From Galactobacillus timonensis (GTDB lineage Bacteria > Bacillota_I > Bacilli_A > Erysipelotrichales > Erysipelotrichaceae), in NCBI RefSeq assembly GCF_900240265.1, contig NZ_LT964740.1, positions 450,777 to 514,776 on the forward strand: a DNA stretch of 64,000 bases, given 5' to 3'. This document shows positions 1-64,000 of this stretch, piece by piece. How positions within the stretch are numbered: the first letter of the stretch is position 1; every line of letters starts with the position of its first letter. Below the pieces are notes generated by a model. That model worked only from the letters and a program-made list of their open reading frames with translations, had not been told where the DNA came from and did not search any database. A program made the position numbers and the translations under genes.

Positions 1-70
1 CTTAAGTAAGCAGTCATGAGGAGGCCTACCACAGCTAACTCAGAACCACTTACCAAAGCGTTTTAGCTTT

Positions 71-1255
71 CTAGCCCCGTCGGGCTATCCAAATTATAGG
101 TTCTTCACCAACACTGTGCAAAAAGGGATTTTTTCTTTTTTCCTTTTCCAGTAAATACTGCGTTTTACTTAATTCATCTCTTAATTTGTCGTTGTCCAAC
201 GCAATTGTTGAATATGTATTCGCGTCTTCCCGATAAATATCTCTTAGATCTCTAATATCAGCCTTAATCTTCTCAAGATCATCTTCCATTTCCATGGCTT
301 TGTGCCAGGTCATTTCGAACCCTTTAAAACAGTGGTCAGAATTTCTTTCAATGTACGTTTTAATGGCACTCTCAGTCTTGAGAATCCTTGTATATAAGTA
401 ATTTGAATGAATGAAATTGAATGTTAATAAAGCATTGCTAGCATAATTCCTGCCACAATAATATTTTTCAACAAGAAGTGTAGTGATGTTAGTGACCAAT
501 TCCGTATTAAAGTGATCTCGGCCAGCCTTCTCTAAATCAAGATTGATCTGGTCAGTTGTATATACAACTCGATAAGAATTCTGTTCAATAGCGATCAAAG
601 AATTTTGAAAAATCTTATTCCTGGGATTGCAGTCAAATACCACCGATGCCAATCCGGAGAGTGCAATGGAGAGCAATTCAAGGAAGAAGTAGTAATCTTT
701 TTCATCGATGAAGTAGTGGGCTATATTCTTTGAAATATAAACAATTACTGGATAGGAAACATTGTCCGCATCGAATTGATCACGTGTCCAACCACTAATA
801 TCTTTAAAGAGTTCGTTAATATCATTGTTGTACGCAATTGGCTGATCGGAGTACTTTATAAGAAAATCCATGCGGGAAAGCGTATTAAATAATGCGGGCG
901 GCATTGAAAATGTGAGATCGCGCTTAGTTGTGTTAGCAGGATCGTCAAGTATTTCCACGTTCATTGTGATATAAGCATCATCTGTTTCAAGGTCCGAAGC
1001 GACAAAGTCGAATCGCCAAACTCCTGCTGAAGTTGGAATTTCGAGGCGCGTGGCGATGCAATTCATAAATTCGGTACCTCGAAAACGATACTCACTATTA
1101 ACATAATCAAACGGCGGGGCAAGGACTACATCATCTCCAATATCTTCACAGAGCGGAAGGTCCGGGAGATCTTCAGCCCAGTTGGTAAGAAATTCCAAAT
1201 ATTTTTCCTTCGTTAGATTTTTACTTAAGAATTCGCCATCTAAGAATTTCCGCAT
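71..1255 (-). CDS. Hypothetical protein, 394 aa, phage-associated
   Basis: I do not recognise this protein. It is mostly soluble and mixed alpha/beta, with a helical, charged, coiled-coil-like stretch at about residues 315-375. There is no signal peptide or membrane segment. The ATG follows a purine-rich leader. The gene is visibly more AT-rich than the terminase upstream of it and lies where a portal gene would normally follow the large terminase. A TATAAT hexamer lies about 105 bases upstream (minus strand), so it may have its own promoter. A phage cargo gene (moron) or a post-deletion neighbour are both possible. Confidence 0.75.
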   Translation of the reverse strand: MRKFLDGEFLSKNLTKEKYLEFLTNWAEDLPDLPLCEDIGDDVVLAPPFDYVNSEYRFRGTEFMNCIATRLEIPTSAGVWRFDFVASDLETDDAYITMNVEILDDPANTTKRDLTFSMPPALFNTLSRMDFLIKYSDQPIAYNNDINELFKDISGWTRDQFDADNVSYPVIVYISKNIAHYFIDEKDYYFFLELLSIALSGLASVVFDCNPRNKIFQNSLIAIEQNSYRVVYTTDQINLDLEKAGRDHFNTELVTNITTLLVEKYYCGRNYASNALLTFNFIHSNYLYTRILKTESAIKTYIERNSDHCFKGFEMTWHKAMEMEDDLEKIKADIRDLRDIYREDANTYSTIALDNDKLRDELSKTQYLLEKEKRKNPFLHSVGEEPIIWIARRG

Positions 1256-1360
1256 ACTGCTTCCCTGCTGCCGTCCCTTGCTTCCTACCTCTGTTAGAAA
1301 CTATCGAATGAATTTCCTGTAAGTAAAAAGTCATGGCCTGCGCATTCCTCTATAGACTTC

Positions 1361-1366
1361 ATTATA
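1361..1366 (-). promoter_or_regulatory. Possible -10 box for the 394-aa gene
   Basis: A perfect TATAAT is read on the minus strand inside the 228-bp gap between the large terminase and the 394-aa gene. No good -35 hexamer is visible 17 bp upstream, so this is only a candidate. The rest of the gap (1256-1483) shows nothing else I can support. Confidence 0.3.
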
Positions 1367-1483
1367 AGCGAGCTTCATATGGAAAACTGTATGTTATATG
1401 TGCCATGTTTGTACGAGGCCCATCAATTTGATAAACATCTGCAGAGGTCAATATTATTCAACTCGGCTTTTCTGTAGACAATT

Positions 1484-3091
1484 TCAGATGAACAGAATTC
1501 CACGGTCGTCATATACCGAAGCACCATCGTCATTTCCTCCCCGTACTGCCCGGTCCAAGGCCATGATCATCGCAACCGCACCGTCAATCTTCTCCGTGGA
1601 TTTCTCTTTATCGGCTTTAATGTTGCCCGCCGGATCACGACGGATATAGATGTTATCCATCATCCAGCGCAGCACCGGGTGGCCGCCATGGGCGATTCGC
1701 TTTTCCAGAACCAGCTTCATCAGCTCTTTGGTTGGCGGGGACATGTCCTTAAATCCCTGTCCGAAGGGAACCACGGTAAACCCCATGCCTTCAAGATTCT
1801 GCACCATCTGGACGGCGCCCCAGCGGTCGAAGGCGATCTCACGGATGTTATAGATTTCTCCAAGGTGCTCAATGAACTTTTCGATGAAGCCATAATGTAT
1901 TACGTTTCCTTCCGTTGTTTCCAGATAGCCTTCCTTTTCCCATAAATCGTAGGGAACGTGATCCCGTCGGACACGAAGATCCACGTTGTCCTCAGGAATC
2001 CAGAAGTAGGGTAAAACCACATAGCAGTCGGTTTCATCCCTGGGTGGAAAGACGAGGACAAAGGCTGTAATGTCGGTTGTACTCGACAGGTCCAGGCCAC
2101 CATAGCAGACGCGGCCTTCCAGATCCTCGGGATCAACGGAAAATGCACAGGCATCCCATTTTTCCATTGGCATCCATCGGATGGCTTGTTTAACCCATTG
2201 GTTTAGTCGCAGTTGACGGAAGGCATTTTCCTCACCGGGATTTTGTCTGGCTGAGTTACAGGCATCCTGTACCTTATCGATACTCACAGTAATTCCAAGC
2301 GAGGGATTCGCTTTTTTCCAGACTGCGGGGTCCGTCCAGTCGTCTGACTCATCTGCCCCATAGATCACCGGATAGAACGTGGGATCGATCTTACGGCCTT
2401 CGATGATATCAAGGGCTTTCTGATGAATCTCATAACAGATACTGTTGGTATCCGTTCCTGCCGTTGTAATCAGAAAGTACAGCGGCTGGGTCCGGGCATC
2501 ACCGGATCCCTTCGTCATAACATCGTAGAGCTTTCGATTCGGCTGGGTGTGAAGCTCATCAAAGATCACACCCGAAGTGTTAAATCCATGCTTGTTTGCT
2601 ACATCGGCGGAGAGCACCTGATAGGTACTGTTGGTCGGAAGGTAGATCAGCTTTTTCTGGGATTCCAGAATCTTCACACGCTTATCAAGAGCGGGGCAGA
2701 GGCGCACCATATCAACCGCAACGTCATAGACAATTTTTGCCTGATTGCGGTCCGCAGCGCAGCCATAAACCTCAGCGCGTTCCTCGCCATCACCGCAGGT
2801 AAGAAGAAGAGCGACCGCAGCGGCCAGTTCTGACTTTCCCTGTTTCTTTGGAATTTCGATATAGGCCGTGTTGAACTGTCGGTATCCGTTAGGCTTGAGG
2901 ATTCCAAACACATCCCGAATAATCTGCTCCTGCCAGTCGATTAACTCGAACGGTTTTCGATACCAGCTGCCCTTGGTATGCCGCAGGCTTTCGATAAATA
3001 AGACGGCATAGTCAGCGGCGTCCTTGTTGTAGGAGGACGTCTCTGCCATGAAGCGTGTCGGTTGATAGTTTTTCAGTTTTCGCATTGCCAT
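1484..3091 (-). CDS. terL: Phage terminase large subunit (Terminase_1 type)
   Basis: This is the ATPase-nuclease motor that cuts concatemeric phage DNA and packages it into the prohead. The 535-aa protein has a Walker A-like KKQGKSE at residues 82-88 and a Walker B VIFDEL at 175-180. A nuclease-domain GLDLSSTTD motif follows in the second half. Length and C-terminus look complete. The start ATG has AGGAGG upstream; a second in-frame ATG lies two codons later. It is preceded by a hairpin terminator at 3115-3137, so it may be separately transcribed from the small genes before it. The portal gene expected next is not seen. Confidence 0.93.
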   Translation of the reverse strand: MAMRKLKNYQPTRFMAETSSYNKDAADYAVLFIESLRHTKGSWYRKPFELIDWQEQIIRDVFGILKPNGYRQFNTAYIEIPKKQGKSELAAAVALLLTCGDGEERAEVYGCAADRNQAKIVYDVAVDMVRLCPALDKRVKILESQKKLIYLPTNSTYQVLSADVANKHGFNTSGVIFDELHTQPNRKLYDVMTKGSGDARTQPLYFLITTAGTDTNSICYEIHQKALDIIEGRKIDPTFYPVIYGADESDDWTDPAVWKKANPSLGITVSIDKVQDACNSARQNPGEENAFRQLRLNQWVKQAIRWMPMEKWDACAFSVDPEDLEGRVCYGGLDLSSTTDITAFVLVFPPRDETDCYVVLPYFWIPEDNVDLRVRRDHVPYDLWEKEGYLETTEGNVIHYGFIEKFIEHLGEIYNIREIAFDRWGAVQMVQNLEGMGFTVVPFGQGFKDMSPPTKELMKLVLEKRIAHGGHPVLRWMMDNIYIRRDPAGNIKADKEKSTEKIDGAVAMIMALDRAVRGGNDDGASVYDDRGILFI

Positions 3092-3114
3092 TCGGCGATC
3101 CTCCTTTCTTTACA

Positions 3115-3137
3115 GAATAAAAGAGCCTTGCGGCTCC
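3115..3137 (-). terminator. Hairpin terminator before terL
   Basis: On the minus strand GAGCC-GCA-GGCTC is followed by a TTTT-containing tract, just downstream of the 144-aa gene and upstream of the large terminase. It has the shape of an intrinsic terminator. Confidence 0.55.
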
Positions 3138-3152
3138 TTGATTTCGGCTTCT

Positions 3153-3587
3153 TCAGTTCAGAATCATCTTGAAGGCGTGCCCTGTTTCGTAACCCTTGCC
3201 GCTGAAACCTTTGCGAAGGTTGACTTCAACAATCTCGCCAATCGTGCATCCGGATTCCTTGAACAGCCAGAGTGTTTCAACTGCATCCGTTGCCCGGCAG
3301 GAGTAGGTGAAGGAGTGAATGCCGTTTTCCTTCATGCAGGTGGTCAGGGCTTTCACATCGCGATCCCAGATGATGTCATCAAAGTTCAGAATCGGGTTCT
3401 CGTTTTCCTTTGATTTCCGGTAAGCTCTCCAGATCGTGCAGGCAATGTCGCCCATCTCGACAATGGCATCCTCAGCCTGCTCCATCATCTCTCTTGCGGC
3501 GTCTCTGCCTTCTGCTGTGGTGGCTTCCTTGTAGGCTTTCTTTGCGGTCTGAACTGCGTTGTAGGTTTTCTCGAATGTGTTCGTCAT
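3153..3587 (-). CDS. Hypothetical phage protein, 144 aa
   Basis: I do not recognise a named family. The N-terminal half (to about residue 60) is helical and charged; the C-terminal half is a mixed fold with two cysteines. The start is the ATG at 3585-3587 rather than an upstream in-frame codon, because AGGAGG sits 9 bases before it. The gene is one of several small genes between the methyltransferase and the large terminase. It is preceded by a leader motif (3624-3662) shared with another small gene. Confidence 0.75.
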   Translation of the reverse strand: MTNTFEKTYNAVQTAKKAYKEATTAEGRDAAREMMEQAEDAIVEMGDIACTIWRAYRKSKENENPILNFDDIIWDRDVKALTTCMKENGIHSFTYSCRATDAVETLWLFKESGCTIGEIVEVNLRKGFSGKGYETGHAFKMILN

Positions 3588-3623
3588 GGCTTTATTCCTC
3601 CTGGCTTTGTGTGCCTTTCCTTT

Positions 3624-3662
3624 GGCATGTGTATTAATCACTCTGTGTCGGGAATATAGCAA
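3624..3662 (-). promoter_or_regulatory. Repeated leader motif, copy A (candidate phage promoter)
   Basis: Read on the minus strand, this stretch starts TTGCTAT and contains CAGAGTGATTAATAC. Copy B (4844-4882) has the same TTGCTAT and CAGAGTGAT blocks with the same spacing. Both copies lie directly upstream of small phage genes. It could be a phage-specific promoter or a processed leader; no experiment is implied. Confidence 0.4.
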
Positions 3663-3691
3663 GCAATATCAGCGGATCATTCGCAGAAATA

Positions 3692-3877
3692 TCAGGAGGA
3701 TTCGTTGTCGCCATGAAGGATAAAGTCGATGTATTCTTCCCGGTGGTCTTCGAGAAAGAGCACCAGTTCGAAGTAGTTTCGTTCGAAGGCGAGCCGCTGA
3801 ACGGTAGGTAGGTCGAACATGTTCGTCAGCCCGGTATCGTGGATTGCCATGATCTGTTCTTTGACCTTTGCGTCCAT
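3692..3877 (-). CDS. DUF5049-like small phage protein
   Basis: This 61-aa protein reads MDAKVKEQI...TGLTNMFDL, the pattern I associate with the DUF5049 family of phage proteins. Function is unknown. The ATG at 3875-3877 lies one base after the stop codon of the DUF4314-like gene, so the two are translationally coupled. An in-frame extension upstream exists but lies inside the neighbour. Confidence 0.7.
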   Translation of the reverse strand: MDAKVKEQIMAIHDTGLTNMFDLPTVQRLAFERNYFELVLFLEDHREEYIDFILHGDNESS

Positions 3878-3878
3878 A

Positions 3879-4103
3879 TCAGTCAACCACCTTCTGAACG
3901 ATGTCCTCACCGAAGATTGCGTTCAGCCCACAGCCATTGTCCCAGTCAACAAGAAGGGAGCCGGTATCGTCAACACCATAGACTGTTCCTTTTGTGCCGA
4001 TCGGTGGAGCCTGCACGTCATCCATTTGAACCAGCTCGACCCGGGTGCCCTCTGGAAATTTGGCTCGCAAAGCAGCCAGTACTTTATCAGTGACTATCCT
4101 CAT
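3879..4103 (-). CDS. DUF4314-like small phage protein
   Basis: This 74-aa protein has the beta-rich KOW/SH3-like layout of DUF4314: G-T-R-V-E-L near residue 19, a GTKGTVYGVDDTG turn and LLVDWDNG. Family function is unknown. Its start overlaps the end of the preceding 240-aa gene by 4 bases and it is followed directly by the DUF5049-like gene, a pairing often seen in prophages of gut Bacillota. Confidence 0.75.
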   Translation of the reverse strand: MRIVTDKVLAALRAKFPEGTRVELVQMDDVQAPPIGTKGTVYGVDDTGSLLVDWDNGCGLNAIFGEDIVQKVVD

Positions 4104-4822
4104 GCCTGTACCTCCTTTACCGGAGCACCATTGCGGAAGGCAGCGCTGCCGGTCAGGTTCTGAAGCAGGACCTTACGATCTTCCTTGTAGTCTGCGCCGA
4201 TAAATCCAAGCCGCAGAAGGAAGCAGCGGAAGGCGTACTTTTCGTTATCTGTTTCAACCGGCCGGCTGCTTGCGTGCTTTAGTTCTTTCGAGAGCTTGCA
4301 GAGCAGGGAAAGGAATGTGGTGTAGGCGTGGACTTCCTCTGGAGAAAGCTCCCGCTCAAACCATGGAAATTCAATCTTTTCTTCCGTTACGTTGATGCGT
4401 GTATCTGTAATGCCAAGCGCTTTTTTGATCAGGCTTTCCTTTGCATTGATCATGTTTGTCAGCGTTCCAACATTCGCGGATGCAAGTGGAAGGGAGATCG
4501 TATACTCCGTAATTCCAGATTCATCGGTTTCAGGTTCCGCTGGATCTTCCGTCGTTTCAGCCTCTGGCTCCTGTTCGGCTGTTGTTTCACCATTGTCACT
4601 CTCGATCAGCTTGTAGCCCATGGCGCTGAGCGCTGCAAGCACGGAGCTGAGGTCCCTGTCATCCGGTGCGGTTACTGTTGCGTCCCGGTTGACGGTGAGA
4701 TCGCCGATTGCGTAAGCATAAGTCGGCGTGAACTGGTAGACCGCCTTGTTTCCGGTAATCTCCGCGAGGACATTTACAAATGCTTTCTTGGTTTCTTTTG
4801 TTACGTTGAATGTGAGTTTCAT
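4100..4822 (-). CDS. Hypothetical phage protein, 240 aa
   Basis: I do not recognise a functional family, although proteins of this layout recur next to DUF4314 genes in Bacillota prophages. Residues 1-75 form one compact domain, 76-105 is an acidic Glu/Pro/Thr-rich linker, and 106-240 is a second, mostly helical domain. The start follows AGGAGG. Copy B of the repeated leader motif lies just upstream. It ends in a 4-base overlap with the DUF4314-like gene. Confidence 0.75.
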   Translation of the reverse strand: MKLTFNVTKETKKAFVNVLAEITGNKAVYQFTPTYAYAIGDLTVNRDATVTAPDDRDLSSVLAALSAMGYKLIESDNGETTAEQEPEAETTEDPAEPETDESGITEYTISLPLASANVGTLTNMINAKESLIKKALGITDTRINVTEEKIEFPWFERELSPEEVHAYTTFLSLLCKLSKELKHASSRPVETDNEKYAFRCFLLRLGFIGADYKEDRKVLLQNLTGSAAFRNGAPVKEVQA

Positions 4823-4843
4823 GGTATGTGCCTCCTTTGTTTT

Positions 4844-4882
4844 GGTAGTACATACATCACTCTGTACGCTTCAAATAGCAAC
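4844..4882 (-). promoter_or_regulatory. Repeated leader motif, copy B
   Basis: This is the second copy of the TTGCTAT ... CAGAGTGAT block described for 3624-3662, placed in the gap before the 240-aa gene. The two copies match at most positions across about 35 bases while their surroundings differ. Confidence 0.4.
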
Positions 4883-4910
4883 AAGATTCGAGTGAAATAA
4901 TTAGAAGCAA

Positions 4911-5198
4911 TCACGTTTCTGAAACGGCATGAATGTCTACATCTTCAAGCCGATTAAGAATGATTGGCGCATCTTCGCCCATGTAAGGAAGTGCCCGTAT
5001 GGTGTTGTAGTTGATCCATTCGGTCGCATCTTCCATGGGCCAGTTCTCTTTTTCCATTAACCAATGAATCATCAGATCGTAATCATAGACGGCTCTGTTA
5101 TCGTCGGTTACACCGATAAGAGCATCGTCATAGCTATAATCCGTTAAGTATTTCACGTCTTCATAGCCGTTTTCAAGAAGCCGTTCCTCCGCGTTCAC
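4911..5198 (-). CDS. Hypothetical phage protein, 95 aa
   Basis: This small acidic protein begins at a GTG (5196-5198) with AGGAG in the upstream sequence and overlaps the end of the methyltransferase gene by 26 bases. It is rich in Asp, Glu, Tyr and Trp and shows no nuclease or HTH motif. No function can be assigned. Acidic small phage proteins are sometimes DNA mimics or inhibitors, but nothing here proves that. Confidence 0.75.
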   Translation of the reverse strand: MNAEERLLENGYEDVKYLTDYSYDDALIGVTDDNRAVYDYDLMIHWLMEKENWPMEDATEWINYNTIRALPYMGEDAPIILNRLEDVDIHAVSET

Positions 5199-6468
5199 AG
5201 TTCCTCTCCTGCTCCTTTTCCATGAGTTCTATTGCCTGCCCGTAAGATATTTGTTTCCCGTTGCGGATCAGGTACACATCCGTATCGGATCCATCCTTCA
5301 ACTGGATGTATCTGTTCACCGCTACATCGATGAACTTCGCCTCCAGCTCCACGCCATAGCAGACGCGTCCCAGCTGCTCGCAGGCAATCAGAGTTGAGGC
5401 AGAACCCAGAAACCCGTCCAGCACCAGACCGTTCGTCTGGGTGCACTGCCTGATCAGATAAGCGATCAATGGTACCGGCTTGCTTGAAGGATGTCCGAAT
5501 CCGTCCTCTTTGCTGTTCTTGATGCGGTCGAACTGAAAAACGGTGACCTGTTTCTGATCACCGTACCATTGATGCTTTCCGTCTTTTCGCCAGCCCCATA
5601 TGATGGGCTCATGGATGTATTTCCAATCTGTCCGGGTAAGTACCAGCCGGTCCTTCTTCCAGACCAGACCGGCCCCAACCTTAAATCCTGCATCTTCATA
5701 GGCATCGTGGAAGATGCGCGCCTTAGCTGTAGCGTAGAACACATAAATCGATGCGTCCTTTGCCATTACATCATGGAAACAGCAGAAGGCCTTTTTTAAG
5801 AACTCGTAGCCGTCCTTATCGTTCAGATCGTCATTTTTGATCTTGCCGGATGTACTTTCAAGGTTCACGAGGTAGGGAGGATCGGTGCAGACAAGATTTA
5901 CACTGTTTCCTTCCAGCAGATGTGTGTATGTGTCTGGATTGGTGGAGTCACCGCAGATCACAGTATGTCTTCCCAGATGCCAGATATCACCGGCTTTGGA
6001 AAAACATGGCTTTGCAAGTTCCGTGTCTACATCGAAATCGTCCTGCTCAGCATCTTCATCATCCGGATTGAGATACTTTTCAAGATCGGATTCCTCAAAG
6101 CCCAGAAGGGAGAGATCAAACGAGTCGTTCTTCAGATCCGATAATTCGACCGAAAGCATGTCCTCGTCCCATCCCGCGTTTAGCGCCAGCTGGTTGTCGG
6201 CGAGAATGTACGCTTTTTTCTGGGCCTCCGTCAGGTTCTCTGCAAACACACAGGGAACCGTTTTATATCCTTCCTCACGGGCCGCCTGAATTCGTCCATG
6301 ACCCACAAGGATGTTGTAGCCACTATCAATCACGGCAGGAGAAACAAAGCCGAACTCCCGCAGCGATGCGCGAAGCTGAGCGATCTGTTCTTTACTGTGT
6401 GTCCGGGCGTTTCTGGCATATGGCACCAGTTTCTCAATCGGGACCTGTTCAAGTTTTACTGTATCCAT
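5173..6468 (-). CDS. ParB-like nuclease domain / DNA methyltransferase fusion
   Basis: Residues 1-100 match the ParB/Srx fold (PIEKLVPYARNARTH, then VGHGRIQAA). Residues 155-400 are an N4/N6 amino-methyltransferase with DPPY at 196-199 and the SAM-binding segment (DGFLGSAST) near 355, an order typical of the beta class. Such fusions are common beside small terminase genes and are thought to methylate phage DNA; target site unknown. The gene begins immediately after the small terminase stop codon. No partner endonuclease lies next to it. Confidence 0.92.
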   Translation of the reverse strand: MDTVKLEQVPIEKLVPYARNARTHSKEQIAQLRASLREFGFVSPAVIDSGYNILVGHGRIQAAREEGYKTVPCVFAENLTEAQKKAYILADNQLALNAGWDEDMLSVELSDLKNDSFDLSLLGFEESDLEKYLNPDDEDAEQDDFDVDTELAKPCFSKAGDIWHLGRHTVICGDSTNPDTYTHLLEGNSVNLVCTDPPYLVNLESTSGKIKNDDLNDKDGYEFLKKAFCCFHDVMAKDASIYVFYATAKARIFHDAYEDAGFKVGAGLVWKKDRLVLTRTDWKYIHEPIIWGWRKDGKHQWYGDQKQVTVFQFDRIKNSKEDGFGHPSSKPVPLIAYLIRQCTQTNGLVLDGFLGSASTLIACEQLGRVCYGVELEAKFIDVAVNRYIQLKDGSDTDVYLIRNGKQISYGQAIELMEKEQERNCERGGTAS

Positions 6469-7050
6469 TTATCGTTCTCTCCTTGAGCGAAGTAACTGCT
6501 CCATCGTGTCATTCGGATTTCCTTCGTCATATTCTTCTGTGCAGTTCTGTTTCACAATGTCGAATATCTCCATCCATATCAAATTTGCCGCACGCTGGAA
6601 CTGGCTTGCCATCTGAACAAACGGTGATGTCACCACGCCTCCGGTAGTCGGGTGCTTACCCAGCAGTCCATACGTGCTGATCGCGTCCTCACATTGGATA
6701 TAGCGGGCAAAGTTCTGTGCGTAGGATTCAATGAGACGGGGATTGACGAGGTTCTCGCAATGCCGCCGTTTCAGCCATAACCATGTTTCACGGTAAATTT
6801 CATCCGCGCCGAGCGGCTTTCCGTTCTTCTGCTTTGCGGACAGGTACTCGCCGGGCTTAGGCATGTCGTTTCCTTCCAGCACTGCGCCTTCCGGAAGATC
6901 GACGGCATCGAGCTCGTTGGGATCAAGATCCGGAATGTCGTTGCTCATGACCTGAGCTGTTTTCCCGTTTGCGATCTTTTCCGCTGCCGGTGTGGGCTTA
7001 CCTCCGGCTTTGATTCTTCGCCCGCCGCGGTAGGTTCCATCTTTTGCCAT
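6469..7050 (-). CDS. terS: Phage terminase small subunit, P27 family
   Basis: The 193-aa protein recognises phage DNA ends for packaging. The central segment (ADEIYRETWLWLKRRHC ... YAQNFARYIQCEDAI) matches the P27 small terminase pattern. The N-terminus (GGRRIKAGGKPTPAAEK) is basic and probably disordered. It lies between HNH and the methyltransferase, the usual place for this family. Confidence 0.88.
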   Translation of the reverse strand: MAKDGTYRGGRRIKAGGKPTPAAEKIANGKTAQVMSNDIPDLDPNELDAVDLPEGAVLEGNDMPKPGEYLSAKQKNGKPLGADEIYRETWLWLKRRHCENLVNPRLIESYAQNFARYIQCEDAISTYGLLGKHPTTGGVVTSPFVQMASQFQRAANLIWMEIFDIVKQNCTEEYDEGNPNDTMEQLLRSRRER

Positions 7051-7134
7051 CGTTTCACTTCCTTTCTAGAGTTGGCGGGGTTTATCCCCCGTTTGAACCC
7101 GAAAAAACGCACGCGTGAGGGGACGCCGGTGTTT

Positions 7135-7527
7135 TCAGAAAGCGCTTTCAGAGATTTTCACCGCCCCTGGGGGCCTGCGGTCGCCAATCTTCTGATGCAT
7201 CTTCTCGTGACAGGAACGGCAGAGCGACATCAGGTTGCTTTCATCGTTCGTCCCGCCTGCCGAGAGCGGAACGATGTGGTGAACTTCCTCGACTGCGACA
7301 TAGCGCCCTTGCTTCAGACACTCCTCACAGAAGGGATGTTTCTGAACATACCGCGCGCGAACTGTTCGCCACCGGCTGCCATAGCGCTTGGAACCGTCAT
7401 AGCCGCGCGTGAAGCTGTCGTAGTGCTCGTCCATCTGCTTCTGATGCTCTGGGCAGTATTGCTTCCCATCCTCACAGAGCTTTCCGCATCCGGGCCAGCG
7501 GCATGGTCGTTTTGGTTTCATCGGCAT
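7135..7527 (-). CDS. HNH endonuclease
   Basis: The 130-aa protein has an N-terminal CxxC/CxxH-like zinc segment (PCRWPGCGKLC...YCPEH) and a C-terminal HNH core: CEEC, VHHIVPLSAGGTNDESN, then LCRSCHEKMH. HNH nucleases adjacent to small terminases act with the terminase during packaging in several HK97-type phages. The gene is the first of the late block, directly after the candidate late promoter at 7601-7648. Confidence 0.9.
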   Translation of the reverse strand: MPMKPKRPCRWPGCGKLCEDGKQYCPEHQKQMDEHYDSFTRGYDGSKRYGSRWRTVRARYVQKHPFCEECLKQGRYVAVEEVHHIVPLSAGGTNDESNLMSLCRSCHEKMHQKIGDRRPPGAVKISESAF

Positions 7528-7550
7528 CGCTCCACCTCCTCGTGCATAAC

Positions 7551-7569
7551 AAAAGCCCCGGGGGTTTTG
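7551..7569 (-). terminator. Hairpin between late promoter and HNH gene
   Basis: AAAAGCCCC paired with GGGGGTTTT gives a GC-rich hairpin flanked by A and T runs, symmetrical enough to work in either direction. It lies in the leader of the HNH gene, so it may be a conditional terminator. Confidence 0.45.
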
Positions 7570-7600
7570 ACCTTCGAGGCTTCACTCTATCTTTCTTGCG

Positions 7601-7648
7601 ACTATACCATATCATATATGGCACCCGGACATTTCCGGACATTTCCGG
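7601..7648 (-). promoter_or_regulatory. Candidate activator-dependent phage late promoter
   Basis: Minus-strand TATAGT at 7601-7606 is preceded by TG one base upstream, an extended -10 box. There is no recognisable -35. Instead, from 7625 to 7648, the 10-mer CCGGACATTT occurs twice in tandem followed by CCGG, and another TTCCGGAA lies at 7672-7679. The site separates the regulator gene from the HNH-terminase block, so it is a natural binding site for that regulator. Confidence 0.45.
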
Positions 7649-7653
7649 CGCAT

Positions 7654-8079
7654 TTATATAATTGTAGGGTTTTCCGGAACTTTTACATGGGACAACGCGC
7701 TGCTGTGCCATCTGCGTATCGTGCGTTCATCAGCAGAAAGCTCATCGCCTATTCGCATCCATGTATAATTCTTCAAATAACGATACGTTAGAATCAACCG
7801 TTCATCCATATTGACTACCTGTCCAATTACAGACTCGATCTCGTCCTTAAGCTGCAGGAGAAGACAGAGTTCATCATTTACTCTCTCTTCCTTTTCCCAG
7901 ATGCGATTTAGCGTTTGTACAAAGGACGCATCATTTGGATGATTTTGATTGTAATGCTCCTCAAAGCCAGGACTGCCAACAGATGCGGCCATTGCTTTCA
8001 GATTTTCCAGTTCTTCCGCATCCAGACGGATTCTCTGCTCCAAGCGATACGCCTGATTGAGATAGGACTTTGGCGTCAT
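7654..8079 (-). CDS. Sigma-70 region 4-like / ArpU-DUF1492-type phage late regulator
   Basis: The 141-aa protein has a helical N-terminus (residues 1-85) and a C-terminal sigma-4-like HTH: DERLILTYRYL, then TWMRIGDEL, then TIRRWHSSAL. Proteins of this kind, placed just before HNH and terminase genes, control late transcription in phages of Bacillota. It overlaps the 77-aa gene upstream by 4 bases. The repeat-containing promoter just downstream of its stop codon is its likely target. Confidence 0.8.
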   Translation of the reverse strand: MTPKSYLNQAYRLEQRIRLDAEELENLKAMAASVGSPGFEEHYNQNHPNDASFVQTLNRIWEKEERVNDELCLLLQLKDEIESVIGQVVNMDERLILTYRYLKNYTWMRIGDELSADERTIRRWHSSALSHVKVPENPTII

Positions 8080-8312
8080 GCTGCCACCTTCTCCTTTAAC
8101 CGCTGAATCAAATAATCTGAATCAACACTTGTCAGATCATTGTACAAACTGGAATGGAAGAAACTCTCAAGCCGTATGGCATCTTCCATAGCCATAGCAT
8201 TACCCGGATTTTTCTTTAGTCTCTTCAGCGCAGACAGGTAATCTTTTGCTGCCTGCGCCACAATGGCAGTCGCAAGATCCTCATATGGATCAAACCCGTG
8301 GTTCTTGTTCAT
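8076..8312 (-). CDS. Hypothetical phage protein, 78 aa
   Basis: This is a small helical protein with no recognised family. The ATG at 8310-8312 is preferred because AAGGAGG lies just before it. It ends in a 4-base overlap with the late-regulator gene, so it is probably part of the same regulatory unit. A sequence with CAGAGTAAATTAAT upstream (8351-8392) resembles the repeated leader motif. Confidence 0.65.
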   Translation of the reverse strand: MNKNHGFDPYEDLATAIVAQAAKDYLSALKRLKKNPGNAMAMEDAIRLESFFHSSLYNDLTSVDSDYLIQRLKEKVAA

Positions 8313-8386
8313 ATGCAGCCTCCTTGAAATTCTTTTTCGCAACCATGGATTGGCATATGTTTGGCATTAATTTACTCTGATTGTTA

Positions 8387-9775
8387 TTAGGAAAGCCGTG
8401 CTTTCACTGCCCGGATCAGATTCTCCTGTGTGGCGTTCTTATCTTCCAGTGCCTTCAGCACGTCTTCATCAATCGTGTCCTTCGTCACGATGTTATGAAT
8501 GGTTACAACCTCGGTCTGGCCTTGACGGTTGAGTCTCGCGTCTGTTTGCTGCCGCATCTCCAAAGACCAGCAGAGGGAGAACCAGACTAGAATATGACCG
8601 CCACGCTGCAGGTTTAAGCCGTGTCCGGCAGATGCAGGAGAAATCAGAGCGACTGGTATCTTTCCTGCATTCCAATCGGCAACATCCTCTGATGATTTAA
8701 GGTCCCGTACAGCAATCCCCTTCTCTTTCAGATAATCAATGATGCGCAGGCGATCATGCTGATACCAGTATGCAACCAAGACATTCTGCCCGACCGCTTC
8801 TTCAATGAGATCAGTTAACATCTCAAGCTTTCGATCATGAATCCGCATCACATCATGGTTCTCGTTGTAAACAGCACCATTAGCCATTTCAAGTAGTCTG
8901 CCGGAAAGAACAGCTGCATTGGCAGCATCAACTTCATTCTCATCAATCGTAAGAACAAGCTCTTTCTTCAATTCCTCGTAGAGTTTCTTTTCTTCCGGGT
9001 TCATCTCGACCATGTGATCTACTGTCACGCACTTCGGCAGATCCGGAAGAAAGTCTCTTGCCTTCATAGAAACTGAAATGTCACTAATCTTCTGATAAAT
9101 CGCATCCTCTGCACCGGGCAACGGAACATAGGTATAGACCACTCCGGTGTAAGGATTCATACTTCCTGCCTTAAAATATGATTCCCGGTACCTGCCGATG
9201 AATCTCCCAAGGCGTTTACCCTGATCAATGATGGCCACTTCTCCCCAGAGATCCAGAAGACCGTTACTTGCCGGCGTTCCGGTAAGTCCCCAGATCCGCT
9301 TAATGTACGGACGGACTTTGCGGAGTGCCTTATATCGCTGACTCTTGTAGTTCTTGAAGGAACTGAGTTCATCCACCACAACGCAATCGAATGGCCACGG
9401 GATTTTGTGTAATTCCAGAAAATCAGTTAGCCACTTCACATTTTCCCGATTAATCACGTAGATATCAGCATCTGCTCTGAGTGCCTTGACTCGCTCTTTA
9501 CTGCTGCCAATAATCACTGACATCCGCAGATCCTGTGTGTGAAACCAGAGATTCTTTTCTTCTGGCCAGACGTCACGACTAACACGGAGTGGTGCAATCA
9601 CCAAAGTCTTCCTGACCTCAAAGGAATCAAACATCAGATCTGCAATAGCCGTTAGGCTGATCACTGTTTTTCCAAGTCCCATCTCGAGAATCAACAGGGC
9701 TTCCGGATGGTTCTCGACAAACTTCACACAGTATTTTTGATAATCATGCAGGTCTGATCTTGAAAGTTCATTCAT
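8387..9775 (-). CDS. SNF2-family DEAD/DEAH helicase, phage type
   Basis: The 462-aa ATPase has Walker A EMGLGKT at residues 31-37, Walker B VVVDELSSF near 130, and the C-terminal helicase motif ARLNRQGQTE near 415. It is much shorter than cellular SNF2 remodelers and matches the compact phage replication helicases found beside VRR-NUC proteins. Its likely role is remodeling or branch processing during phage DNA replication. It overlaps the preceding 114-aa gene by 4 bases. Confidence 0.9.
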   Translation of the reverse strand: MNELSRSDLHDYQKYCVKFVENHPEALLILEMGLGKTVISLTAIADLMFDSFEVRKTLVIAPLRVSRDVWPEEKNLWFHTQDLRMSVIIGSSKERVKALRADADIYVINRENVKWLTDFLELHKIPWPFDCVVVDELSSFKNYKSQRYKALRKVRPYIKRIWGLTGTPASNGLLDLWGEVAIIDQGKRLGRFIGRYRESYFKAGSMNPYTGVVYTYVPLPGAEDAIYQKISDISVSMKARDFLPDLPKCVTVDHMVEMNPEEKKLYEELKKELVLTIDENEVDAANAAVLSGRLLEMANGAVYNENHDVMRIHDRKLEMLTDLIEEAVGQNVLVAYWYQHDRLRIIDYLKEKGIAVRDLKSSEDVADWNAGKIPVALISPASAGHGLNLQRGGHILVWFSLCWSLEMRQQTDARLNRQGQTEVVTIHNIVTKDTIDEDVLKALEDKNATQENLIRAVKARLS

Positions 9776-10116
9776 CGGCGCTCCCTTCTGATGATTTTCC
9801 GTAGTTTTCCTGCAACTTCAGAGATAGCTTTCCGGTCCTGCGCCGGCTCTGCAATGAGAGTCGCAAGCACAGCAGAAACCTCATCCATCTCCTTCATCAT
9901 CTCTTTATGGTGTGCACGGTCTTCACTGATCAGTTCGTTCAGCTCGTGGATGCATTCTTCGTCGTCACCATGCGCCAATTCAACTTCATTCACCCATTGG
10001 ATGACGGCCTCCTTCATCTCCCGCCCCATATGTTCTTCGATGAGACGTATCAGATCTTCTTCGTTAAAGATCGTCTCCAGTGATCCATCCTTCAGTTTTA
10101 TAATCGTACCCATCAT
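9772..10116 (-). CDS. Hypothetical phage protein, 114 aa
   Basis: This is a charged, largely helical small protein between the VRR-NUC and SNF2 genes, overlapping each by 4 bases. It has no motif I recognise. Tight coupling suggests it works with the nuclease and the helicase in replication. Confidence 0.7.
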   Translation of the reverse strand: MMGTIIKLKDGSLETIFNEEDLIRLIEEHMGREMKEAVIQWVNEVELAHGDDEECIHELNELISEDRAHHKEMMKEMDEVSAVLATLIAEPAQDRKAISEVAGKLRKIIRRERR

Positions 10117-10400
10117 CGTTTACCTTCCTTGATCGCAGAAATGATGCCGGGTATCTCTTCCGGATCGTCTAGAACGAATAACTGGAAGCCAAGATTTTGA
10201 AGGAGGACATGCCTTCTCAATTGCAACTTTCTAGGCTTTTTGCCGGGTGTCTTTACTTCGACAAATCCGATCATCCCACCCGGCATCAAAACGATACGAT
10301 CTGGCATGCCAGCCATGCCCGGCGAAACAAACTTTGGTGCCATTCCACCCGCCCTCTCTACCATCACAACTAAGCGATGTTCAATGCTTTTTTCACTCAT
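10113..10400 (-). CDS. VRR-NUC domain nuclease
   Basis: This 95-aa stand-alone VRR-NUC protein is a PD-(D/E)XK nuclease of the kind that cuts branched DNA. It shows GMPDRIVLMPGG and FVEVKTPGK, the D ... E-x-K core, then RKLQLRRH. The ATG at 10398-10400 is chosen because GGAG precedes it. It forms an overlapping set with the 114-aa protein and the SNF2 helicase. Confidence 0.88.
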   Translation of the reverse strand: MSEKSIEHRLVVMVERAGGMAPKFVSPGMAGMPDRIVLMPGGMIGFVEVKTPGKKPRKLQLRRHVLLQNLGFQLFVLDDPEEIPGIISAIKEGKR

Positions 10401-10418
10401 ACCTTCTCCTAAAAGCAG

Positions 10419-10525
10419 AAAGGTGCAGGTCTCGAAGGTCAACCCTTAAAACCTCTATATAAATATTTTTATGAAAATCCTCTATAGGGACTTTTATATA
10501 TAGACCTTCTCGACCTGCACCTTTT
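10419..10525. repeat. Long-armed inverted repeat between primase and VRR-NUC genes
   Basis: The arms 10419-10440 and 10503-10525 are inverted copies matching at about 20 of 22 positions (core AGGTGCAGGTC). They enclose some 60 bases of very AT-rich sequence that has its own repeated CCTCTATA blocks. The position, after the primase stop and before the nuclease start, would suit a processing/stability hairpin or a replication-origin element. Confidence 0.6.
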
Positions 10526-10528
10526 GAT

Positions 10529-12817
10529 TTAATTCAGAAAATCCTGACCTGATTTGAGCCTCAGCCCATAGATGAGAATCCCGGATTTTGTCTTTTTCCG
10601 CCGATATCCTGCCTTTTCCAGATTGCCATAGAAATCTGTTGTGCTCCTTGCGTACTCGCCACTCTGGAAACAGATCGCATGGTACTGCTGGTACAGGTCC
10701 CCTGATTTTTCTGAATATGACGGATCAACATCGCAGTACTCGTCGATGAACTGACCAAGCCAGTCATTGTCTTCGCGATACTTATCAACGGCATCCCTGA
10801 CTGCCTTCGGCTCTTCGATCTTGAATCCTTTCTGAATTGCAATTTTTGCGCCTTCAATGATCCACGAAAGAATTGCCGGACCTGCATGCTCAAAGAGATA
10901 GTCAGAGTAATTTTTGATGTCGGAGGTTCCGGTGATTTTTGCGTTGAAGGGAATCACGATCAATCTGCGCCAGGTTCCGTCATCATTGGCTGACACCTTT
11001 GGCAGGTAGTTTGTGTAAAGGACTAGCGTATGAGAAGGATCAAAATGAAACGGATCTTTATATTTCTTTTCTGCCTCAATCGGATCAACGCTGCAAAGCT
11101 GCTTTACCATGCCGGTGTTGAGTCTCTGCCCTTCCTCTAGCTCTGATGCAATGATCAACCTCTTTCCCTTCAGTTCTGCCATCTCTGGCTTCACGTTTCT
11201 CTTGCAGTTCATGGTGAGAGCTTCCGCCGAGATTTTTCCTGAGTAGTTTCCAAGGACTCTTGCAATGGTGTTCCAAAAAGTGGACTTACCATTTGCACCA
11301 CCGCCGTAAGCAATGATCATTTGCTCTGCATATACACGGCCAACCGCTGCCATACCGACGATCGCCTGTACATAAGCAATCAGCTCCTGATCGCCACAAA
11401 AGAACAGATTGAGGTTCTGGATCCACAGCTCCTTCCCTTTTTCTCCCGGAGAACATGCCGTGATCTTAGTGATGAGATCATCCGGATCATGTGAATGACA
11501 ACCAGAGATACCTTTTGTCAGATCGTAAGTGGCATCTGGCGTGTTTAGAAGTTCAGGATCATAATCAAGCTCAGAAACATCCAGCGCCATCATCGGCTTT
11601 GCAGCATTCTGGGTGTTGACAATGTTCTTGTAGTTTCGATATTTCATGACAAACTTCTTGTAAGTGTCTGCTCCAACCAGAGCGTAGAAAAGTCCGACTT
11701 TGTTATCAGGGACGGATGCCGCAAGATTTTTGCTTCTAGCTTTGACTTCTTCCTCAGGAATTCCGAGCGCGGTCAGATTCTCTTCCGCAATGCGGATTGC
11801 TTCCGTTGCATCGAGAAGCTGATCGTCCATGAAGTTTTCTACAATTCCCAGAGATTTCTGCTTGTCTTCATACCAGCGGTCTCCACCGAAGGCAATGAAG
11901 TCAGTAGCGCTCGTAAAACGAAGCTGATTCATGCATTCCTTTGCCAGCACTTTTGCTTCACCAATATCGGAGTAATCTTCCGGCTTCAAAAAGCAGGTGC
12001 CAAAGGTATCTTCATACTCGTCCGGCGGAACGTAGCCTTCGCTTCTCTCCACCTTGTTCTTGTAAAACTTTAGAGCGCTATGCCAAATGGTGCGCAGCTC
12101 TTTCGCGAGCAACGGAGGATCGCATTTACCGGCGCGCTCCAGATAAGCCTCATAGGCTTTTTCCGTTGGTCCGAAACGCTTTAACACCCTGCCGGCAAAG
12201 TGAGACATCGTATTGTTACGACTGCCTTCCGGAATAGATCCGCCAGTATATAAAGGTTCCTCCACTTCTTCTGCATCCGGCTTCTCTGGAAGGATCTCAT
12301 CAATCGTAAGCGCGCCTTCATGCCAGAACACATCTTCCGGATTTACCTTCGTTCCATATAGAAAGCGAGCAGCATCCAGAGCCTTTGAGTCAAAAAACGG
12401 AAACTGCTGCATTCCAGCCTTCTTTAGTGACGCAAAAGCAGCGGAATCAGAGCAGATCGTGATTGGTGCAATTAAATGAAATCTCGGCCGAGGGGAGAAA
12501 TTCTCTTTCCGCAGCATGTTATGCCTGCTTGGAGACGCCGCAAAGGAAACGTCAGCAAGTGCCCCCTTGGCCAGTTTCTCCGGGGTCACCCAGTCATCCG
12601 GATTTTCCGAAAAGTCGTTGTCACAGTCCCAGACGATCGCATCAGCGGAAAGGAAGTTGTCATTCGAGCGATAGTTACCCTTGTAAGCGGCTGTCACATG
12701 ATCCCGTGCAACTGCTGATGCAAATTCCTCTGGGCTATTGATGATGACTTTATGGGGATAGAGGCAGTTAGCCTCATTTCCTGTGCAATCAGCGGTATAC
12801 AGCGTAAACTTCATCAT
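10529..12817 (-). CDS. Phage primase/helicase, P4 (D5 N-like) family
   Basis: This 762-aa replication protein has an N-terminal primase-like region (to about 260). A helicase follows, with Walker A GGGANGKST at 505-513, ending in the winged C-terminal domain of phage/plasmid primases. It starts and unwinds phage DNA replication. The first codon overlaps the stop of the preceding gene (ATGA). Confidence 0.9.
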   Translation of the reverse strand: MMKFTLYTADCTGNEANCLYPHKVIINSPEEFASAVARDHVTAAYKGNYRSNDNFLSADAIVWDCDNDFSENPDDWVTPEKLAKGALADVSFAASPSRHNMLRKENFSPRPRFHLIAPITICSDSAAFASLKKAGMQQFPFFDSKALDAARFLYGTKVNPEDVFWHEGALTIDEILPEKPDAEEVEEPLYTGGSIPEGSRNNTMSHFAGRVLKRFGPTEKAYEAYLERAGKCDPPLLAKELRTIWHSALKFYKNKVERSEGYVPPDEYEDTFGTCFLKPEDYSDIGEAKVLAKECMNQLRFTSATDFIAFGGDRWYEDKQKSLGIVENFMDDQLLDATEAIRIAEENLTALGIPEEEVKARSKNLAASVPDNKVGLFYALVGADTYKKFVMKYRNYKNIVNTQNAAKPMMALDVSELDYDPELLNTPDATYDLTKGISGCHSHDPDDLITKITACSPGEKGKELWIQNLNLFFCGDQELIAYVQAIVGMAAVGRVYAEQMIIAYGGGANGKSTFWNTIARVLGNYSGKISAEALTMNCKRNVKPEMAELKGKRLIIASELEEGQRLNTGMVKQLCSVDPIEAEKKYKDPFHFDPSHTLVLYTNYLPKVSANDDGTWRRLIVIPFNAKITGTSDIKNYSDYLFEHAGPAILSWIIEGAKIAIQKGFKIEEPKAVRDAVDKYREDNDWLGQFIDEYCDVDPSYSEKSGDLYQQYHAICFQSGEYARSTTDFYGNLEKAGYRRKKTKSGILIYGLRLKSGQDFLN

Positions 12818-13146
12818 CAGTCATGAACCTCTCGTGATTCCTCCTCGAGCACTTTGGTAATAAACTTGAGCGCCTTGATCATGGTCTCCAGTTCGCAATC
12901 ACCACCGAGCGCAACTTCAAATCCCGTTGCGTGTCCATAGCGATCATGGAAAACATGAACGTCCATATCGGTGCATGCCTCATCACAAATCCGGAAATAG
13001 GTCCTGCCACCGTTACCTGTATCTCCACCCCGATATCCAGTGGTCCCGGCTTCTACTTCGAGGATATTGGCACTCACAACTTCTCTTGTGAATGTACGCA
13101 TCGTTTCCCCGCGATCGGTGCGTTCTCTTTCTTTCACCTCGTACAT
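12817..13146 (-). CDS. Hypothetical phage protein, 109 aa
   Basis: No family is recognised. It contains a glycine-rich stretch (TTGYRGGDTGNGGRTYF) near residues 35-52 and an acidic C-terminal helix. The ATG at 13144-13146 overlaps the stop of the 39-aa ORF (TAATG), and its own stop overlaps the primase start, so three genes are coupled. Confidence 0.75.
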   Translation of the reverse strand: MYEVKERERTDRGETMRTFTREVVSANILEVEAGTTGYRGGDTGNGGRTYFRICDEACTDMDVHVFHDRYGHATGFEVALGGDCELETMIKALKFITKVLEEESREVHD

Positions 13147-13265
13147 TAAAATGTCTCCTTTGAAAAGCACTTCACCATCACGCTTTTCTTTTTTGCATTG
13201 CTAATCTCTGCAGTCATACGACCATTAATTCCGTCTCGGAATACGAATTTTTGTTGATCACGCAT
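13146..13265 (-). CDS. Small phage protein, 39 aa
   Basis: The short ORF starts MRDQQKFVFRDG and ends KETF. GAGGAA lies about 8 bases before its ATG, and its TAA overlaps the next start codon as TAATG. That coupling is the main reason to believe it is translated. Function unknown; it is basic with one Cys. Confidence 0.55.
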   Translation of the reverse strand: MRDQQKFVFRDGINGRMTAEISNAKKKSVMVKCFSKETF

Positions 13266-13313
13266 CGCTATTTCCTCGCTTTCTAAAGGCCATTAGCCCT
13301 TCTAAGTCACAGT

Positions 13314-13345
13314 CAAAAAAAGCGGAGGTTTGTTAACCCACCGCC
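13314..13345 (-). terminator. Hairpin and T-run after the DNA polymerase gene
   Basis: On the minus strand GGCGGTGGGTT and AACCTCCGC pair around a short loop and run into seven T residues, which fits an intrinsic terminator. The following TTTGACTG and GGGTTAACAAACC elements recur after the sigma-like gene near 17912-17948. Confidence 0.5.
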
Positions 13346-13400
13346 TGTAACTTTTTGAACATTAATTATTGGGCTGAAACGCTGACACTAACCTCTTTGT

Positions 13401-15392
13401 TTAATCCTTCATATAGAAGTTGCACTCGTAGCCATCTGCACGAAGAAGCAATCCAGGAACCCAGGGTGGTGTTCTGCCCATTTGCTTGCAAATCGCATCT
13501 ACTGCCACATCTTTACCACACTCGATTACAAGTTCGTCATGAATATGAGCGACGATATTACAATCTCGAAGTGTCCGCATTGCATAGCAGAGGATATCCC
13601 TGCAAATTGCCTGAGTAATATTCTCAACAATCTTTCCGCCGAAAGATTCGATCCGATTCCAGTGTTTGGTACTATCCAGTCCCAAATAAGTGATCGATTC
13701 TCCGCCAAAGCGATTCTCCCCTATCTGTGGTTTTACGTAGGATAGGTGTCGTCCTGACGGCAGCTCAACAAATAACATGCCAGAGCGATACACAAAACGG
13801 ATACCATGCGTTTCCACACTGCCATGACCTTTGATCACGGTTCTAACAGCCGCGTCCGCGTCGTACCAAAGCTGAACGATATTGGGATTTGCAGCTCTCC
13901 AAGAATCCACAATGGGTTGCAGTTCTTCCTCCCTTAACCCCATATCCAGAGCACCCATCGCCTTAAGCGCTCCGACACTGCCGCCATAACCACAGGCCAG
14001 CGTTGCTATTTTCCCTTTTTGTCTCAAATCGCCGTTGATGCCATGCTTTACAACCGGCACGCCGAACATGGCGGATGCTGTTGCGCAGTACAAATCCTCG
14101 CCTCGGGCAAAAGAGTCGATCGTATGCTGCTCACCCGCTAGATATGCCAATGCTCTTGCCTCAATGCTAGAATAGTCGGCAACAACAAACTTCATTCCCT
14201 CTCTTGGCACAAGGGCTGTACGAATCAGCTCCGATAGAACCTGCGGAATGTTGTCGTAGAGCATATCCAGTGATTCTATATCGCCGATTCTAACAAGATC
14301 TCGTGCCTGCTCAAGGTCAGGAATGGAGTTTCGAACGAGATTCTGAAGCTGAACAATGCGTCCTGCAAACCGTCCCGATCTCGATGCGCCATAAAACATG
14401 AACATGCCGCGAATCCGATCATCGCTACAGACAGCATTCTCCATCGCTTGATATTTTTTCACTGAGGACTTTGCTGTCATCTGCCGGAGCCGCAATACTT
14501 CCTTCACCTCTCCACCTGCCGACTTCCGCAGTTCTTCTACATGCTTTTTATCTAGTGAATTTGCATCGACTCCGTGACTTTCAAGCCAGTCAAGCATCTG
14601 TACCACACTATTCGGATTGTCGAGATGCGTGATCTCTTTCATTCTCCCAAGCAGCTTCTCTCTTGTTTGAGAATCAATGGAGATAGCATTCCCCACTAGT
14701 TTTCGGTCTATGCGTACGCCTCGATCGTTAATTTGCTGATCGATCCAGTACTCTTCCCAAACGCTCTCTGGTACGGGAAACTTGTGCAGTCGTCGTTGAA
14801 TCTGCATCTCCACCTCTACATCTCTCTTGTTGTACGCCTTAAATGCTGCCCACTTCTCAGGAGCATGCGATGGTAGATTCCTTGTCCTTCCGCCGTTTGT
14901 CTTTGTCGGTCGACAAGGCTTACAAAAATAGGCGATCAAGTCTTTGCCTTCGGTCATCTTCTGTTTTTCGAACCCGAGGACAGCGCCTGCTCCGGCAAGT
15001 GACATCGGAAGCCCCATATAGGCAGACCACACCATGGAACAGTACCAGCCCTCCGGGTTAAGGTACTTACTACATGGGTCATCCGGAGCACTGTATCCAA
15101 CGAAATAATCCGGGTGTACTCTTTGTAACCACACCGAAATGCACACCCTTTCAAAGTTTGCATGAAAGGCCCATTTTCTAACAGCCGGATCCGTTAATGC
15201 CCTGAGAATATCTTTTGGCAGCTGATCTCCCGAAGCAATATCGTAAACTACAACATCACCGCTATTGATGGATACGCCAAACAGTAATATTTCAAAATCA
15301 GTGCTTTCCGCATACTTATACACAGAGCACTTTCCAATATCGACGCTGCTAAACGTCTCAAGGTCAATGCTCATGGTTTCGATCTTTTCCAT
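13401..15392 (-). CDS. Phage DNA polymerase I (family A)
   Basis: The 663-aa enzyme has a 3'-5' exonuclease N-terminus (SIDLETFSS near residue 10) and a family A polymerase domain. Motif A is DYSSIEARALAYLAGE, motif B includes KIATLACGYGG, and motif C is HDELVIEC near the end. It replicates phage DNA. I start it at the ATG at 15390-15392 because GGAGGG lies just before it; the in-frame upstream extension has no such site. It lacks a 5'-3' exonuclease, as usual in phages. Confidence 0.93.
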   Translation of the reverse strand: MEKIETMSIDLETFSSVDIGKCSVYKYAESTDFEILLFGVSINSGDVVVYDIASGDQLPKDILRALTDPAVRKWAFHANFERVCISVWLQRVHPDYFVGYSAPDDPCSKYLNPEGWYCSMVWSAYMGLPMSLAGAGAVLGFEKQKMTEGKDLIAYFCKPCRPTKTNGGRTRNLPSHAPEKWAAFKAYNKRDVEVEMQIQRRLHKFPVPESVWEEYWIDQQINDRGVRIDRKLVGNAISIDSQTREKLLGRMKEITHLDNPNSVVQMLDWLESHGVDANSLDKKHVEELRKSAGGEVKEVLRLRQMTAKSSVKKYQAMENAVCSDDRIRGMFMFYGASRSGRFAGRIVQLQNLVRNSIPDLEQARDLVRIGDIESLDMLYDNIPQVLSELIRTALVPREGMKFVVADYSSIEARALAYLAGEQHTIDSFARGEDLYCATASAMFGVPVVKHGINGDLRQKGKIATLACGYGGSVGALKAMGALDMGLREEELQPIVDSWRAANPNIVQLWYDADAAVRTVIKGHGSVETHGIRFVYRSGMLFVELPSGRHLSYVKPQIGENRFGGESITYLGLDSTKHWNRIESFGGKIVENITQAICRDILCYAMRTLRDCNIVAHIHDELVIECGKDVAVDAICKQMGRTPPWVPGLLLRADGYECNFYMKD

Positions 15393-15416
15393 AAGTCCCT
15401 CCAATACAAAGACAGA

Positions 15417-15434
15417 GCGGAGAATCACCTCCGC
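15417..15434 (-). terminator. Short perfect hairpin before the polymerase gene
   Basis: GCGGAG and CTCCGC form a 6-bp stem with a 6-base loop in the leader of the polymerase gene, followed on the minus strand by a T-rich TCTGTCTTTG. It is one of a series of similar intergenic hairpins in the early region. Confidence 0.35.
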
Positions 15435-15451
15435 CCCATCCACCAATCAGA

Positions 15452-15607
15452 TCAGTGTTCAGCCTTTTCGCTCTGTTCTTTTCTCTCCTGGGCTAACCGA
15501 TCCTTATGGTCATTGACCATCACAGTGATGATCCAGACAATTTCGACAGCCATAAGAACAATAAAGAAGCAATACAGAATGCTTTCAAGCAGTACATTCA
15601 TATTCAT
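15452..15607 (-). CDS. Small phage membrane protein, 51 aa
   Basis: The ORF starts MNMNVLLES. One hydrophobic helix spans residues 5-33 and ends in a charged tail rich in Glu and Lys. GAAAGG lies 8 bases before the ATG. It sits between the DUF2815 and polymerase genes. Small single-span proteins at this place occur in other prophages, but the role is unknown. Confidence 0.6.
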   Translation of the reverse strand: MNMNVLLESILYCFFIVLMAVEIVWIITVMVNDHKDRLAQERKEQSEKAEH

Positions 15608-15666
15608 AGGTTTACCTTTCTGCAAGCGGAGGTTTTCCCACCCCCAGCCTTACCCCGTTTGATTTG

Positions 15667-16233
15667 CTAAGCAAGGAAATCGTCGTCATCATCAGTAGCA
15701 GCAAAGTCATCCTCGGCACTACTACGGCTACCCAGCGGTTCCCCATCTTTAATCTTCTGAAGATTCCCAAGGCCGCAAGCAATCCCACGATTTCCATTGC
15801 TGTTGAAGGCGTAAAAATTGACACTCGCTCGACCATAAACGCCTGAGTAAACTTCGCTGTGATCGATGATTTCCTGACGATTTGCATCGACAATCTGCGG
15901 TGCATTATTACTATTGGCGTTGATGAAGAAAGAGTTTGCATACGCCGGATCATCCGGTCTTTCCGCATCTCCATCACGCAGCGGAAGCTTGATTGCTGAC
16001 ATAGCAGGCACGCTCTTGCCGTTGCCTTTCAGCTTGCTTTCGCCTTCTTCATAGGCTGCCTTGATGGCGGCACGAACCCTTGCCACAGTCTTTTCATCAT
16101 CCTTCGGAATAATGAAGGATACGCTGTACTTCGGTTTTGAACCGTTGATACTCTTCGGTTCCCACGCGTTGCAATAGCTCCATCTTGTTCTCGGGCCCAG
16201 AATGACCTTTGTCGGAATAGTGTTCTTTGTCAT
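15667..16233 (-). CDS. DUF2815 protein, SSB-like
   Basis: The 188-aa protein matches DUF2815 (WSYCNAWEPK, YSVSFIIPKDD, YSGVYGRASVNFY). Its beta-rich fold and very acidic C-terminal tail (DDDDDFLA) resemble single-stranded DNA-binding proteins, whose acidic tails recruit partners. It is placed between DUF2800 and the polymerase, so a ssDNA-binding role in phage replication or recombination is likely. It overlaps the DUF2800 gene by 4 bases. Confidence 0.88.
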   Translation of the reverse strand: MTKNTIPTKVILGPRTRWSYCNAWEPKSINGSKPKYSVSFIIPKDDEKTVARVRAAIKAAYEEGESKLKGNGKSVPAMSAIKLPLRDGDAERPDDPAYANSFFINANSNNAPQIVDANRQEIIDHSEVYSGVYGRASVNFYAFNSNGNRGIACGLGNLQKIKDGEPLGSRSSAEDDFAATDDDDDFLA

Positions 16234-17363
16234 AGTGATTCATCCTCCTTGAATTCTTCTTTCGCTGTTTCGATATCCAGTTCCGGTCTTTTATCGCTTT
16301 CCGGTACAAGCGTCGGTTTTCCTGCAGGCTTTTCAACCAGCCTGCCAAGCAACTCATTGAACTGCTTTCTACCAAGTTCCGAAGTCAAGGTAGTGATACC
16401 TTTGATTTTCTTTTCGTAAGGGTCGTATCCAGCGGCTTCGACGGCAGCAGCTACAGCTTTCTCGTCCGTATACCGTCGAATGGATCTACCTTCCACAAGT
16501 TTCCAGTGATCAAAGTGTTTTCCGCTAAGAGCCTGCTTCAGAGCATATTCTTTGATGTCCGTTGCCCAGGCCGTCAGTTCATCGATTCTTGAAAGGATCT
16601 CCGCAATTTCTGCATCATCAAGATGAACTGGATCTTGGAAGTCATACTGGGCTAATTCCAGGTTGTATCTGGCTCTTTCCCGACAATCCTTTACTCGACA
16701 GAATTTGCAATGTTCTCCTGCTTTCAGCGCACCGTCGCCACGGAAAGCAAGCTGGGCAGCCGGTTTCAAAACCTCGTCACCCCACCTCAGGAGTTCTTCC
16801 TTGGTCATTTCGTTGATGCTGATATTAGCTAGTCTTGGCTGGAAGATCGCCATACGCACGCGCTGGATGTCATAGACACCATCAAACATTGCAATGCATC
16901 CAAGTCCATAGCATTTAAGCTGTGGTGATGTGGCCTCTACCTTCACGCCTTTGCCGTGTTTGTAATCGCAAATAACCAGAAGATCATCACCGGCAATCAG
17001 CGCATCTGCGGTTCCGAACCCTTGCGGGATCCAGTCTGAAAGATCGAGTTGCTGTTCCACCAGAACGGTCGGATCCTTACAATATTTCTTCACCTCTGCG
17101 ATTTGCTCCATAACAAATGCGGCATAATCCTGTGCGCACATCTCCATTTCGCCGTCGTACCAAGTGAGATCCTTCGTCGGGTCACGGACCCTTACACCGA
17201 GTGCCTGCTTCAGGTGATGTTCGCAAAGCGTATGTGCGTCCGTCCCCTGCTGAGCATATTCGGATGGCGCTTCTCCAGCTTCAAGATTCAGCAGTGCTGA
17301 TGGCGGACAAGGAATCCACCTTGGACTTGCGGAAGCAGGAAGCTTTGCATGTACCTCAGGCAT
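16230..17363 (-). CDS. DUF2800 protein, PD-(D/E)XK nuclease-like
   Basis: The 377-aa protein matches DUF2800, a Cas4/RecB-like nuclease family in phages. It has an N-terminal HA...SRWIPCPPSA-type segment, a VICDYKHGKG nuclease core near residue 130, and a CKFCRVKDCR cysteine cluster near 220 that could bind an Fe-S cluster or zinc. It likely works with the DUF2815 protein in DNA recombination. It overlaps the 106-aa gene upstream by 8 bases. Confidence 0.88.
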   Translation of the reverse strand: MPEVHAKLPASASPRWIPCPPSALLNLEAGEAPSEYAQQGTDAHTLCEHHLKQALGVRVRDPTKDLTWYDGEMEMCAQDYAAFVMEQIAEVKKYCKDPTVLVEQQLDLSDWIPQGFGTADALIAGDDLLVICDYKHGKGVKVEATSPQLKCYGLGCIAMFDGVYDIQRVRMAIFQPRLANISINEMTKEELLRWGDEVLKPAAQLAFRGDGALKAGEHCKFCRVKDCRERARYNLELAQYDFQDPVHLDDAEIAEILSRIDELTAWATDIKEYALKQALSGKHFDHWKLVEGRSIRRYTDEKAVAAAVEAAGYDPYEKKIKGITTLTSELGRKQFNELLGRLVEKPAGKPTLVPESDKRPELDIETAKEEFKEDESL

Positions 17364-17676
17364 CGCCGATACCTCTAGCTTCTTCGATCAGGGTTTCATA
17401 CTCTGACGGATTAATATCTGAGAGTCTTTCAACTCCGTGCTTTGTCAGAAGTTCCTTCACTTCAGCCCTGTGTCCTTTACGAGATTTATCTGCCAGAACA
17501 GCGCGAACATCTTCAAGCGAGATCTTCTGTTCTTTTTTTGCTTCCGTCTTATTCAATTCCGGTGCTGACTTGGGCTTTTCGATCAACATACCTTCTTCAG
17601 TAAGTTTCTCGATTTCTGATGCAACAGCCTTCAGATGATCTGCAATACTGAGCAGAACTTCTTTATTCATTGTCAT
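17356..17676 (-). CDS. Hypothetical early phage protein, 106 aa
   Basis: This small protein has a helical N-terminus, a Lys/Glu-rich middle and a C-terminal helical domain (SLEDVRAVLADKSRKGHRAEVKELL) of the kind seen next to DUF2800 in many prophages. Function is unknown. GGAGG lies about 6 bases before the ATG. It overlaps both neighbours. Confidence 0.75.
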   Translation of the reverse strand: MTMNKEVLLSIADHLKAVASEIEKLTEEGMLIEKPKSAPELNKTEAKKEQKISLEDVRAVLADKSRKGHRAEVKELLTKHGVERLSDINPSEYETLIEEARGIGDA

Positions 17677-17878
17677 TGGCTGCCTCCTTTCCTAATTCAT
17701 GAACTTCGATTGACTCAATTGACTGTCCCGGTTTCAATACCAGAACCGTGGCTGCATCCCCGAAGAGGAAGTGAATAATCTTTTGCGGAAGCCTACGCGT
17801 TCCGGCGTGCATGACGTTCATATTCCCGCCTCCGGGATCCACCACGTTGATGCTGACTCTGTGTTTCAGTCCCATCAT
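17663..17878 (-). CDS. Hypothetical early phage protein, 71 aa
   Basis: No family is recognised. The protein is beta-rich with a glycine-rich DPGGGNMNV turn. A second ATG directly follows the first. It is preceded by a hairpin leader (GTAAGGG/CCCTTAC near 17891-17910) and AGGAG, and its end overlaps the next gene. Confidence 0.65.
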   Translation of the reverse strand: MMGLKHRVSINVVDPGGGNMNVMHAGTRRLPQKIIHFLFGDAATVLVLKPGQSIESIEVHELGKEAANDNE

Positions 17879-17948
17879 TTGCTCCTTTCTGTAAGGGCGT
17901 TTCCCTTACATGTCCCAGTCAAAGAAACAGATGGTTTGTTAACTCAGG

Positions 17949-18488
17949 TCAGAAGTATTTCTTGATTTTCTCTTCCAGACGGTTAACCCGTTGCGTGATA
18001 TTGGCGCGGCTCGTGTGGTACTTCTCAGCAATCTCCGCCTTGGAGTATTCCTTGATGTAATAGAGCTCATACAGATCAATCTGATCATTTGGAAACGTAG
18101 CAACGACCTCATGGATACTTTCGATAGCTAGTCTCTTCTTCAGATCTGGTTCTTTTGACAGATCGGAAAGTCCACGGAATTTATCACCGTAGCCACCCTC
18201 GTCTTCATTTGCAGTCATCTGGTCGAGAGAAAGATTCCAGTTCTTTGCTGGTTCCTCTCCGGGATGACTGTTCTTCCATTCCTCGATTGCCTTCTTCTGC
18301 CAATCCTCAACTGGAGGACGGGTATTCTTGATGTTGTTGTAGACTTCTGCATCATCCAACGCGTGAAGCATCTTGATGTCGAGTTCTGTAACACCGTCCT
18401 TTCCGGGATAAATGGTTACCCTTGTCCCGTCATTTGATTCATATGTGTACGTGCTGCGCTCATTTGACTTTGTTTTTCTCAATTTCAT
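17949..18488 (-). CDS. Sigma-70 region 4-like phage transcription factor
   Basis: The 179-aa protein ends in a sigma-4-type HTH (IDLYELYYIKEYSKAEIAEKY, then TSRANITQRVNRLEEKI). The N-terminal part resembles no sigma region 2, so it may be an accessory regulator rather than a full sigma factor. It is the first clear gene of the phage early cluster and is preceded by AAAGG. Confidence 0.8.
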   Translation of the reverse strand: MKLRKTKSNERSTYTYESNDGTRVTIYPGKDGVTELDIKMLHALDDAEVYNNIKNTRPPVEDWQKKAIEEWKNSHPGEEPAKNWNLSLDQMTANEDEGGYGDKFRGLSDLSKEPDLKKRLAIESIHEVVATFPNDQIDLYELYYIKEYSKAEIAEKYHTSRANITQRVNRLEEKIKKYF

Positions 18489-18935
18489 CTTTTTGCCTTT
18501 CCGCTGAGTGCCTGCGGCGGGGGCAAAAAGAAAGACCAGTGGTTACGCAATCCACCGGTCAGCATCTGGGCATGCCAAAGTACGGTGGAAGCATAAGAGA
18601 GTAGAGATCTCCTGATAGAGATTTCTGGCTTTCTTTATGCATCCCGCCGTCTTATGGCCATCTCAGACTTTGAGATTTATTTGGGCTTTGAACACCCAGA
18701 TGGCATCACAACTACTTGTGGTGTCATCTCGATGCTCAATGATTGAAACTTCAGTTTTCCGGGCGCTATTTCACTACGTCTATTGCCTTTTTCCTTAAAA
18801 CATTCATGCATTGAATTGATTGGATCATGCGATGTCTCCAACGCATCCAATAACATCGAGAAATGATTTTTCCCGTGTAGCTTTGTAGGCTCTCTGCACT
18901 CGTTTAAGATTACTTGGAACCATCAAACATGTCGT
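18489..18935. other. Phage leader region with hairpins, no certain gene
   Basis: This gap should hold the early promoter and possibly the lysogeny switch, but no repressor gene is visible. It contains a hairpin at 18534-18560 (GACC-A-GTGG paired with CCAC-C-GGTC). A nested structure lies at 18657-18704: GCCATCT with AGATGGC, enclosing a competing ATCTC/GAGAT pair. A CACAA/TTGTG palindrome is at 18707-18720. A 59-codon ORF (18677-18856, minus) is possible. Confidence 0.4.
18677..18856 (-). CDS. Possible small ORF, 59 aa
   Basis: The minus-strand ORF starts MLLDALETSHD and ends in SGCSKPK. No strong ribosome binding site is seen, and it overlaps the hairpin structure at 18657-18704. It could be the remnant of a longer gene, since the frame stays open for another 20 or so codons upstream without a start. 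Treat as tentative. Confidence 0.25.
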   Translation of the reverse strand: MLLDALETSHDPINSMHECFKEKGNRRSEIAPGKLKFQSLSIEMTPQVVVMPSGCSKPK

Positions 18936-18950
18936 CGAACTGTCAGTTCG
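18936..18950. repeat. 15-bp perfect palindrome, copy 1
   Basis: CGAACTGTCAGTTCG is self-complementary around its central T. An identical copy occurs exactly 100 bp to the right at 19036-19050, and the two surround the terminator of the restriction operon. No third copy was noticed. Confidence 0.75.
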
Positions 18951-18961
18951 TGTTTCGGGCA

Positions 18962-19014
18962 AAAAAAAGGCTTCACAACCACATCAAATTAATGATGCAG
19001 GCCATGAAGCCTTA
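18962..19014 (-). terminator. Terminator of the restriction operon
   Basis: On the minus strand AAGGCTTCA and TGAAGCCTT pair, with an inner CATCATTAA/TTTGATG stem, followed by eight T residues. It lies about 30 bases beyond the stop codon of the metallopeptidase gene. Confidence 0.8.
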
Positions 19015-19035
19015 GAATATATCCACAATTTTTAA

Positions 19036-19050
19036 CGAACTGTCAGTTCG
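19036..19050. repeat. 15-bp perfect palindrome, copy 2
   Basis: This is the second CGAACTGTCAGTTCG. The stop codon of the metallopeptidase gene (19043-19045) lies inside it. Read as inverted copies, the match to copy 1 extends slightly on both sides. Confidence 0.75.
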
Positions 19051-21034
19051 ACTTTTCTTCAAAATTATCAATTATTTTTTCATCACATCCCCATTCTGGG
19101 TAACCTTGCTTCCGCAAACGAGCATTAACGACTTTCAAAGATTCACGAAAGTGATAATGCAGGATAACCTGAGCATTCAATCCCTCTTTTGTTTGTGGAT
19201 ATTTACCTACTGCTTTTGCAATCATGTCATCGCTAAAAACCGGGTGAAGATGCATACCTTGGCACAGAGCACATACCGTTTCGAACTGAATATTCACATT
19301 TTGATGTCGTAATTTTCCGATATAGTCTTTGCTGATTCCCGTCCGGAAAGATAACTCTTCATTTGTCATCTTCTTGCCATTTTCTTTTTTCACTCGTTTC
19401 ATATGAGCATTGAATGTCCCATAGAATGATCCTGGCAGTGTGTCTAGTTGCTCCAGAACAGACTCATAACTCTCGTCCAGCTCTCTCAGATTTTTCTCCT
19501 GATCCTTAACTGACTGATTGCATTCATATTCAATATCACGCGTTTCAGAGAAATCCGCCGAATTGATATCCCGGCTGAGAAAACATTCGTTATAGTACTC
19601 TGTGTACGCATTTTCCTGAGTGTAATGCCGAGTGAATTTTAAACAGCATTCATCTACATGATTTCGAGCATATTCTGTAAGTTCAAACCCTTCTGGGCAA
19701 GAAGGATCATCCGTCCTTTGAACGTACAGCGGATCCTTAATACAGACAAGGCAACCAGTATAAATAAATCTTTTACTATCAATCAGCTCACGGAATTTCG
19801 GGTCACTGTTATACAGCCTGGTACCATTTCTGTTATCCAGAATGAAGGTTTGATAATCACCCAGTGCATCTGTTTGAAACGTAAACGGCTCTCGTTTATA
19901 TCCTTTGACGCGAATGAAGGCCCCTTCTGCTTGTTTATAACCTAGCTGGAGAGCTCGGAGTTTTGCCTCATATTTGGTAACTTTAAAAACGCCAGCAATC
20001 TGTGAGAGCGCCTCCTCCATAATCTGTCCTTCGGATGCTCCACTTCCTTCCAACATTTCTCGATTTTCTTGAAGCATCTTTGGAAAATAGTCAGTGAAAA
20101 TCCAACGTGGCATCAGATATCGTGGAGCAAGAGCATTTGCTTGCCACTCTGCCCACCAGCGTGCTTTTGCAAGTCCTTCTAAATTTTCCGGTGAATCAAC
20201 TGGCGATGATTCGCAATGAAGTGATTTCTCGTCTTGATTAAGCAAAGAAATAATCTCAAAGAATTTATCGTGCTTATCCCAATGCACTATTTCATGAGAA
20301 ATGGTATCAGCTTGGCTTCCATACCCACGAATAAAAAAATGGTCACGGCTAATAAGCATAGTTCCCGGGTCAATAACTCGCTGTACTGTAGTTCTTTTGG
20401 GGAGCCTTTCTCCTGGACTCGTGATAAATTCTTCTACTGACTCTACCTGTTTTCTGAAATACATCCGCCCCATTTCACCTTGTGGAAGGTCAGCAACATA
20501 ACACTTCAACCCCATCTCCTTGAGGATCTGTTTCAAAGGTGAATTCCAACCGTTATATTGTTCTTTGTCACAGCAGAACCGCGTAAAATCATCAGCGATA
20601 TCCTCGAGTTGCTCTGATTTAATGTAAGGCAACATGTATGCATCTAAGGCGTTTTCGATATCAAATTTACCGTTGTAGTATTCATCAACATTAATGACTT
20701 CTTCGTGATGAAGACCATTCTGAAGAACTGCTTCCATGTAGACGGTAAACCATCGCGTTTTTCTTCCGGCTTCTACCTTAGATGTCCCCAGGCTCTGCAT
20801 TACAATGTCGGCTTTAACATGTACATCAATTTCCACTTTTGGTCCAAGGACTTCATGACAAGATAGGCTCATTACCTGCATGTTCTCAATTTTTTGATCC
20901 AGCAGAGAGACTACCCCATATGCATGAAATCCCTGGCCATCGTGACGCTCATCGATGTATTTCTGGATTTTTTCCTGAAGCAGATCACCGTAATTTACTT
21001 GGATATAAGACTTGAAATCCTTATACACAGGCAA
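19043..21034 (-). CDS. ImmA/IrrE-type metallopeptidase with C-terminal HTH, 663 aa
   Basis: A zinc peptidase core is visible: HEIVH at residues 247-251 and the downstream glutamate in WAEWQANAL at about 296, as in ImmA/IrrE proteases that cut phage repressors. Residues 425-485 contain six cysteines and may bind metal. Residues 555-600 form an HTH (NEELSFRTGISKDYIGKL). The domain order, protease first and HTH last, is the reverse of the common one, and the protein is far longer than ImmA. The start codon is probably TTG at 21034 or GTG at 21028. It is the last gene of the restriction operon, 15 bp after hsdR, so it probably regulates that system or acts as an effector. Confidence 0.85.
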   Translation of the reverse strand: MPVYKDFKSYIQVNYGDLLQEKIQKYIDERHDGQGFHAYGVVSLLDQKIENMQVMSLSCHEVLGPKVEIDVHVKADIVMQSLGTSKVEAGRKTRWFTVYMEAVLQNGLHHEEVINVDEYYNGKFDIENALDAYMLPYIKSEQLEDIADDFTRFCCDKEQYNGWNSPLKQILKEMGLKCYVADLPQGEMGRMYFRKQVESVEEFITSPGERLPKRTTVQRVIDPGTMLISRDHFFIRGYGSQADTISHEIVHWDKHDKFFEIISLLNQDEKSLHCESSPVDSPENLEGLAKARWWAEWQANALAPRYLMPRWIFTDYFPKMLQENREMLEGSGASEGQIMEEALSQIAGVFKVTKYEAKLRALQLGYKQAEGAFIRVKGYKREPFTFQTDALGDYQTFILDNRNGTRLYNSDPKFRELIDSKRFIYTGCLVCIKDPLYVQRTDDPSCPEGFELTEYARNHVDECCLKFTRHYTQENAYTEYYNECFLSRDINSADFSETRDIEYECNQSVKDQEKNLRELDESYESVLEQLDTLPGSFYGTFNAHMKRVKKENGKKMTNEELSFRTGISKDYIGKLRHQNVNIQFETVCALCQGMHLHPVFSDDMIAKAVGKYPQTKEGLNAQVILHYHFRESLKVVNARLRKQGYPEWGCDEKIIDNFEEKSN

Positions 21035-21049
21035 TCACCATTCCCAGCA

Positions 21050-23965
21050 TTAGTAGTACTCCTCGATGTAGCTGTATGCCTTATCAAAGACTTCCTTGTC
21101 CTTGATCTTATACTTGATCCAAACAACGCTTCGGAGTGCCTTCTTTATCTCCTGCTGGCCAGTTGTTGTATTCTGCCACCCATCAAAGCGGACAATCTTT
21201 ACAATATCGTCGATATCATTGACAACACGTTCCACAATAACAGGTGTGTTGTTGTTCTTTACCCCATTGAAGAGCTCCGTCAAAGCAGCTTTTCCCTTGT
21301 CGATCTCTTCCTTTGGAACAACCTCTTTCTCGGCCTGAGCAGCTTCTTTCGCTAGTTCCAGTAACATCTTAAGGAACTCAATGCTATTAATAAGTCCCTG
21401 TTCATGCTGTTCACGTAGTCTTTCAAGCCGATCGCCAAGCTTCTCAAACTTGGGATCATTACTGTGTTTCTGAATTTTTGCAACCAGATCTATTTCCACT
21501 CGCTTTGCTGCATTTTCTGTTCCGTGGCTCTTATTAATGAAATCATCGATCAGATCCGGATCCAGAGAAATAATTTCTTCATCCTCATGAACTTCGCCAA
21601 CCGTCAGATTCTCATTGACGATGTTTAGTGTCTTTGGCCCAAGTGCTGCCCAGATTAATCCGCCGCTACCATCAGTAGGTTTAATGGATTCGTATACGTT
21701 TGTCAGCCAAGTGTAATCTACCTTCATCGGCTCTAGTATCGGATCAGGCGAAACAGCGTTCCATGCGCGGTTCAATACCTGATAATCCGCAGCAAACTTA
21801 TCTTTCATGTCATTCGTAGGAAGACACTCCTGTGCTGCCATTAAGCCTTCCCAGCCAGTTACCGTTCTATCGATTCCCATAAAATAACTCAGACACTTGC
21901 GCAGGAGCGCAGGAACCTGTTTCTTCACTTCTTCAATATTAGTAATGACTTTCTTCATGCTGCCTTCATCGAAATTCAGTGCTTTGGCAACATTATCGAA
22001 GATACCAATATAATCTACGATCAGTCCAAATGTCTTGCCTTCATCATAGGTGCGGTTCGTGCGACAAATGGCCTGCAGAAGAGTATGGTCCTTCATCGGT
22101 TTGTCCAAATACATGCATTGCAAAATCGGTGCATCAAATCCGGTGAGGAGCTTTGCCGTAACGATGACAATCTCTAACGGGTCATTAGGATCCCGGAAGC
22201 GATCGAGCACCTTTGCTTCCTCATCCTTAGTGCGCTTATATGCCTTGTACACATCTGCCTTGTCGTCATTGGTATCCATGACGATCGTCGAGCATTTAGG
22301 TCCAAGGAGCTTATCAAGCTCTTCCTTATACTTAATACAGCAAGGGCGGTCATATACAACAACCTCCGCTTTATAGCCGTTCGGCCTAACCTTTTCAGTA
22401 AAGTGCTTTGCAATATGAGCACAAACCTTGTGAATTCTCGCCGGATTGTACATGATGGCCTTCATATTTACATGCTTTGAAAGCTCAGCTTTTTGTGTAT
22501 CAGAAAGATCATCCGTGAGTACATCAAATTCACGATCCATCGTGTCCTTGTCCACTTTAAGATCGATCGGAACCGGCTCAAAATGAAGCGGAAGTGTCGC
22601 ATGGTCACGAATAGAATCTGAAAATGAGTACTTGCTCATGTATCCACTGCGATCTTCGATTGCCCCGAATGTAACAAATGTATTTTTATCGATACGGTTA
22701 ATAGGTGTGCCAGTCAGACCAAAGAAGAATGCATTCGGCAGAGCAGTTCTCATTTTGATGCCAAGATCGCCCTCTTGGGTACGGTGACACTCATCAACAA
22801 GCACGATGATGTTATCTCTTGCGCTAAGTTCGCCATCAACTTCCTGAAAGCGGAAAATTGTTGTGATGATAATCTTCCTGATGTCCTGACGGAGCATCGT
22901 CATGAGCTGATCTCTTGTTGAAGCTGATTCCAAATTACCAACAGCAGAAGAATGGAACTGTGCAGTAATCTGAGACTCAAGGTCAAGGCGGTCATCAACA
23001 ATAATGACTGTAGGATTTTTCAGATCTGGCAGCATACGAAGCTTCACTGCAGCAAATTCCATAAGGTAGGATTTACCAGATCCCTGGAAATGCCATATCA
23101 AGCCTCTCTTGGGATAACCAGTGCGGACACGATCTATGATCATGTTGGCTCCCTCATACTGCTGATACCTGGCAATCACCTTGAATTTTCTATACTTGCT
23201 ATCTGTCGTATATAGAGTGAAGAACTGAAACAGGTCCATCACCTTGGCAGGTGTAACCATATCGGACACACTGACATTTACTGCAGCCAGACTACCATCC
23301 GATTTATCTTCGTTCGTATGCCAAGGCCCCCACTTCTGAGCAGGCATACAAACAGACCCATAGCGATAGCACTTTCCCTCAGTCGCAAAATTGAAGACAT
23401 TTGTCACGAACATCTTAGGAATACTCTGCTCATACTTGTTTATGTCCTGAGCTCCATCTAACCATGTAATTGCTGCCCGGACAGGGGTCTTCAGCTCGCC
23501 AATAACGAAAGGAAAACCATTCACAAGAAGGACAACATCTAGACGTTTGCCGCTTTCCTTCTGGGGATAAACCCATTGATTTGTGACAACATACTCGTTC
23601 TTATCGAGCTTTCCGTTAATTTCCGTGCCAAACAGGTCAATAGACACGGACTTCCCATTTTTACCAAACGGGAAAGAGTTCGTTTCAAATACCAGCTTCT
23701 TAAACTCTTCATTCTGAGAGACAAGATTGCGGCTATTAGTCTTGTTGATCAGTGTTCTTATTTTAGTAATGACATCATCGGCGCGAGATTCATCTTCTGC
23801 GATTTCAGGATTGAGACGAATTAAGGCGTTTTTTACCATTGGCTCTACCATAACATCGTCATAAGAGCGTTCAAGGTTCTCAGCCGGAATATATTTCCAG
23901 CCATTTTTCTGAAGAGAGGAAATCAGCATCTGTTCAGTTGTATTATCTTCATTAAACATAATCAT
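21050..23965 (-). CDS. hsdR: Type I restriction enzyme R subunit (HsdR)
   Basis: This 971-aa motor-nuclease translocates DNA and cuts it in a type I complex. The N-terminal PD-(D/E)XK nuclease shows D143, then GELK at 156-159. The SF2 motor has Walker A GSGKS at 295-299, DECH at 391-394 and GLTGTP just after. A long helical C-terminal region should bind the M2S core. AGGAGG precedes the ATG. All catalytic motifs are intact. It lies between hsdS and the metallopeptidase gene. Confidence 0.96.
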   Translation of the reverse strand: MIMFNEDNTTEQMLISSLQKNGWKYIPAENLERSYDDVMVEPMVKNALIRLNPEIAEDESRADDVITKIRTLINKTNSRNLVSQNEEFKKLVFETNSFPFGKNGKSVSIDLFGTEINGKLDKNEYVVTNQWVYPQKESGKRLDVVLLVNGFPFVIGELKTPVRAAITWLDGAQDINKYEQSIPKMFVTNVFNFATEGKCYRYGSVCMPAQKWGPWHTNEDKSDGSLAAVNVSVSDMVTPAKVMDLFQFFTLYTTDSKYRKFKVIARYQQYEGANMIIDRVRTGYPKRGLIWHFQGSGKSYLMEFAAVKLRMLPDLKNPTVIIVDDRLDLESQITAQFHSSAVGNLESASTRDQLMTMLRQDIRKIIITTIFRFQEVDGELSARDNIIVLVDECHRTQEGDLGIKMRTALPNAFFFGLTGTPINRIDKNTFVTFGAIEDRSGYMSKYSFSDSIRDHATLPLHFEPVPIDLKVDKDTMDREFDVLTDDLSDTQKAELSKHVNMKAIMYNPARIHKVCAHIAKHFTEKVRPNGYKAEVVVYDRPCCIKYKEELDKLLGPKCSTIVMDTNDDKADVYKAYKRTKDEEAKVLDRFRDPNDPLEIVIVTAKLLTGFDAPILQCMYLDKPMKDHTLLQAICRTNRTYDEGKTFGLIVDYIGIFDNVAKALNFDEGSMKKVITNIEEVKKQVPALLRKCLSYFMGIDRTVTGWEGLMAAQECLPTNDMKDKFAADYQVLNRAWNAVSPDPILEPMKVDYTWLTNVYESIKPTDGSGGLIWAALGPKTLNIVNENLTVGEVHEDEEIISLDPDLIDDFINKSHGTENAAKRVEIDLVAKIQKHSNDPKFEKLGDRLERLREQHEQGLINSIEFLKMLLELAKEAAQAEKEVVPKEEIDKGKAALTELFNGVKNNNTPVIVERVVNDIDDIVKIVRFDGWQNTTTGQQEIKKALRSVVWIKYKIKDKEVFDKAYSYIEEYY

Positions 23966-24015
23966 GTACCTCCTGGTATAAGTGGTTTCTGGCCTTTAAT
24001 ATCTTTTTATATCAT

Positions 24016-25140
24016 CTAGCTCGTTAGCAATTTTTTAGGCATAGGTTGAAGTATAAATTTTGATTTATCGCTCTGTTGAGCAAGGTTCACAAATCGATTC
24101 TGCTTTTCGGCTGATGGAATTGGAATACTTGTATTTTTCAAATACTCATCAAGTCGAAGATTATGTATGCCAGTTGTTTTCCCTTCAAAAAGCTTTGTCC
24201 CTCCCCGCTTATAATTCACAAACATAAAGTAAAATGTGTAAAGCCTGCTCAGGTTGTATTTGCCGTTAAGATGAAGCCTTGCGGTGAAATTGTTGTTGAG
24301 GTACTTGTTCGGTTCTCGCTCATACAGAACAACACGCCCTACAGGTTTATCCCCGGAGCCACCTGATTTCTCAATGAGAATATCTCCAGGTTGAAGAAAC
24401 TTGTCCTTCGCTTTATCCCTATCAATATCTCTTGTTGCAACATCTTCGTAGGTTATATACCCGTCGTCAGTGAAATTTGTTGTACGTAACACTGAAACGC
24501 CATTGCCATCTATATCATCGTTTCCCCATTCACCTGACTGTGGCTTTTCAAAGACCGCTGATAGCACAGCAGATTCATCTTCGTAGTAATCCGATAGCGG
24601 ATCGCCAAACATCTCGATAAATTGAGATTTGACCAGCTCATCCGTCTGACGAATCAGATCTTCATATGCCTCTTTTGCATCTACGAAGCTCCAGAGCAGT
24701 TTTGCTAATTTTCTCTGCTGTGGCAGGCTTGGCAGATTAAATTCATACTCTTTAAGCCTTGACCATTTCACACGTGGTGATAGGGAACCAGCAGATTTTC
24801 CGACAGCAAAATCAAAGAAGTCATCATTCTGTATAACAAACGGAAGGAGCTCTGGCAGAATTTTATCCGGCTTGGCACTGATAACAGTAATATCTCCTGA
24901 ACAGATTCCGTCCACCGGCGCAACTGCTGCCTTCTTCAGATATGCACGCCGGCGTCCAAAAAGAACCTGTCCCTTGTGAAATGTCTTCGTAAATGTCGTA
25001 TTGATATCCTCACTCCAATCCTTTAAACGGATTTCACCCGGGATCAAATGCTCCAAACCTACAACAGCTGGATTACCATTAGTCTCCTTGTAATTTTCCC
25101 TTACTTCTTCAGCGACATCGCCGAGTAATACTTTATTCAT
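24016..25140 (-). CDS. hsdS: Type I restriction specificity subunit (HsdS)
   Basis: The 374-aa protein has two target recognition domains (about residues 1-165 and 195-370), each ending in a helical spacer with the typical LPSLPQQRKLAKLL and IPIPSAEKQNRF segments. It chooses the bipartite DNA site for the methylase and nuclease. It is slightly short for HsdS but appears complete. Its ATG lies inside the end of the upstream hsdM gene (8-base overlap). Confidence 0.93.
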   Translation of the reverse strand: MNKVLLGDVAEEVRENYKETNGNPAVVGLEHLIPGEIRLKDWSEDINTTFTKTFHKGQVLFGRRRAYLKKAAVAPVDGICSGDITVISAKPDKILPELLPFVIQNDDFFDFAVGKSAGSLSPRVKWSRLKEYEFNLPSLPQQRKLAKLLWSFVDAKEAYEDLIRQTDELVKSQFIEMFGDPLSDYYEDESAVLSAVFEKPQSGEWGNDDIDGNGVSVLRTTNFTDDGYITYEDVATRDIDRDKAKDKFLQPGDILIEKSGGSGDKPVGRVVLYEREPNKYLNNNFTARLHLNGKYNLSRLYTFYFMFVNYKRGGTKLFEGKTTGIHNLRLDEYLKNTSIPIPSAEKQNRFVNLAQQSDKSKFILQPMPKKLLTS

Positions 25141-26623
25141 CTTCTGCCGCTCCTTTGCTTATCATCTCATTCAGCGCCTTATAGTAACTGAATGCGCGTC
25201 TGGTTCTTCCGTCCCATGATTCATAAATGCTTTCGAGGGGTCTGGTATCTTCTTCGTCTTCATTGATTTCCGGCTTCACATATAACGGAATGCTTAGCGA
25301 GTAGTCATTTTCGCTGATTTCTCTTACAGTCACGACTCTAGAAAAATTCTCGATCTCCTCGTATTTCTCATAGGCTTCTGCGATCTTTTTAATATGCTGA
25401 TCTTCGAGATAGCTTTGCGCATTCTTTCTCGTGACCTCATTCACAGCATTGATGAACAGAATCTTTCCAACATGATCCTTTGGCTTGGTCATCCGGCAAA
25501 TCACGATGCATGCTTCCATTGGTGAGTTATAAAACAGATTCGCAGCCAGACCGATTACGCATTCCACATAGTCTCCTTTTACGAGCTTTTCTCGCATATC
25601 CCGTTCTTCATTACGGAATAATACTCCGTGCGGGAAGAGAATCGCGGAGCGTCCGGTATCCTTTTTAAGACTCTTGATAATATGCTGGAAGAAGGCATAG
25701 TCGGCTCTGCCCTGCGGAGGCGTCCCTAAGAAGTTCCTCCCATATGGATCTTTTTCAAACGCATCTCTATTCCATTGCTTAATCGAATATGGTGGATTGG
25801 CGAGACAGATATCAAACTGTTTCAACTTCCCACTCTCTAGGAATGCCGGTCTTGCAAGAGTGTCATCATTTACGATATGAAAATCCTGTATACCGTGAAG
25901 GAAAAGATTCATTCGACCAATAGCAGCTGTAAGTGCATTGATTTCCTGCCCATAAAGCGAAACATTTCTCCATTCAAGATTATGCTCCTGCAAATATGAA
26001 ATTGAAGAAATCAGCATGCCAGCGCTGCCACACGTCGGATCATAAATAGACTCACCTGGCTGAGGCTTCAGTATTTCTGCCATCAGATGGACAACAGTAC
26101 GGTTTGTATAGAACTCCTGAGCCGTGTGGCCACTATCATCTGCAAATTTCTTGATAAGATATTCATATCCCTGACCCAATTCATCCTCCGGACAATTTGC
26201 AAGAGATAAAGTTTTTTCACTAAAATGCTCCAATAGATCCTTCAGCAAGGTGTCTGGAAATTTATTTTTGTTAGTCCACGCCCCCTCGCCGAATATCCCA
26301 GTTAGTTTTTCAGAGTTTGCTCTCTCGATTGCGCGAAAAGCACTTACGATGGCTTTTCCAACATCCTGTGTTGTATTGCGGACATCATTCCAGTGAGCAC
26401 CTTTGGGAATGATAAATTTATGGTTTTCTTCAAAAGAGAGGGCTTCCTCCCCATACTCTTTCAAAATTTGCTGATTCTCTTCATCGTATACATCACACAA
26501 ACGCTTGAAGAAAAGCAGAGGAAAGATGTACTGTTTATACTCACCGGCATCAATATGGGTCCGTAATAACACGGCTGCTCCCCATAAATAGTTCTCAAGC
26601 TCATCGAGCGATATCTTACTCAT
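25133..26623 (-). CDS. hsdM: Type I N6-adenine methylase (HsdM), second copy
   Basis: This 496-aa methylase has an N-terminal HsdM helical domain, the SAM motif DPTCGSAG at about residues 195-202 and the catalytic NPPY at about 276-279. Both motifs are intact. It is clearly a paralogue of the methylase half of the preceding fusion, sharing HWNDVRNTT and WTNKN segments, but is not identical. The ATG at 26621-26623 overlaps the fusion's stop by 8 bases; an upstream TTG is an alternative. Confidence 0.95.
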   Translation of the reverse strand: MSKISLDELENYLWGAAVLLRTHIDAGEYKQYIFPLLFFKRLCDVYDEENQQILKEYGEEALSFEENHKFIIPKGAHWNDVRNTTQDVGKAIVSAFRAIERANSEKLTGIFGEGAWTNKNKFPDTLLKDLLEHFSEKTLSLANCPEDELGQGYEYLIKKFADDSGHTAQEFYTNRTVVHLMAEILKPQPGESIYDPTCGSAGMLISSISYLQEHNLEWRNVSLYGQEINALTAAIGRMNLFLHGIQDFHIVNDDTLARPAFLESGKLKQFDICLANPPYSIKQWNRDAFEKDPYGRNFLGTPPQGRADYAFFQHIIKSLKKDTGRSAILFPHGVLFRNEERDMREKLVKGDYVECVIGLAANLFYNSPMEACIVICRMTKPKDHVGKILFINAVNEVTRKNAQSYLEDQHIKKIAEAYEKYEEIENFSRVVTVREISENDYSLSIPLYVKPEINEDEEDTRPLESIYESWDGRTRRAFSYYKALNEMISKGAAEDE

Positions 26624-29036
26624 CAATGTATCCTCCCTCTTTAAGCAAATCTTTCAGTTTTTTCTCGGCATCCAATGCGTTCTGGTATGCTTGGAAATAC
26701 TGTTTCTTCACGACTTCTGGCGGGACAGTCTCCACCGGTTTCTTCTCAATATAAGAATTGACAGCAAGAGTGTAATCGTGGTCACTGATTTCTCTATTCG
26801 TGACGATCTTACATTTCTCTATGACGTCTTTGTAATCAGTGTACAATTTGTACACTTCTTCAATGTTCTCTTCTGACATATAGTCCTGCGCTCTTGCAGC
26901 AGTGTAGATATTGCTGGCATCGATCATGCAGACCCGTCCAACGTGATCTTTCTCCTTATCCTTTTTTAAGAACAGGATGCATGCTGATACACCGGCGCCA
27001 TAGAATATCCCACCCTTAAGGGTAATAACAGCTTCGACAAGACCAGATTCGACGAGTTTTTCTCTCATCTTTCCGTCTTTTCCACCACGGAACAAGACAC
27101 CCTGCGGAAGGACAACAGCGACTCTTCCATTCTTTGAATCCATTGATGAAACCATGTGCTGGATCCATGCAAAATCCGCGTTATTATCAGAAGGGCATCC
27201 CCAGATATTTCTTCCGTACTTATCATTTTCAAACGCTGTTGCACCCCAGTGTTTAAGTGAGAAGGGAGGATTAGCAAGAACACAGTTAAAAGTGCGCAAC
27301 TTGTCGCCAGAAAGGAACTGCGGGTCACGAAGCGTGTCGCCGGTCATAATCTTCACATCCTTTGCGCCATGCAGATATAGATTCATTCGTGCAATGGCGG
27401 ATGTTGTAAGGTTATTCTCCTGACCAAAAATTCTCCCGTAAGTCAGCTGGTCATCATGAATATGGTGGATTGCCTCAATAAGCATTCCTCCAGTTCCGCA
27501 TGCGGGATCATATACCGTATCACCGGGCTTTGGATCTAGCAGCATAACCATCAATCTTACGATAGTCCTTGGTGTGTAGAATTCCCCAGCATTCTTCTTG
27601 GACAGATCCGCAAACTTCTTGATAAGGTATTCGTATGCATCCCCCATCACGTCCGCTGAGTAGTTCTTATTTCCAATAGTGATCTTGGACATATGTTCAA
27701 GAAGATCTTTCAAGCGATCATCATCGAGAACATTCTTATTGGTCCAGTCAGCATCATCAAAACTAGAAAACAAGCCTCCAAGCGTTTCCGGATTTGCACG
27801 TTCTATACCTGTCATGGCTTTCGCGATTGCTTTGCCAACGTTTGTCGTAGTATTTCTAACATCATTCCAATGACAGCCATCCGGAATCACAAAGCTATAA
27901 TTCTCCGGGAAGTTTGCATATTCCTCATCTCCACCGGAAGCAGCAAGCGCAGCCGCATATTCTTCATCATGAACGTCTGAGATTCTTTTAAAGAATAGAA
28001 TCGGTGTGATGTAGCTCTTATATTCATCCTGATTGATAGGTCCACGCAGGATATCGCAAGCCGCATAAAGGTGGCGATAAAGCTGCTGACTAGAGATTTC
28101 CTCAGATGAGGAATCAGCGTTCAAAACATCCTGATCTACTGCATCCATTGAAGACTCCATCAGTTCTTCCCTCGTATTACCTTCCACTTTGACTTCTCCT
28201 TTCCGCTGTACAGGAATATTTGTATCTTTAGCAACATTCTTTTCCATGACTGGCTCGTACTTATTTTCAAAATCCGTAAGTATCTTGAGCTGCCTTTCAT
28301 CAAGAAATGTCAGCGAATGTTTCCTAATCTCTGAAGGAATCCCATAGTATGCTTCTGCAACCCCACCTGTAATGGATGCAAGCGTATCGCTGTCGCCACC
28401 GATCGAGATCGCATTGCGAATGGCATCTTCAAAGCTCTTAGATTCGAAGAAAGCCATTAGTGCCTGGGGCACGGTTCCTTGGCATGTTTCATTGAACCGA
28501 TAAGTATCCCGGATCCCATCCAGGGTGAAATTCATCGGGTAATACTCTTGGTCAATAACATCTCTGATTTCAAGCATGCTTTTTCCAGTACGTGCCAAAT
28601 AAATAGCAACTACTGTAGCTTCCGCACCTTTCAACCCTTCCGGATGATTATGTGTGACTCGGGTTACCAAGTTAGACATGTGCTTTGCGTCATCCAGATC
28701 TTTTGCTGCAAATCCTATTGCACTTACTCTCATTGCAGCACCATTACCATAGCTTCCATAGGGCTTCGGATCCGTCGATCTCAACCATTCCCGGAATTCG
28801 CCACCATACCCGGCGTCCGGATACAGATTTCCGAGTTGCTGCATGGATAGAATAGTCTTTTCAGAAAGATCACTATGGTCTGGCTTGCTCTGTAAAATAG
28901 CCTTTGCTATTGCTAGGGTCAGGATACTGTCGTCTGTCGGTGAACACTTATAGGTAAGGAATTCAAAGTCCTTAGATTTGTGGTTATGCCTCTCATATCG
29001 AGATCCGACAATATCTCCAATAATTGCTCCAAGCAT
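26616..29036 (-). CDS. ADP-ribosylglycohydrolase-HsdM fusion
   Basis: This 806-aa protein joins two complete enzymes. Residues 1-260 are an ADP-ribosylglycohydrolase (DraG/ARH fold) with the metal-binding TDDS at 34-37, GNGAAMR near 98-103, THNHPEG near 128, and GGDSDT at 213-218. Residues 260-318 form a polar linker. Residues 319-806 are a type I methylase with GEFYTPR near 484, SAM motif DPACGTGG at 510-517 and catalytic NPPF at 589-592. GGAG precedes the ATG. The frame is continuous, so this is a real fusion. It sits upstream of a second hsdM in the same operon. The usual role of the first domain is removing ADP-ribose from proteins or nucleic acids; its role here is inferred, not known. 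Confidence 0.94.
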   Translation of the reverse strand: MLGAIIGDIVGSRYERHNHKSKDFEFLTYKCSPTDDSILTLAIAKAILQSKPDHSDLSEKTILSMQQLGNLYPDAGYGGEFREWLRSTDPKPYGSYGNGAAMRVSAIGFAAKDLDDAKHMSNLVTRVTHNHPEGLKGAEATVVAIYLARTGKSMLEIRDVIDQEYYPMNFTLDGIRDTYRFNETCQGTVPQALMAFFESKSFEDAIRNAISIGGDSDTLASITGGVAEAYYGIPSEIRKHSLTFLDERQLKILTDFENKYEPVMEKNVAKDTNIPVQRKGEVKVEGNTREELMESSMDAVDQDVLNADSSSEEISSQQLYRHLYAACDILRGPINQDEYKSYITPILFFKRISDVHDEEYAAALAASGGDEEYANFPENYSFVIPDGCHWNDVRNTTTNVGKAIAKAMTGIERANPETLGGLFSSFDDADWTNKNVLDDDRLKDLLEHMSKITIGNKNYSADVMGDAYEYLIKKFADLSKKNAGEFYTPRTIVRLMVMLLDPKPGDTVYDPACGTGGMLIEAIHHIHDDQLTYGRIFGQENNLTTSAIARMNLYLHGAKDVKIMTGDTLRDPQFLSGDKLRTFNCVLANPPFSLKHWGATAFENDKYGRNIWGCPSDNNADFAWIQHMVSSMDSKNGRVAVVLPQGVLFRGGKDGKMREKLVESGLVEAVITLKGGIFYGAGVSACILFLKKDKEKDHVGRVCMIDASNIYTAARAQDYMSEENIEEVYKLYTDYKDVIEKCKIVTNREISDHDYTLAVNSYIEKKPVETVPPEVVKKQYFQAYQNALDAEKKLKDLLKEGGYIDE

Positions 29037-29048
29037 GATTCTTCTCCT

Positions 29049-29675
29049 TTATGCCGTCGCCGCATGCTGCTCAAACAGTTCTGAAAGTCTACGCGGTGCG
29101 TAAACTCTATCCTTCATATGCTCAATCTGTGAGAGGCCCCGATGGACTTTGATATCAAACTGCTTGTCCAAAAATGTGGATCTCATCACATCAGTCTTTT
29201 CCAACTCGTCTTTGATTACGCGCCGATGCCGTCTACGCTCCTGCAGCATTTCTGCTGTCCTTAGCATCTCGTCATCAGTGAGCTCGTTAAGCTCCAGGTA
29301 GTGAAGCAGATCACAAACCTCTTTATCAACATCAGAAAGCATCAAATTCAGGTTTCTCTGATACTCGGCGATATGAGCACTCATATAGCAGAGCTTAGAA
29401 AGTGTTTGTTCCCAGTCGGTATCCATACTGTCAAACATTGTCGGCTTTGTGATGTGGTCATATTCCGGAGCGCTGTAAGCAGTCTGCACATCATCAACTT
29501 CGATTTCAACGAGGGCGTAGAATCTGGATTTTCGGCCGGAACCGATTCGCTCATTTGCCTGCTTTAGCGTGAAAAGTGTTGCCTCATCAGAATTTTTCGC
29601 TACTACGAGATTGCTGTTTGCGCCAATCTTGTAATAATTTCCATTTGTATCCGTTATGTAATACATTTTCGTCAT
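29049..29675 (-). CDS. Unknown 208-aa protein of the restriction operon
   Basis: I do not recognise this protein. Residues 1-65 look like a small beta-rich domain (MYYITDTNGNYYKIG, later FYALVEIEV). Residues 85-208 are helical and strongly charged (MLQERRRHRRVIKDELEK). It lies 12 bases after the M-S fusion and 12 bases before the glycohydrolase-methylase fusion, so it is surely cotranscribed. It may be an adaptor or substrate of the glycohydrolase; this is a guess from position only. Confidence 0.8.
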   Translation of the reverse strand: MTKMYYITDTNGNYYKIGANSNLVVAKNSDEATLFTLKQANERIGSGRKSRFYALVEIEVDDVQTAYSAPEYDHITKPTMFDSMDTDWEQTLSKLCYMSAHIAEYQRNLNLMLSDVDKEVCDLLHYLELNELTDDEMLRTAEMLQERRRHRRVIKDELEKTDVMRSTFLDKQFDIKVHRGLSQIEHMKDRVYAPRRLSELFEQHAATA

Positions 29676-29687
29676 GGCGCTCTCCTT

Positions 29688-31295
29688 TTAGAACTTCTGG
29701 ACTTTATCGAGAATCCGCTGCCAGCGCTGTTCCGCTTCAGATATGCTTTTCTTATACTCGGCATAACCTTCGCTGTATTCCTTGGCCACTTTTTCCTGTT
29801 CTTCCATTGATGGGGATGGAACTTCCATCAGTTTCAGATCGTTGTAGCTCACATTAATGATTGTCATTCCTTGCTGCAGGCCTGCGATAATACTCCGCCC
29901 GATTGGACTATCCAGAAAGATCTTTAGGTAGACACTATTCAGCTCTTTCTGATTCGGACGGATCACAATCACGTTTGATGAGGCGATGCAGGTATAACTC
30001 TGTTTATGAAAGATAGCAGTCCGTATAGCTGTTCCTCTTGCTGGTAGCAGAACATCCCCTTCCTGCAAGATATATTTCTGAACTCGTCTGTCCTCGTCAT
30101 TAATCTTGTCGAGGTTGTCATAATCAATATCGTAATCTCTAATATTTGAAATATTAACAACGCCAATATCACCGCTGTCGTCCTTCTTGGTTACAGATTT
30201 TCCACGGAAGATTTCCGCAATTTGGCCCAAAGCTATCTTTCTCGTCGCAGAGGATTCAAACTTCAGGAATTCCTCATTCTGCTGCCGAAAAAAACGATCA
30301 ACATTCCAATCAGGAGCACCTGCGATTTCATCCTGAAGAACAAACGTATCATCTGACTTTTCAATCTGCTTTATTTGATCTCTCCTGTTGCCCTGATCTA
30401 CTGCACGATATCGACAAATATCGACATCTTCTGTGCGGCCGCTTGAGATAACAAGCAGATATGTTTTAATGCCGGTACCTTGGAAAATTCCATCTGGAAG
30501 TTCCGCAATCATTTCTAGCTTATACATTTGCGTAATGAAGTTTCTCAACGCAGCTATTGAGCCGCCAGCGAAGGTAACTTTCCCTGGCATGATAATGGCC
30601 AAGGTTCCGCTTGGGCTCATGTGCAGCAGAAGATTTTCTAGCGCAATCATCTCGAACTCTTTACACATGAAGTGCTCTGAGCCGCTTGCTAAACCACGCA
30701 ATCCAAACGCAGGCATCGAGAGAATGAAATCAAACTGTTCTGGTAAGAACTTCTCAGTATATATGCTGTCAATCTGTACCTTTACATTGCCATACTGAGA
30801 TAACGCTTTTTTAAGTGCTTCAGAATAAATGGCATTCTGGGTAGTTACAGTGATTGAACAATCAGAATGCTTTTCAACGAACTTTGTCAGATTCGGCACA
30901 AAGCGCTCGCCATCAGCAATAAGGATCGTCTTTGCATCAGGTTTGATTTGTGCGTTCATTTCATTAAGAAGGCATTCCGGAATAACAAACTGACCCCGAC
31001 GTGCATAGGTTTGGTCCTGATACAAAGCCATTTCCCAGTCCATTTCCACTATGTCATTCTCAAGAACACGATATGCCTCAAAGAACTGATCTTCATCCTT
31101 GAACGGATTTAATATATGTAATGTGTCCGCCGCCCCAAGCATCTCTTGGTAAGCGATCTCTTTAGTTAATTCACCTGTGCTCCTCGATTTAACTTCCGAA
31201 ATAAGGAGCAGGCTTTCCAGAATACTGTCTGGCACCATCGTTTCGCGAAGCGCATTCATGTAAGCCCACATTTTGTTTTCCGAGGTCGTTTTCAT
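29688..31295 (-). CDS. Degenerate N6-methylase fused to a half specificity domain
   Basis: The 535-aa protein begins with an HsdM-like region (to about 340). The catalytic NPPF/Y is replaced by SMPA at 193-196 and the SAM-binding glycine motif by LIADGERF. Residues 345-535 form one HsdS-type recognition domain (RGKSVTKKDDSGDIGVVNISNI, ILQEGDVLLPARG, VPSPSMEEQEKVAKEY). So it may bind DNA without methylating it. The ATG at 31293-31295 is chosen because GGAGGAAT precedes it; a longer in-frame form would lack this. It is the first gene of the operon. Confidence 0.88.
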   Translation of the reverse strand: MKTTSENKMWAYMNALRETMVPDSILESLLLISEVKSRSTGELTKEIAYQEMLGAADTLHILNPFKDEDQFFEAYRVLENDIVEMDWEMALYQDQTYARRGQFVIPECLLNEMNAQIKPDAKTILIADGERFVPNLTKFVEKHSDCSITVTTQNAIYSEALKKALSQYGNVKVQIDSIYTEKFLPEQFDFILSMPAFGLRGLASGSEHFMCKEFEMIALENLLLHMSPSGTLAIIMPGKVTFAGGSIAALRNFITQMYKLEMIAELPDGIFQGTGIKTYLLVISSGRTEDVDICRYRAVDQGNRRDQIKQIEKSDDTFVLQDEIAGAPDWNVDRFFRQQNEEFLKFESSATRKIALGQIAEIFRGKSVTKKDDSGDIGVVNISNIRDYDIDYDNLDKINDEDRRVQKYILQEGDVLLPARGTAIRTAIFHKQSYTCIASSNVIVIRPNQKELNSVYLKIFLDSPIGRSIIAGLQQGMTIINVSYNDLKLMEVPSPSMEEQEKVAKEYSEGYAEYKKSISEAEQRWQRILDKVQKF

Positions 31296-31341
31296 CTTTA
31301 TTCCTCCCATAATCGGATAGATATTCTCTCTTGGCAATTGT

Positions 31342-31370
31342 AGAATATCATTTTAAAATTCTTATGTCAA
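31342..31370 (-). promoter_or_regulatory. Consensus promoter of the restriction operon
   Basis: On the minus strand TTGACA (31365-31370) and TATTCT (31342-31347) are 17 bp apart, a near-ideal vegetative promoter. The first gene starts about 45 bases downstream. Confidence 0.8.
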
Positions 31371-31374
31371 TTGT

Positions 31375-31394
31375 TTTGGTATTTAAATACCAAA
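31375..31394. promoter_or_regulatory. Perfect 20-bp palindrome upstream of the -35 box (candidate operator)
   Basis: TTTGGTATTTAAATACCAAA is fully self-complementary. It lies 4 bases upstream of the -35 hexamer of the restriction operon, a place suited to an activator or a dimeric repressor. The only HTH in the operon is in the metallopeptidase. Confidence 0.65.
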
Positions 31395-31414
31395 TTTAAA
31401 TTAAGCGAAAATAA

Positions 31415-31442
31415 AGCGATACAGCACCGATACTGTATCGCT
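31415..31442. terminator. 10-bp perfect hairpin bounding the restriction operon
   Basis: AGCGATACAG and CTGTATCGCT pair perfectly around an 8-base loop. It lies between the 49-aa ORF and the restriction promoter and is followed on the minus strand by an AT-rich stretch, but not by a clean T-run, so terminator function is plausible rather than certain. Confidence 0.45.
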
Positions 31443-31447
31443 CCTGT

Positions 31448-31597
31448 TTACCACCAATCTTCAATTCGCCCCTTAAGGAGGATCTGATTTCTCAGCAATC
31501 CCGTAGTCACAAGCCTGCCGAAATTCATCTTATAGCCTCTAACCTTCCTATCGATTTTGCGGTTGATCAGTTCCTGAAAGCAGAAAAAGCAGGTCAT
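31448..31597 (-). CDS. Possible small protein, 49 aa, CxxC
   Basis: The short ORF starts MTCFFCFQEL and ends EDWW; the CFFC could bind zinc. A GGTGG lies upstream but at long spacing, and an in-frame stop is 9 bases before the ATG. It is directly followed by the hairpin at 31415-31442. It may be the trimmed end of an older gene at the island boundary. Otherwise the 31338-31665 gap holds only the promoter and hairpin. Confidence 0.35.
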   Translation of the reverse strand: MTCFFCFQELINRKIDRKVRGYKMNFGRLVTTGLLRNQILLKGRIEDWW

Positions 31598-31665
31598 TCG
31601 TTGCTATCAGTCATCCACCTGGTTGTTACGAATATTCCCGGAAGCCCTAGATTTCTATACTTTTC

Positions 31666-32793
31666 CTATTCAGCTCTTGACATCATAACAACAGTCTCGA
31701 CATGTTTCGTCCAGGGGAACTGATCAACAGGTACGATCTTCTTCACCTGGTATCCGCTGCCAAGAATCTTCAGATCCCTTCCCAGCGTTTCCGGATTGCA
31801 TGAAACATACACAGCCCGCTGCGGCTTCATCTTCAGAAGTGCATCACAGAACTGCTGACTCAGACCGCTGCGCGGCGGATCCATCAGCACCACATCAAAC
31901 GTCTCGCCGCACTCTTCCAGATATTCTCCGGCATCTGCAGCATAGAATCTTGCATTATGAATCCCGTTGATTCTGGCGTTGGTGATCGCATCCTGAACCG
32001 CCATCGCATTCACTTCAACACCAACCACCTGTTTCGCCTGCCTGGACGCCAATAGAGAAATCGTACCGATGCCGCAGCAGGCATCGAGAACCGTATCCGT
32101 CTCCTTGATCTTTGCCATCTCCAGTGCCTTCTGATACAGCACCTGCGTCATCTCGGGATTTACCTGATAAAAGGACTGCGGCGAAATACGGAAGCGGACA
32201 TCACCGATCCTGTCCTCAATGGTCCCCGGGCCCCACAGCGTCTTGAACTTCGGCCCCAGCACCATCGAATTCGAACCATGGTTCCAGTTCAGGACGATTG
32301 TCGAAACATCCGGACAGTGCTGATGAAGCTGCTGCACAAAATACCGCGAGCCGGGCAGCTCACGCGAACCGATCACGATCACAACCATCGCCTTGTTCAG
32401 CGCATGGGAAACACGGATATATACATAGCGCAGCGTCCCCGTTCCGCGATCCTCGTCATACGCATCCAGGTGCATACTGTCGGCGATATGGCAGATCTGC
32501 TGCAGAATCTTGTTCGCAAGCGGATGCTGAATGGCACAGTCAATCACCGGAACAACCGTATGGCTTTCTTCTTCATACATACCTGCCGTCATCTGATTGC
32601 GGCGGTTCTTATGAAAGGCCGCAAACACCTTGCAACGGTAGTGAGTGGGATCCTTCATTCCGATTACCGGCTCCACCATCTGCGTCCCCGTCAGCTGACG
32701 AACCTCCTCGCGCTTTCTCTTCAGAGTAAGGTCATATTCCTCATTCATCCCCGAGCAGCTTCCGCACTGTTTCCGATATGGACATGGATTCAT
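31666..32793 (-). CDS. RNA (uracil-5-)-methyltransferase, RlmD/TrmA family
   Basis: This 375-aa SAM enzyme makes 5-methyluridine in 23S rRNA (or tRNA). The N-terminal cluster CPYRKQCGSC binds [4Fe-4S]. SAM binding is VLDACCGIGTISL near 240, DPPRSGL near 308, and the catalytic cysteine is in YVSCNPETLGRDL near 333. There is no N-terminal TRAM domain, so it is one of the short RumA-like forms and the exact target cannot be given. It overlaps the HAD gene upstream by 4 bases. Confidence 0.9.
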   Translation of the reverse strand: MNPCPYRKQCGSCSGMNEEYDLTLKRKREEVRQLTGTQMVEPVIGMKDPTHYRCKVFAAFHKNRRNQMTAGMYEEESHTVVPVIDCAIQHPLANKILQQICHIADSMHLDAYDEDRGTGTLRYVYIRVSHALNKAMVVIVIGSRELPGSRYFVQQLHQHCPDVSTIVLNWNHGSNSMVLGPKFKTLWGPGTIEDRIGDVRFRISPQSFYQVNPEMTQVLYQKALEMAKIKETDTVLDACCGIGTISLLASRQAKQVVGVEVNAMAVQDAITNARINGIHNARFYAADAGEYLEECGETFDVVLMDPPRSGLSQQFCDALLKMKPQRAVYVSCNPETLGRDLKILGSGYQVKKIVPVDQFPWTKHVETVVMMSRAE

Positions 32794-33419
32794 AGAACAA
32801 CCTCCCTCATTGTGTGCACCGTATTGGGCCAGCGATCCTTGAGTACATCATATGCCTGATGTCCCTGGGCAACCAGAGTACAGTCATGGACGCCAATCGC
32901 CATCGACGTCTCCAGATCATGAAGCGTATCACCGATCATGTGGCATGTATCCGGATCGGTACCGGTTTCTGACATCCAGGCCTTTGCCTGCTCCACCTTG
33001 GAGCCGGCCAGCAGATTGTCGATTCCGATCAGATCCGCAAAATACGAACGCAGACCAAGGCTCTCAATCTGTTCCTCCAGCTTATCCTGACGGCTCGCCG
33101 AAATAATGACGTTGCGATAACCCTTTTTCTTTGATTCCGCCAGCTTTTCCCTGACACCATCGACGCAGCCGCACTTTGAGAAGCCGGCCGCATAAAGACG
33201 GTGAAACTCCTCGGCAACCTCTTCAAACGACTCCGTCTCAAACGTATAGCCAAGCTTTCTGTAATAATCAAGAACCGGGAAACAGAACAGATGCCTGTAG
33301 GCATCCATTGAATAGTTCCCCTTCATTCCCCGCTCTTTCAGCAGCGTGTTCTCCACGTCCAGCGTCAGCTGCGCATCATCGAGAATCGTACCGTTATAAT
33401 CCCAGAGTATTGTCTTCAT
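32790..33419 (-). CDS. HAD hydrolase, phosphoglycolate phosphatase-like
   Basis: The 209-aa phosphatase has DYNGT (nucleophile Asp7), an IISASRQD motif II, and MIGDTLHD motif IV. A four-helix cap fills residues 20-90. It is probably a small-metabolite phosphatase; substrate unknown. It belongs to the same operon as the methyltransferase, whose start it overlaps. Confidence 0.85.
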   Translation of the reverse strand: MKTILWDYNGTILDDAQLTLDVENTLLKERGMKGNYSMDAYRHLFCFPVLDYYRKLGYTFETESFEEVAEEFHRLYAAGFSKCGCVDGVREKLAESKKKGYRNVIISASRQDKLEEQIESLGLRSYFADLIGIDNLLAGSKVEQAKAWMSETGTDPDTCHMIGDTLHDLETSMAIGVHDCTLVAQGHQAYDVLKDRWPNTVHTMREVVL

Positions 33420-33500
33420 CTTTCGTTTCCTGTCACATTCCCTGTGCTGCCTATCGTTCGTTTCTGAAAACAGGGCAGGTATCTCTCCTGCCGCTGTCCA

Positions 33501-34037
33501 TCAGCCGTTTGTTGACGGCGTTGAAGCTGTCTTTGTAACGGTGACCTTCTCATAGTCAATATCATCCATATTGACCACCAGCAGCCACATGTTGCGCCCG
33601 ATGCAGTACCACTTGTTGCCCGAGCCATCCATGTAGATCTGCGAACAGAGATAGCTCTCACCCTTATGCGCATAGCCGACCAGCAGCGCAGCCGTACCGC
33701 CATACTGACGGATCTTCAGATTGTCACCAACAATCGTAATCCGTCCAATGATATCCTTCGGTAGAACGCCGTCTACTGCTTCCCAGGGCGACGTCTCCAC
33801 ATCGGTCGCCAATTCTTCTTCCTTATCATCCGAAGAAGGAATCGTATCTGCCGGGGCGCTGGCTTCTGCCGCTGCGGCAGCCGATGCCGAAGCCTCCGCC
33901 GCCTTGCGGGCATAATACTCCGGTCCGATATACTGATTCAGAAGTTCACTCACTTGACTGCCGATCTTACCTCCACAGCCGCTCAACAGAAGACTGAGGC
34001 ACATCACAAACCCAATCAATTTCTTACTCTGTCTCAT
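33501..34037 (-). CDS. Lipoprotein with SH3-like C-terminal domain
   Basis: The N-terminus (KKLIGFVMCLSLLLSGC) is a lipoprotein signal peptide with lipobox LSGC. After it comes an Ala/Glu/Ser-rich linker (about residues 45-75). The C-terminal 95 residues (ITIVGDNLKIRQYGG, NKWYCIGRNMW) resemble a bacterial SH3 domain, which binds cell wall. ATG at 34035-34037 is preferred over the TTG before it. It lies between the pseudouridine synthase and HAD genes. Confidence 0.75.
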   Translation of the reverse strand: MRQSKKLIGFVMCLSLLLSGCGGKIGSQVSELLNQYIGPEYYARKAAEASASAAAAAEASAPADTIPSSDDKEEELATDVETSPWEAVDGVLPKDIIGRITIVGDNLKIRQYGGTAALLVGYAHKGESYLCSQIYMDGSGNKWYCIGRNMWLLVVNMDDIDYEKVTVTKTASTPSTNG

Positions 34038-34056
34038 CAACGATTCGCATCTCCCA

Positions 34057-35049
34057 TCAAATCACATTCTGGAACATTGTCTGAAATTCTTTCGGCAGCG
34101 GAGCCTTCACCTTCAATATCTCGCGCGTCTTCGGGTTTTCAAAATCCAGCTCACTGGCATGGAGACCAAGCCGGCCGATCGGATCACTGCCGTCCCCATA
34201 CTTATCATCCCCGACAACCGGATGACCATGGAACGCCATCACGACACGGATCTGATTCTTCCGTCCCGAATCAATTGTCACCCGCACCAGCGAATATTCA
34301 CCGTTTTCCGCAACCACCTGATAGTGTGTCACCGACTTCTTGCCATTACGGTCATGGCTCACATAGACAAGATGATTTTCGTTCTCCCTGAGATAAGCAA
34401 CCCAGGTACCTTCCTTCTCTTCGAAGCATCCCTTCACGATCGCATAGTACTCACGCAGCGAAACATCTTCATTCCAATGCATCCGAAGCATCGAGTGGAT
34501 CTGAATATCCTTTGCAAACACCAGAACCCCTGAAGTTTCCTTGTCAATCCGGTGCAGAATGTACGGCCGGCTCTTAGGATCCTTCGACTTCAGATACTCC
34601 AGAGCACGATAAAACGCACTGTAGCGAACCGTATCACTTTCCACCGCCAGCATCCCGGCCGGCTTATTGATCACAAGAAAGGCATCATCTTCATACAGGA
34701 TCAACGACTTGAAGCGGATCGTCTCACCCGAACCGTGCGTAATCTCTGCACCAATCTTATGCGGCTCCTCATGAACCGGATTACGGGCAATTTTCACTTC
34801 ATCATCCTTGGCCAGAGGAAAGTCAAACTGCGTCACCGAATGACCGTTGACCAGAACCTTATGACTGCTCAGCAGCGACTTCACACTGTTGCGCGACATC
34901 CCGTGGATCTTATTCAGAAGAAACTCCAGCAAAGTATCACTACGCGGCACGACGAATGTATAGGTATATTCCATCCGCGGACGCCGCTGAGGCCGTGCGC
35001 GGCCTGTGTCTTTTGGTTTCCTGCTTTTTCCTGTTCTCTCGTTCCTCAT
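34057..35049 (-). CDS. RluA-family pseudouridine synthase
   Basis: The 330-aa enzyme converts uridine to pseudouridine in rRNA. An S4 domain (LLEFLLNKIHGMSRNSVKSLL) covers about residues 37-95. The catalytic core has HRIDKETSGVLVFAK near 165 with the catalytic Asp, and GRKNQIRVVMAF near 263. The basic first 25 residues are probably disordered. A second family member lies at 62380-63312. Precise target uridines cannot be read from sequence. Confidence 0.9.
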   Translation of the reverse strand: MRNERTGKSRKPKDTGRARPQRRPRMEYTYTFVVPRSDTLLEFLLNKIHGMSRNSVKSLLSSHKVLVNGHSVTQFDFPLAKDDEVKIARNPVHEEPHKIGAEITHGSGETIRFKSLILYEDDAFLVINKPAGMLAVESDTVRYSAFYRALEYLKSKDPKSRPYILHRIDKETSGVLVFAKDIQIHSMLRMHWNEDVSLREYYAIVKGCFEEKEGTWVAYLRENENHLVYVSHDRNGKKSVTHYQVVAENGEYSLVRVTIDSGRKNQIRVVMAFHGHPVVGDDKYGDGSDPIGRLGLHASELDFENPKTREILKVKAPLPKEFQTMFQNVI

Positions 35050-35119
35050 AGCCTCCTCATTCTAGCAGACCGTTTCCTGCTGTGGTACCATTTGCACGAA
35101 CACCAGGAGAAATGAACAG

Positions 35120-36154
35120 ATGCACATGCAGATGGAATATGTACAGGAACTGCCGACGCCCGAGGAACTGAAGCGGCGTTTTCCGGTAAGTTCTGCAATT
35201 GAAGCAATCAAAGAAAAACGCGACGAAGAAATCGCCGCGATCTTTGAAGGAAAGGATCCCCGTTTTATTCTGATCATCGGCCCGTGCTCTGCTGACCGCG
35301 AAGACGCCGTCGTTGATTACATGCACCGGCTTGCAATCGTCCAGGAAAAGGTCAAGGACAAGATTCTGATGATCCCGCGCCTTTATACCAACAAGCCGCG
35401 CACCAAGGGCATCGGCTATAAGGGGATGCTTCACCAGCCCGATATCCATAAGAAGGAAGATATGTACGCCGGGATCGTAGCGATCCGCCACCTTCATACA
35501 CGGGTCGTCGAAGAAACAGGCTTTACCTGCGCCGAAGAGATGCTCTATCCCGAAAATCATGCCTATCTATCGGATCTTCTCGCCTACGTTGCCGTCGGCG
35601 CCCGTTCCGTCGAGGATCAGCAGCACCGTATGGTAGCCAGCGGCGTCGGTATCCCGGCCGGAATGAAGAATCCGACCTCGGGCCAGCTCGATGTCATGAT
35701 GAACAGCATCCTTGCGGCCCAGAACCCGCAGACCTTCATTTACCGCGGCTGGGAAACGGAAACAACCGGCAACCCTTATGCCCACGCCATTCTGCGCGGC
35801 TATACGGACAACCTCGGCAACACGAAGCCCAACTATCACTATGAAGATCTGCAGCTGATCAATCAGATGTATGCCGAAATGAAGCTCAAGAATCCGGCTG
35901 TCATCGTCGACTGCAACCATGCGAACTCCGGCAAGAAGCCCCGTGAACAGATCCGCATCGCCAAGGATGTCATGCACAGCCGCCACTGCAATCCGGATCT
36001 GGCCAGGCTGGTCAAGGGCCTGATGATTGAAAGCTACATTCTCGGAGGATGCCAGCACCCGGGCGGAGACACGTATGGACTATCAATTACAGACCCGTGC
36101 CTTGGCTTCGAGGACAGTGAGAAGCTCATCTACGATCTTGCCGATCTGCTGTAA
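35120..36154 (+). CDS. aroF: 3-deoxy-7-phosphoheptulonate (DAHP) synthase, type I
   Basis: This enzyme condenses phosphoenolpyruvate and erythrose 4-phosphate, the first step of aromatic amino acid synthesis. The 344-aa protein has the conserved LIIGPCSADR near 52, GARSVEDQQHR near 160, VDCNHANSGKKP near 260 and a C-terminal GGDTYGLSITDPC. It matches the short AroF/G/H group without a fused regulatory domain. GGAGA lies about 11 bases before the ATG. The choice between AroF, AroG and AroH is uncertain. Confidence 0.92.
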   Translation: MHMQMEYVQELPTPEELKRRFPVSSAIEAIKEKRDEEIAAIFEGKDPRFILIIGPCSADREDAVVDYMHRLAIVQEKVKDKILMIPRLYTNKPRTKGIGYKGMLHQPDIHKKEDMYAGIVAIRHLHTRVVEETGFTCAEEMLYPENHAYLSDLLAYVAVGARSVEDQQHRMVASGVGIPAGMKNPTSGQLDVMMNSILAAQNPQTFIYRGWETETTGNPYAHAILRGYTDNLGNTKPNYHYEDLQLINQMYAEMKLKNPAVIVDCNHANSGKKPREQIRIAKDVMHSRHCNPDLARLVKGLMIESYILGGCQHPGGDTYGLSITDPCLGFEDSEKLIYDLADLL

Positions 36155-36159
36155 CAACC

Positions 36160-36756
36160 TCAGGCCTTGTGCAGAAGCGGAGAAATCTTCTTGTAAATCA
36201 GGAACGTAATCACAACATCGATCATTCCCTTGATAAACGTAAACGGAACATTGAAGATCAGCAGACTCTGCTCAATGCTCGTGACCGACGGCAGAATCAG
36301 CTGATAAGCCGCAAGAATCGTCTCCTTGGGCATGAAGTTGTAGTAGATCGGATACACAAGGAACAGATTGCACGGAAAGGAAAACAGCGCCATCGCCGCA
36401 GCTCCCGCAAAGGAAGCGGTAACGGCGCCTTTTTTCGTCTTATGGTTCCGATAGACCAGACCTGCGACACCGGTAAACACCATTCCCAGAAGCGCATTGG
36501 ATATTTCACCGATACCGAACGACTGTGACACCGTACAGTGCAGAAGATTCTTCACAACCTCCGTCACCATGCCGCAAACAGGCCCGTACGCAAAGGCACC
36601 GATCAAGGCCGGCATATCCGAAAAGTCCAGCTTAATGAAGCTCGGCATCAGAGGCACAGGAACCTCAAAATACTGAAGCACGAATGCCACTGCCGAAAGA
36701 ATTGCGGTTACTGCAAGAACACGAGTACGATTGGAAGATTTAGAAGCTGTTGTCAT
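36160..36756 (-). CDS. ribU: Riboflavin ECF transporter S component RibU
   Basis: This 198-aa membrane protein (six hydrophobic segments) is the substrate-binding S component for riboflavin uptake through the shared energy-coupling module. LDFSDMPALIGAFAYGP near residues 50-65 is typical of RibU. ATG at 36754-36756 follows GGGAG. The FMN riboswitch directly upstream confirms the substrate. It ends convergent with aroF. Confidence 0.93.
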   Translation of the reverse strand: MTTASKSSNRTRVLAVTAILSAVAFVLQYFEVPVPLMPSFIKLDFSDMPALIGAFAYGPVCGMVTEVVKNLLHCTVSQSFGIGEISNALLGMVFTGVAGLVYRNHKTKKGAVTASFAGAAAMALFSFPCNLFLVYPIYYNFMPKETILAAYQLILPSVTSIEQSLLIFNVPFTFIKGMIDVVITFLIYKKISPLLHKA

Positions 36757-36775
36757 GGTTTTCTCCCTGGCCCCA

Positions 36776-36806
36776 CAAAAAAGGAGGCAATAGGATAAAG
36801 CCTCCG
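36776..36806 (-). terminator. Riboswitch-controlled terminator of ribU
   Basis: GGAGGC and GCCTCC pair around an 11-base loop, followed on the minus strand by six T residues. It lies between the FMN aptamer and the ribU start, as in transcription-terminating FMN switches. Confidence 0.85.
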
Positions 36807-36817
36807 GGTAGATCAAA

Positions 36818-36932
36818 CATCTCTTTCATCCAGACTTTACTGTCGCCGCTGGAGTTACACCAGCTCATGCCGTAACGGCTCGCGGGGTATACCGCCGGTG
36901 GGGAAGTACGCCCCGCCCTGAGATTTTATCTG
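36818..36932 (-). promoter_or_regulatory. FMN riboswitch (RFN element)
   Basis: Read on the minus strand the block shows the conserved RFN pieces: ATCTCAGGGCGGGG, CCCCACCGGCGGTA, CCGCGAGCC and AAAGTCTGGATGAAAGA. FMN binding should promote the terminator and shut down riboflavin uptake. Confidence 0.95.
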
Positions 36933-36974
36933 AAGTTATGTTAGCACCCCTTAAATAAATGTAAAGCAAAGTGA

Positions 36975-37757
36975 TTACAGAAGCGAAATACTGTAGACCG
37001 ATGACCATGACGCACCCGGCGCCAGCTTGCGGATCCCTTCACGTTTTTCAAAGGGAACGTCCACCTTTTCAAAGTCAGTGTGCGTATACCATGGCTCGAT
37101 GCATACAAACGGCGCCCTGGGACTCCAGAAGGCAACCCACGGATAGCCTTCCGCATGGACCGAAAGGCCTTCCGTCCCATCGCTCAGCTCATAGTCCGTA
37201 TATACCGGCTGATCCAGAATGATCGTCTTCTCCAGCGCCTCACGGTCAAGAAGAATAACCTTATCCTCTACGCCCTTGGCTTTGCAGCGAATGACATAAC
37301 GATCAAAATCAGACACATTGAAGGCAGGATGATAGCCAAGCCCAAACGGCAGATCCACATCGCCCGTATTGCGCACCGTCGTCGTAATCGTTACCGTAGA
37401 TCCCGAAAGATGGTAGCTGTTCTTCAATTCGAAATGGAACGGATACTGGGCAAGCGTCGCTTCGCTGTCCCGCAGCACCATTTCAATCGTCGCATCATCA
37501 AGCTTGGATCCGGTGAATTCCGAATGACGCGCAAACCCGTGGTTGCCGATGGCATAGGTCTTCCCGTCGATGTGAAGTTTCTTGTCATACGTCGATCCAA
37601 CCAGCGGGAACAGCGTCGGATTGCGGCCGGACCAGAATTGCGGATCCCCCTGCCACATCCACTCCCGTCCACCGTTCTTGTGAAACGCATGGATTTCTGA
37701 CGCCTTCGTACTGACGCTCAGTGTCACTGCATCATTGGTAATTGTGAATTCGCTCAT
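36975..37757 (-). CDS. Aldose 1-epimerase family protein (LacX-like)
   Basis: This 260-aa sugar mutarotase-fold protein has GRNPTLFPLVG near residue 45, the catalytic-type histidines in IGNHGFARHSEF near 75 and GYHPAFNV near 145. It probably interconverts alpha and beta sugars or hexose phosphates. The ATG at 37755-37757 is chosen because GGAGGAG lies just before it; a longer in-frame ORF has no site. It is downstream of a beta-phosphoglucomutase-like HAD gene, which suggests a linked sugar role. Confidence 0.85.
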   Translation of the reverse strand: MSEFTITNDAVTLSVSTKASEIHAFHKNGGREWMWQGDPQFWSGRNPTLFPLVGSTYDKKLHIDGKTYAIGNHGFARHSEFTGSKLDDATIEMVLRDSEATLAQYPFHFELKNSYHLSGSTVTITTTVRNTGDVDLPFGLGYHPAFNVSDFDRYVIRCKAKGVEDKVILLDREALEKTIILDQPVYTDYELSDGTEGLSVHAEGYPWVAFWSPRAPFVCIEPWYTHTDFEKVDVPFEKREGIRKLAPGASWSSVYSISLL

Positions 37758-37773
37758 ATCTCCTCCTGGTTTC

Positions 37774-38454
37774 CTATGCAAGCAGCCCTTCCGTTTCAAG
37801 CCGCTTTCTGCCTTCATAAAAGTCATGAACCGCCCCGATGCACGAGGGATACTGACGCACATACGGCCGCATCGCCGGCGAATCAATCAGAAAAATCCTT
37901 GCGCCGGCAACCTTCGATGCCGCATCCAGACCGGCCAGCGCATCTTCAAAGATATAGGCCCCCTCGACCCCCAGACGCCGGAATGCCGTCTCATACATCG
38001 CCGTCTTGTCGCGGTAGCTGCCATCATCATAGACGATGAGGTCCGGGTCCATCCATTGATCAAGATGAAACACCTCAACAAAGAAACGGATATTTTCAAT
38101 AATCGAGGCACTGGCAATGGTAAACGGAACCTTCTGGTCCTTGAGCGCATCAAACAGCTCGACGGCCCCCGGCGCAAGCTTCGCGCCACCGGGCATCTGA
38201 AGTACCGCATCCCGATAGGCTGCCTCCTTGTACCTGGACCAGTGGGAATAGAAGGCATCGTCCATGCCCGGCTTCATCAGCTTCAAAATCTCCGCGTTGG
38301 GAAGACCGGAATATACCGTCGCCATCGTGTGGGCATCCACATGTCCCGCCCCGATCGCCTGCGCCGTCTCGTCCCAGGCAATCACATGCAGAGGCGAATC
38401 AAAAAACAGCGTCCCATTGAAATCAAACACAACTCCCGTCTTTGAATCAGGCAT
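37774..38454 (-). CDS. HAD phosphatase/phosphomutase, beta-PGM-like
   Basis: The 226-aa HAD enzyme has DFNGTLFFDS (nucleophile Asp), an ASAS motif II and FEDALAGLDAA motif III/IV, all in the subclass I layout with a helical cap. This is the pattern of beta-phosphoglucomutase and sugar phosphatases. The start at 38452-38454 overlaps the MATE gene end by 8 bases and has GGAGGAG within that gene's last codons. Confidence 0.85.
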   Translation of the reverse strand: MPDSKTGVVFDFNGTLFFDSPLHVIAWDETAQAIGAGHVDAHTMATVYSGLPNAEILKLMKPGMDDAFYSHWSRYKEAAYRDAVLQMPGGAKLAPGAVELFDALKDQKVPFTIASASIIENIRFFVEVFHLDQWMDPDLIVYDDGSYRDKTAMYETAFRRLGVEGAYIFEDALAGLDAASKVAGARIFLIDSPAMRPYVRQYPSCIGAVHDFYEGRKRLETEGLLA

Positions 38455-39793
38455 GGAGCTCCTCCTCTTCCGCCCTACGGATACATGGATAAAACACAAG
38501 CGAACTCAATGCCCACGTAAACGGATAAATCCAGTAAACAAGCTCAATCACATGAACCGCCCTGCCCAGCGTAAACAAAATGACAACCCGGACCAGACAC
38601 CAGCACACCAGCATCACAACCATCGGCGTCCGCGGCCTGCCAAGCCCCCGCAGAATGCCGCTGGCAATATGCGAAAAACCAACCAGAAAATAATACAGCG
38701 ACGTCACCCGGCTGCGGCCCACGCCATAGAAAATCACCTGAGGATCACTGCTGAAGATTGAAATGACCGGGCCGGCAAACAGGAAATACAAAATCCCGAG
38801 CACCTCAACTACCAGGATCGCCGTCACTGTCCCGAAACGGATTCCCTTCCGCACCCGCTCATATTCCTTTGCGCCCATATTCTGTGACACATAGGTCGTT
38901 AACGCAAGGGCAAACGACGTAATCGGCAGGAAGATAAAGCCCTCCGCCTTAACAGCGGCACCGACGCCTGCCATTGCCGAAGAACCAAAACTATTGATAT
39001 AGGACTGAATCAGAATATTGGAGAAATCAATCACGCAGCCCTGCAGCGCACCCGGAAAACCATAGTTCAGGATCTGCCGCAGAGAACTGCGGTCAAAGCG
39101 GATCCGCCGAAGATCCAGATGCACCAGCGAATCAGACCGCATCAGCCGCCGCATCACAAGAACGGACGTCAGGATTTCCGCAAAGATCGTCGCATAGGCA
39201 GCTCCCTCAACCCCCATGCCGTAGACGCGGATCAAAACAATATCCAGCACGATATTCAATAGCGAAGAGAAGATCAGATAGTACAGTGGATGTTTCGCAT
39301 CCCCTGCCGCCTGCAGAATCCCCGTAAAAAAATTATACAGAATCAGGCCGCTGATGCCCGCAAAGTAAATCGTCAGATACCGCGTCGCCAGAGGAAGGAC
39401 ATTGTCCGGCGTCCCCATGGCCACCAGCATCGGCCGCGCAAAAATGACGCCGACCGCCGTCATCAATACGCAGAAAAACAAAGCCAGCGCCGTATCCGTA
39501 TGAACCGCAGCTTCGGTACGCTGCGCGTCATTGGCTCCGATGCGGCGCGCAATGATGACGCCCGCTCCCGTAGAAAAGCCAAGAAAGAAGCCCGTAAACA
39601 GATTGACCAGCGACCCTACGCTGCTCACCGCCGCCAGCGCTTCGGCGCCGAGATAATTTCCGACAATCAGAGAATCCGCCGTATTGTAAAGCTGCTGAAA
39701 CAGATTGCCGATAAAAAGAGGGATGGTAAAAAGAAGAAGCTTCTTCCGATAATCCCCTACTGTCATTAATGTCGTTGTTTCCCGGCTGTCCAT
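38447..39793 (-). CDS. MATE family efflux transporter
   Basis: This 448-aa inner-membrane protein has 12 predicted hydrophobic segments and the MATE signatures PLFIGNLFQQLYNTADSLIVG near residue 22 and a matching second-half motif near 235. It exports drugs or metabolites against a Na+ or H+ gradient. I start at the ATG at 39791-39793; the longer ORF would run far into the preceding gene. Confidence 0.93.
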   Translation of the reverse strand: MDSRETTTLMTVGDYRKKLLLFTIPLFIGNLFQQLYNTADSLIVGNYLGAEALAAVSSVGSLVNLFTGFFLGFSTGAGVIIARRIGANDAQRTEAAVHTDTALALFFCVLMTAVGVIFARPMLVAMGTPDNVLPLATRYLTIYFAGISGLILYNFFTGILQAAGDAKHPLYYLIFSSLLNIVLDIVLIRVYGMGVEGAAYATIFAEILTSVLVMRRLMRSDSLVHLDLRRIRFDRSSLRQILNYGFPGALQGCVIDFSNILIQSYINSFGSSAMAGVGAAVKAEGFIFLPITSFALALTTYVSQNMGAKEYERVRKGIRFGTVTAILVVEVLGILYFLFAGPVISIFSSDPQVIFYGVGRSRVTSLYYFLVGFSHIASGILRGLGRPRTPMVVMLVCWCLVRVVILFTLGRAVHVIELVYWIYPFTWALSSLVFYPCIRRAEEEELHA

Positions 39794-39797
39794 TCGG

Positions 39798-40589
39798 CTA
39801 TTGTAGCACCAGGAATGCGCCGTAATGCAGGCACCTGGCCATGAGCTGCTCCCCAGCCAGCAGCGCAAACATCATCCCGAAAGATAACGAAGGTCCAAAC
39901 GGTATTTTGCGCTGACGTATCAAAGAAACAGACACAACCCCCGCAAAGCATGCCGCCAATAATGCTGCCCAGATCTGCAGCGGGCCAAGATAGAATCCCA
40001 TGGCAAGCATCAGCTTCAAGTCTCCGCCGCCCAGTGCCGGCTGCCTCAAGATCCGGTTCAAAAGCTGCGAAAAACAATACATCACGCAAAAGACCAGGAC
40101 GCCGCCGATAATTCCCTGCACCAGCATCTGTTTCCAGGAAGCTGCCGCAAAAAAGTACAGCAGCCGCAGCAGGATGAGAATGATAACGCAGCCATCCGGG
40201 ATGATGAAGGACGCAAGATCCACCAGAGACGCAGTCAAAAGAACTACCGCGGCCGAAGCATAACAGACTGTTTCCTTCGTAAAACCAAAGCGGACAACAA
40301 GAACCGCAAACACAATTGCGCAAATAAGCTCCGCCCAAAAGGAAGCAGATGAAATCTTTTCGCCGCAATATCGGCACCGCCCTTTCAGGCAAAGATAGCT
40401 GAACAGCGGAATCAGATCATACCAGCCAAGCGCATGGCCGCAATGATCGCAGACACTTCGTCCTCTGTAAAAACACGTTCCTTTCACTATGCGAACGGCG
40501 GCGCAGCAGGCAAAGCTTCCCATCACGCTTCCTGCCAGGGTAAAAAACAGAATCGCCCGGACGGTCAGGGCCGACAGTTCAACTTCCAT
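39798..40589 (-). CDS. Prepilin peptidase (A24 family)
   Basis: This 263-aa membrane aspartyl protease cleaves and may N-methylate type IV prepilins or competence pseudopilins. It has the N-terminal CxxC pairs (CDHCG, CRYCG near residues 47-75), a conserved Asp in the early loop, and the GGGDLKLMLAMG motif near 180. The protein is complete. No pilin or com genes lie nearby. It is first in an operon with the MATE and HAD genes. Confidence 0.9.
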   Translation of the reverse strand: MEVELSALTVRAILFFTLAGSVMGSFACCAAVRIVKGTCFYRGRSVCDHCGHALGWYDLIPLFSYLCLKGRCRYCGEKISSASFWAELICAIVFAVLVVRFGFTKETVCYASAAVVLLTASLVDLASFIIPDGCVIILILLRLLYFFAAASWKQMLVQGIIGGVLVFCVMYCFSQLLNRILRQPALGGGDLKLMLAMGFYLGPLQIWAALLAACFAGVVSVSLIRQRKIPFGPSLSFGMMFALLAGEQLMARCLHYGAFLVLQ

Positions 40590-40731
40590 TGATCAATCTC
40601 TCCTTTTTCTTTGAAATACTGCCTCACATTTTTCTATATCCAATCAGGCCGACGATTCCCTTATGTCGGCCAAAAATCATCCTGCAATGCATTTTGTTGT
40701 AAGATATCGTGGTAGTTTCGGGGAGACAGGA

Positions 40732-41784
40732 ATGATGGAAGAAACAAAGCATTGGAAAACAAGTGATTTTGATTATGAACTGCCGAAGGAGCTCATCGCC
40801 CAGACACCGCTCACTGACCGCAAGAGCAGCCGCATGATGGTCGTACATCTGGACAGCGACGAGCTGGAACATAAGCATTTCTATGACATCGTCGATTATC
40901 TGCATGAAGGCGATGTTCTGGTGCGCAATAATACGCGGGTCATTCCGGCCCGTCTCTATGGCATCAAGGAAGAAACCGGCGCCCATGTCGAAGTTCTGCT
41001 GTTAAGACAGATGGAAAACGACGTTTGGGAATGCCTGTGCGGAAACGCTCATGTCATCAAACAGGGAACGATCATCACCTTTCATGACGGACGCCTGAAG
41101 GCAGAATGCGTCGAAGTGGAGGAACAGGGTCTTCGCAAGATGAAGATGATCTACAATGGCATCTTCAACGAGATTCTCGATTCACTTGGAGAAGTTCCCC
41201 TTCCGCCCTACATTCATGAAAAGCTCAATGATCCGGAGCGCTACCAGACGGTTTACTCCAGGGTCGAAGGTTCCGCGGCCGCTCCGACGGCAGGTCTTCA
41301 CTTCACCGAGGAGATCTTTGCCAAACTGAGAGCAAAGGGCGTCACCATCGTCGACGTCACCCTCCATGTGGGCCTTGGCACCTTCAAACCGATGGATACG
41401 GAAAATGTTGAGGACCACGTGATGCACAGCGAAGTCTACTTCATGTCCAGGGAAGCCGCCGATACCCTCAACAGGGCAAAGGCCGAAGGAAGACGGATCG
41501 TTGCCATCGGCACGACTTCGGTACGCACACTGGAAAGCGTCTGGAACCGGTTCGGAAGATTTGAAGAATGCTCCGGAGAAACGAAGCTCTTCATCTACCC
41601 CGGCTATCAGTACCATACAATCGATGCGATGCTCACGAATTTCCATCTGCCCAAGAGTACGCTGATCATGATGATCTGCGCGCTCGGCGGCTATGACCGG
41701 ATTATGCATGCCTACAAAGTTGCAGTCCGGGAAAAGTACCGCTTCTTCTCCTTCGGCGACTGCATGTTCCTGACCCATGAATGA
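40732..41784 (+). CDS. queA: tRNA preQ1(34) ribosyltransferase-isomerase QueA
   Basis: QueA transfers the ribosyl unit of SAM to preQ1 in tRNA, giving epoxyqueuosine. The 350-aa protein has the family's FDYELPKELIAQTPL start, SSRMMVVHLD, SAAAPTAGLHFT near 200 and FHLPKSTLIMM near 305. Start is the ATG at 40732 (or the adjacent one at 40735). Its last 8 bases overlap queH, which completes the pathway. Confidence 0.95.
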   Translation: MMEETKHWKTSDFDYELPKELIAQTPLTDRKSSRMMVVHLDSDELEHKHFYDIVDYLHEGDVLVRNNTRVIPARLYGIKEETGAHVEVLLLRQMENDVWECLCGNAHVIKQGTIITFHDGRLKAECVEVEEQGLRKMKMIYNGIFNEILDSLGEVPLPPYIHEKLNDPERYQTVYSRVEGSAAAPTAGLHFTEEIFAKLRAKGVTIVDVTLHVGLGTFKPMDTENVEDHVMHSEVYFMSREAADTLNRAKAEGRRIVAIGTTSVRTLESVWNRFGRFEECSGETKLFIYPGYQYHTIDAMLTNFHLPKSTLIMMICALGGYDRIMHAYKVAVREKYRFFSFGDCMFLTHE

Positions 41785-42478
41785 GAAAGAGAAACAGGAG
41801 TACATCGCCTACCTACAAAGCCGCAAAAGTTCGTCGCGCCATAACTACTACAAAGAATCGCTGAAGGTCATCGAACACTGGAAGAAAGACCATCCCGATC
41901 AGCAGCCAAGAATCATCCTCCACGCCTGCTGCATCGTCTGTGCCTGCTGGCCGCTCGACTTTCTGAAGGAAAACGGCTTTGATGTCACGGTCTTCTTCAG
42001 CAACTCCAACATCTGGCCCAAAAGTGAATATGATCATCGCCTCAACGAGGTGAAGCGCTATCTTCATGAGCGGTGGAACGATGACATTTCTCTGATTGTT
42101 TCGTCCTATGATTATGAGAAATATGCAGAGACCGTAATTCCTGAGCGGGAAAACGATCCCGAAGGCTGGAAGAGCTGCTTTGGCTGCTATGCAAAGCGGA
42201 TCGATGAAGCCTTCGCCTACGGTGATGCCAACGGCTATGATTTCTGTACCACAGTCATGACCTTCTCGCGGCAGAAGGATTCGGAAAAGATCAACGAAAT
42301 CGGACTCAGGCTGGCAGCGAAATACAGCCGCACCAAATGGTTTGTCTCCGATTTCAAAAAAGCAGACGGCCAGGAGAAATCAGAAGCCATCTGCGATGCC
42401 TATGACATTTACCGTCAGGATTACTGCGGCTGTAAAACAAGCTACTACGAGCGTCATCCAGAGAAGATCAGCGAATGA
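41777..42478 (+). CDS. queH: Epoxyqueuosine reductase QueH
   Basis: QueH reduces epoxyqueuosine to queuosine in tRNA, the last step, using an Fe-S cluster. The 233-aa protein has HACCIVCACWP near residue 50, FFSNSNIWP near 77, CCFGC-like SCFGCYAKR near 135 and YCGC near the end, the cysteine set of QueH. It replaces the unrelated QueG. The stop codon lies inside a terminator hairpin. Confidence 0.93.
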   Translation: MNEKEKQEYIAYLQSRKSSSRHNYYKESLKVIEHWKKDHPDQQPRIILHACCIVCACWPLDFLKENGFDVTVFFSNSNIWPKSEYDHRLNEVKRYLHERWNDDISLIVSSYDYEKYAETVIPERENDPEGWKSCFGCYAKRIDEAFAYGDANGYDFCTTVMTFSRQKDSEKINEIGLRLAAKYSRTKWFVSDFKKADGQEKSEAICDAYDIYRQDYCGCKTSYYERHPEKISE

Positions 42479-42488
42479 TCTTCTTTTT
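42461..42488 (+). terminator. Terminator of queA-queH
   Basis: GAAGATCA and TGATCTTC pair around a 5-base loop and run into TTTTT. The queH stop codon is part of the stem. The convergent SDR gene ends in the same place, so it may serve both. Confidence 0.8.
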
Positions 42489-43229
42489 CATATGTCCGAC
42501 AGCTTTCATCCGAAGACCCGATGGAAGCAGCCGCATCAGCTTATTCCCGACTCCCGGAACAATGACTGCCTTCTTCCAGTTTGCCTGATACAGGTTCTTT
42601 GCAGCGACGGCTGGCGATACTGCACCAATCGTCGGCTTCACGCCTTCCTTGTCATAAAAAGCCGTCTTCACCGGTCCCGGGCAATAGCAGCAGATCTCTA
42701 CGCCATAGGGCTTTGCCTCCTCATGAAGCGCACGCGAATAGCTGACGACAAACGCTTTGGACGCATAATAGGATGCCGCATACGGACCGGGCTGAAAGGC
42801 CGCCGTACTGCCGATGTTGAGAATCGTTCCCTTTCCCGCCGCAATCATTTCGGGAAGGTACCGGCGGCATAAAAGAACCAGCGCTTCCACATTCAGCTGA
42901 AGAAGACGCTGTTCCACGGCGGGATCAAGCTCCCAGCTGCTGCCGACGGTTCCCATGCCGGCATTGTTGATCAGAACATCCACGGGGCCGCTCCAGCGGT
43001 ACACCTCTTCCGCCGCATCCGGCTGACAAAGATCTACCGGTAACAGATGAATGCGGCCATCCGCCGGCGGCGCCTTCTCAGCTGCGCAAACGGCAGCGAT
43101 CTCCTTTTTTGCAGCCAATAGCGTCTCTTTGCGGCGGGCAGCGATATATATATGGTGGCCATCCTTTGCGAACAGCTTTGCCAGCTCCAGTCCAATGCCT
43201 TCCGATCCGCCTGTAATCAATACGTTCAT
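42468..43229 (-). CDS. Short-chain dehydrogenase/reductase
   Basis: The 253-aa NAD(P)-dependent oxidoreductase has a Rossmann TGGSEGIG at the N-terminus, NNAGMG near 95, catalytic Ser in NIGSTAAF near 145 and YYASKAF near 160. Classic SDR layout, complete. Substrate unknown. It ends in the terminator shared with queH. ATG at 43227-43229 is preferred, the Rossmann strand beginning at once. Confidence 0.9.
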   Translation of the reverse strand: MNVLITGGSEGIGLELAKLFAKDGHHIYIAARRKETLLAAKKEIAAVCAAEKAPPADGRIHLLPVDLCQPDAAEEVYRWSGPVDVLINNAGMGTVGSSWELDPAVEQRLLQLNVEALVLLCRRYLPEMIAAGKGTILNIGSTAAFQPGPYAASYYASKAFVVSYSRALHEEAKPYGVEICCYCPGPVKTAFYDKEGVKPTIGAVSPAVAAKNLYQANWKKAVIVPGVGNKLMRLLPSGLRMKAVGHMKKKIIR

Positions 43230-43332
43230 ACGGTTATTGTACAAAAGGTGCCGGTTTCCACAACGGCTTTTCGCGCCAGTTCATGGTACCCTGAATGTAC
43301 AAGCTGCCACTGGCAGCGAAAGGAATCGCCAC

Positions 43333-44943
43333 ATGAACCATCTGCTGTTTCTAACCGGAGTCATTCTGATTTTCTGTGCCATCTTCCAGAAACTTTTCCG
43401 TCGGACGGGCGTTCCCGGCCTCTTTCTTTTCATTGCGGCCGGCATGATCTTCGGATCCGACGGCCTGTTTCGCATCCCCTTCGAAGACTACGATGTTGCC
43501 GGCACCCTGTGTTCGGCGGCCCTCGTTCTGATCATTTATTACGGCGGTCTGGGGACAAACCTCAAAGCGGCAAAGCCTGTTCTCGCCAAGGCAGTTCTGC
43601 TGTCCAGTGTCGGCAGTCTGCTGACGGCGCTGCTGGTCAGCAGCTTTGCGATTGTTGTTCTTGGGATGACGGTTTTGGAAGGTCTGCTTCTGGGCGCCGT
43701 GATCTGCTCGACAGATGCGGCTTCCGTCTTCTCGATTCTAAGGTCAAGGAAGATGGACCTGCGCTATGGAACCGCATCGCTTCTGGAAGTGGAGAGCGGA
43801 TCCAACGATCCTGTTTCCTATCTTCTGACCATGGTGGTGCTCAGCCTGCTGCAGGGAAACGGCCTTTCCACAGGGCAGATCATAAAGATGCTCCTATTGC
43901 AGATTGTCGTCGGTGCTCTGATCGGAGTGCTGGTTGCCTGGGTGGCGCTGCGACTGCTGCGGCTGTTCCATTTGAAAGATGCGGTATTGACGGAAGCACT
44001 TCTGCTTGGCTTCGGTCTGCTTTCGTATGCTTTGGCGTCCGGGCTTGAGGGCAACGGGTATCTTGCCGTGTACATGGCCGGCATCCTGATCGGAAATCAT
44101 ACGATTCCGGATAAAACCGAAAGCATCCGGTTCTTCCACAGTCTCACGAGTCTCATGCAGATGCTGCTGTTCTTTCTGCTCGGCTTGCTTGCCTTTCCTT
44201 CCCGTCTTCCTGCAGTCGCGTTCCAGGCGCTTCTGGTCGCTCTGTTTCTGACGTTTGCGGCCAGGCCGGCGGCCGTCTTTCTTCTGCTGGCGCCTCTGCA
44301 CTGTCCGCGGAACCAGCGCCTGTTCATTTCATTTGCAGGCATGCGCGGTGCCGCTTCCATCGCCTTCGCCATCATGGCGCTCAGCCCGGGGATCACGCTT
44401 TCCTATGATCTGTTCCATATGGTATTCTTCATCGTCCTGTTTTCCATTCTGTTTCAGGGTTCCCTGATTCCATCGGCGGCCCGAAAGCTCGATCTCATCG
44501 ATGCCGGGGAAGATGTCATGGCGACGTTCAACGACACGGTTGAGGATCTGCCGGTACAGTTCGTGCGCTTCCAGCTTCCTTCAGGACATCCATGGAACGG
44601 GCGGACGGTCAGTGAAATCACCTTTCCTCCGCAGTCGATCCTTCCGGTCATTGAACGCAATCACCAGCAGATCGTTCCCAGGGGCGATACCCGCCTGCAG
44701 GCCGGCGACATCCTGATCCTGTGCGGTGCGGAAGGCGGCGATGCCGACAGCAGCGGCATGCACGAAATCTGTCTCACGGCCTTCCATGACTGGACGGGAC
44801 GAAAACTTGCGGATCTGGCGCTGGAAGACGAGCTGATCATCTTCATCCGCCGCCATGGCACGACGCTGATTCCTTCCGGGGATACGGTTCTTGCGGCCGG
44901 CGACCTGCTTTACGTCATCAGTAAACCCGTTTCCGGGGCATAA
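43333..44943 (+). CDS. K+/H+ or Na+/H+ antiporter, CPA1 type with TrkA_C domains
   Basis: This 536-aa protein exchanges cations for protons across the membrane. Residues 1-390 hold about 12 hydrophobic segments, with EVESGSNDPVSY near 150 and FISFAGMRGAAS near 325, both typical of NhaP2. The C-terminus has two TrkA_C-like ligand-binding domains (about 410-475 and 480-535). The start is the ATG at 43333 because the long upstream extension is antisense to the SDR gene. Confidence 0.9.
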   Translation: MNHLLFLTGVILIFCAIFQKLFRRTGVPGLFLFIAAGMIFGSDGLFRIPFEDYDVAGTLCSAALVLIIYYGGLGTNLKAAKPVLAKAVLLSSVGSLLTALLVSSFAIVVLGMTVLEGLLLGAVICSTDAASVFSILRSRKMDLRYGTASLLEVESGSNDPVSYLLTMVVLSLLQGNGLSTGQIIKMLLLQIVVGALIGVLVAWVALRLLRLFHLKDAVLTEALLLGFGLLSYALASGLEGNGYLAVYMAGILIGNHTIPDKTESIRFFHSLTSLMQMLLFFLLGLLAFPSRLPAVAFQALLVALFLTFAARPAAVFLLLAPLHCPRNQRLFISFAGMRGAASIAFAIMALSPGITLSYDLFHMVFFIVLFSILFQGSLIPSAARKLDLIDAGEDVMATFNDTVEDLPVQFVRFQLPSGHPWNGRTVSEITFPPQSILPVIERNHQQIVPRGDTRLQAGDILILCGAEGGDADSSGMHEICLTAFHDWTGRKLADLALEDELIIFIRRHGTTLIPSGDTVLAAGDLLYVISKPVSGA

Positions 44944-44979
44944 AAAAGAACGCAGGGCTCTTCTTCAACCCATGCGTTC
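44942..44979 (-). terminator. Terminator of the TetR operon
   Basis: GAACGCA and TGCGTTC pair and are followed on the minus strand by six T residues. It lies between the converging antiporter and 152-aa genes. Confidence 0.75.
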
Positions 44980-44996
44980 CCTGCATTCCCAAAGCT

Positions 44997-45455
44997 TCAG
45001 TCAATATGAATTTCGTTTGAATCGGAAGTGTCCGGCTCACTCTTCTCCTCCGGTGCAGCAGCTGTTTCCTGCGCTGTCGTATCGGATGCAGCCGTTTCTG
45101 CAGCTGCTTCTTCCTTTTCTTCCTGCGCCTGCTGCTGATCCAGGGCGGCAAGCTTTTCGTTGAGCAGCTGAATCAGTTCGCGGTTGGACTTGATCAGATT
45201 CAGAACATCATCCATGCCCTCAACCGGCTTGCCGGCTGTCAAAGCGTCATAGTAAGCTTCACCAAGGCGAGCATAGGACTTGTTCAAAGTCCGTTTATGT
45301 TCGCCGATCTGGCTCTTAAGCTCAAGCTTCTGACGCATTACGGACGCGTAGTCGGCAGCGCTCTTGGCGCCGTCATTTACCAGCTTTGCAAAGGAAGTTG
45401 CCGTATCGCTTACAAAACGTGTGAAATCATCAGTCGTCTTTTTCCAGTCATTCAT
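44997..45455 (-). CDS. Coiled-coil protein of unknown function, 152 aa
   Basis: The protein is helical: residues 1-105 (TTDDFTRFVSDTATSFAKLV ... LNEKLAALDQQQ) look like an amphipathic coiled coil. The tail is Ala/Glu/Thr-rich and disordered. It resembles phasin-like or envelope stress helpers in length only, and I cannot name a family. It follows the TetR gene by 44 bases and is probably its target. Confidence 0.75.
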   Translation of the reverse strand: MNDWKKTTDDFTRFVSDTATSFAKLVNDGAKSAADYASVMRQKLELKSQIGEHKRTLNKSYARLGEAYYDALTAGKPVEGMDDVLNLIKSNRELIQLLNEKLAALDQQQAQEEKEEAAAETAASDTTAQETAAAPEEKSEPDTSDSNEIHID

Positions 45456-45498
45456 AGGTTTTATCTCCTTCTTTCTTTTTCCTGGTTATTTGTTTATT

Positions 45499-46062
45499 TC
45501 AGTTCATCGAATGCAGATAATCTTCAATGCGCTTCGCGATTTCGTCGAAGCCGTCTCTGGTGTACCGGGCAAGATCTGCCAGCCCTCCGATAATGGCATC
45601 GGCATAGGCATCCGGATCATCGACATGGAGCTTTGACAGGCGGTTGCCCTCCTCGAGAAGTTCTCTCAGACTGTCACGCGCCGTCTGCTTGGCTTCATCG
45701 ATCGTGCGACTGCTGAGAAGTGTCAGATCGATGTTTGCCCGATGGGCATCCAGGTTTTCCCACATCATCCGGAACGACTCCATCGTCCCGGTCAGAAAGC
45801 TGCGCAGACGCTCATCGAAGTCGTCCGACGCGTCGATTGCCTTCTGCAGCGAGCATTTCATCTGGCGGTTGTATTTCTGGGAAATCGCTTCGATGACATC
45901 GTCCTTGGAATTGAAGTAGTAATAGAACAAACCCTTGGCAACATTCATTTCCTTGACAATCGCGGCAACGGTCGTATCAACGACGCCATGTTCCTTGAAG
46001 AGCTGTTCAGCGGCGTTGATGAACTGGTTACGGCGGTCATCGCTATCATGCGGCTCGCTCAT
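45499..46062 (-). CDS. TetR family transcriptional regulator
   Basis: The 187-aa protein has an N-terminal TetR HTH (FINAAEQLFKEHGVVDTTVAAIVKEMNVAKGLFYYYFNSKDDV, residues about 13-55) and a helical ligand domain. GGAGGT precedes the ATG. The promoter region contains a perfect palindrome between its own -35 and -10 boxes, so autoregulation is likely. Ligand unknown. Confidence 0.93.
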   Translation of the reverse strand: MSEPHDSDDRRNQFINAAEQLFKEHGVVDTTVAAIVKEMNVAKGLFYYYFNSKDDVIEAISQKYNRQMKCSLQKAIDASDDFDERLRSFLTGTMESFRMMWENLDAHRANIDLTLLSSRTIDEAKQTARDSLRELLEEGNRLSKLHVDDPDAYADAIIGGLADLARYTRDGFDEIAKRIEDYLHSMN

Positions 46063-46082
46063 TTGTTCACCTCCTATGCTTA

Positions 46083-46111
46083 GATATACATTTTGACTGA
46101 CCGTCGGTCAA
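46083..46111 (-). promoter_or_regulatory. TetR gene promoter with embedded operator
   Basis: Minus-strand TTGACC (46106-46111) and TATATC (46083-46088) are exactly 17 bp apart. The palindrome TGACCGTCGGTCA (46098-46110) overlaps the -35 box, the expected place for a TetR operator. The same site also faces rlmA. Confidence 0.75.
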
Positions 46112-46161
46112 TACAAAACAAAGATTATGGGAAACTTCACAAAATTCGATACAATAAAACC

Positions 46162-46932
46162 ATGAAACTATTGTGCCCAATCTGCGGAAAACCGCTGAAG
46201 AAAGTAGAAAAGGCAGCCGTCTGTGAAAACGGCCATTCCTATGACTATGCCCGCCAGGGCTATCTGAATCTCTATCTGAAACAGAGTGTGGATCATGGCG
46301 ATAACAAGGCAATGGTCCAGGCAAGAACCGCCTTTCTTTCGACAGGTTCCTATGCCTTTCTGAAAGACAGGCTGGTGGAGAAGGTCAAAGAGGCGCATCC
46401 CGGTGTCCTTGTCGATCTTGGCTGTGGGGAAGGATGGTATACCAGGGATCTTCCCGCCGATGAAAAATACGGCTTCGATCTGTCCAAGGAAGCGCTCAAG
46501 CATGCTGCGAAAAATGATCCGGCTTCCCAATACGCCGTTGCCTCGATCTTTCACCTCCCTTTGCCGGATGAATGTGCCGATGCGGTACTGACCTGCTTTG
46601 CGCCGGCGGCGGAGGAAGAGATTGTGCGCATTCTGAAACCGGGCGGAATTTTCCTCTTTGTAACACCGGGGCCGGACCATCTGATGGAGATGAAGAAGGT
46701 ACTCTACGACGTGCCGTATCAGAATGAGCTGAAGGATCTTGGCATCCAAATGACATTGAAGGATACGGAAACCATTGAGCATTCCTTCCATGTGAGTCAG
46801 GACAATCTAATGAATCTCTTTGAGATGACGCCGTACGCGCACCGTACCCCTGCCGAAGCCATTGACCGTCTCAGGAAGCTGGATGGCATGGATCTGACGG
46901 CACAGTTTGTAATCCGAACCTATCAGAAGTAA
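46162..46932 (+). CDS. rlmA: 23S rRNA (guanine-N1)-methyltransferase RlmA
   Basis: This 256-aa SAM enzyme methylates a guanine (G745 or G748) in 23S rRNA. The N-terminal zinc finger CPICGKPL ... CENGHSYD is followed by ARQGYLNL, then SAM motif VDLGCGEGWYT near 90. Complete. Start at the ATG at 46162; earlier in-frame codons lie in the TetR promoter. The divergent TetR operator is close upstream. Confidence 0.9.
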   Translation: MKLLCPICGKPLKKVEKAAVCENGHSYDYARQGYLNLYLKQSVDHGDNKAMVQARTAFLSTGSYAFLKDRLVEKVKEAHPGVLVDLGCGEGWYTRDLPADEKYGFDLSKEALKHAAKNDPASQYAVASIFHLPLPDECADAVLTCFAPAAEEEIVRILKPGGIFLFVTPGPDHLMEMKKVLYDVPYQNELKDLGIQMTLKDTETIEHSFHVSQDNLMNLFEMTPYAHRTPAEAIDRLRKLDGMDLTAQFVIRTYQK

Positions 46933-46942
46933 GAATAACTAT

Positions 46943-46966
46943 AAAACTGCCCTTTCGGGCAGCTTA
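46943..46966. terminator. Bidirectional terminator rlmA / RHH gene
   Basis: CTGCCC and GGGCAG pair around a short loop, with T-rich sequence on both sides. It lies between the convergent rlmA and ribbon-helix-helix genes. Confidence 0.7.
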
Positions 46967-47158
46967 TTTGATATCGAAATCCGGTTCTTCGTCGAGATGT
47001 TCGGAAACGTATTTTCCGTTTTTTTTGCGCTGCTTGACGCATTCTGTAAGAAGGTATTCGATCTGGCCGTTAACGGAGCGGAAATCATCCTCCGCCCATG
47101 CTGCGATGGCATCATACAGCTTATCATCGAGTCTCAGCGGTATCTGTTTTCTGGCCAC
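46964..47158 (-). CDS. Ribbon-helix-helix (Arc-like) DNA-binding protein, 64 aa
   Basis: The protein starts MARKQIPLRLDDKLYDAIAAWAEDDFRSVNGQIEYLL, the pattern of a ribbon-helix-helix dimer. The GTG start at 47156-47158 has AGGAGG 8 bases before it. It lies 24 bases after the SPFH gene and is cotranscribed with it. Such pairs recur in Bacillota; it may regulate the SPFH gene. Confidence 0.85.
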   Translation of the reverse strand: MARKQIPLRLDDKLYDAIAAWAEDDFRSVNGQIEYLLTECVKQRKKNGKYVSEHLDEEPDFDIK

Positions 47159-47182
47159 GTTGTTTACCTCCTGCTTTGATCA

Positions 47183-48184
47183 TCAATAGAGACTTCCGGA
47201 ATTAACCACCGGCTGGGCATCATGGTTGCCGCACAGAACAACCAGAAGGTTGCTCACCATGGCGGCCTTGCGCTCCTCGTCGAGATCAACGACGCCGTTT
47301 TCCTTGAGACGTTCCAGTGCCATTTCAACCATGCCTACAGCACCATCAACGATCATCTTGCGCGCGTCAATGACGGCACTTGCCTGTTGTCTCTGCAGCA
47401 TGACAGCTGCTATTTCCGGAGCATAGGCAAGATACGTGATCCGTGCTTCTAGAATTTCAAGACCTGCGCCATCGACCTTCTTCTGAATCAGGTCGCGGAT
47501 TCTGTCGGCGACAACTGTCGTTGAGCCGCGCAGTGATCCATCATCCGCCTTCCCGTCGCCTGTCGTATCGACATTTGGCGCAACATCATATGGATAAATC
47601 TTAACAATATCACGAACCGCCGTGTCTACCTGAAGTGAAAGATATTCTTTGTAGTTGTCGACATTGAAGACGGCCTTTGCCGTATCCTTCACCTGCCAGA
47701 TGACGGCGACACTGATTTCAACCGGATTGCCGAGAACATCGTTGACCTTCTGTTTCGCGTTGGAAAGGGTCATTGCCTTCAGAGAAATCTTCTTACTGAC
47801 ATTCAGAGATGACTGAGCAGATGCGCTGCGGACGCGCAGTCTTGTTCCGCCGTCATCGACGTCACCGCTCTGTCCCAGTTTTGTATCTGCGGCAGGATTG
47901 ACGGCTACCGAAAACGGATTGACATAATAGAACCCGGGCTTCCGCAATGTCCCCGTATATTTTCCAAACAGCGTCAGTACAAGTGCTTCCTGGGGATTGA
48001 CCACCTTCAGTCCGCAAAGAGGGATCCAGATCAGGCACATCAGAATGACGATGACAGTGATCAGCCAGTCAAGCTCAAAACGGGCTGCCGCAAAGATGCC
48101 GAGAGTCAGCAACACATACAATGCGAGGATGCCAAGCAGAACAGCCATGCCGTTCTGTTTGATGTTGAGTTCTTTCTCTTCCAT
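47183..48184 (-). CDS. SPFH/Band 7 domain membrane protein
   Basis: The 333-aa protein has two hydrophobic helices near the N-terminus (about residues 14-34 and 38-58) and an SPFH domain (LVLTLFGKYTGTLRKPGFYYVNPF, later VEISVAVIWQVKDTAKAVFNV). A C-terminal helical stretch follows. Family members scaffold membrane microdomains and protease complexes; the precise partner is unknown. It is followed by a small RHH gene. Confidence 0.9.
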   Translation of the reverse strand: MEEKELNIKQNGMAVLLGILALYVLLTLGIFAAARFELDWLITVIVILMCLIWIPLCGLKVVNPQEALVLTLFGKYTGTLRKPGFYYVNPFSVAVNPAADTKLGQSGDVDDGGTRLRVRSASAQSSLNVSKKISLKAMTLSNAKQKVNDVLGNPVEISVAVIWQVKDTAKAVFNVDNYKEYLSLQVDTAVRDIVKIYPYDVAPNVDTTGDGKADDGSLRGSTTVVADRIRDLIQKKVDGAGLEILEARITYLAYAPEIAAVMLQRQQASAVIDARKMIVDGAVGMVEMALERLKENGVVDLDEERKAAMVSNLLVVLCGNHDAQPVVNSGSLY

Positions 48185-48250
48185 AATCAGTTATCCTTTC
48201 TGATATTATTTTGATATCACATTGTATACACTGTTGTCAATACATACGCC

Positions 48251-48283
48251 AAAAAAAGACGATCGAATGATCGATCGCCTTTT
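48251..48283 (-). terminator. Terminator of the radical SAM gene
   Basis: GACGATCGA and TCGATCGCC pair around a 4-base loop and the minus strand continues into seven T residues. It lies 17 bases beyond the stop codon. Confidence 0.85.
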
Positions 48284-48299
48284 CTTTGAAATGATGGAA

Positions 48300-49709
48300 T
48301 TACTTAGCAGAACGAGCAACCGTAGCTTCTTCGTTGTGCTTCTCACGAGCCTCACGGATGTTCTTCTCTTCTTCCCAGAGCTTAGCTGCACGCGGAGCCC
48401 ATGCGTCTGCATACGGCTTCGTCTTAGCGCAGAGGTGCTCAGCAGACTCCGGCGAAGTCAGGTCTGTGCTGTGAGCGCCGGAAGCCTGAACCATCTCGGT
48501 CAGACGGCCGGAGTTCTCCAGCATCGGGCACGGCATCAGCATATCCTGGTTGAACGGCTGGTTCTCACGATACTGCATGAACAGCGGCTGACGCAGGCAG
48601 TCCAGCAGATCCTCGTTCTTGATGTTTGCAGAGCTGTAGTGGATGAAGACGCACGGCTCAACATCACCTGCCGAGTTGATATGGCAGTAGTTGCGGCCGC
48701 CGGCGATGCATCCGCCAATATACTCACCATCGTTCTGGAAGTCGATCGTGAAGATCGGGAACGGAGACTCTTCGGAACGGATGTAACGAACACGGCGGTA
48801 TACAAACTCACGCTCATCCGGTGTCAGCAGCAGATCCGGCGAAGCATCGTTTCCTACCGGCATGTAGTGGAAGAACCAGGCAATACGTGCCCCCTTCGAA
48901 ATCAGAAGGTTGATGAAGTCATCCGAAGTAACTGCCTTGTAGTTTGCATGCGTATAGCAGATCGAAACTGCAAACGGAATACCACGGGCATGCAGCTTGT
49001 CGAGAGCCGTCATAACCTTGTCATAGGTGCCGGCACCACGGCGGGCATCCGTCGTCTCCTTGGAGCCTTCGATGGACGGTGCGAAGGAAATGTTGCCCAG
49101 ACGAACAACTTCATCCAGGAACTCATCCGTCATCAGCGTCGTATTCGTGAAGATGTGGAAGTAGCAGTCATTGTGCTTCTCCGCAAGCTTCAGGATATCG
49201 TCCTTACGAACCAGCGGTTCGCCGCCTGTCATCAGATACAGATAGATACCGAGATCCTTACCCTGCGAAATGATCTTGTCCATTTCATCATAGGTCAGGT
49301 TGTTCTTGTAGCCGTATTCAGCAGCCCAGCAGCCGATGCAGTGCATGTTGCACGCAGAGGTCGGGTCAAACAGAATCGTCCAAGGAATGTTGCACTTGTA
49401 CTTGGCAGCCATCTTACGCTCACGCGGCAGACCAAGCATCGACGCATTGATGACAAAGTTGTTCATGAACTTGTCCATGCAGTTCTTGTCGATTTCCTTG
49501 AAGATCGTCATTGCATACTTGTACCACTTGTTGTCCTTATCCGAAAGAACTCTGCGGACATAGGCAATCTGCTTCGGCATAGCGACATCGCCGCCGTACT
49601 TTTCCAGCCAGTCCAGAATCTTCGGAATGTTGTTCTCCGGATCCTTCTGCAGGTACCCAAGAACCTGTTTAACTCCGAAAGCCTTAACACTCTCACTAAA
49701 AGAAGTCAT
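48300..49709 (-). CDS. Radical SAM protein, 469 aa, unknown substrate
   Basis: The radical SAM core has CNMHCIGC near residue 120, binding the [4Fe-4S] cluster, then YLYLMTGGEPL near 150. The C-terminus has further cysteines (GGCIAGGRNYCHINSAGDVEPC near 340) in a SPASM-like layout for auxiliary clusters. The N-terminal 100 residues are helical and unassigned. It is a single-gene unit, next to the SPFH operon. Substrate cannot be told from sequence. Confidence 0.9.
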   Translation of the reverse strand: MTSFSESVKAFGVKQVLGYLQKDPENNIPKILDWLEKYGGDVAMPKQIAYVRRVLSDKDNKWYKYAMTIFKEIDKNCMDKFMNNFVINASMLGLPRERKMAAKYKCNIPWTILFDPTSACNMHCIGCWAAEYGYKNNLTYDEMDKIISQGKDLGIYLYLMTGGEPLVRKDDILKLAEKHNDCYFHIFTNTTLMTDEFLDEVVRLGNISFAPSIEGSKETTDARRGAGTYDKVMTALDKLHARGIPFAVSICYTHANYKAVTSDDFINLLISKGARIAWFFHYMPVGNDASPDLLLTPDEREFVYRRVRYIRSEESPFPIFTIDFQNDGEYIGGCIAGGRNYCHINSAGDVEPCVFIHYSSANIKNEDLLDCLRQPLFMQYRENQPFNQDMLMPCPMLENSGRLTEMVQASGAHSTDLTSPESAEHLCAKTKPYADAWAPRAAKLWEEEKNIREAREKHNEEATVARSAK

Positions 49710-49870
49710 ATCTCGTTCTCCTTAACCGGATTCATTAAATCACCAAAAAATTGATGTGAAAAGCACCCTAAAGCCGATTTTGAACAGATCGAAGAAAGTG
49801 TATACCGCGGGCTTTTCTTGCGAATATTCGTGATTGCGTTTACATTGATGACAGTGAAAAAGGAGTCTAT

Positions 49871-50860
49871 ATGATCTATCCCAATTTTCTGAAAAAGGGA
49901 GATACCATCGGCATCTGTGCACCCAGTGCAGGGGCTGGCGACCACGGGAGTCTGCCCAATTATCTGATGTCCCTTGATACCCTTCACTCGCGCGGGTTCA
50001 ATACCGTGGAAACGCCCAATGTTCGCCTCGAAAGCAACCGCGGCGGAAGCGCTGAAGAGCGCGGCGAAGAATTCACGAGCCTGTTCGCAAATGAGAAGGT
50101 CAATGCCGTTATGGCAGCGGCGGGCGGCGATTTCAACTTTGAAATGCTCCCCTTTGTGGACTGGGAAACAGTATCCAGGCACCCGAAATGGACCATGGGC
50201 GCATCGGATCCCACCAGCCTCCTTTACACAATGACAACGCGCTATGACATTGCGACCTTCTATGGTTACAATGCCGGATCCTTTGACGAGATGAATCCCT
50301 ATAAGGAAGTAAATCTGATGATGCTCAAAGGTGCCTCCGTCAGTCAGCAGTCCTCTCCTGTCCATGCAGGCAAGGCACGCTGGATGGAAGACTATGGCGG
50401 CGTCGATACGCCGACCATCTATGAAAGCAGCCAGGAGACTCTTTCTCTTTCCGGCCGCTGTATCGGCGGATGTATCGACGTTCTTAAGGACATGATCGGA
50501 ACACCCTATGACGGCACGGCTCAGTTTATTGAACGCTACGCAGACGATGGCATCCTGTGGTACTTCGATGACTTCTCGTTCTCTGCCGAAGTACTCTATC
50601 GCACCCTTCTGCAGATGAAGTATGCCGGCTGGTTCCGCCATTGCAGAGGCGTTCTGATCGGACGTGTACTCATTCCGCATTCCGATACAGGAATGACTTA
50701 CAGAGAAGCTGTAGAACTTGCATTCGCCCCATTGTCCATCCCGTGGGTCATGGAGATGGACATCGGTCACACCGTACCGGCCTGGACAATGATCAACGGC
50801 GCCATCGCCGATGTTTCCATCACCAATGGCGAAGGAAGTATTTCCTTCCGGTGCATCTAG
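49871..50860 (+). CDS. S66 family serine peptidase (LD-carboxypeptidase/MccF-like)
   Basis: The 329-aa protein has the S66 catalytic Ser in GASDPTSLL near residue 117 and the C-terminal GHTVPAWTM with the His of the triad. Family members trim murein tetrapeptides or inactivate microcin C-like nucleotides; with 329 aa and this start (IYPNFLKKGDTIGICAPSAG) it resembles the MccF-like branch. AAAGGAG precedes the ATG. Confidence 0.88.
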   Translation: MIYPNFLKKGDTIGICAPSAGAGDHGSLPNYLMSLDTLHSRGFNTVETPNVRLESNRGGSAEERGEEFTSLFANEKVNAVMAAAGGDFNFEMLPFVDWETVSRHPKWTMGASDPTSLLYTMTTRYDIATFYGYNAGSFDEMNPYKEVNLMMLKGASVSQQSSPVHAGKARWMEDYGGVDTPTIYESSQETLSLSGRCIGGCIDVLKDMIGTPYDGTAQFIERYADDGILWYFDDFSFSAEVLYRTLLQMKYAGWFRHCRGVLIGRVLIPHSDTGMTYREAVELAFAPLSIPWVMEMDIGHTVPAWTMINGAIADVSITNGEGSISFRCI

Positions 50861-50913
50861 TTTCCTTACCACTCCAAACGATTCTGTGGTAACATAGTTC
50901 TGCTGAATCGCAT

Positions 50914-50989
50914 GGGGTTGTAGCTCAGCTGGGAGAGCGCCTGGTTCGCAATCAGGAGGTCAGGAGTTCGATCCTCCCCAGCTCCACCA
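50914..50989 (+). tRNA. tRNA-Ala (anticodon CGC)
   Basis: A complete 76-base cloverleaf with CCA encoded. The acceptor stem is GGGGTTG with CAGCTCC, including the G3:U70 pair that marks alanine tRNAs. The anticodon loop TTCGCAA gives CGC, which reads GCG. The TpsiC arm is GGAGTTCGATCC-like. Confidence 0.96.
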
Positions 50990-51005
50990 TTCAGAAGCAC
51001 TTGAA

Positions 51006-51036
51006 AAGCCGCATAACAATGCGGCTTTTTCTTTTC
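51006..51036 (+). terminator. Terminator after tRNA-Ala
   Basis: AAGCCGCAT and ATGCGGCTT pair around a 4-base loop and run into a T-rich tail. A partial second copy of AGATGCGGCTTG follows. Confidence 0.85.
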
Positions 51037-51137
51037 TTCAAGATGCGGCTTGAAATCAGAAAAGAGGCACTCTGCACCGGCCGGTACAGGAAATGCCTCC
51101 ATTACTTTGATCGTTCTGATTGATGATTTCCGATCCT

Positions 51138-52070
51138 TCAAAGCACCTGAATTGATACCGGTGAAGGGACCGCAAGAGCCTGCAGTTCCCTGCCGATGCA
51201 GCCATCATCTTCAAGTTCAAACACTGCGATATTGTCACTGTAGCGATTCGCTGCAAGCAGGTAATTGTCTACCAGGAAAATGTCACGCGGATGACGGCCA
51301 CCGCTGTAAACCGCCTGCTTTACGGTCAGACTGTCGACAGGGATCACCGAAATCAGATCTATGCCGCGCGTCGAAACGTACAGCGTCTTCTCATCCGGGG
51401 AAAGACGTACTGCCGCCGTTCCTCTGCGGCGCTGCTCACCTTCCGGAAGAACACTGGCCCTGCGCACGATGGACCAGTTATTTGTTTTGATCTCAAAGAG
51501 CTCATTGCTCAGTTCCGATACGGCATAAAGCGTCGAACCATCCGCCGTAAACACACCATGACGAATACCTGTACCGAAGGCAAAGCGAATCGACGACTGA
51601 TAATTCAGATCACGGTCAAAGATCATGATCCGGTCCAGGAACAGACACGGAACAAGCACCTGATCCCCATGGAACAGCACCTGATGACAGCCGGCCCCGT
51701 CCCGGACCAGCACACGGTTATCCAGATGAAGCTCCTGCTCATGCAGAGAAATCACCGATACCGTACCCTCATGGTAGTTTGCCGTATAGATTCTTCCACC
51801 ATTCCAGGCAACATAGCAGGACGGCGTCGTCTCAACGCGCAGCGCCGCGACAAGCGAACCATCACGTTCAAACACCTCGACACCAGCCTCTTTGCCTTCC
51901 TCCATGACCGAGGCAACACGTCCGCTGTCCGGATCCACGACAATCGCCTTGGCAGCCTTCACTTCAGCGAATACCGCCGGCTGCTCCAAATGCCCATCCG
52001 CGAACCTGCACGCATAAATACCCTTACTTCCACGTTCCGAATAAGTTCCTGTAAGAATAGTCTTTTCCAT
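51138..52070 (-). CDS. Lactonase family beta-propeller protein (6-phosphogluconolactonase-like)
   Basis: The 310-aa protein repeats beta-propeller strands throughout (TYSERGSKGIYACRFADGHL, HYEGTVSVISLHEQEL and similar). It matches the YbhE/Lactonase family; some members hydrolyse 6-phosphogluconolactone, others are uncharacterised. No signal peptide, so cytosolic. It lies after hupB with its own start signal. Confidence 0.8.
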   Translation of the reverse strand: MEKTILTGTYSERGSKGIYACRFADGHLEQPAVFAEVKAAKAIVVDPDSGRVASVMEEGKEAGVEVFERDGSLVAALRVETTPSCYVAWNGGRIYTANYHEGTVSVISLHEQELHLDNRVLVRDGAGCHQVLFHGDQVLVPCLFLDRIMIFDRDLNYQSSIRFAFGTGIRHGVFTADGSTLYAVSELSNELFEIKTNNWSIVRRASVLPEGEQRRRGTAAVRLSPDEKTLYVSTRGIDLISVIPVDSLTVKQAVYSGGRHPRDIFLVDNYLLAANRYSDNIAVFELEDDGCIGRELQALAVPSPVSIQVL

Positions 52071-52103
52071 ATGTTCAGTTTAGCACCGCCGCCCCTGCAG
52101 AGA

Positions 52104-52134
52104 CAAAAAAATGACGGCACCGAAGCACCGTCAC
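52104..52134 (-). terminator. Terminator after the HU gene
   Basis: On the minus strand GACGGTGC-TTCG-GTGCCGTC is followed by seven T residues, just past the HU stop codon. Confidence 0.85.
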
Positions 52135-52146
52135 CCGATCGATTGC

Positions 52147-52440
52147 TTACTTGACAAGATCCTTTAAGGTCTTGGACGCCTTGAAGGCCGGAACATTGGC
52201 AGACTTGATCTCAATCTTCTCCTTGGTCTGCGGATTGATACCCGTACGAGCAGCTCTCTTCTTGACCGAGAACTTACCAAAACCGCTGATATCGACAGAG
52301 CCGCCCTTCTTCAGCGTCTCAGCCGCCTCATCAAACACATAGTTGACGATTTCTGCAGCCGCCTTCTTCGTCAGCCCTTCCTTTTCGGCAAGACCTTCCG
52401 CAAGATCTTTCTTAGTCAGAACCTTAACTTCCTTAGCCAT
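52147..52440 (-). CDS. hup: HU family DNA-binding protein
   Basis: This 97-aa histone-like protein bends and compacts DNA. It has the HU signature GFGKFSVKKRAARTGINPQT near residues 53-72 and the N-terminal helical dimer domain. GGAG lies upstream. A promoter with 17-bp spacing is found at 52490-52518. The gene is monocistronic with its own terminator. Confidence 0.95.
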   Translation of the reverse strand: MAKEVKVLTKKDLAEGLAEKEGLTKKAAAEIVNYVFDEAAETLKKGGSVDISGFGKFSVKKRAARTGINPQTKEKIEIKSANVPAFKASKTLKDLVK

Positions 52441-52489
52441 ACTGATTGATTATCTCCTTTTAACTTTCTGTCATATCTCTGACATATTT

Positions 52490-52518
52490 ACTGTAGACCC
52501 ACCGTTGCCCTTATGCAA
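52490..52518 (-). promoter_or_regulatory. Promoter of the HU gene
   Basis: Minus-strand TTGCAT (52513-52518) and TACAGT (52490-52495) are 17 bp apart. The start codon is about 50 bases downstream. Confidence 0.6.
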
Positions 52519-52551
52519 GAAAAAACGCATAAATATGCCTTTTCAAGCAAT

Positions 52552-53253
52552 TTATGACAAATAGGAAATCCACTGCTGAAGGTCGCACGACGTCAAAATT
52601 CCAACCGGCTTCTGATTCATCTTTCCGTGTTCCGTAATCAGAATCACCGGCGTCACATTCTTCTCACGACGGGCTGAAGCAAACACATCCGCCGCCTTCA
52701 TGATCGAATCATGCCGCGCAAGAAAGACAACACGATCACTCTTCTTTGCCTTGATGAGCTGCTCCACCCGATGCTCGGGATTGCGATCAAACAGACCCCA
52801 GGCCGCAATCTCCGTCATTGTAACCAGCCCCTGAAACATATTGTTTTCAGAATAGACCGGCAGCTTATCAGCCCCCAGATGGTTCAGTTTCTCAAATGCC
52901 TCTTCCACCGAATCACCCGGTTTTGCGGTCAGAACCGGCGAACTGGCAAAGCGCATCACTTCCAGATCCTGATCCAGCAGCTGTGCCAGATGCTCAAAGC
53001 GAACCGTCACCGCATCCGTCGGCTCCGCAATGATCTCCAGATACTGATCACGCTGATGCACGATCGCATTGCGAAGCTGCGCATACTCCTTCAGCTCCTC
53101 CAGATGATTGCGTACAACCGGATTCTTCTCGGAGCATTCCTTCAGCAGAACATTGAACGTCTTGTATTCCAGGGAATTCTGCATCCGGTTCAGCGCCTGC
53201 TCACAGCGCGCATACGCATTCAGAAACCGCTCGGCATTGCTGAGATCAGCCAT
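52552..53253 (-). CDS. CBS-pair protein with HEPN-like N-terminal domain
   Basis: The 233-aa protein starts with a helical domain (1-75) containing RNAIVH at residues 61-66, the Rx4H signature of HEPN ribonucleases. Two CBS domains follow (about 85-140 and 160-232: KPGDSVEEAFEKL, HDSIMKAADVF) that usually bind adenine nucleotides. It is last in a six-gene operon; its ATG overlaps the amidase-like gene by 8 bases. Whether the HEPN site cuts RNA is unknown. Confidence 0.8.
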   Translation of the reverse strand: MADLSNAERFLNAYARCEQALNRMQNSLEYKTFNVLLKECSEKNPVVRNHLEELKEYAQLRNAIVHQRDQYLEIIAEPTDAVTVRFEHLAQLLDQDLEVMRFASSPVLTAKPGDSVEEAFEKLNHLGADKLPVYSENNMFQGLVTMTEIAAWGLFDRNPEHRVEQLIKAKKSDRVVFLARHDSIMKAADVFASARREKNVTPVILITEHGKMNQKPVGILTSCDLQQWISYLS

Positions 53254-54034
53254 TGTCCACTCCAAAATAGGCGTCAATCGCCTTCACATAGTAGGACGCA
53301 AGCTTCTGACATCCCTCTTCACTCATATAGGCATCCACATCACTCTGACTGTTGACGTCGATCTGGCGCACCACGACGCCAGGCACCTCTGACTGCTCCA
53401 GAAGGGCGAACGTCTCTTCCCCGTAATCCGTCGCATCAGACACATCAACAATGTGCTCCGAGCTGCGGCCGTTGGCCAGCGGATGATAGTAAAAATAGGA
53501 AACCGAACTGCTGATGCCCGCATCCTGAAACCCCTGATTCAGATCATTCGCAAAGGAGACACTGTCCCTGTTCGTCCTGCTCGAAGGCTGATCCGCAAAG
53601 ATTTGAGGACCCGTCACAGACATATAGGAGCTGTCCCAGCAGCCAATGGAAATCAGAAGATCCCCATTACAGTCATTAACCACTTCTGCCCGTTCCTTCA
53701 CACTCATCATCGTATCCGCATCATGCGTCTCAACGACCTCGTAACGTCCTGTCGCCTTGAGCTGCGTCGAAATCTCATCGCAGAGCTGACGGCTGAACGC
53801 ATCCTCATTCACAAGCCCCTTCAACGCATAATCATCCATCCCGTGTACCGGATCCAGAACGATCACCTTACGGCTGTTTGAAGGACGAAGCCACAGCGTA
53901 TAGATGCCGAAGATCAATACCGCAAGGATAATGACCGCACTCAGAAGACCAGCGGTCCGATTGCCTGAAGCGGCCGCCTTTTTTACTGCTCTCTTCGGCT
54001 TCCTGTTTTTTCCATTTTTAACCGGCTTCTTCAT
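53246..54034 (-). CDS. Degenerate N-acetylmuramoyl-L-alanine amidase (Amidase_3 fold)
   Basis: The 262-aa protein has a basic N-terminus, one transmembrane anchor (about residues 27-47) and an Amidase_3 domain outside the membrane. The first zinc histidine is kept (LDPVHG) and so is the glutamate in NEDAFS. The second zinc histidine motif, usually SIHxN, reads SIGCW, and the final catalytic glutamate is lost (VVVRQIDVN). So it is probably a non-cutting murein-binding relative. Start at 54032-54034 has GGAAAG upstream and overlaps the HAD gene by 17 bases. Confidence 0.75.
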   Translation of the reverse strand: MKKPVKNGKNRKPKRAVKKAAASGNRTAGLLSAVIILAVLIFGIYTLWLRPSNSRKVIVLDPVHGMDDYALKGLVNEDAFSRQLCDEISTQLKATGRYEVVETHDADTMMSVKERAEVVNDCNGDLLISIGCWDSSYMSVTGPQIFADQPSSRTNRDSVSFANDLNQGFQDAGISSSVSYFYYHPLANGRSSEHIVDVSDATDYGEETFALLEQSEVPGVVVRQIDVNSQSDVDAYMSEEGCQKLASYYVKAIDAYFGVDNG

Positions 54035-54866
54035 CCGTCTTTCCTTCCCGATCATCCAGAACGCTTTCTGCACCCATGGCATTGAGGATTTCCTGAACCA
54101 GCTTCTCTGTCCCGCTTCCGGCGTCGTACCGGGCAGCCGTCATGAAATCGGCACGGCCCTCACGGATCAGACGCGAAGCCGTCGATCTTGCCTTGGAAGA
54201 AGAGGGATCATATACCGCAATCGAGCGGCCCCCGTATTCCTTCACCAGGCGCATGCACGGCACATCTGTCATCCCGTCCGCGATATAGATGATCCGCGAA
54301 AATGGAACCGCCCGCTCCTTGAAGGGAATCCATGTATTCAGATCCTCTTCATCCGCCTCATCCAGCACCTGTTTGTTGATGCGGAAGAGATACTGCGTCT
54401 TCGTCGTATAGTTGACGATCACCGCCGGCCAGACGGCCTCACCATTGCCATCATAGAAATACCGGCACGCATAGATCCTGCGGAAATTGCGGGCAATTGA
54501 AGTTTCCTCCAGAATCTCCGCCATCCCGCTGGAAATGATATAGTGCTCCACTTCCAGCCCCTGCGTACGGCCGTAGTCATTGATCCTGTCAAACCATGTC
54601 TCAACACCCGGGTACAGTTGAATCCCCTTGCCGACCTCGGCAAAGTTTTCTCTCCGCAATGGCTGTCCCTGTTCCCTGAACTTCTTCTGCAGCAGATACA
54701 GATAAGCCGAAATCGGATCCATCGTCTGATCATGCGAAAGAGCCGTCACTTCCTTCCAGAAGTCGGTGGCACGTTCGTAGCCAAGCGACGGGATCAGGGA
54801 AAACTCCTGCATATCACGCGGACTCAGCGTCTTATCAAAGTCGTAAACAATCGCTGTTTTCTTCAT
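54018..54866 (-). CDS. HAD family phosphatase, 282 aa
   Basis: The protein has DFDKTLSPRD (nucleophile Asp10), IISSGMAE motif II and IYIADGMTDVPCM motif IV, in the phosphoserine phosphatase-like layout with a long helical cap. Substrate unknown. Its ATG overlaps the pepV stop by 4 bases. It is in the middle of the six-gene operon. Confidence 0.83.
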   Translation of the reverse strand: MKKTAIVYDFDKTLSPRDMQEFSLIPSLGYERATDFWKEVTALSHDQTMDPISAYLYLLQKKFREQGQPLRRENFAEVGKGIQLYPGVETWFDRINDYGRTQGLEVEHYIISSGMAEILEETSIARNFRRIYACRYFYDGNGEAVWPAVIVNYTTKTQYLFRINKQVLDEADEEDLNTWIPFKERAVPFSRIIYIADGMTDVPCMRLVKEYGGRSIAVYDPSSSKARSTASRLIREGRADFMTAARYDAGSGTEKLVQEILNAMGAESVLDDREGKTDEEAG

Positions 54867-56239
54867 CCCTCAATTTCCATCAGCTTCAAAACAGCCAGCA
54901 CATAGATCTCCGCCTGCAAGAGCAGCTCATCGACGCGTACCCATTCATCCGCATCATGAATCCGGTAATCCACATCCGGAAACGCACAGCCAAAGGCAAT
55001 CGTATTGTGAATCGTCTTCGCATACGTACCGCCCCCGATCGTCATCGGCTGATGCACCGTATCACCGGTCATTTCAACGTAAGCTTCCGCAAGCTTGGAA
55101 ACCAGCGGCGAATCCGGCGCAAAGAACAGCGGCTCAACCGCATTATTCACCTCAATGACACCGCCCTCATCTTCCAGATGTTCGCTCATCGCCCTGGTTA
55201 CCTGACGCGCCGTCATCGTCACCGGGAAGCGGATATCAATACTGCCGCGGATCACGCCGTCGCTCATATGAATGACACCATTGTTCAGCGTCAGAGCACC
55301 GTATTCATCCGAAAGCCTGATGCCGAGCGAAGCACCGTCCGTCTCCAGACCGAAGTGACTGTTATAGAAATTGACAAACGGATCCTGGAACCCGGCTTCC
55401 CTCAATCCCGCAAACAGCCAGGAAATCGCATTGACACCCTGGTCTGGCGTCGAGGCATGGGCCGCCTTTCCAAGCACGGTAATCGAATCGCCGTCTTCGC
55501 CGCATTCGATCGAAAAGCTGATGTCATTATTGTTGAAATAATCGCTCAGCGTCTTGCCGGAGTATGAATTCTTCGCCACCTTGCAGGTCACCTTGGCACA
55601 GACGATGTTGGTCGCCGTACCCCCGTCAATCGCAAGAATCGAAGTCTTCTTCGATGAATAGGAAGCTCCCATGATGCCCTTTTCCCCATAGACACCAGGG
55701 AACTCGCCATCCGGCGTAAAGCCATAGTCCGGATGTCCTTCCTTCTGAACATAGTACTGGATGCCTTTGGAGCCGGTTTCCTCATTGGTTCCCATGATCA
55801 GACGCACCCGCTTGTTCATCGGCACACCAGCATCCTTGAGCACCTTCATCGCAATCATGCTTGCGACAACGGCACCCTTGTCATCCGAAACGCCGCGTCC
55901 ATACAGAATGCCGTCCTTCTCCACCATCGTAAACGGATCCGTATGCCAGCCGTCTTCCCTGTTTGCCGGAACAACATCGAGATGTCCCGTAATGCCGATC
56001 AGTTTGTCGCCGCTGCCCATTTCCGCATAGCCTGCGTAATGGTCGACGTTGCATGTCCTGAACCCGTCCTTTGCCAGCATGTCAAGTGCCGCATCCAGAG
56101 CCGCCGCCGGCCCTTTCCCAAACGGCGCATTCTCTTCAGCAGCACCCTGCACCGAGGGAATCGACACAAGGACCCCAAGCCGCCTGACCAGCTCGTCACG
56201 GTAACTTTCAACCCGGCTTTTAATCGCTTCTTTATTCAT
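54863..56239 (-). CDS. pepV: Dipeptidase PepV (M20 family)
   Basis: This 458-aa dinuclear zinc dipeptidase cleaves dipeptides and beta-Ala-X peptides inside the cell. The metal ligands are in GHLDVVP near residue 86, YGRGVSDDKG near 115 and TNEETGSKG near 150, with the lid domain in the middle and a C-terminal HNTIAFGCAFPD. Complete. It follows exoIII by 24 bases. Confidence 0.92.
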   Translation of the reverse strand: MNKEAIKSRVESYRDELVRRLGVLVSIPSVQGAAEENAPFGKGPAAALDAALDMLAKDGFRTCNVDHYAGYAEMGSGDKLIGITGHLDVVPANREDGWHTDPFTMVEKDGILYGRGVSDDKGAVVASMIAMKVLKDAGVPMNKRVRLIMGTNEETGSKGIQYYVQKEGHPDYGFTPDGEFPGVYGEKGIMGASYSSKKTSILAIDGGTATNIVCAKVTCKVAKNSYSGKTLSDYFNNNDISFSIECGEDGDSITVLGKAAHASTPDQGVNAISWLFAGLREAGFQDPFVNFYNSHFGLETDGASLGIRLSDEYGALTLNNGVIHMSDGVIRGSIDIRFPVTMTARQVTRAMSEHLEDEGGVIEVNNAVEPLFFAPDSPLVSKLAEAYVEMTGDTVHQPMTIGGGTYAKTIHNTIAFGCAFPDVDYRIHDADEWVRVDELLLQAEIYVLAVLKLMEIEG

Positions 56240-56262
56240 CTTCTTCTCCCCTGTCGGTGCTG

Positions 56263-57051
56263 TCAGAACCGCACCTTCAACCCAATCGGACAGTGATCGC
56301 TGCCCTCAACGGAACCGTAGATCATACTGTCCCGAACATGATCCATCAGCCGCTGAGACACCACAAAGTAGTCAATCCGCCAGCCGATGTTCTTTTCTCT
56401 CGCGTGGAAACGATAGCTCCACCACGAATATTCCACCTTTTCCGGATAGAGGCTGCGGTACGTATCCGCAAAGCCTGCATCCAGCAACTGCGAAAACTTC
56501 GCACGCTCCTGGTCCGAGAAACCGGCGCTCTGATGATTCGTCGCCGGATTTTTGATATCGATCTCCTCATGCGCAACGTTCAGATCACCCGTATAGATCA
56601 CAGGCTTCTGCGCATCAAGCTTCAACAAATGCGCCCGCAGAAGATCCTCCCATTCCATCCGGTAGTCCAGACGCACCAGACCTTCCTTGGAATTGGGAAC
56701 ATAGGCAGCGACGAACCAGAAGTCCGGATATTCCATCGAAATGACCCGGCCCTCTCTGGTCGTATCGCCCTCAATTTCATAAAGCACCTGCAGAGGTTCC
56801 TTCTTCGCATACACCAGCGTACCGCTGTAGCCCTTGCGCTCCGCGCTGTTCATATACATGTGGTAGCCGTCAAAACGCAGGTCATCACTCAGCTGGTCTT
56901 CCTGCATCTTGGTTTCCTGAATGGCGAAGAGATCCGCCTTCTCACGCAGAAAGAAATCCGCAAATCCCTTTTTCGCACAGGCGCGCAGCCCGTTGACGTT
57001 CCAGCTGATCAACTTCAGCGAGTGATGGGTTCCGTGGCCTGTCTGAGCCAT
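56263..57051 (-). CDS. xth: Exodeoxyribonuclease III
   Basis: This 262-aa AP endonuclease/3'-5' exonuclease repairs abasic sites. Motifs seen: ISWNVNGLRA, IQETKMQ with the catalytic Glu, TGDLNVAHEEID near 155 and SDHCPIGL at the end. Its first 37 bases overlap the end of the aminopeptidase gene, in another frame, so the two are coupled. Confidence 0.93.
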   Translation of the reverse strand: MAQTGHGTHHSLKLISWNVNGLRACAKKGFADFFLREKADLFAIQETKMQEDQLSDDLRFDGYHMYMNSAERKGYSGTLVYAKKEPLQVLYEIEGDTTREGRVISMEYPDFWFVAAYVPNSKEGLVRLDYRMEWEDLLRAHLLKLDAQKPVIYTGDLNVAHEEIDIKNPATNHQSAGFSDQERAKFSQLLDAGFADTYRSLYPEKVEYSWWSYRFHAREKNIGWRIDYFVVSQRLMDHVRDSMIYGSVEGSDHCPIGLKVRF

Positions 57052-58820
57052 GTCTTTACCTTTCCTTCCACGAGCGGCGAAATCTTTTCATAGACCACCG
57101 CATGATATGCATTGATCGCTTCCAGCTCCGTATCATCGAGCAGACGCACATCAATCGATTCCCGATCATAAGGAACCAGCGTCATCGCCTCGAACTTCAG
57201 GAACTGGCCATAGAAGTTGTTTACATCCTTCACAACCAGAAGATCGTTTTCAATCCGGATACCGAGCTCATGCGGCAGATAGATACCCGGCTCATCGGTC
57301 ACGATCATGCCCGGCACAAGAACCTCCGCCGGCGAATTGGTACGGCTGCGGCCCCAGCGGATCCCGTGAGGACCCTCATGGACACTCAGCACATGGCCAA
57401 CACCATGTCCCGTTCCGCACTGGTAATCAATGCCGATGTTCCAGAGCGGGCGGCGCGCAAGAATGTCAAGGTTGTTGCCGATGGTACCCTGCAGGAAGTG
57501 CGCCAGCTCCAGATCCAGATGTCCCTTGAGCACCAGCGTATAATACTTCTTCTCAAGTTCCGTCGGCTCACCAAGGGAAATCGAACGTGTCACATCGGTC
57601 GTACCGTCTTTGTATGTTCCGCCCGAATCTACCAGCAGGAAGCCGTGCGGCTCACATTTGGAGAACTTTTCCGGTGTCGCCTCGTAGTGCATCATGGCCG
57701 CATTGGGCCCATAGGCACTGATCGTCGGGAACGAAGGTTCAATGAAATCGGCCTTCTCCGCCCTGCGCGCATCGAGATACTGTGCCGCCGAAAGCTCAGT
57801 CAGCTGTGGATCATCGTGATGTTCCTTGACCCAGCAGATGAATTCGGCCATCGCAGCGCCATCCTTCAGCTGCGAACTGTGCATGCACCGGATCTCTGTC
57901 TCGTTTTTCACGGCACGGAACAGCGTAACCGGCGAATCCATGTTCAGGATCCGGTTGCTCGTATCAAGGTGCGCATAAAGATAAGCGTTGAATGTACGCA
58001 GCTCCACCCAGATCGTTTTGTCCTGGAAACCGGTCAGTTCATCCGCAAGCGCATCGTAATCCTTGACCGTTACACCATTGGCTTCGAGGTCCGCCTTCAC
58101 ATCGGCCGGCATCTTCTTCGGATCAATGAAGTAGCATGCCCCGTCCATTGTGATGATCGCAAAGGCATAGGCAACCGGCGTGCAGGCAATATCGTTGCCA
58201 CGGATGTTGAACAGCCAGCACGGATCCTCAAGATGCGTCAGAATCAGGACATCCGCCCCGTTCTTCTTCATCGCTTCCCGCACACGGCCCATGCGCTCGG
58301 CCGCCGTTTCACCCGTATACTTCGGATCGAGCAGATATACCGGCTCCATGGGCATATCGGGGCGATCCTTTCCCCATACATCACCGGCAAAGTCACGGCT
58401 CAGATCAATCGTCGCCTTCTTGGCGGAAAGGGCCTTGGAAAGCTGCTGAACCGCCGCCGTAGAAACAACATTGCCATCAAAGCCAAGCACACCGCCCTGA
58501 GGCGTATGTTCAATCAGGAACGGAATCGGATCCGGAACACCCGGCTGACGCAGACGCATCAGTTCGACGCAGGTTCCCTTCAGCTCATCCTCCGCCTGCG
58601 TAAAGTAGCGGCCATCCGTCCAGAGACCCGCAAAGTCCCTGGTAATAATGACGCAGCCCGCATCACCGGAAAATCCGGAGATGAAGCTCTTGCACTGAAA
58701 ATACGGCGCCGTATATTCATCGGAAAGATGATCGTCCTCATTCGGAATGTAATAGACATCGATGTTCGCTTCCTTCATCCGTGCCCTTACAGCTTCAATT
58801 CTCTCATTTACACTCAGCAT
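57015..58820 (-). CDS. Xaa-Pro aminopeptidase (M24B, three-domain type)
   Basis: This 601-aa aminopeptidase P removes residues before proline. Two creatinase-like N-terminal domains precede the metal site: VDSGGTYKDGTTDVTR near 395, GTGHGVGHVLSVHEGP near 470, and VTDEPGIY and IENDLLV near 510-530. All five metal ligands are present. ATG at 58818-58820 follows GAGGG. First gene of the operon down to 52552. Confidence 0.92.
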   Translation of the reverse strand: MLSVNERIEAVRARMKEANIDVYYIPNEDDHLSDEYTAPYFQCKSFISGFSGDAGCVIITRDFAGLWTDGRYFTQAEDELKGTCVELMRLRQPGVPDPIPFLIEHTPQGGVLGFDGNVVSTAAVQQLSKALSAKKATIDLSRDFAGDVWGKDRPDMPMEPVYLLDPKYTGETAAERMGRVREAMKKNGADVLILTHLEDPCWLFNIRGNDIACTPVAYAFAIITMDGACYFIDPKKMPADVKADLEANGVTVKDYDALADELTGFQDKTIWVELRTFNAYLYAHLDTSNRILNMDSPVTLFRAVKNETEIRCMHSSQLKDGAAMAEFICWVKEHHDDPQLTELSAAQYLDARRAEKADFIEPSFPTISAYGPNAAMMHYEATPEKFSKCEPHGFLLVDSGGTYKDGTTDVTRSISLGEPTELEKKYYTLVLKGHLDLELAHFLQGTIGNNLDILARRPLWNIGIDYQCGTGHGVGHVLSVHEGPHGIRWGRSRTNSPAEVLVPGMIVTDEPGIYLPHELGIRIENDLLVVKDVNNFYGQFLKFEAMTLVPYDRESIDVRLLDDTELEAINAYHAVVYEKISPLVEGKVKTWLRQATEPITR

Positions 58821-58869
58821 ATTTTCCCTCAACTAACTGTTTTTCATTATATATCGAACGCCGTGCGCA

Positions 58870-58896
58870 CATCAAAAAAGAGGCTCTTTCACCCTC
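58870..58896 (-). terminator. Terminator after the decayed gene
   Basis: On the minus strand GAGGGTGAAAGAGCCTC forms a short stem followed by six T residues, between the decayed gene and the aminopeptidase operon. Confidence 0.5.
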
Positions 58897-59320
58897 TCAG
58901 GCACTGCGTCTGCACTTGAGGCCAAGAACAATCTGAAGCAGCCCCACCACGCAGAGGATTCCCGTCAGCAGGATCAATACCGCTTTCCCCGTCTCTGATT
59001 CCAGAAACGCGTTCACCTTCCAGTTCCTGATGCGCTCGGGAATACTTCCGGACAAAGCCGTCAGCGGAAGCTTCCAGAGAATGGTCCTTGACGAGGGCTC
59101 CATCCCGATCATATGCACCAGCACGTTTTCAAAGCCGGCCGGTCCCTTTGCGGCAATACCATCGTATGCGAACCGTCGGCGGCCAAAGCCGCACTTTAGA
59201 GTGCCAGGTTAGCACCCTTGGAATGGCCGCCGAACAGAAGCCGTCTGTCCCGGTGAAGCTGATCATGAAGTCTTCCTTCGCTGCCACCATCGTAGCATTT
59301 TCCTGCGCAACAGAAAAAGA
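58897..59320 (-). pseudogene. Decayed Mbeg1-like (DUF2974) hydrolase remnant
   Basis: Fragments in different minus-strand frames line up with one alpha/beta hydrolase. ATMVAAKEDFMISF resembles the VGWKEDF region, GGHSKGANLAL resembles the nucleophile elbow and stops at once, and YDGIAAKGPAGFENVLVHMIGMEPSS continues in a third frame. A C-terminal hydrophobic helix (AVLILLTGILCVVGLLQIVLG) is still open. Parts between the pieces seem deleted, and the 5' end meets the element at 59326. Family assignment rests on motif memory only. Confidence 0.4.
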
Positions 59321-59364
59321 GGGGTCTCCAAAATCCTTGGGGGAGTGAAGTTTGGGGGAGCACT

Positions 59365-59622
59365 TTGGGGGACCGTCTGAATTCAACTTTGGGGGACCTG
59401 GTTTTTACTGCATTCAACGTCCTACCGAAGGATCTCAAAAGACAATCCAGAGGTGTCAGTAACTTCGAATACACCCGCAACAGAATCCTTTGGGCAACAC
59501 GTGAGCAGACATCCATGCTTGCCGTGCCTCGCATCCGTGAAGACGTTCATACGTTCACAGGAAAGAAGCGCGGACCATACAGAAAGCAGAACCGCGAGCA
59601 GGAAAACTCATTAGATAAATAA
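59365..59622 (+). pseudogene. Possible transposase C-terminal remnant, 85 codons
   Basis: The open frame contains NFEYTRNRILWATREQ and ends in a basic GKKRGPYRKQNREQ, reminiscent of a transposase C-terminus, lying between the two sets of terminal repeats. The first third is encoded by the repeats themselves and cannot be original. No family can be named safely. Confidence 0.35.
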
Positions 59623-59703
59623 AACGTAGGAACGTCGTTGAAACAGTACGCCTGCCAGTTCGCTGACAGAGGAATCATTTCTACTGTCACGCTGCCCCAC
59701 AAG

Positions 59704-59757
59704 AAAATCCGGAAGCCCAAAGTCATATTACTGTAACTCTGGTAAATTCCGGATTTT
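59704..59757 (+). terminator. Hairpin inside the element
   Basis: AAAATCCGGAA and TTCCGGATTTT are perfect inverted copies around a 32-base loop, ending in T residues. It may terminate transcription of the remnant ORF. Confidence 0.45.
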
Positions 59758-59872
59758 TCATTGCAGGGTCATTTCAGGGCTTCTCCCCCAAAGTGTCCCC
59801 CAAAGTTAACAGGCCATCTCCCCCAAAGTCTCCCCCAGAGTTTTTGGCTTCTCCCCCAACTTTTTTGGAGAG

Positions 59873-60287
59873 CCAAAAAGAGGCTTTACAGCCTCCTGGA
59901 TGTTTTACGAGATTTCCTTCTCATGAGAAACGAAGCAGCGCGCCTTACTACCTTTCCAATGCGCTCTTATCTTCGAATCCCGCATGGATCAATCATCCAC
60001 TTCTCTCCGCTGTCCAAAGAAGAAGACACCGGTATTCAAAAGCGATTCAATTGTAAATGTGTAATGTTCTACGGTCATGACGAATAGGGAATTCGCTTCC
60101 GTCCCGCCTGCGGCGGGTCTTACCTGTAATTGAGCAGTACTTTTTTCATAGCCTGTACCTACTTTCTTACTGCACCCTTACTATAGTTGAATCACACAGA
60201 ATTACCAGTCTTTAAATTCAACGGAGAATCACCTATACTGATTTTGTTGGGCGCGATTGTTCGGCCCGTTTTTCTATGGAGGTTCCT
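59873..60287. other. Intergenic region before nudC
   Basis: No gene is convincing here. It contains a minus-strand terminator-like stem (AGGCTTTACAGCCT at 59881-59894), a CCCGCC/GGCGGG hairpin near 60103-60118, and an inverted GTTGAAT/ATTCAAC pair near 60187-60218. A possible -10 box TATACT lies at about 60233 and a GGGC/GCCC stem just before the nudC leader. Confidence 0.4.
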
Positions 60288-61091
60288 ATGATTCAGGATA
60301 TCGCTCCCGCTGTATTTCATAATGAATTTCACCCCCGTCCCCCGAAGGGCAAAGATATTCTTCTTGACTTCAAAGGACATGAAATTGCGCTGAAGAAGGA
60401 CGGCGGTTTCTTTACCTGGCCGCTGGCCGGTGTCACTGACCCATTGTGGCTGTTTGACATTGACGATACCGGCATCTTTCTGAGTGACCTCTCATCCTTT
60501 GCACCAGACTACCGCAGCATCTTTGAGATGCGCTACTTGCGTCCTTTAAAGGATGCCTTCCTGGCGGTGACGGCCTGGCACCTTTCCTGCTGGTACAATG
60601 ACAACCGTTTCTGCGGGAGTGACGGTACACGTCTCGTGCCGTCAAAGACGGAACGCGCCCTGCAGTGTCCCCATTGCGGCAGGATCATCTACCCAAGAAT
60701 CAACCCCGCCGTCATCGTGGCGATCATCAATGATGAGGATGAAATCCTCGTCACCCGCTACGCCAATGGGCCCTATCGCCGCGATGCCCTGGTGGCCGGC
60801 TATTGCGAGATCGGCGAAACACTGGAAGACACCGTCCATCGTGAAGTAAAAGAAGAAACGGGCCTCGACGTCGATGAGCTGCATTACTACAAGTCGCAGC
60901 CATGGGGTCTCTCCGGCTCGCTGCTGGCCGGTTTCTGGTGCCGCACCCATGGTCACAGGGAAATACGCCTGCAGCGCGAGGAACTGGATCGGGCTGTCTG
61001 GCGCAAGCGCACCGATACATTCAACCTCAACGACAACCCGTCCCTGACGGCGGAAATGATTCACGTGTTTCAGGAAGGAGGTTACACGTAA
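60288..61091 (+). CDS. nudC: NADH pyrophosphatase, NudC family (Nudix)
   Basis: This 267-aa hydrolase splits NAD(H) or removes NAD caps from RNA. The Nudix box GYCEIGETLEDTVHREVKEETG is intact, and the NudC-specific SQPW follows at the expected distance. The zinc ribbon before it is incomplete: CPHC is present but the first pair reads FCGSDG, with Asp in place of a cysteine. ATG at 60288 follows GGAGG. It is cotranscribed with the amylase-like gene 3 bases later. Confidence 0.88.
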   Translation: MIQDIAPAVFHNEFHPRPPKGKDILLDFKGHEIALKKDGGFFTWPLAGVTDPLWLFDIDDTGIFLSDLSSFAPDYRSIFEMRYLRPLKDAFLAVTAWHLSCWYNDNRFCGSDGTRLVPSKTERALQCPHCGRIIYPRINPAVIVAIINDEDEILVTRYANGPYRRDALVAGYCEIGETLEDTVHREVKEETGLDVDELHYYKSQPWGLSGSLLAGFWCRTHGHREIRLQREELDRAVWRKRTDTFNLNDNPSLTAEMIHVFQEGGYT

Positions 61092-61094
61092 TCC

Positions 61095-62396
61095 ATGAAA
61101 ACAGATACTGTATATTATCAGATTTTTCCCATTGGAATGACCGGGGCGCCGCACCGCAATGATTTCAAGCAGGCCCATCGCATCCTTCAGGTCAAGGACT
61201 GGATTCCCCATCTCAGGAAGCTGAATGTGACCGGAGTGCTGTTCAACCCGGTATTCCAGAGTGAAAGCCACGGGTACAACACCATCGACTACCGGAAAAT
61301 CGACGATCGTCTCGGGACAAATGAAGACTTTGCGGATGTATGCAATGCCCTGCACGAAAACGGGCTGAGCGTCCTTCTTGATGGTGTCTTCAACCATGTC
61401 GGAAGACAGTTCTGGGCCTTTCAGGATGTGAAGAAAAACAAATGGGACAGCCCCTACTGCGGCTGGTTCCATATCAATTTTGATCAGGACAATGGCCGCG
61501 ACGGCTTCAGCTACCAGGACTGGGAAGGCCATCAGGAGCTGGTCAAGCTCAACCTTTCCAATCCCGATCTGCGGCAGTATCTCTTCGACAGCGTCGATCA
61601 GTGGATTGAGCAGTTTCATATCGATGGTCTGCGGCTGGATGTGGCCTACTGCATCGATCACGATTTCCTGCGTGCACTGCGCGATCATGTCAAGTCAATC
61701 AATCCCGAATTCTTCCTGTTTGGAGAAATGATCGGCGGCGACTACAACAGCCTGCTGCGGGAGGATCTGGTCGATTCCGTGACCAACTACGAATGCTACA
61801 AGGGCATGTATTCCTCAATGAACAGCCACAACCTCTTCGAGGTCGGCTATTCCCTGAACCGGCAGTTCGGCAAGGATCCCTGGGATCTGTATACGGGCCG
61901 CCATCTCTGGAACTTCGTTGACAACCATGATGTGACCCGGATCGCTTCCCAGCTGAGTGACAAACGGGATCTGCCCCTCATCTACAGCATGCTGATGACG
62001 ATGCCGGGCATCCCCTGCATCTACTATGGCAGTGAATGGGGAGTTCACGGCACCAAGGGCAAATGGTCCGATGCCCCGCTGCGCCCCGCAATCGAAAAAC
62101 CCGAATGGAACGAGCTGACGGATGTCATTGCCAGACTCGACAGAATTCATACCTCAAGGGCATCGCTTTACGATGGCGACTACACCGAAATCTACAAGCG
62201 CAACGAACAGTGGGCCTACCTGCGCAGTGTCGAAGGGGAAGGTGTCTTCTATCTCATCAACATTGCCGACAGCCCGGTAACGATCGATATCGGTGAACCT
62301 GTCAAGGGTACGGACCTGATGAGTGACACCGATGTCAGCTATGAAAACGGCATCCCGATGGATGCCAAGAGCTTCAAGATCATTCTTCTGAAGTAA
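61095..62396 (+). CDS. Glycoside hydrolase family 13 (alpha-amylase-like)
   Basis: The 433-aa protein has the four GH13 regions: DGVFNH near 94, GLRLDVAYC with the nucleophile Asp near 178, FGEMIGG with the acid Glu near 210 and FVDNHDVTR near 273. It has a short C-terminal beta domain but no signal peptide or N-terminal starch-binding domain, so it is a cytosolic oligosaccharide-cleaving enzyme (cyclomaltodextrinase or alpha-glucosidase-like). Its stop overlaps the convergent RluA gene. Confidence 0.9.
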   Translation: MKTDTVYYQIFPIGMTGAPHRNDFKQAHRILQVKDWIPHLRKLNVTGVLFNPVFQSESHGYNTIDYRKIDDRLGTNEDFADVCNALHENGLSVLLDGVFNHVGRQFWAFQDVKKNKWDSPYCGWFHINFDQDNGRDGFSYQDWEGHQELVKLNLSNPDLRQYLFDSVDQWIEQFHIDGLRLDVAYCIDHDFLRALRDHVKSINPEFFLFGEMIGGDYNSLLREDLVDSVTNYECYKGMYSSMNSHNLFEVGYSLNRQFGKDPWDLYTGRHLWNFVDNHDVTRIASQLSDKRDLPLIYSMLMTMPGIPCIYYGSEWGVHGTKGKWSDAPLRPAIEKPEWNELTDVIARLDRIHTSRASLYDGDYTEIYKRNEQWAYLRSVEGEGVFYLINIADSPVTIDIGEPVKGTDLMSDTDVSYENGIPMDAKSFKIILLK

Positions 62397-63312
62397 GCAG
62401 CCTCTGCATATCTTCCGGAAGATCTTCCTTTATCACAATTGTATTTTCCGTAAACGGCTGCACAGCACGGATCGTTGAACAGTGAAGTGCCGGCCGTTTT
62501 ATTTTTGAAATACTGCCGCCATAAAGATCATCCCCGGCAAGCGGATGGCCGATCGCCGAGAGGTGGCTGCGGATCTGGTGCGTACGTCCCGTATCAATCT
62601 GCACTTCAAGAAGCGACAGGTTCCCATTGCTTCTCAGAACACAATAACGGGTAAATGACGGCTTGCCTTCTTCGTCCGTCACCCTTCGCCTCTGCCCCGT
62701 TACTTTCTGCAGCGGAAGATCGATCACGCCTTCTTTATGTTCAAAAGTTCCTTCCGCGATTGCCAGATAGGTTTTCGAGAGCTTTCCTGCCTTTTTTTCC
62801 TCCCAGAGAATCTGAGCCGCAAAACGGTTTTTGGCAAATAGCACCAGGCCGCTGACATCCTTGTCAAGACGCCCGATCGCCCGTACCGTAAAGTCCATGC
62901 CTTCCTCCTGATACTCCTTCTGCAGCAGTGTTCCAAGGGAATCATCGAGATGCCCGTGGCTGGCATGGACCGGCATTCCTGCCGGCTTATTAACGATCAA
63001 CAAGTCTTCATCCTCGTAACGGATGAGCTCCCTGATCTTCCGCTTTTCAGCAATCCGATCGCTGTTCTTCCTGTTTTCGTCCGTGCTTGCGGCCGCATCA
63101 CGTTCCAGAATGATGCGGATCTGATCCCCCGGCTTCACGTTCATCGACACATGGGCGGGCTGATCATTGATGAACAGGCTGTCAGAAAACTTGAGACGCG
63201 AAATGCTGTGGCGGGAAAGGTGCAGATCAACGCTCAAAAAGCGCCTGAGACTATGATTCTCAGACGCCCGGTACTCTTCTTCGCTGACGGTATGGACCAG
63301 TACCCGTTCCAT
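62380..63312 (-). CDS. RluA-family pseudouridine synthase, second copy
   Basis: The 310-aa enzyme has an N-terminal S4-like segment (LRRFLSVDLHLSRHSISRLKFSD), then KPAGMPVHASHGH, IGRLDKDVSGLVLFAKN with the catalytic Asp, and GRTHQIRSHLS near 240. The ATG at 63310-63312 is preferred; the longer frame runs into prfB. A similar gene lies at 34057-35049, and both are intact. Confidence 0.9.
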   Translation of the reverse strand: MERVLVHTVSEEEYRASENHSLRRFLSVDLHLSRHSISRLKFSDSLFINDQPAHVSMNVKPGDQIRIILERDAAASTDENRKNSDRIAEKRKIRELIRYEDEDLLIVNKPAGMPVHASHGHLDDSLGTLLQKEYQEEGMDFTVRAIGRLDKDVSGLVLFAKNRFAAQILWEEKKAGKLSKTYLAIAEGTFEHKEGVIDLPLQKVTGQRRRVTDEEGKPSFTRYCVLRSNGNLSLLEVQIDTGRTHQIRSHLSAIGHPLAGDDLYGGSISKIKRPALHCSTIRAVQPFTENTIVIKEDLPEDMQRLLTSEE

Positions 63313-63322
63313 CGTGTTTTGT

Positions 63323-64000
63323 TTATCCCTGAATGCGCGAACGCAGATAGCTGTAGATGAACTCGTCCAGATCGCCATCCATCACGGCCTGAATATTGCC
63401 TTCTTCATGCTGGGTACGTGCATCCTTGACCATCGTATACGGCTGGAAAACATAGGAGCGGATCTGAGATCCCCACTCGTTGGCCTTCACTTCGCCGCGT
63501 ACTTCGGCAGCCCGCTGCTCCTGTTCCTTGATCTTGAGCTGCAGCAGCTTACTCTTGAGCATCTCCATGCACTGTTCCTTGTTCTGCAGCTGCGAACGCT
63601 GGGTCTGGCAGAAGACGACGATCCCGGTCGGCTTATGGGTAATGCGGACCGCAGAGTCCGTCTTGTTAATGTGCTGACCACCGGCACCGGAGGAGCGCAT
63701 CGTGATGACATCGATATCCTTGTCATCAATCGTGATCTCCATATCATCTTCAAATTCCGGCATCACTTCCACCGAAGCGAAGGATGTATGACGGCGCGCA
63801 TTGGCATCGAACGGCGAAATGCGTACCAGACGATGAACACCGCTCTCACTCTTCAGATAACCATAGGCCATCGGCCCCTCGATCTTGATGGAGCAGGACT
63901 TGATGCCCGCCTCTTCACCTTCTTCATAATCCAGGACTGTTACCTTGTATCCTTTGCGCTCGGCATAACGTGTATACATCCTATACAGCATGCCTGCCCA
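63323..64000 (-). CDS. prfB: Peptide chain release factor 2, C-terminal part
   Basis: RF2 releases finished proteins at UGA and UAA codons. The visible 225 residues include the GGQ loop ([20 protein letters not shown]) that reaches the peptidyl transferase centre, [23 protein letters not shown], and the C-terminal helix SYLRSRIQG. The frame stays open to the window edge, so the N-terminus and any programmed frameshift site lie beyond it. The SPF anticodon-like motif region is upstream of what is visible or reads as SPF in RISPFD. Confidence 0.93.

Follow-up and report, generated by a model that had tools for sequence, protein, structure and literature searches.

A degenerate methylase-specificity protein as candidate repressor of a type I restriction operon at a probable prophage end

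Overview of the operon

We analysed a 64,000-nucleotide stretch of DNA from Galactobacillus timonensis, hereafter the window, which holds a minus-strand operon of seven genes. The sequence suggests that this is probably a type I restriction-modification operon of the m6A/m4C kind at a prophage end, in which gene 1 would act as a repressor on a palindrome in the promoter. Gene 1 is regarded as a putative repressor because the palindrome is conserved, placed at the promoter, and rare. Gene 1 is the new part of the operon, and the core is of a known kind.

All seven open reading frames were confirmed in an ORF check of the window (Table 1), and the intergenic gaps from gene 1 to gene 7 were 12, 12, −11, −8, 50, and 15 bp. 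The uninterrupted, tightly spaced operon described in the first-pass annotation was thus borne out, and its domain labels agreed with profile matches to genes 1, 3, 4, 5, and 6. The most likely start of gene 1 is the ATG at 31295 behind GGAGG and not the TTG at 31337. The probable terminator after gene 7 was absent from the automated stem scan, which allowed only loops of 3–8.

Table 1 Features of the operon and its borders in the window.
Feature	Position	Strand	Remarks
Terminator-like stem	31413..31444	-	follows the rumA-type gene upstream; marks where a separate transcription unit begins
Putative operator palindrome, TTTGGTA-TTTAAA-TACCAAA	31375..31394	-	4 bp upstream of the −35 box
Promoter, TTGACA-17-TATTCT	31342..31370	-	from sequence
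Gene 1, methylase-half specificity fusion, conserved, dead	29688..31295	-	535 aa from ATG; proposed operon repressor
Gene 2, 208-aa protein	29049..29675	-	small N-terminal beta domain and long helical hairpin; recurring accessory gene
Gene 3, ADP-ribosylglycohydrolase-HsdM fusion, M1 (m6A) type	26616..29036	-	glycohydrolase at about residues 1-270; NPPF/AGEF
Gene 4, HsdM, M2 (m4C-type)	25133..26626	-	NPPY; AQEF
Gene 5, HsdS, two target recognition domains	24016..25140	-	
Gene 6, HsdR, nuclease and SF2 translocase domains	21050..23965	-	
Gene 7, HExxH metallopeptidase-like, C-terminal HTH, phrog_4031	19043..21034	-	last gene of the transcription unit
Stem with T run, probable operon terminator	18961..19012	-	after gene 7, read by eye

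Gene 1 is a degenerate methylase-specificity fusion

Profile searches of gene 1 gave a weak match to N6_Mtase and one to Methylase_S, and its predicted model aligned with the HsdM/M.TaqI and HsdS folds over residues 13–549. The NPPF motif was missing from all 24 members compared, and the gene recurs in other genomes, in agreement with the dead methylase of the first-pass annotation. The specificity half was better conserved than the methylase half in 228 of 231 pairs by identity count. L100 and L109 were omitted from this count, and L107, a cut gene, from the alignment; a weak match (L087), a locus on the same contig as L080 (L088), and short copies (L070–L079 and L089–L097) were left out of the gene 1 set. 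That annotation suggested a built-in safety or counter-defence sensor, with the dead methylase as one of its parts. The palindrome, its rarity, and the conserved specificity half make gene 1 look like a transcriptional controller instead of a safety at the enzyme level. No HTH family appeared among the profile matches listed for gene 1, although a family outside that list could still apply.

Searches of plasmids and named phages added no further full member: the 25 plasmid records were all incomplete, with 26% identity over 62% for the top-ranked one, and the phages gave one partial match. In loci lacking gene 1, 11 of the 14 upstream proteins examined were not simple regulators (integrase, HNH, Schlafen AlbA_2, DUF932, proteins with no match, and others). 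Thus, the slot upstream of type I genes is no fixed regulator slot. As candidates for hidden gene 1 relatives, the upstream proteins of two other loci with two M genes (L021, a Schlafen AlbA_2 protein, and L069) were rejected, and that of L025 was accepted as a remote relative. Among the papers listed from the open-licence PMC literature, none described a dead methylase-specificity repressor in its title or the start of its abstract.

A conserved palindrome lies at the gene 1 promoter

Of 24 gene 1 loci, 18 have the palindrome TTTRGTA-N6-TACYAAA upstream of gene 1 with 13–14 of 14 positions matching, and four more have an imperfect form (score 11–12). The palindrome was missing in two, L100 and L109, the latter scoring 12/14 with unpaired arms. 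Exact, near-exact, or imperfect copies were present in 21 of the 23 gene 1 loci other than that of the window; L082, which lacks upstream sequence, was outside the count. None of 33 control loci without gene 1 reached 13 of 14 positions. Their scores of 8–12 (12 in L018) overlap those of the four imperfect copies, and the score separates only the 18 better ones. We selected these controls manually among two-M and glycohydrolase-M loci that had upstream sequence, and two of them (L005 and L025) have another M-S protein upstream.

The exact palindrome occurred 11 times in 17 gene 1 genomes, ten times beside gene 1; each genome held it once or never, and six held none. A reverse search of viral contigs, an AT-rich collection with a mean GC of 0.36, gave at least 120 stretches with the palindrome, and none of the 120 listed held gene 1. 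We read these matches as chance in a very large AT-rich collection. The palindrome by itself is no detector of gene 1.

The position of the palindrome bears on the sign of regulation. In 10 of 22 promoters, that of the window included, it lies 1–14 bp upstream of the −35 box, which would suit an activator, or a C-protein-like regulator that activates at low dose and represses at high dose. However, the −35 box falls within the palindrome in 11 of the 22, and an activator seems unneeded because the best-scoring −35 and −10 boxes match 9–12 of 12 positions in 21 of them. We consider activation by gene 1 rather unlikely.

The palindrome might instead be bound by the HTH of gene 7 or by another regulator, with gene 1 a mere neighbour, and gene 7 did give a weak profile match to HTH controllers of R-M systems (C.BclI, E 0.0011). 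This is improbable: the palindrome was present at seven loci without a detected gene 7 (L098, L101, L103, L104, L105, L106, and L108), and only gene 1, among the genes of the window, was common to the palindrome-bearing loci.

The core is a PacII-type system with a glycohydrolase domain

Gene 3 matched the ADP_ribosyl_GH (E 3.7e-33), HsdM_N, and N6_Mtase profiles, and gene 6 matched HSDR_N, SWI2_SNF2, and T1R_D3. The top PDB matches of genes 3 and 4 were PacII M1 and M2 (7vru), and PacII was also the best solved relative of gene 5. The motifs of M1 (NPPF and AGEF) and the first motif of M2 (NPPY) are present in the translations of genes 3 and 4; the second motif of gene 4 is AQEF, against the AAEF expected for M2. 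A two-domain HsdS and a complete HsdR are present, as a PacII-group system requires. Judged from these sequences, the core is a non-canonical type I system, complete and with two different M subunits, of the already known m6A/m4C PacII kind. The second HsdM is thus not the oddity suggested earlier; it corresponds to one half of the M1/M2 pair of such systems, as indicated by the PacII matches and PMC9613975. M1, M2, and S would methylate host DNA asymmetrically, with m6A predicted on one strand and m4C on the other, and together with R they would cut unmethylated incoming DNA. Restriction and modification are established for the PacII family, and we infer them for this operon from its intact parts.

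The PF03747 match of gene 3 scored 115.9 bits against a curated cut-off of 26.2. By eye, its TDD and GGDSDT segments, which we take to be ADP-ribosylglycohydrolase motifs, appear intact. This supports the proposed glycohydrolase-HsdM fusion, and the extra parts are not confined to this genome: the operon, the dead methylase, and the fusion all recur in others. Among the papers listed from the open-licence PMC literature, none described such a fusion in its title or the start of its abstract. DarT ADP-ribosylates DNA. In the first-pass annotation, the glycohydrolase, dead methylase, and protease were proposed to sense infection together and to adjust restriction according to ADP-ribosylation. 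In line with this view, 13 of 69 relatives have the glycohydrolase fused to M1, and an unrelated island carries DarTG2 within a type I locus (PMC12255303). However, the parts are separable. The glycohydrolase-M1 fusion is present without genes 1 and 7 in L004, L005, L007, L011, and L012, gene 1 without the glycohydrolase in L101, L103–L105, and L108, and gene 7 beside other cargo, which makes such a three-part sensor very improbable.

Genes 2 and 7 and the prophage setting

In Pfam and NCBIfam nothing matched gene 2 above a curated cut-off, PADLOC gave no match either, and a fold search of its model (pLDDT 74.9, pTM 0.41) returned nothing at E 0.001 or better. Its only matches were to phage families without a known function (phrog_2717), with no match among named phages, and two viral-contig scans led to one and the same contig. 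Gene 2 recurs at other loci. At some loci, defence-type genes lie directly behind gene 1, namely a Schlafen-group helicase with an SRA-like protein, SEFIR/TIR, and DUF2971.

Gene 7 encodes 663 aa of the prophage family phrog_4031. It has a sub-threshold HTH match and an HEIVH motif seen by eye, of which H247, E248, and H251 are invariant in six aligned rows. A weak capP match (E 0.0096) covers residues 244–319, and no Pfam peptidase was among the matches listed. Of 47 gene 7 loci, three lacked a gene 7 ORF at the cut-off used and stayed outside the tally, in which the two alike loci L138 and L140 were both counted. Elsewhere, gene 7 stands beside McrBC or LlaJI-type cargo instead; it is a prophage gene at the edge of a slot whose cargo varies, which changes its first reading as a regulated protease of the defence system. 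Phage-owned and co-transcribed, it might conceivably link the cargo with the state of the prophage.

The left flank of the operon is prophage, with terminase, D5/DUF5906 primase-helicase, DNA polymerase A, DUF2800, and an Enc34-type ssDNA-binding protein. These neighbours suggest that the operon probably sits at the prophage end and is carried by the phage. The left prophage end is outside the window, and among the repeats listed for 1–34000 no direct-repeat pair joined the rumA end and the prophage.

Proposed function of gene 1

That gene 1 still serves in restriction, its half specificity domain and inert methylase half joining M1/M2 for a second palindromic target, agrees with its two retained domains and their predicted HsdM- and HsdS-like folds but is highly improbable, since an anti-phage recognition domain should vary, yet the specificity half is the conserved one, and the exact putative target occurs at most once in each of the 17 genomes, with 10 of 11 copies at gene 1's own promoter.

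As a repressor, gene 1 would be the descendant of a methylase-specificity fusion in which catalysis was lost and DNA recognition retained. Its product may dimerise by way of the long C-terminal helix, placing two identical recognition domains on the palindrome. A dimer held there would exclude RNA polymerase, keeping the whole operon low and self-limiting. Any genes lying between gene 1 and M1, such as gene 2 in this operon and other defence-type genes elsewhere, would come under the same switch.

Simple repression leaves the retention of a full-length dead methylase half unaccounted for. Gene 1 might be a decoy guard whose M-S shape was kept as bait for DNA-mimic anti-restriction proteins (Ocr, ArdA, and possibly Prx), which would strip it off the palindrome and release the operon and accessory cassettes. 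We consider this doubtful; it is hinted at because Ocr and ArdA bind PacII M1M2S (PMC9613975), the phage protein Prx was crystallised with the nearest solved relative of the S half (8vsr), and defence-type genes lie directly behind gene 1 at some loci. An attack on restriction would then turn on both restriction and back-up defences, a possible new logic for guarding against anti-restriction proteins.

If gene 1 is a repressor, a worn-out part of a restriction enzyme has been turned into its own switch. Gene 1 is found with two or more distinct type I families, mostly among Firmicutes. Such a switch would be a little-known on/off control for a common kind of defence and would help to explain how restriction systems can be carried by prophages and leave the host unharmed. 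The short, rare, promoter-placed site makes the claim readily testable.

Comparison with known systems

CapH-CapP and ImmR-ImmA are repressor-peptidase pairs. Gene 7 resembles them in combining HExxH and HTH within an operon proposed to be led by a repressor, and in its weak capP match. In contrast, it belongs to a 663-aa prophage family, and cleavage of gene 1 is hypothetical.

The nearest solved relative of the S half of gene 1 is Esub1 with Prx (PDB 8vsq and 8vsr). As far as the available parts of these entries describe it, the crystallised Esub1 chain lacks a methylase half, unlike gene 1. A literature search found no paper naming Esub1 in the sense of these entries.

PacII is a non-canonical m6A/m4C type I system (7vru; PMC9613975), and the operon shares with it M1 (NPPF, AGEF), M2 (NPPY, AAEF in PacII), and S in one operon. 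Unlike PacII, it has an N-terminal ADP-ribosylglycohydrolase on M1, AQEF in M2, and gene 1 as leader.

In the E. coli type I/DarTG2 island, RptR is encoded first in a type I operon of seven genes and represses that operon through promoter palindromes (PMC12255303). Our operon likewise has seven genes, a palindrome at the leader's promoter, and an embedded part related to ADP-ribosylation. Gene 1 is not RptR: the latter is a 79-aa helical dimer that binds TAGCTA repeats, whereas gene 1 is a 535-aa degenerate fusion with a different, 20-bp bipartite palindrome.

HsdC of Mollicutes belongs to the HTH-containing C-protein family and binds direct repeats (PMC5282649; C proteins in PMC12707154). Like these controllers, gene 1 leads its operon upstream of hsdM, hsdS, and hsdR and has a conserved site at its own promoter, a likeness of arrangement and not a claim of family membership. 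Where HsdC recognises direct repeats through an HTH, gene 1 has the predicted fold of a type I enzyme.

Organization of the operon

Seven ORFs, numbered genes 1 to 7 in order of transcription, were located on the minus strand at the coordinates given earlier, with gaps of 12, 12, −11, −8, 50, and 15 bp, confirming the uninterrupted seven-gene operon proposed in the first-pass annotation. Genes 3 (glycohydrolase-M1), 4 (M2), 5 (HsdS), and 6 (HsdR) form the restriction core, preceded by genes 1 and 2 and followed by gene 7. The end of the transcription unit was read by eye. A prophage encoding a terminase, primase/helicase, DNA polymerase A, DUF2800, and an Enc34-type ssDNA-binding protein lies to the left. 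A rumA-type methyltransferase gene adjoins the operon, and is possibly an insertion site common to the window and two relatives, L004 and L151 (L numbers denote loci with relatives of window genes).

Positions of features in the window and in related loci
Feature	Position	Strand	Remark
Terminator-like stem after upstream rumA-type gene	31444-31413	minus	transcription unit starts behind stem
Promoter TTGACA-17-TATTCT	31370-31342	minus	
Most likely start codon of gene 1 (ATG)	31295		preceded by GGAGG
Stem and T run after gene 7			end of transcription unit
15-bp palindrome CGAACTGACAGTTCG, two copies	18936-18950, 19036-19050		flank probable terminator behind gene 7
rumA-type gene, window	31666-32793		adjoins operon
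rumA-type gene, L004	8044-9417		adjoins type I and Wadjet JetA island
rumA-type gene, L151	13027-14658		near gene 7
Tyrosine recombinase, L002	15632-16672		adjoins extra hsdS copies or pieces
Tyrosine recombinase, L083	17695-18717		adjoins extra hsdS copies or pieces
Tyrosine recombinase, L086	16725-17705		adjoins extra hsdS copies or pieces
Remote methylase-specificity protein, L025	8070-9893		607 aa
Methylase-specificity fusion, L005	3619-5490		623 aa
Small ORF between palindrome and gene 1, L080	410-740		
Small ORF between palindrome and gene 1, L107	1014-1322		

Restriction core and glycohydrolase domain

The closest solved relatives of the gene 3 methylase part, gene 4, and gene 5 were PacII M1 (470 bits), M2 (572 bits), and S (113 bits), respectively, and gene 6 encodes a full HsdR. 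PacII is described as a structurally solved m6A/m4C type I enzyme with NPPF in M1 and NPPY in M2 (PMC9613975). By sequence, the two-M type I core is intact and of an already known kind. This layout is widespread, because 30 of the 69 loci that a gene 3 search identified have M1-like and M2-like ORFs without the glycohydrolase; two-M records come from Methanolobus, Bacteroidales, and Nocardia, among others. The tyrosine recombinases beside extra hsdS genes in relatives suggest phase-variable specificity; the window locus has one hsdS only.

The glycohydrolase-HsdM fusion claimed earlier proved to be real and recurrent. It was present in 13 of the 69 loci (L001-L012 and L014; L010 is cut), always followed by M2. 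Twelve of these loci belong to records with Firmicutes group names, and the remaining one to a record named as an alphaproteobacterial MAG. Solved relatives of the domain are ARH3, DraG, and bacterial ADP-ribosylglycohydrolases. Stand-alone glycohydrolases with 46-62% identity to the fused domain were seen in L054, L056, L057, L061, L062, L064, L065, and L067, mostly Clostridia records. DarT enzymes ADP-ribosylate DNA. Given this chemistry, and since a published type I island is described as containing the toxin-antitoxin system DarTG2 (PMC12255303), it is not far-fetched that type I restriction and ADP-ribosylation could be connected.

Gene 7 as a neighboring prophage gene

Gene 7 (phrog_4031) encodes the protein read as a metallopeptidase-HTH in the first-pass annotation, in which H247, E248, and H251 were invariant in six aligned rows. 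It had been counted as part of the system, and it does lie within the window's transcription unit, yet it is no defining part of the restriction system, because gene 7 is missing from L098, where gene 1 and a complete R are present. Viral contigs yielded 44 loci that have a gene 7 ORF. HsdR was located at most two genes upstream in 14, other content was found in 25, and five were cut; in 33, at least one of the next seven genes downstream was homologous to a phage early gene of the window. Upstream of gene 7, the seven non-HsdR loci examined contained McrBC (L129, L134, and L138), an LlaJI-type enzyme (L144), a MatE transporter (L125), or genes without a match (L123 and L137). These neighbors indicate a prophage gene adjoining a variable slot, often with a restriction system.

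Gene 1 family

Of 7996 candidates scored in a protein search with gene 1, 681 were relatives with an E value no higher than 0.001; query coverage was 92-98% in the best 120 of the 681. Motif I was absent from 19 aligned members, in which S/A/C-x-P-x-x-G replaces NPPF. NPPF was found in 0 of 24 proteins of a second alignment, where the replacing letters were more varied, and a search for [ND]PP[FYW] found none in the compared gene-1 proteins. The structural model (pLDDT 82.6) comprised an HsdM/M.TaqI-like half and a one-domain HsdS-like half that bears a long C-terminal helix. Alignment and model agree with the dead methylase and half specificity domain proposed in the first-pass annotation, and gene 1 belongs to a family rather than being a wreck.

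Relatives of gene 1 head type I operons of two kinds. Two-M loci are the window, L002, L003, L006, L008, L009, L080-L083, L085 (HsdR between gene 1 and M1), L086, L098, and L099, several being cut by contig ends. In the single-M loci (L101, L103, L104, L105, and L108), the M and R proteins share 28-33% identity with their window counterparts. Downstream of gene 1 in L100, L102, L106, L107, and L109, a full type I operon was not observed; of these loci, L102 and L107 stop at the contig end. The remote protein of L025, an Obscuribacterales genome far from Firmicutes, has CPVW instead of NPPF and immediately precedes a type I operon of the two-M kind. Few genomes carry gene 1: with a cut-off of E 1e-50, it was detected in 4 of 397 genomes in the family and 9 of 391 in the class of L002 (both including the L002 genome), and in 1 of 193 in the family of L005.

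L005 carries a different fusion heading a second defence-type gene group. Its motif IV is NYPF, motif I looks retained, and two palindromes, TTAGTAA-N5-TTACTAA, lie either side of a promoter-like stretch ahead of it. It is possibly an active or intermediate form of gene-1-type control.

Gene 2 (208 aa) lies between gene 1 and M1 in the window and L080; in L080 it shares the slot with an SRA-like protein (under the Pfam cut-off) and a Schlafen-group helicase. This slot holds DUF2971 in L099, a SEFIR/TIR protein in single-M L104, and, in L105, an unmatched protein of 168 aa; M1 or M directly follows gene 1 in most other gene-1 loci seen. Six of 45 gene 2 relatives probably share a contig with one of the best 120 gene 1 relatives, because their longest contigs are of the same size (16719, 97551, 59586, 31181, 20596, and 40244). 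The gene 2 model, a small beta domain with a long helical hairpin, gave no clear match in the fold search.

Promoter palindrome

In type I systems, it is the recognition domains of ordinary HsdS that vary. Mean identity among 22 gene 1 sequences was 51.1% in the specificity half versus 37.0% in the methylase half, the former being the more identical in 228 of 231 pairs. As the gene 1 recognition domain is conserved, unlike that of ordinary HsdS, one fixed target is expected.

In an unbiased count of gapped palindromes in 24 gene-1 upstream regions, GTAT-N4-ATAC ranked first (18/24; maximum 6/24 in 100 dinucleotide shuffles). The extended form, TTTRGTA-N6-TACYAAA, matched at 13 or 14 of 14 positions within 300 bp at 16 of the 24 loci. 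L080 and L107 have exact copies farther upstream, ahead of a small ORF that we take to be SymE-like. L006, L008, L009, and L099 scored 11-12, and these imperfect copies are not separable by score from 33 gene-1-less M1 control loci, which reached 8-12 and never 13. The palindrome was absent upstream of gene 1 in L100; L109 scored 12 with unpaired arms and was counted as lacking it.

Eleven of 17 gene-1 genomes contained one exact copy each and six none; 10 of the 11 copies adjoin gene 1, at distances of about 310 bp at most, and a reversed control pattern gave 0 matches. In 200 genomes of the L002 family, two of four copies were at gene 1 promoters and two within coding genes of genomes without a gene 1 match; the control pattern also gave four matches. 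At least 120 viral-contig stretches carry the motif, with gene 1 in none of those listed, so the motif alone is no detector of gene 1. The palindrome of gene 1 loci is conserved and rare, and on these comparisons it is likely the fixed target of the gene 1 recognition domain.

Predicted direction of control

Taking the best-scoring promoter near each of 22 palindrome sites, the −35 box was contained in the palindrome at 11 sites and lay 1-14 bp downstream of it at 10; no promoter was found nearby at the remaining site. Since the promoter boxes are near consensus, a repressor is likelier than an activator, and gene 1 probably binds the palindrome and represses the operon. In 14 gene-1-less relatives examined, the slot before M1 held a regulator in three (WYL in L011; HTH in L014 and L042) and other content or nothing recognized in 11, which makes this weak support, as only three slots hold one. 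If gene 1 were also a decoy whose capture by phage DNA-mimic anti-restriction proteins released the operon, retention of its whole dead methylase half would be accounted for.

A 2025 review speaks of "surprisingly little" information on type I transcription control (PMC12707154). RptR (PMC12255303) and HsdC (PMC5282649), as described in these two papers, are published analogues of the control proposed for gene 1, but both are unrelated to M-S proteins.
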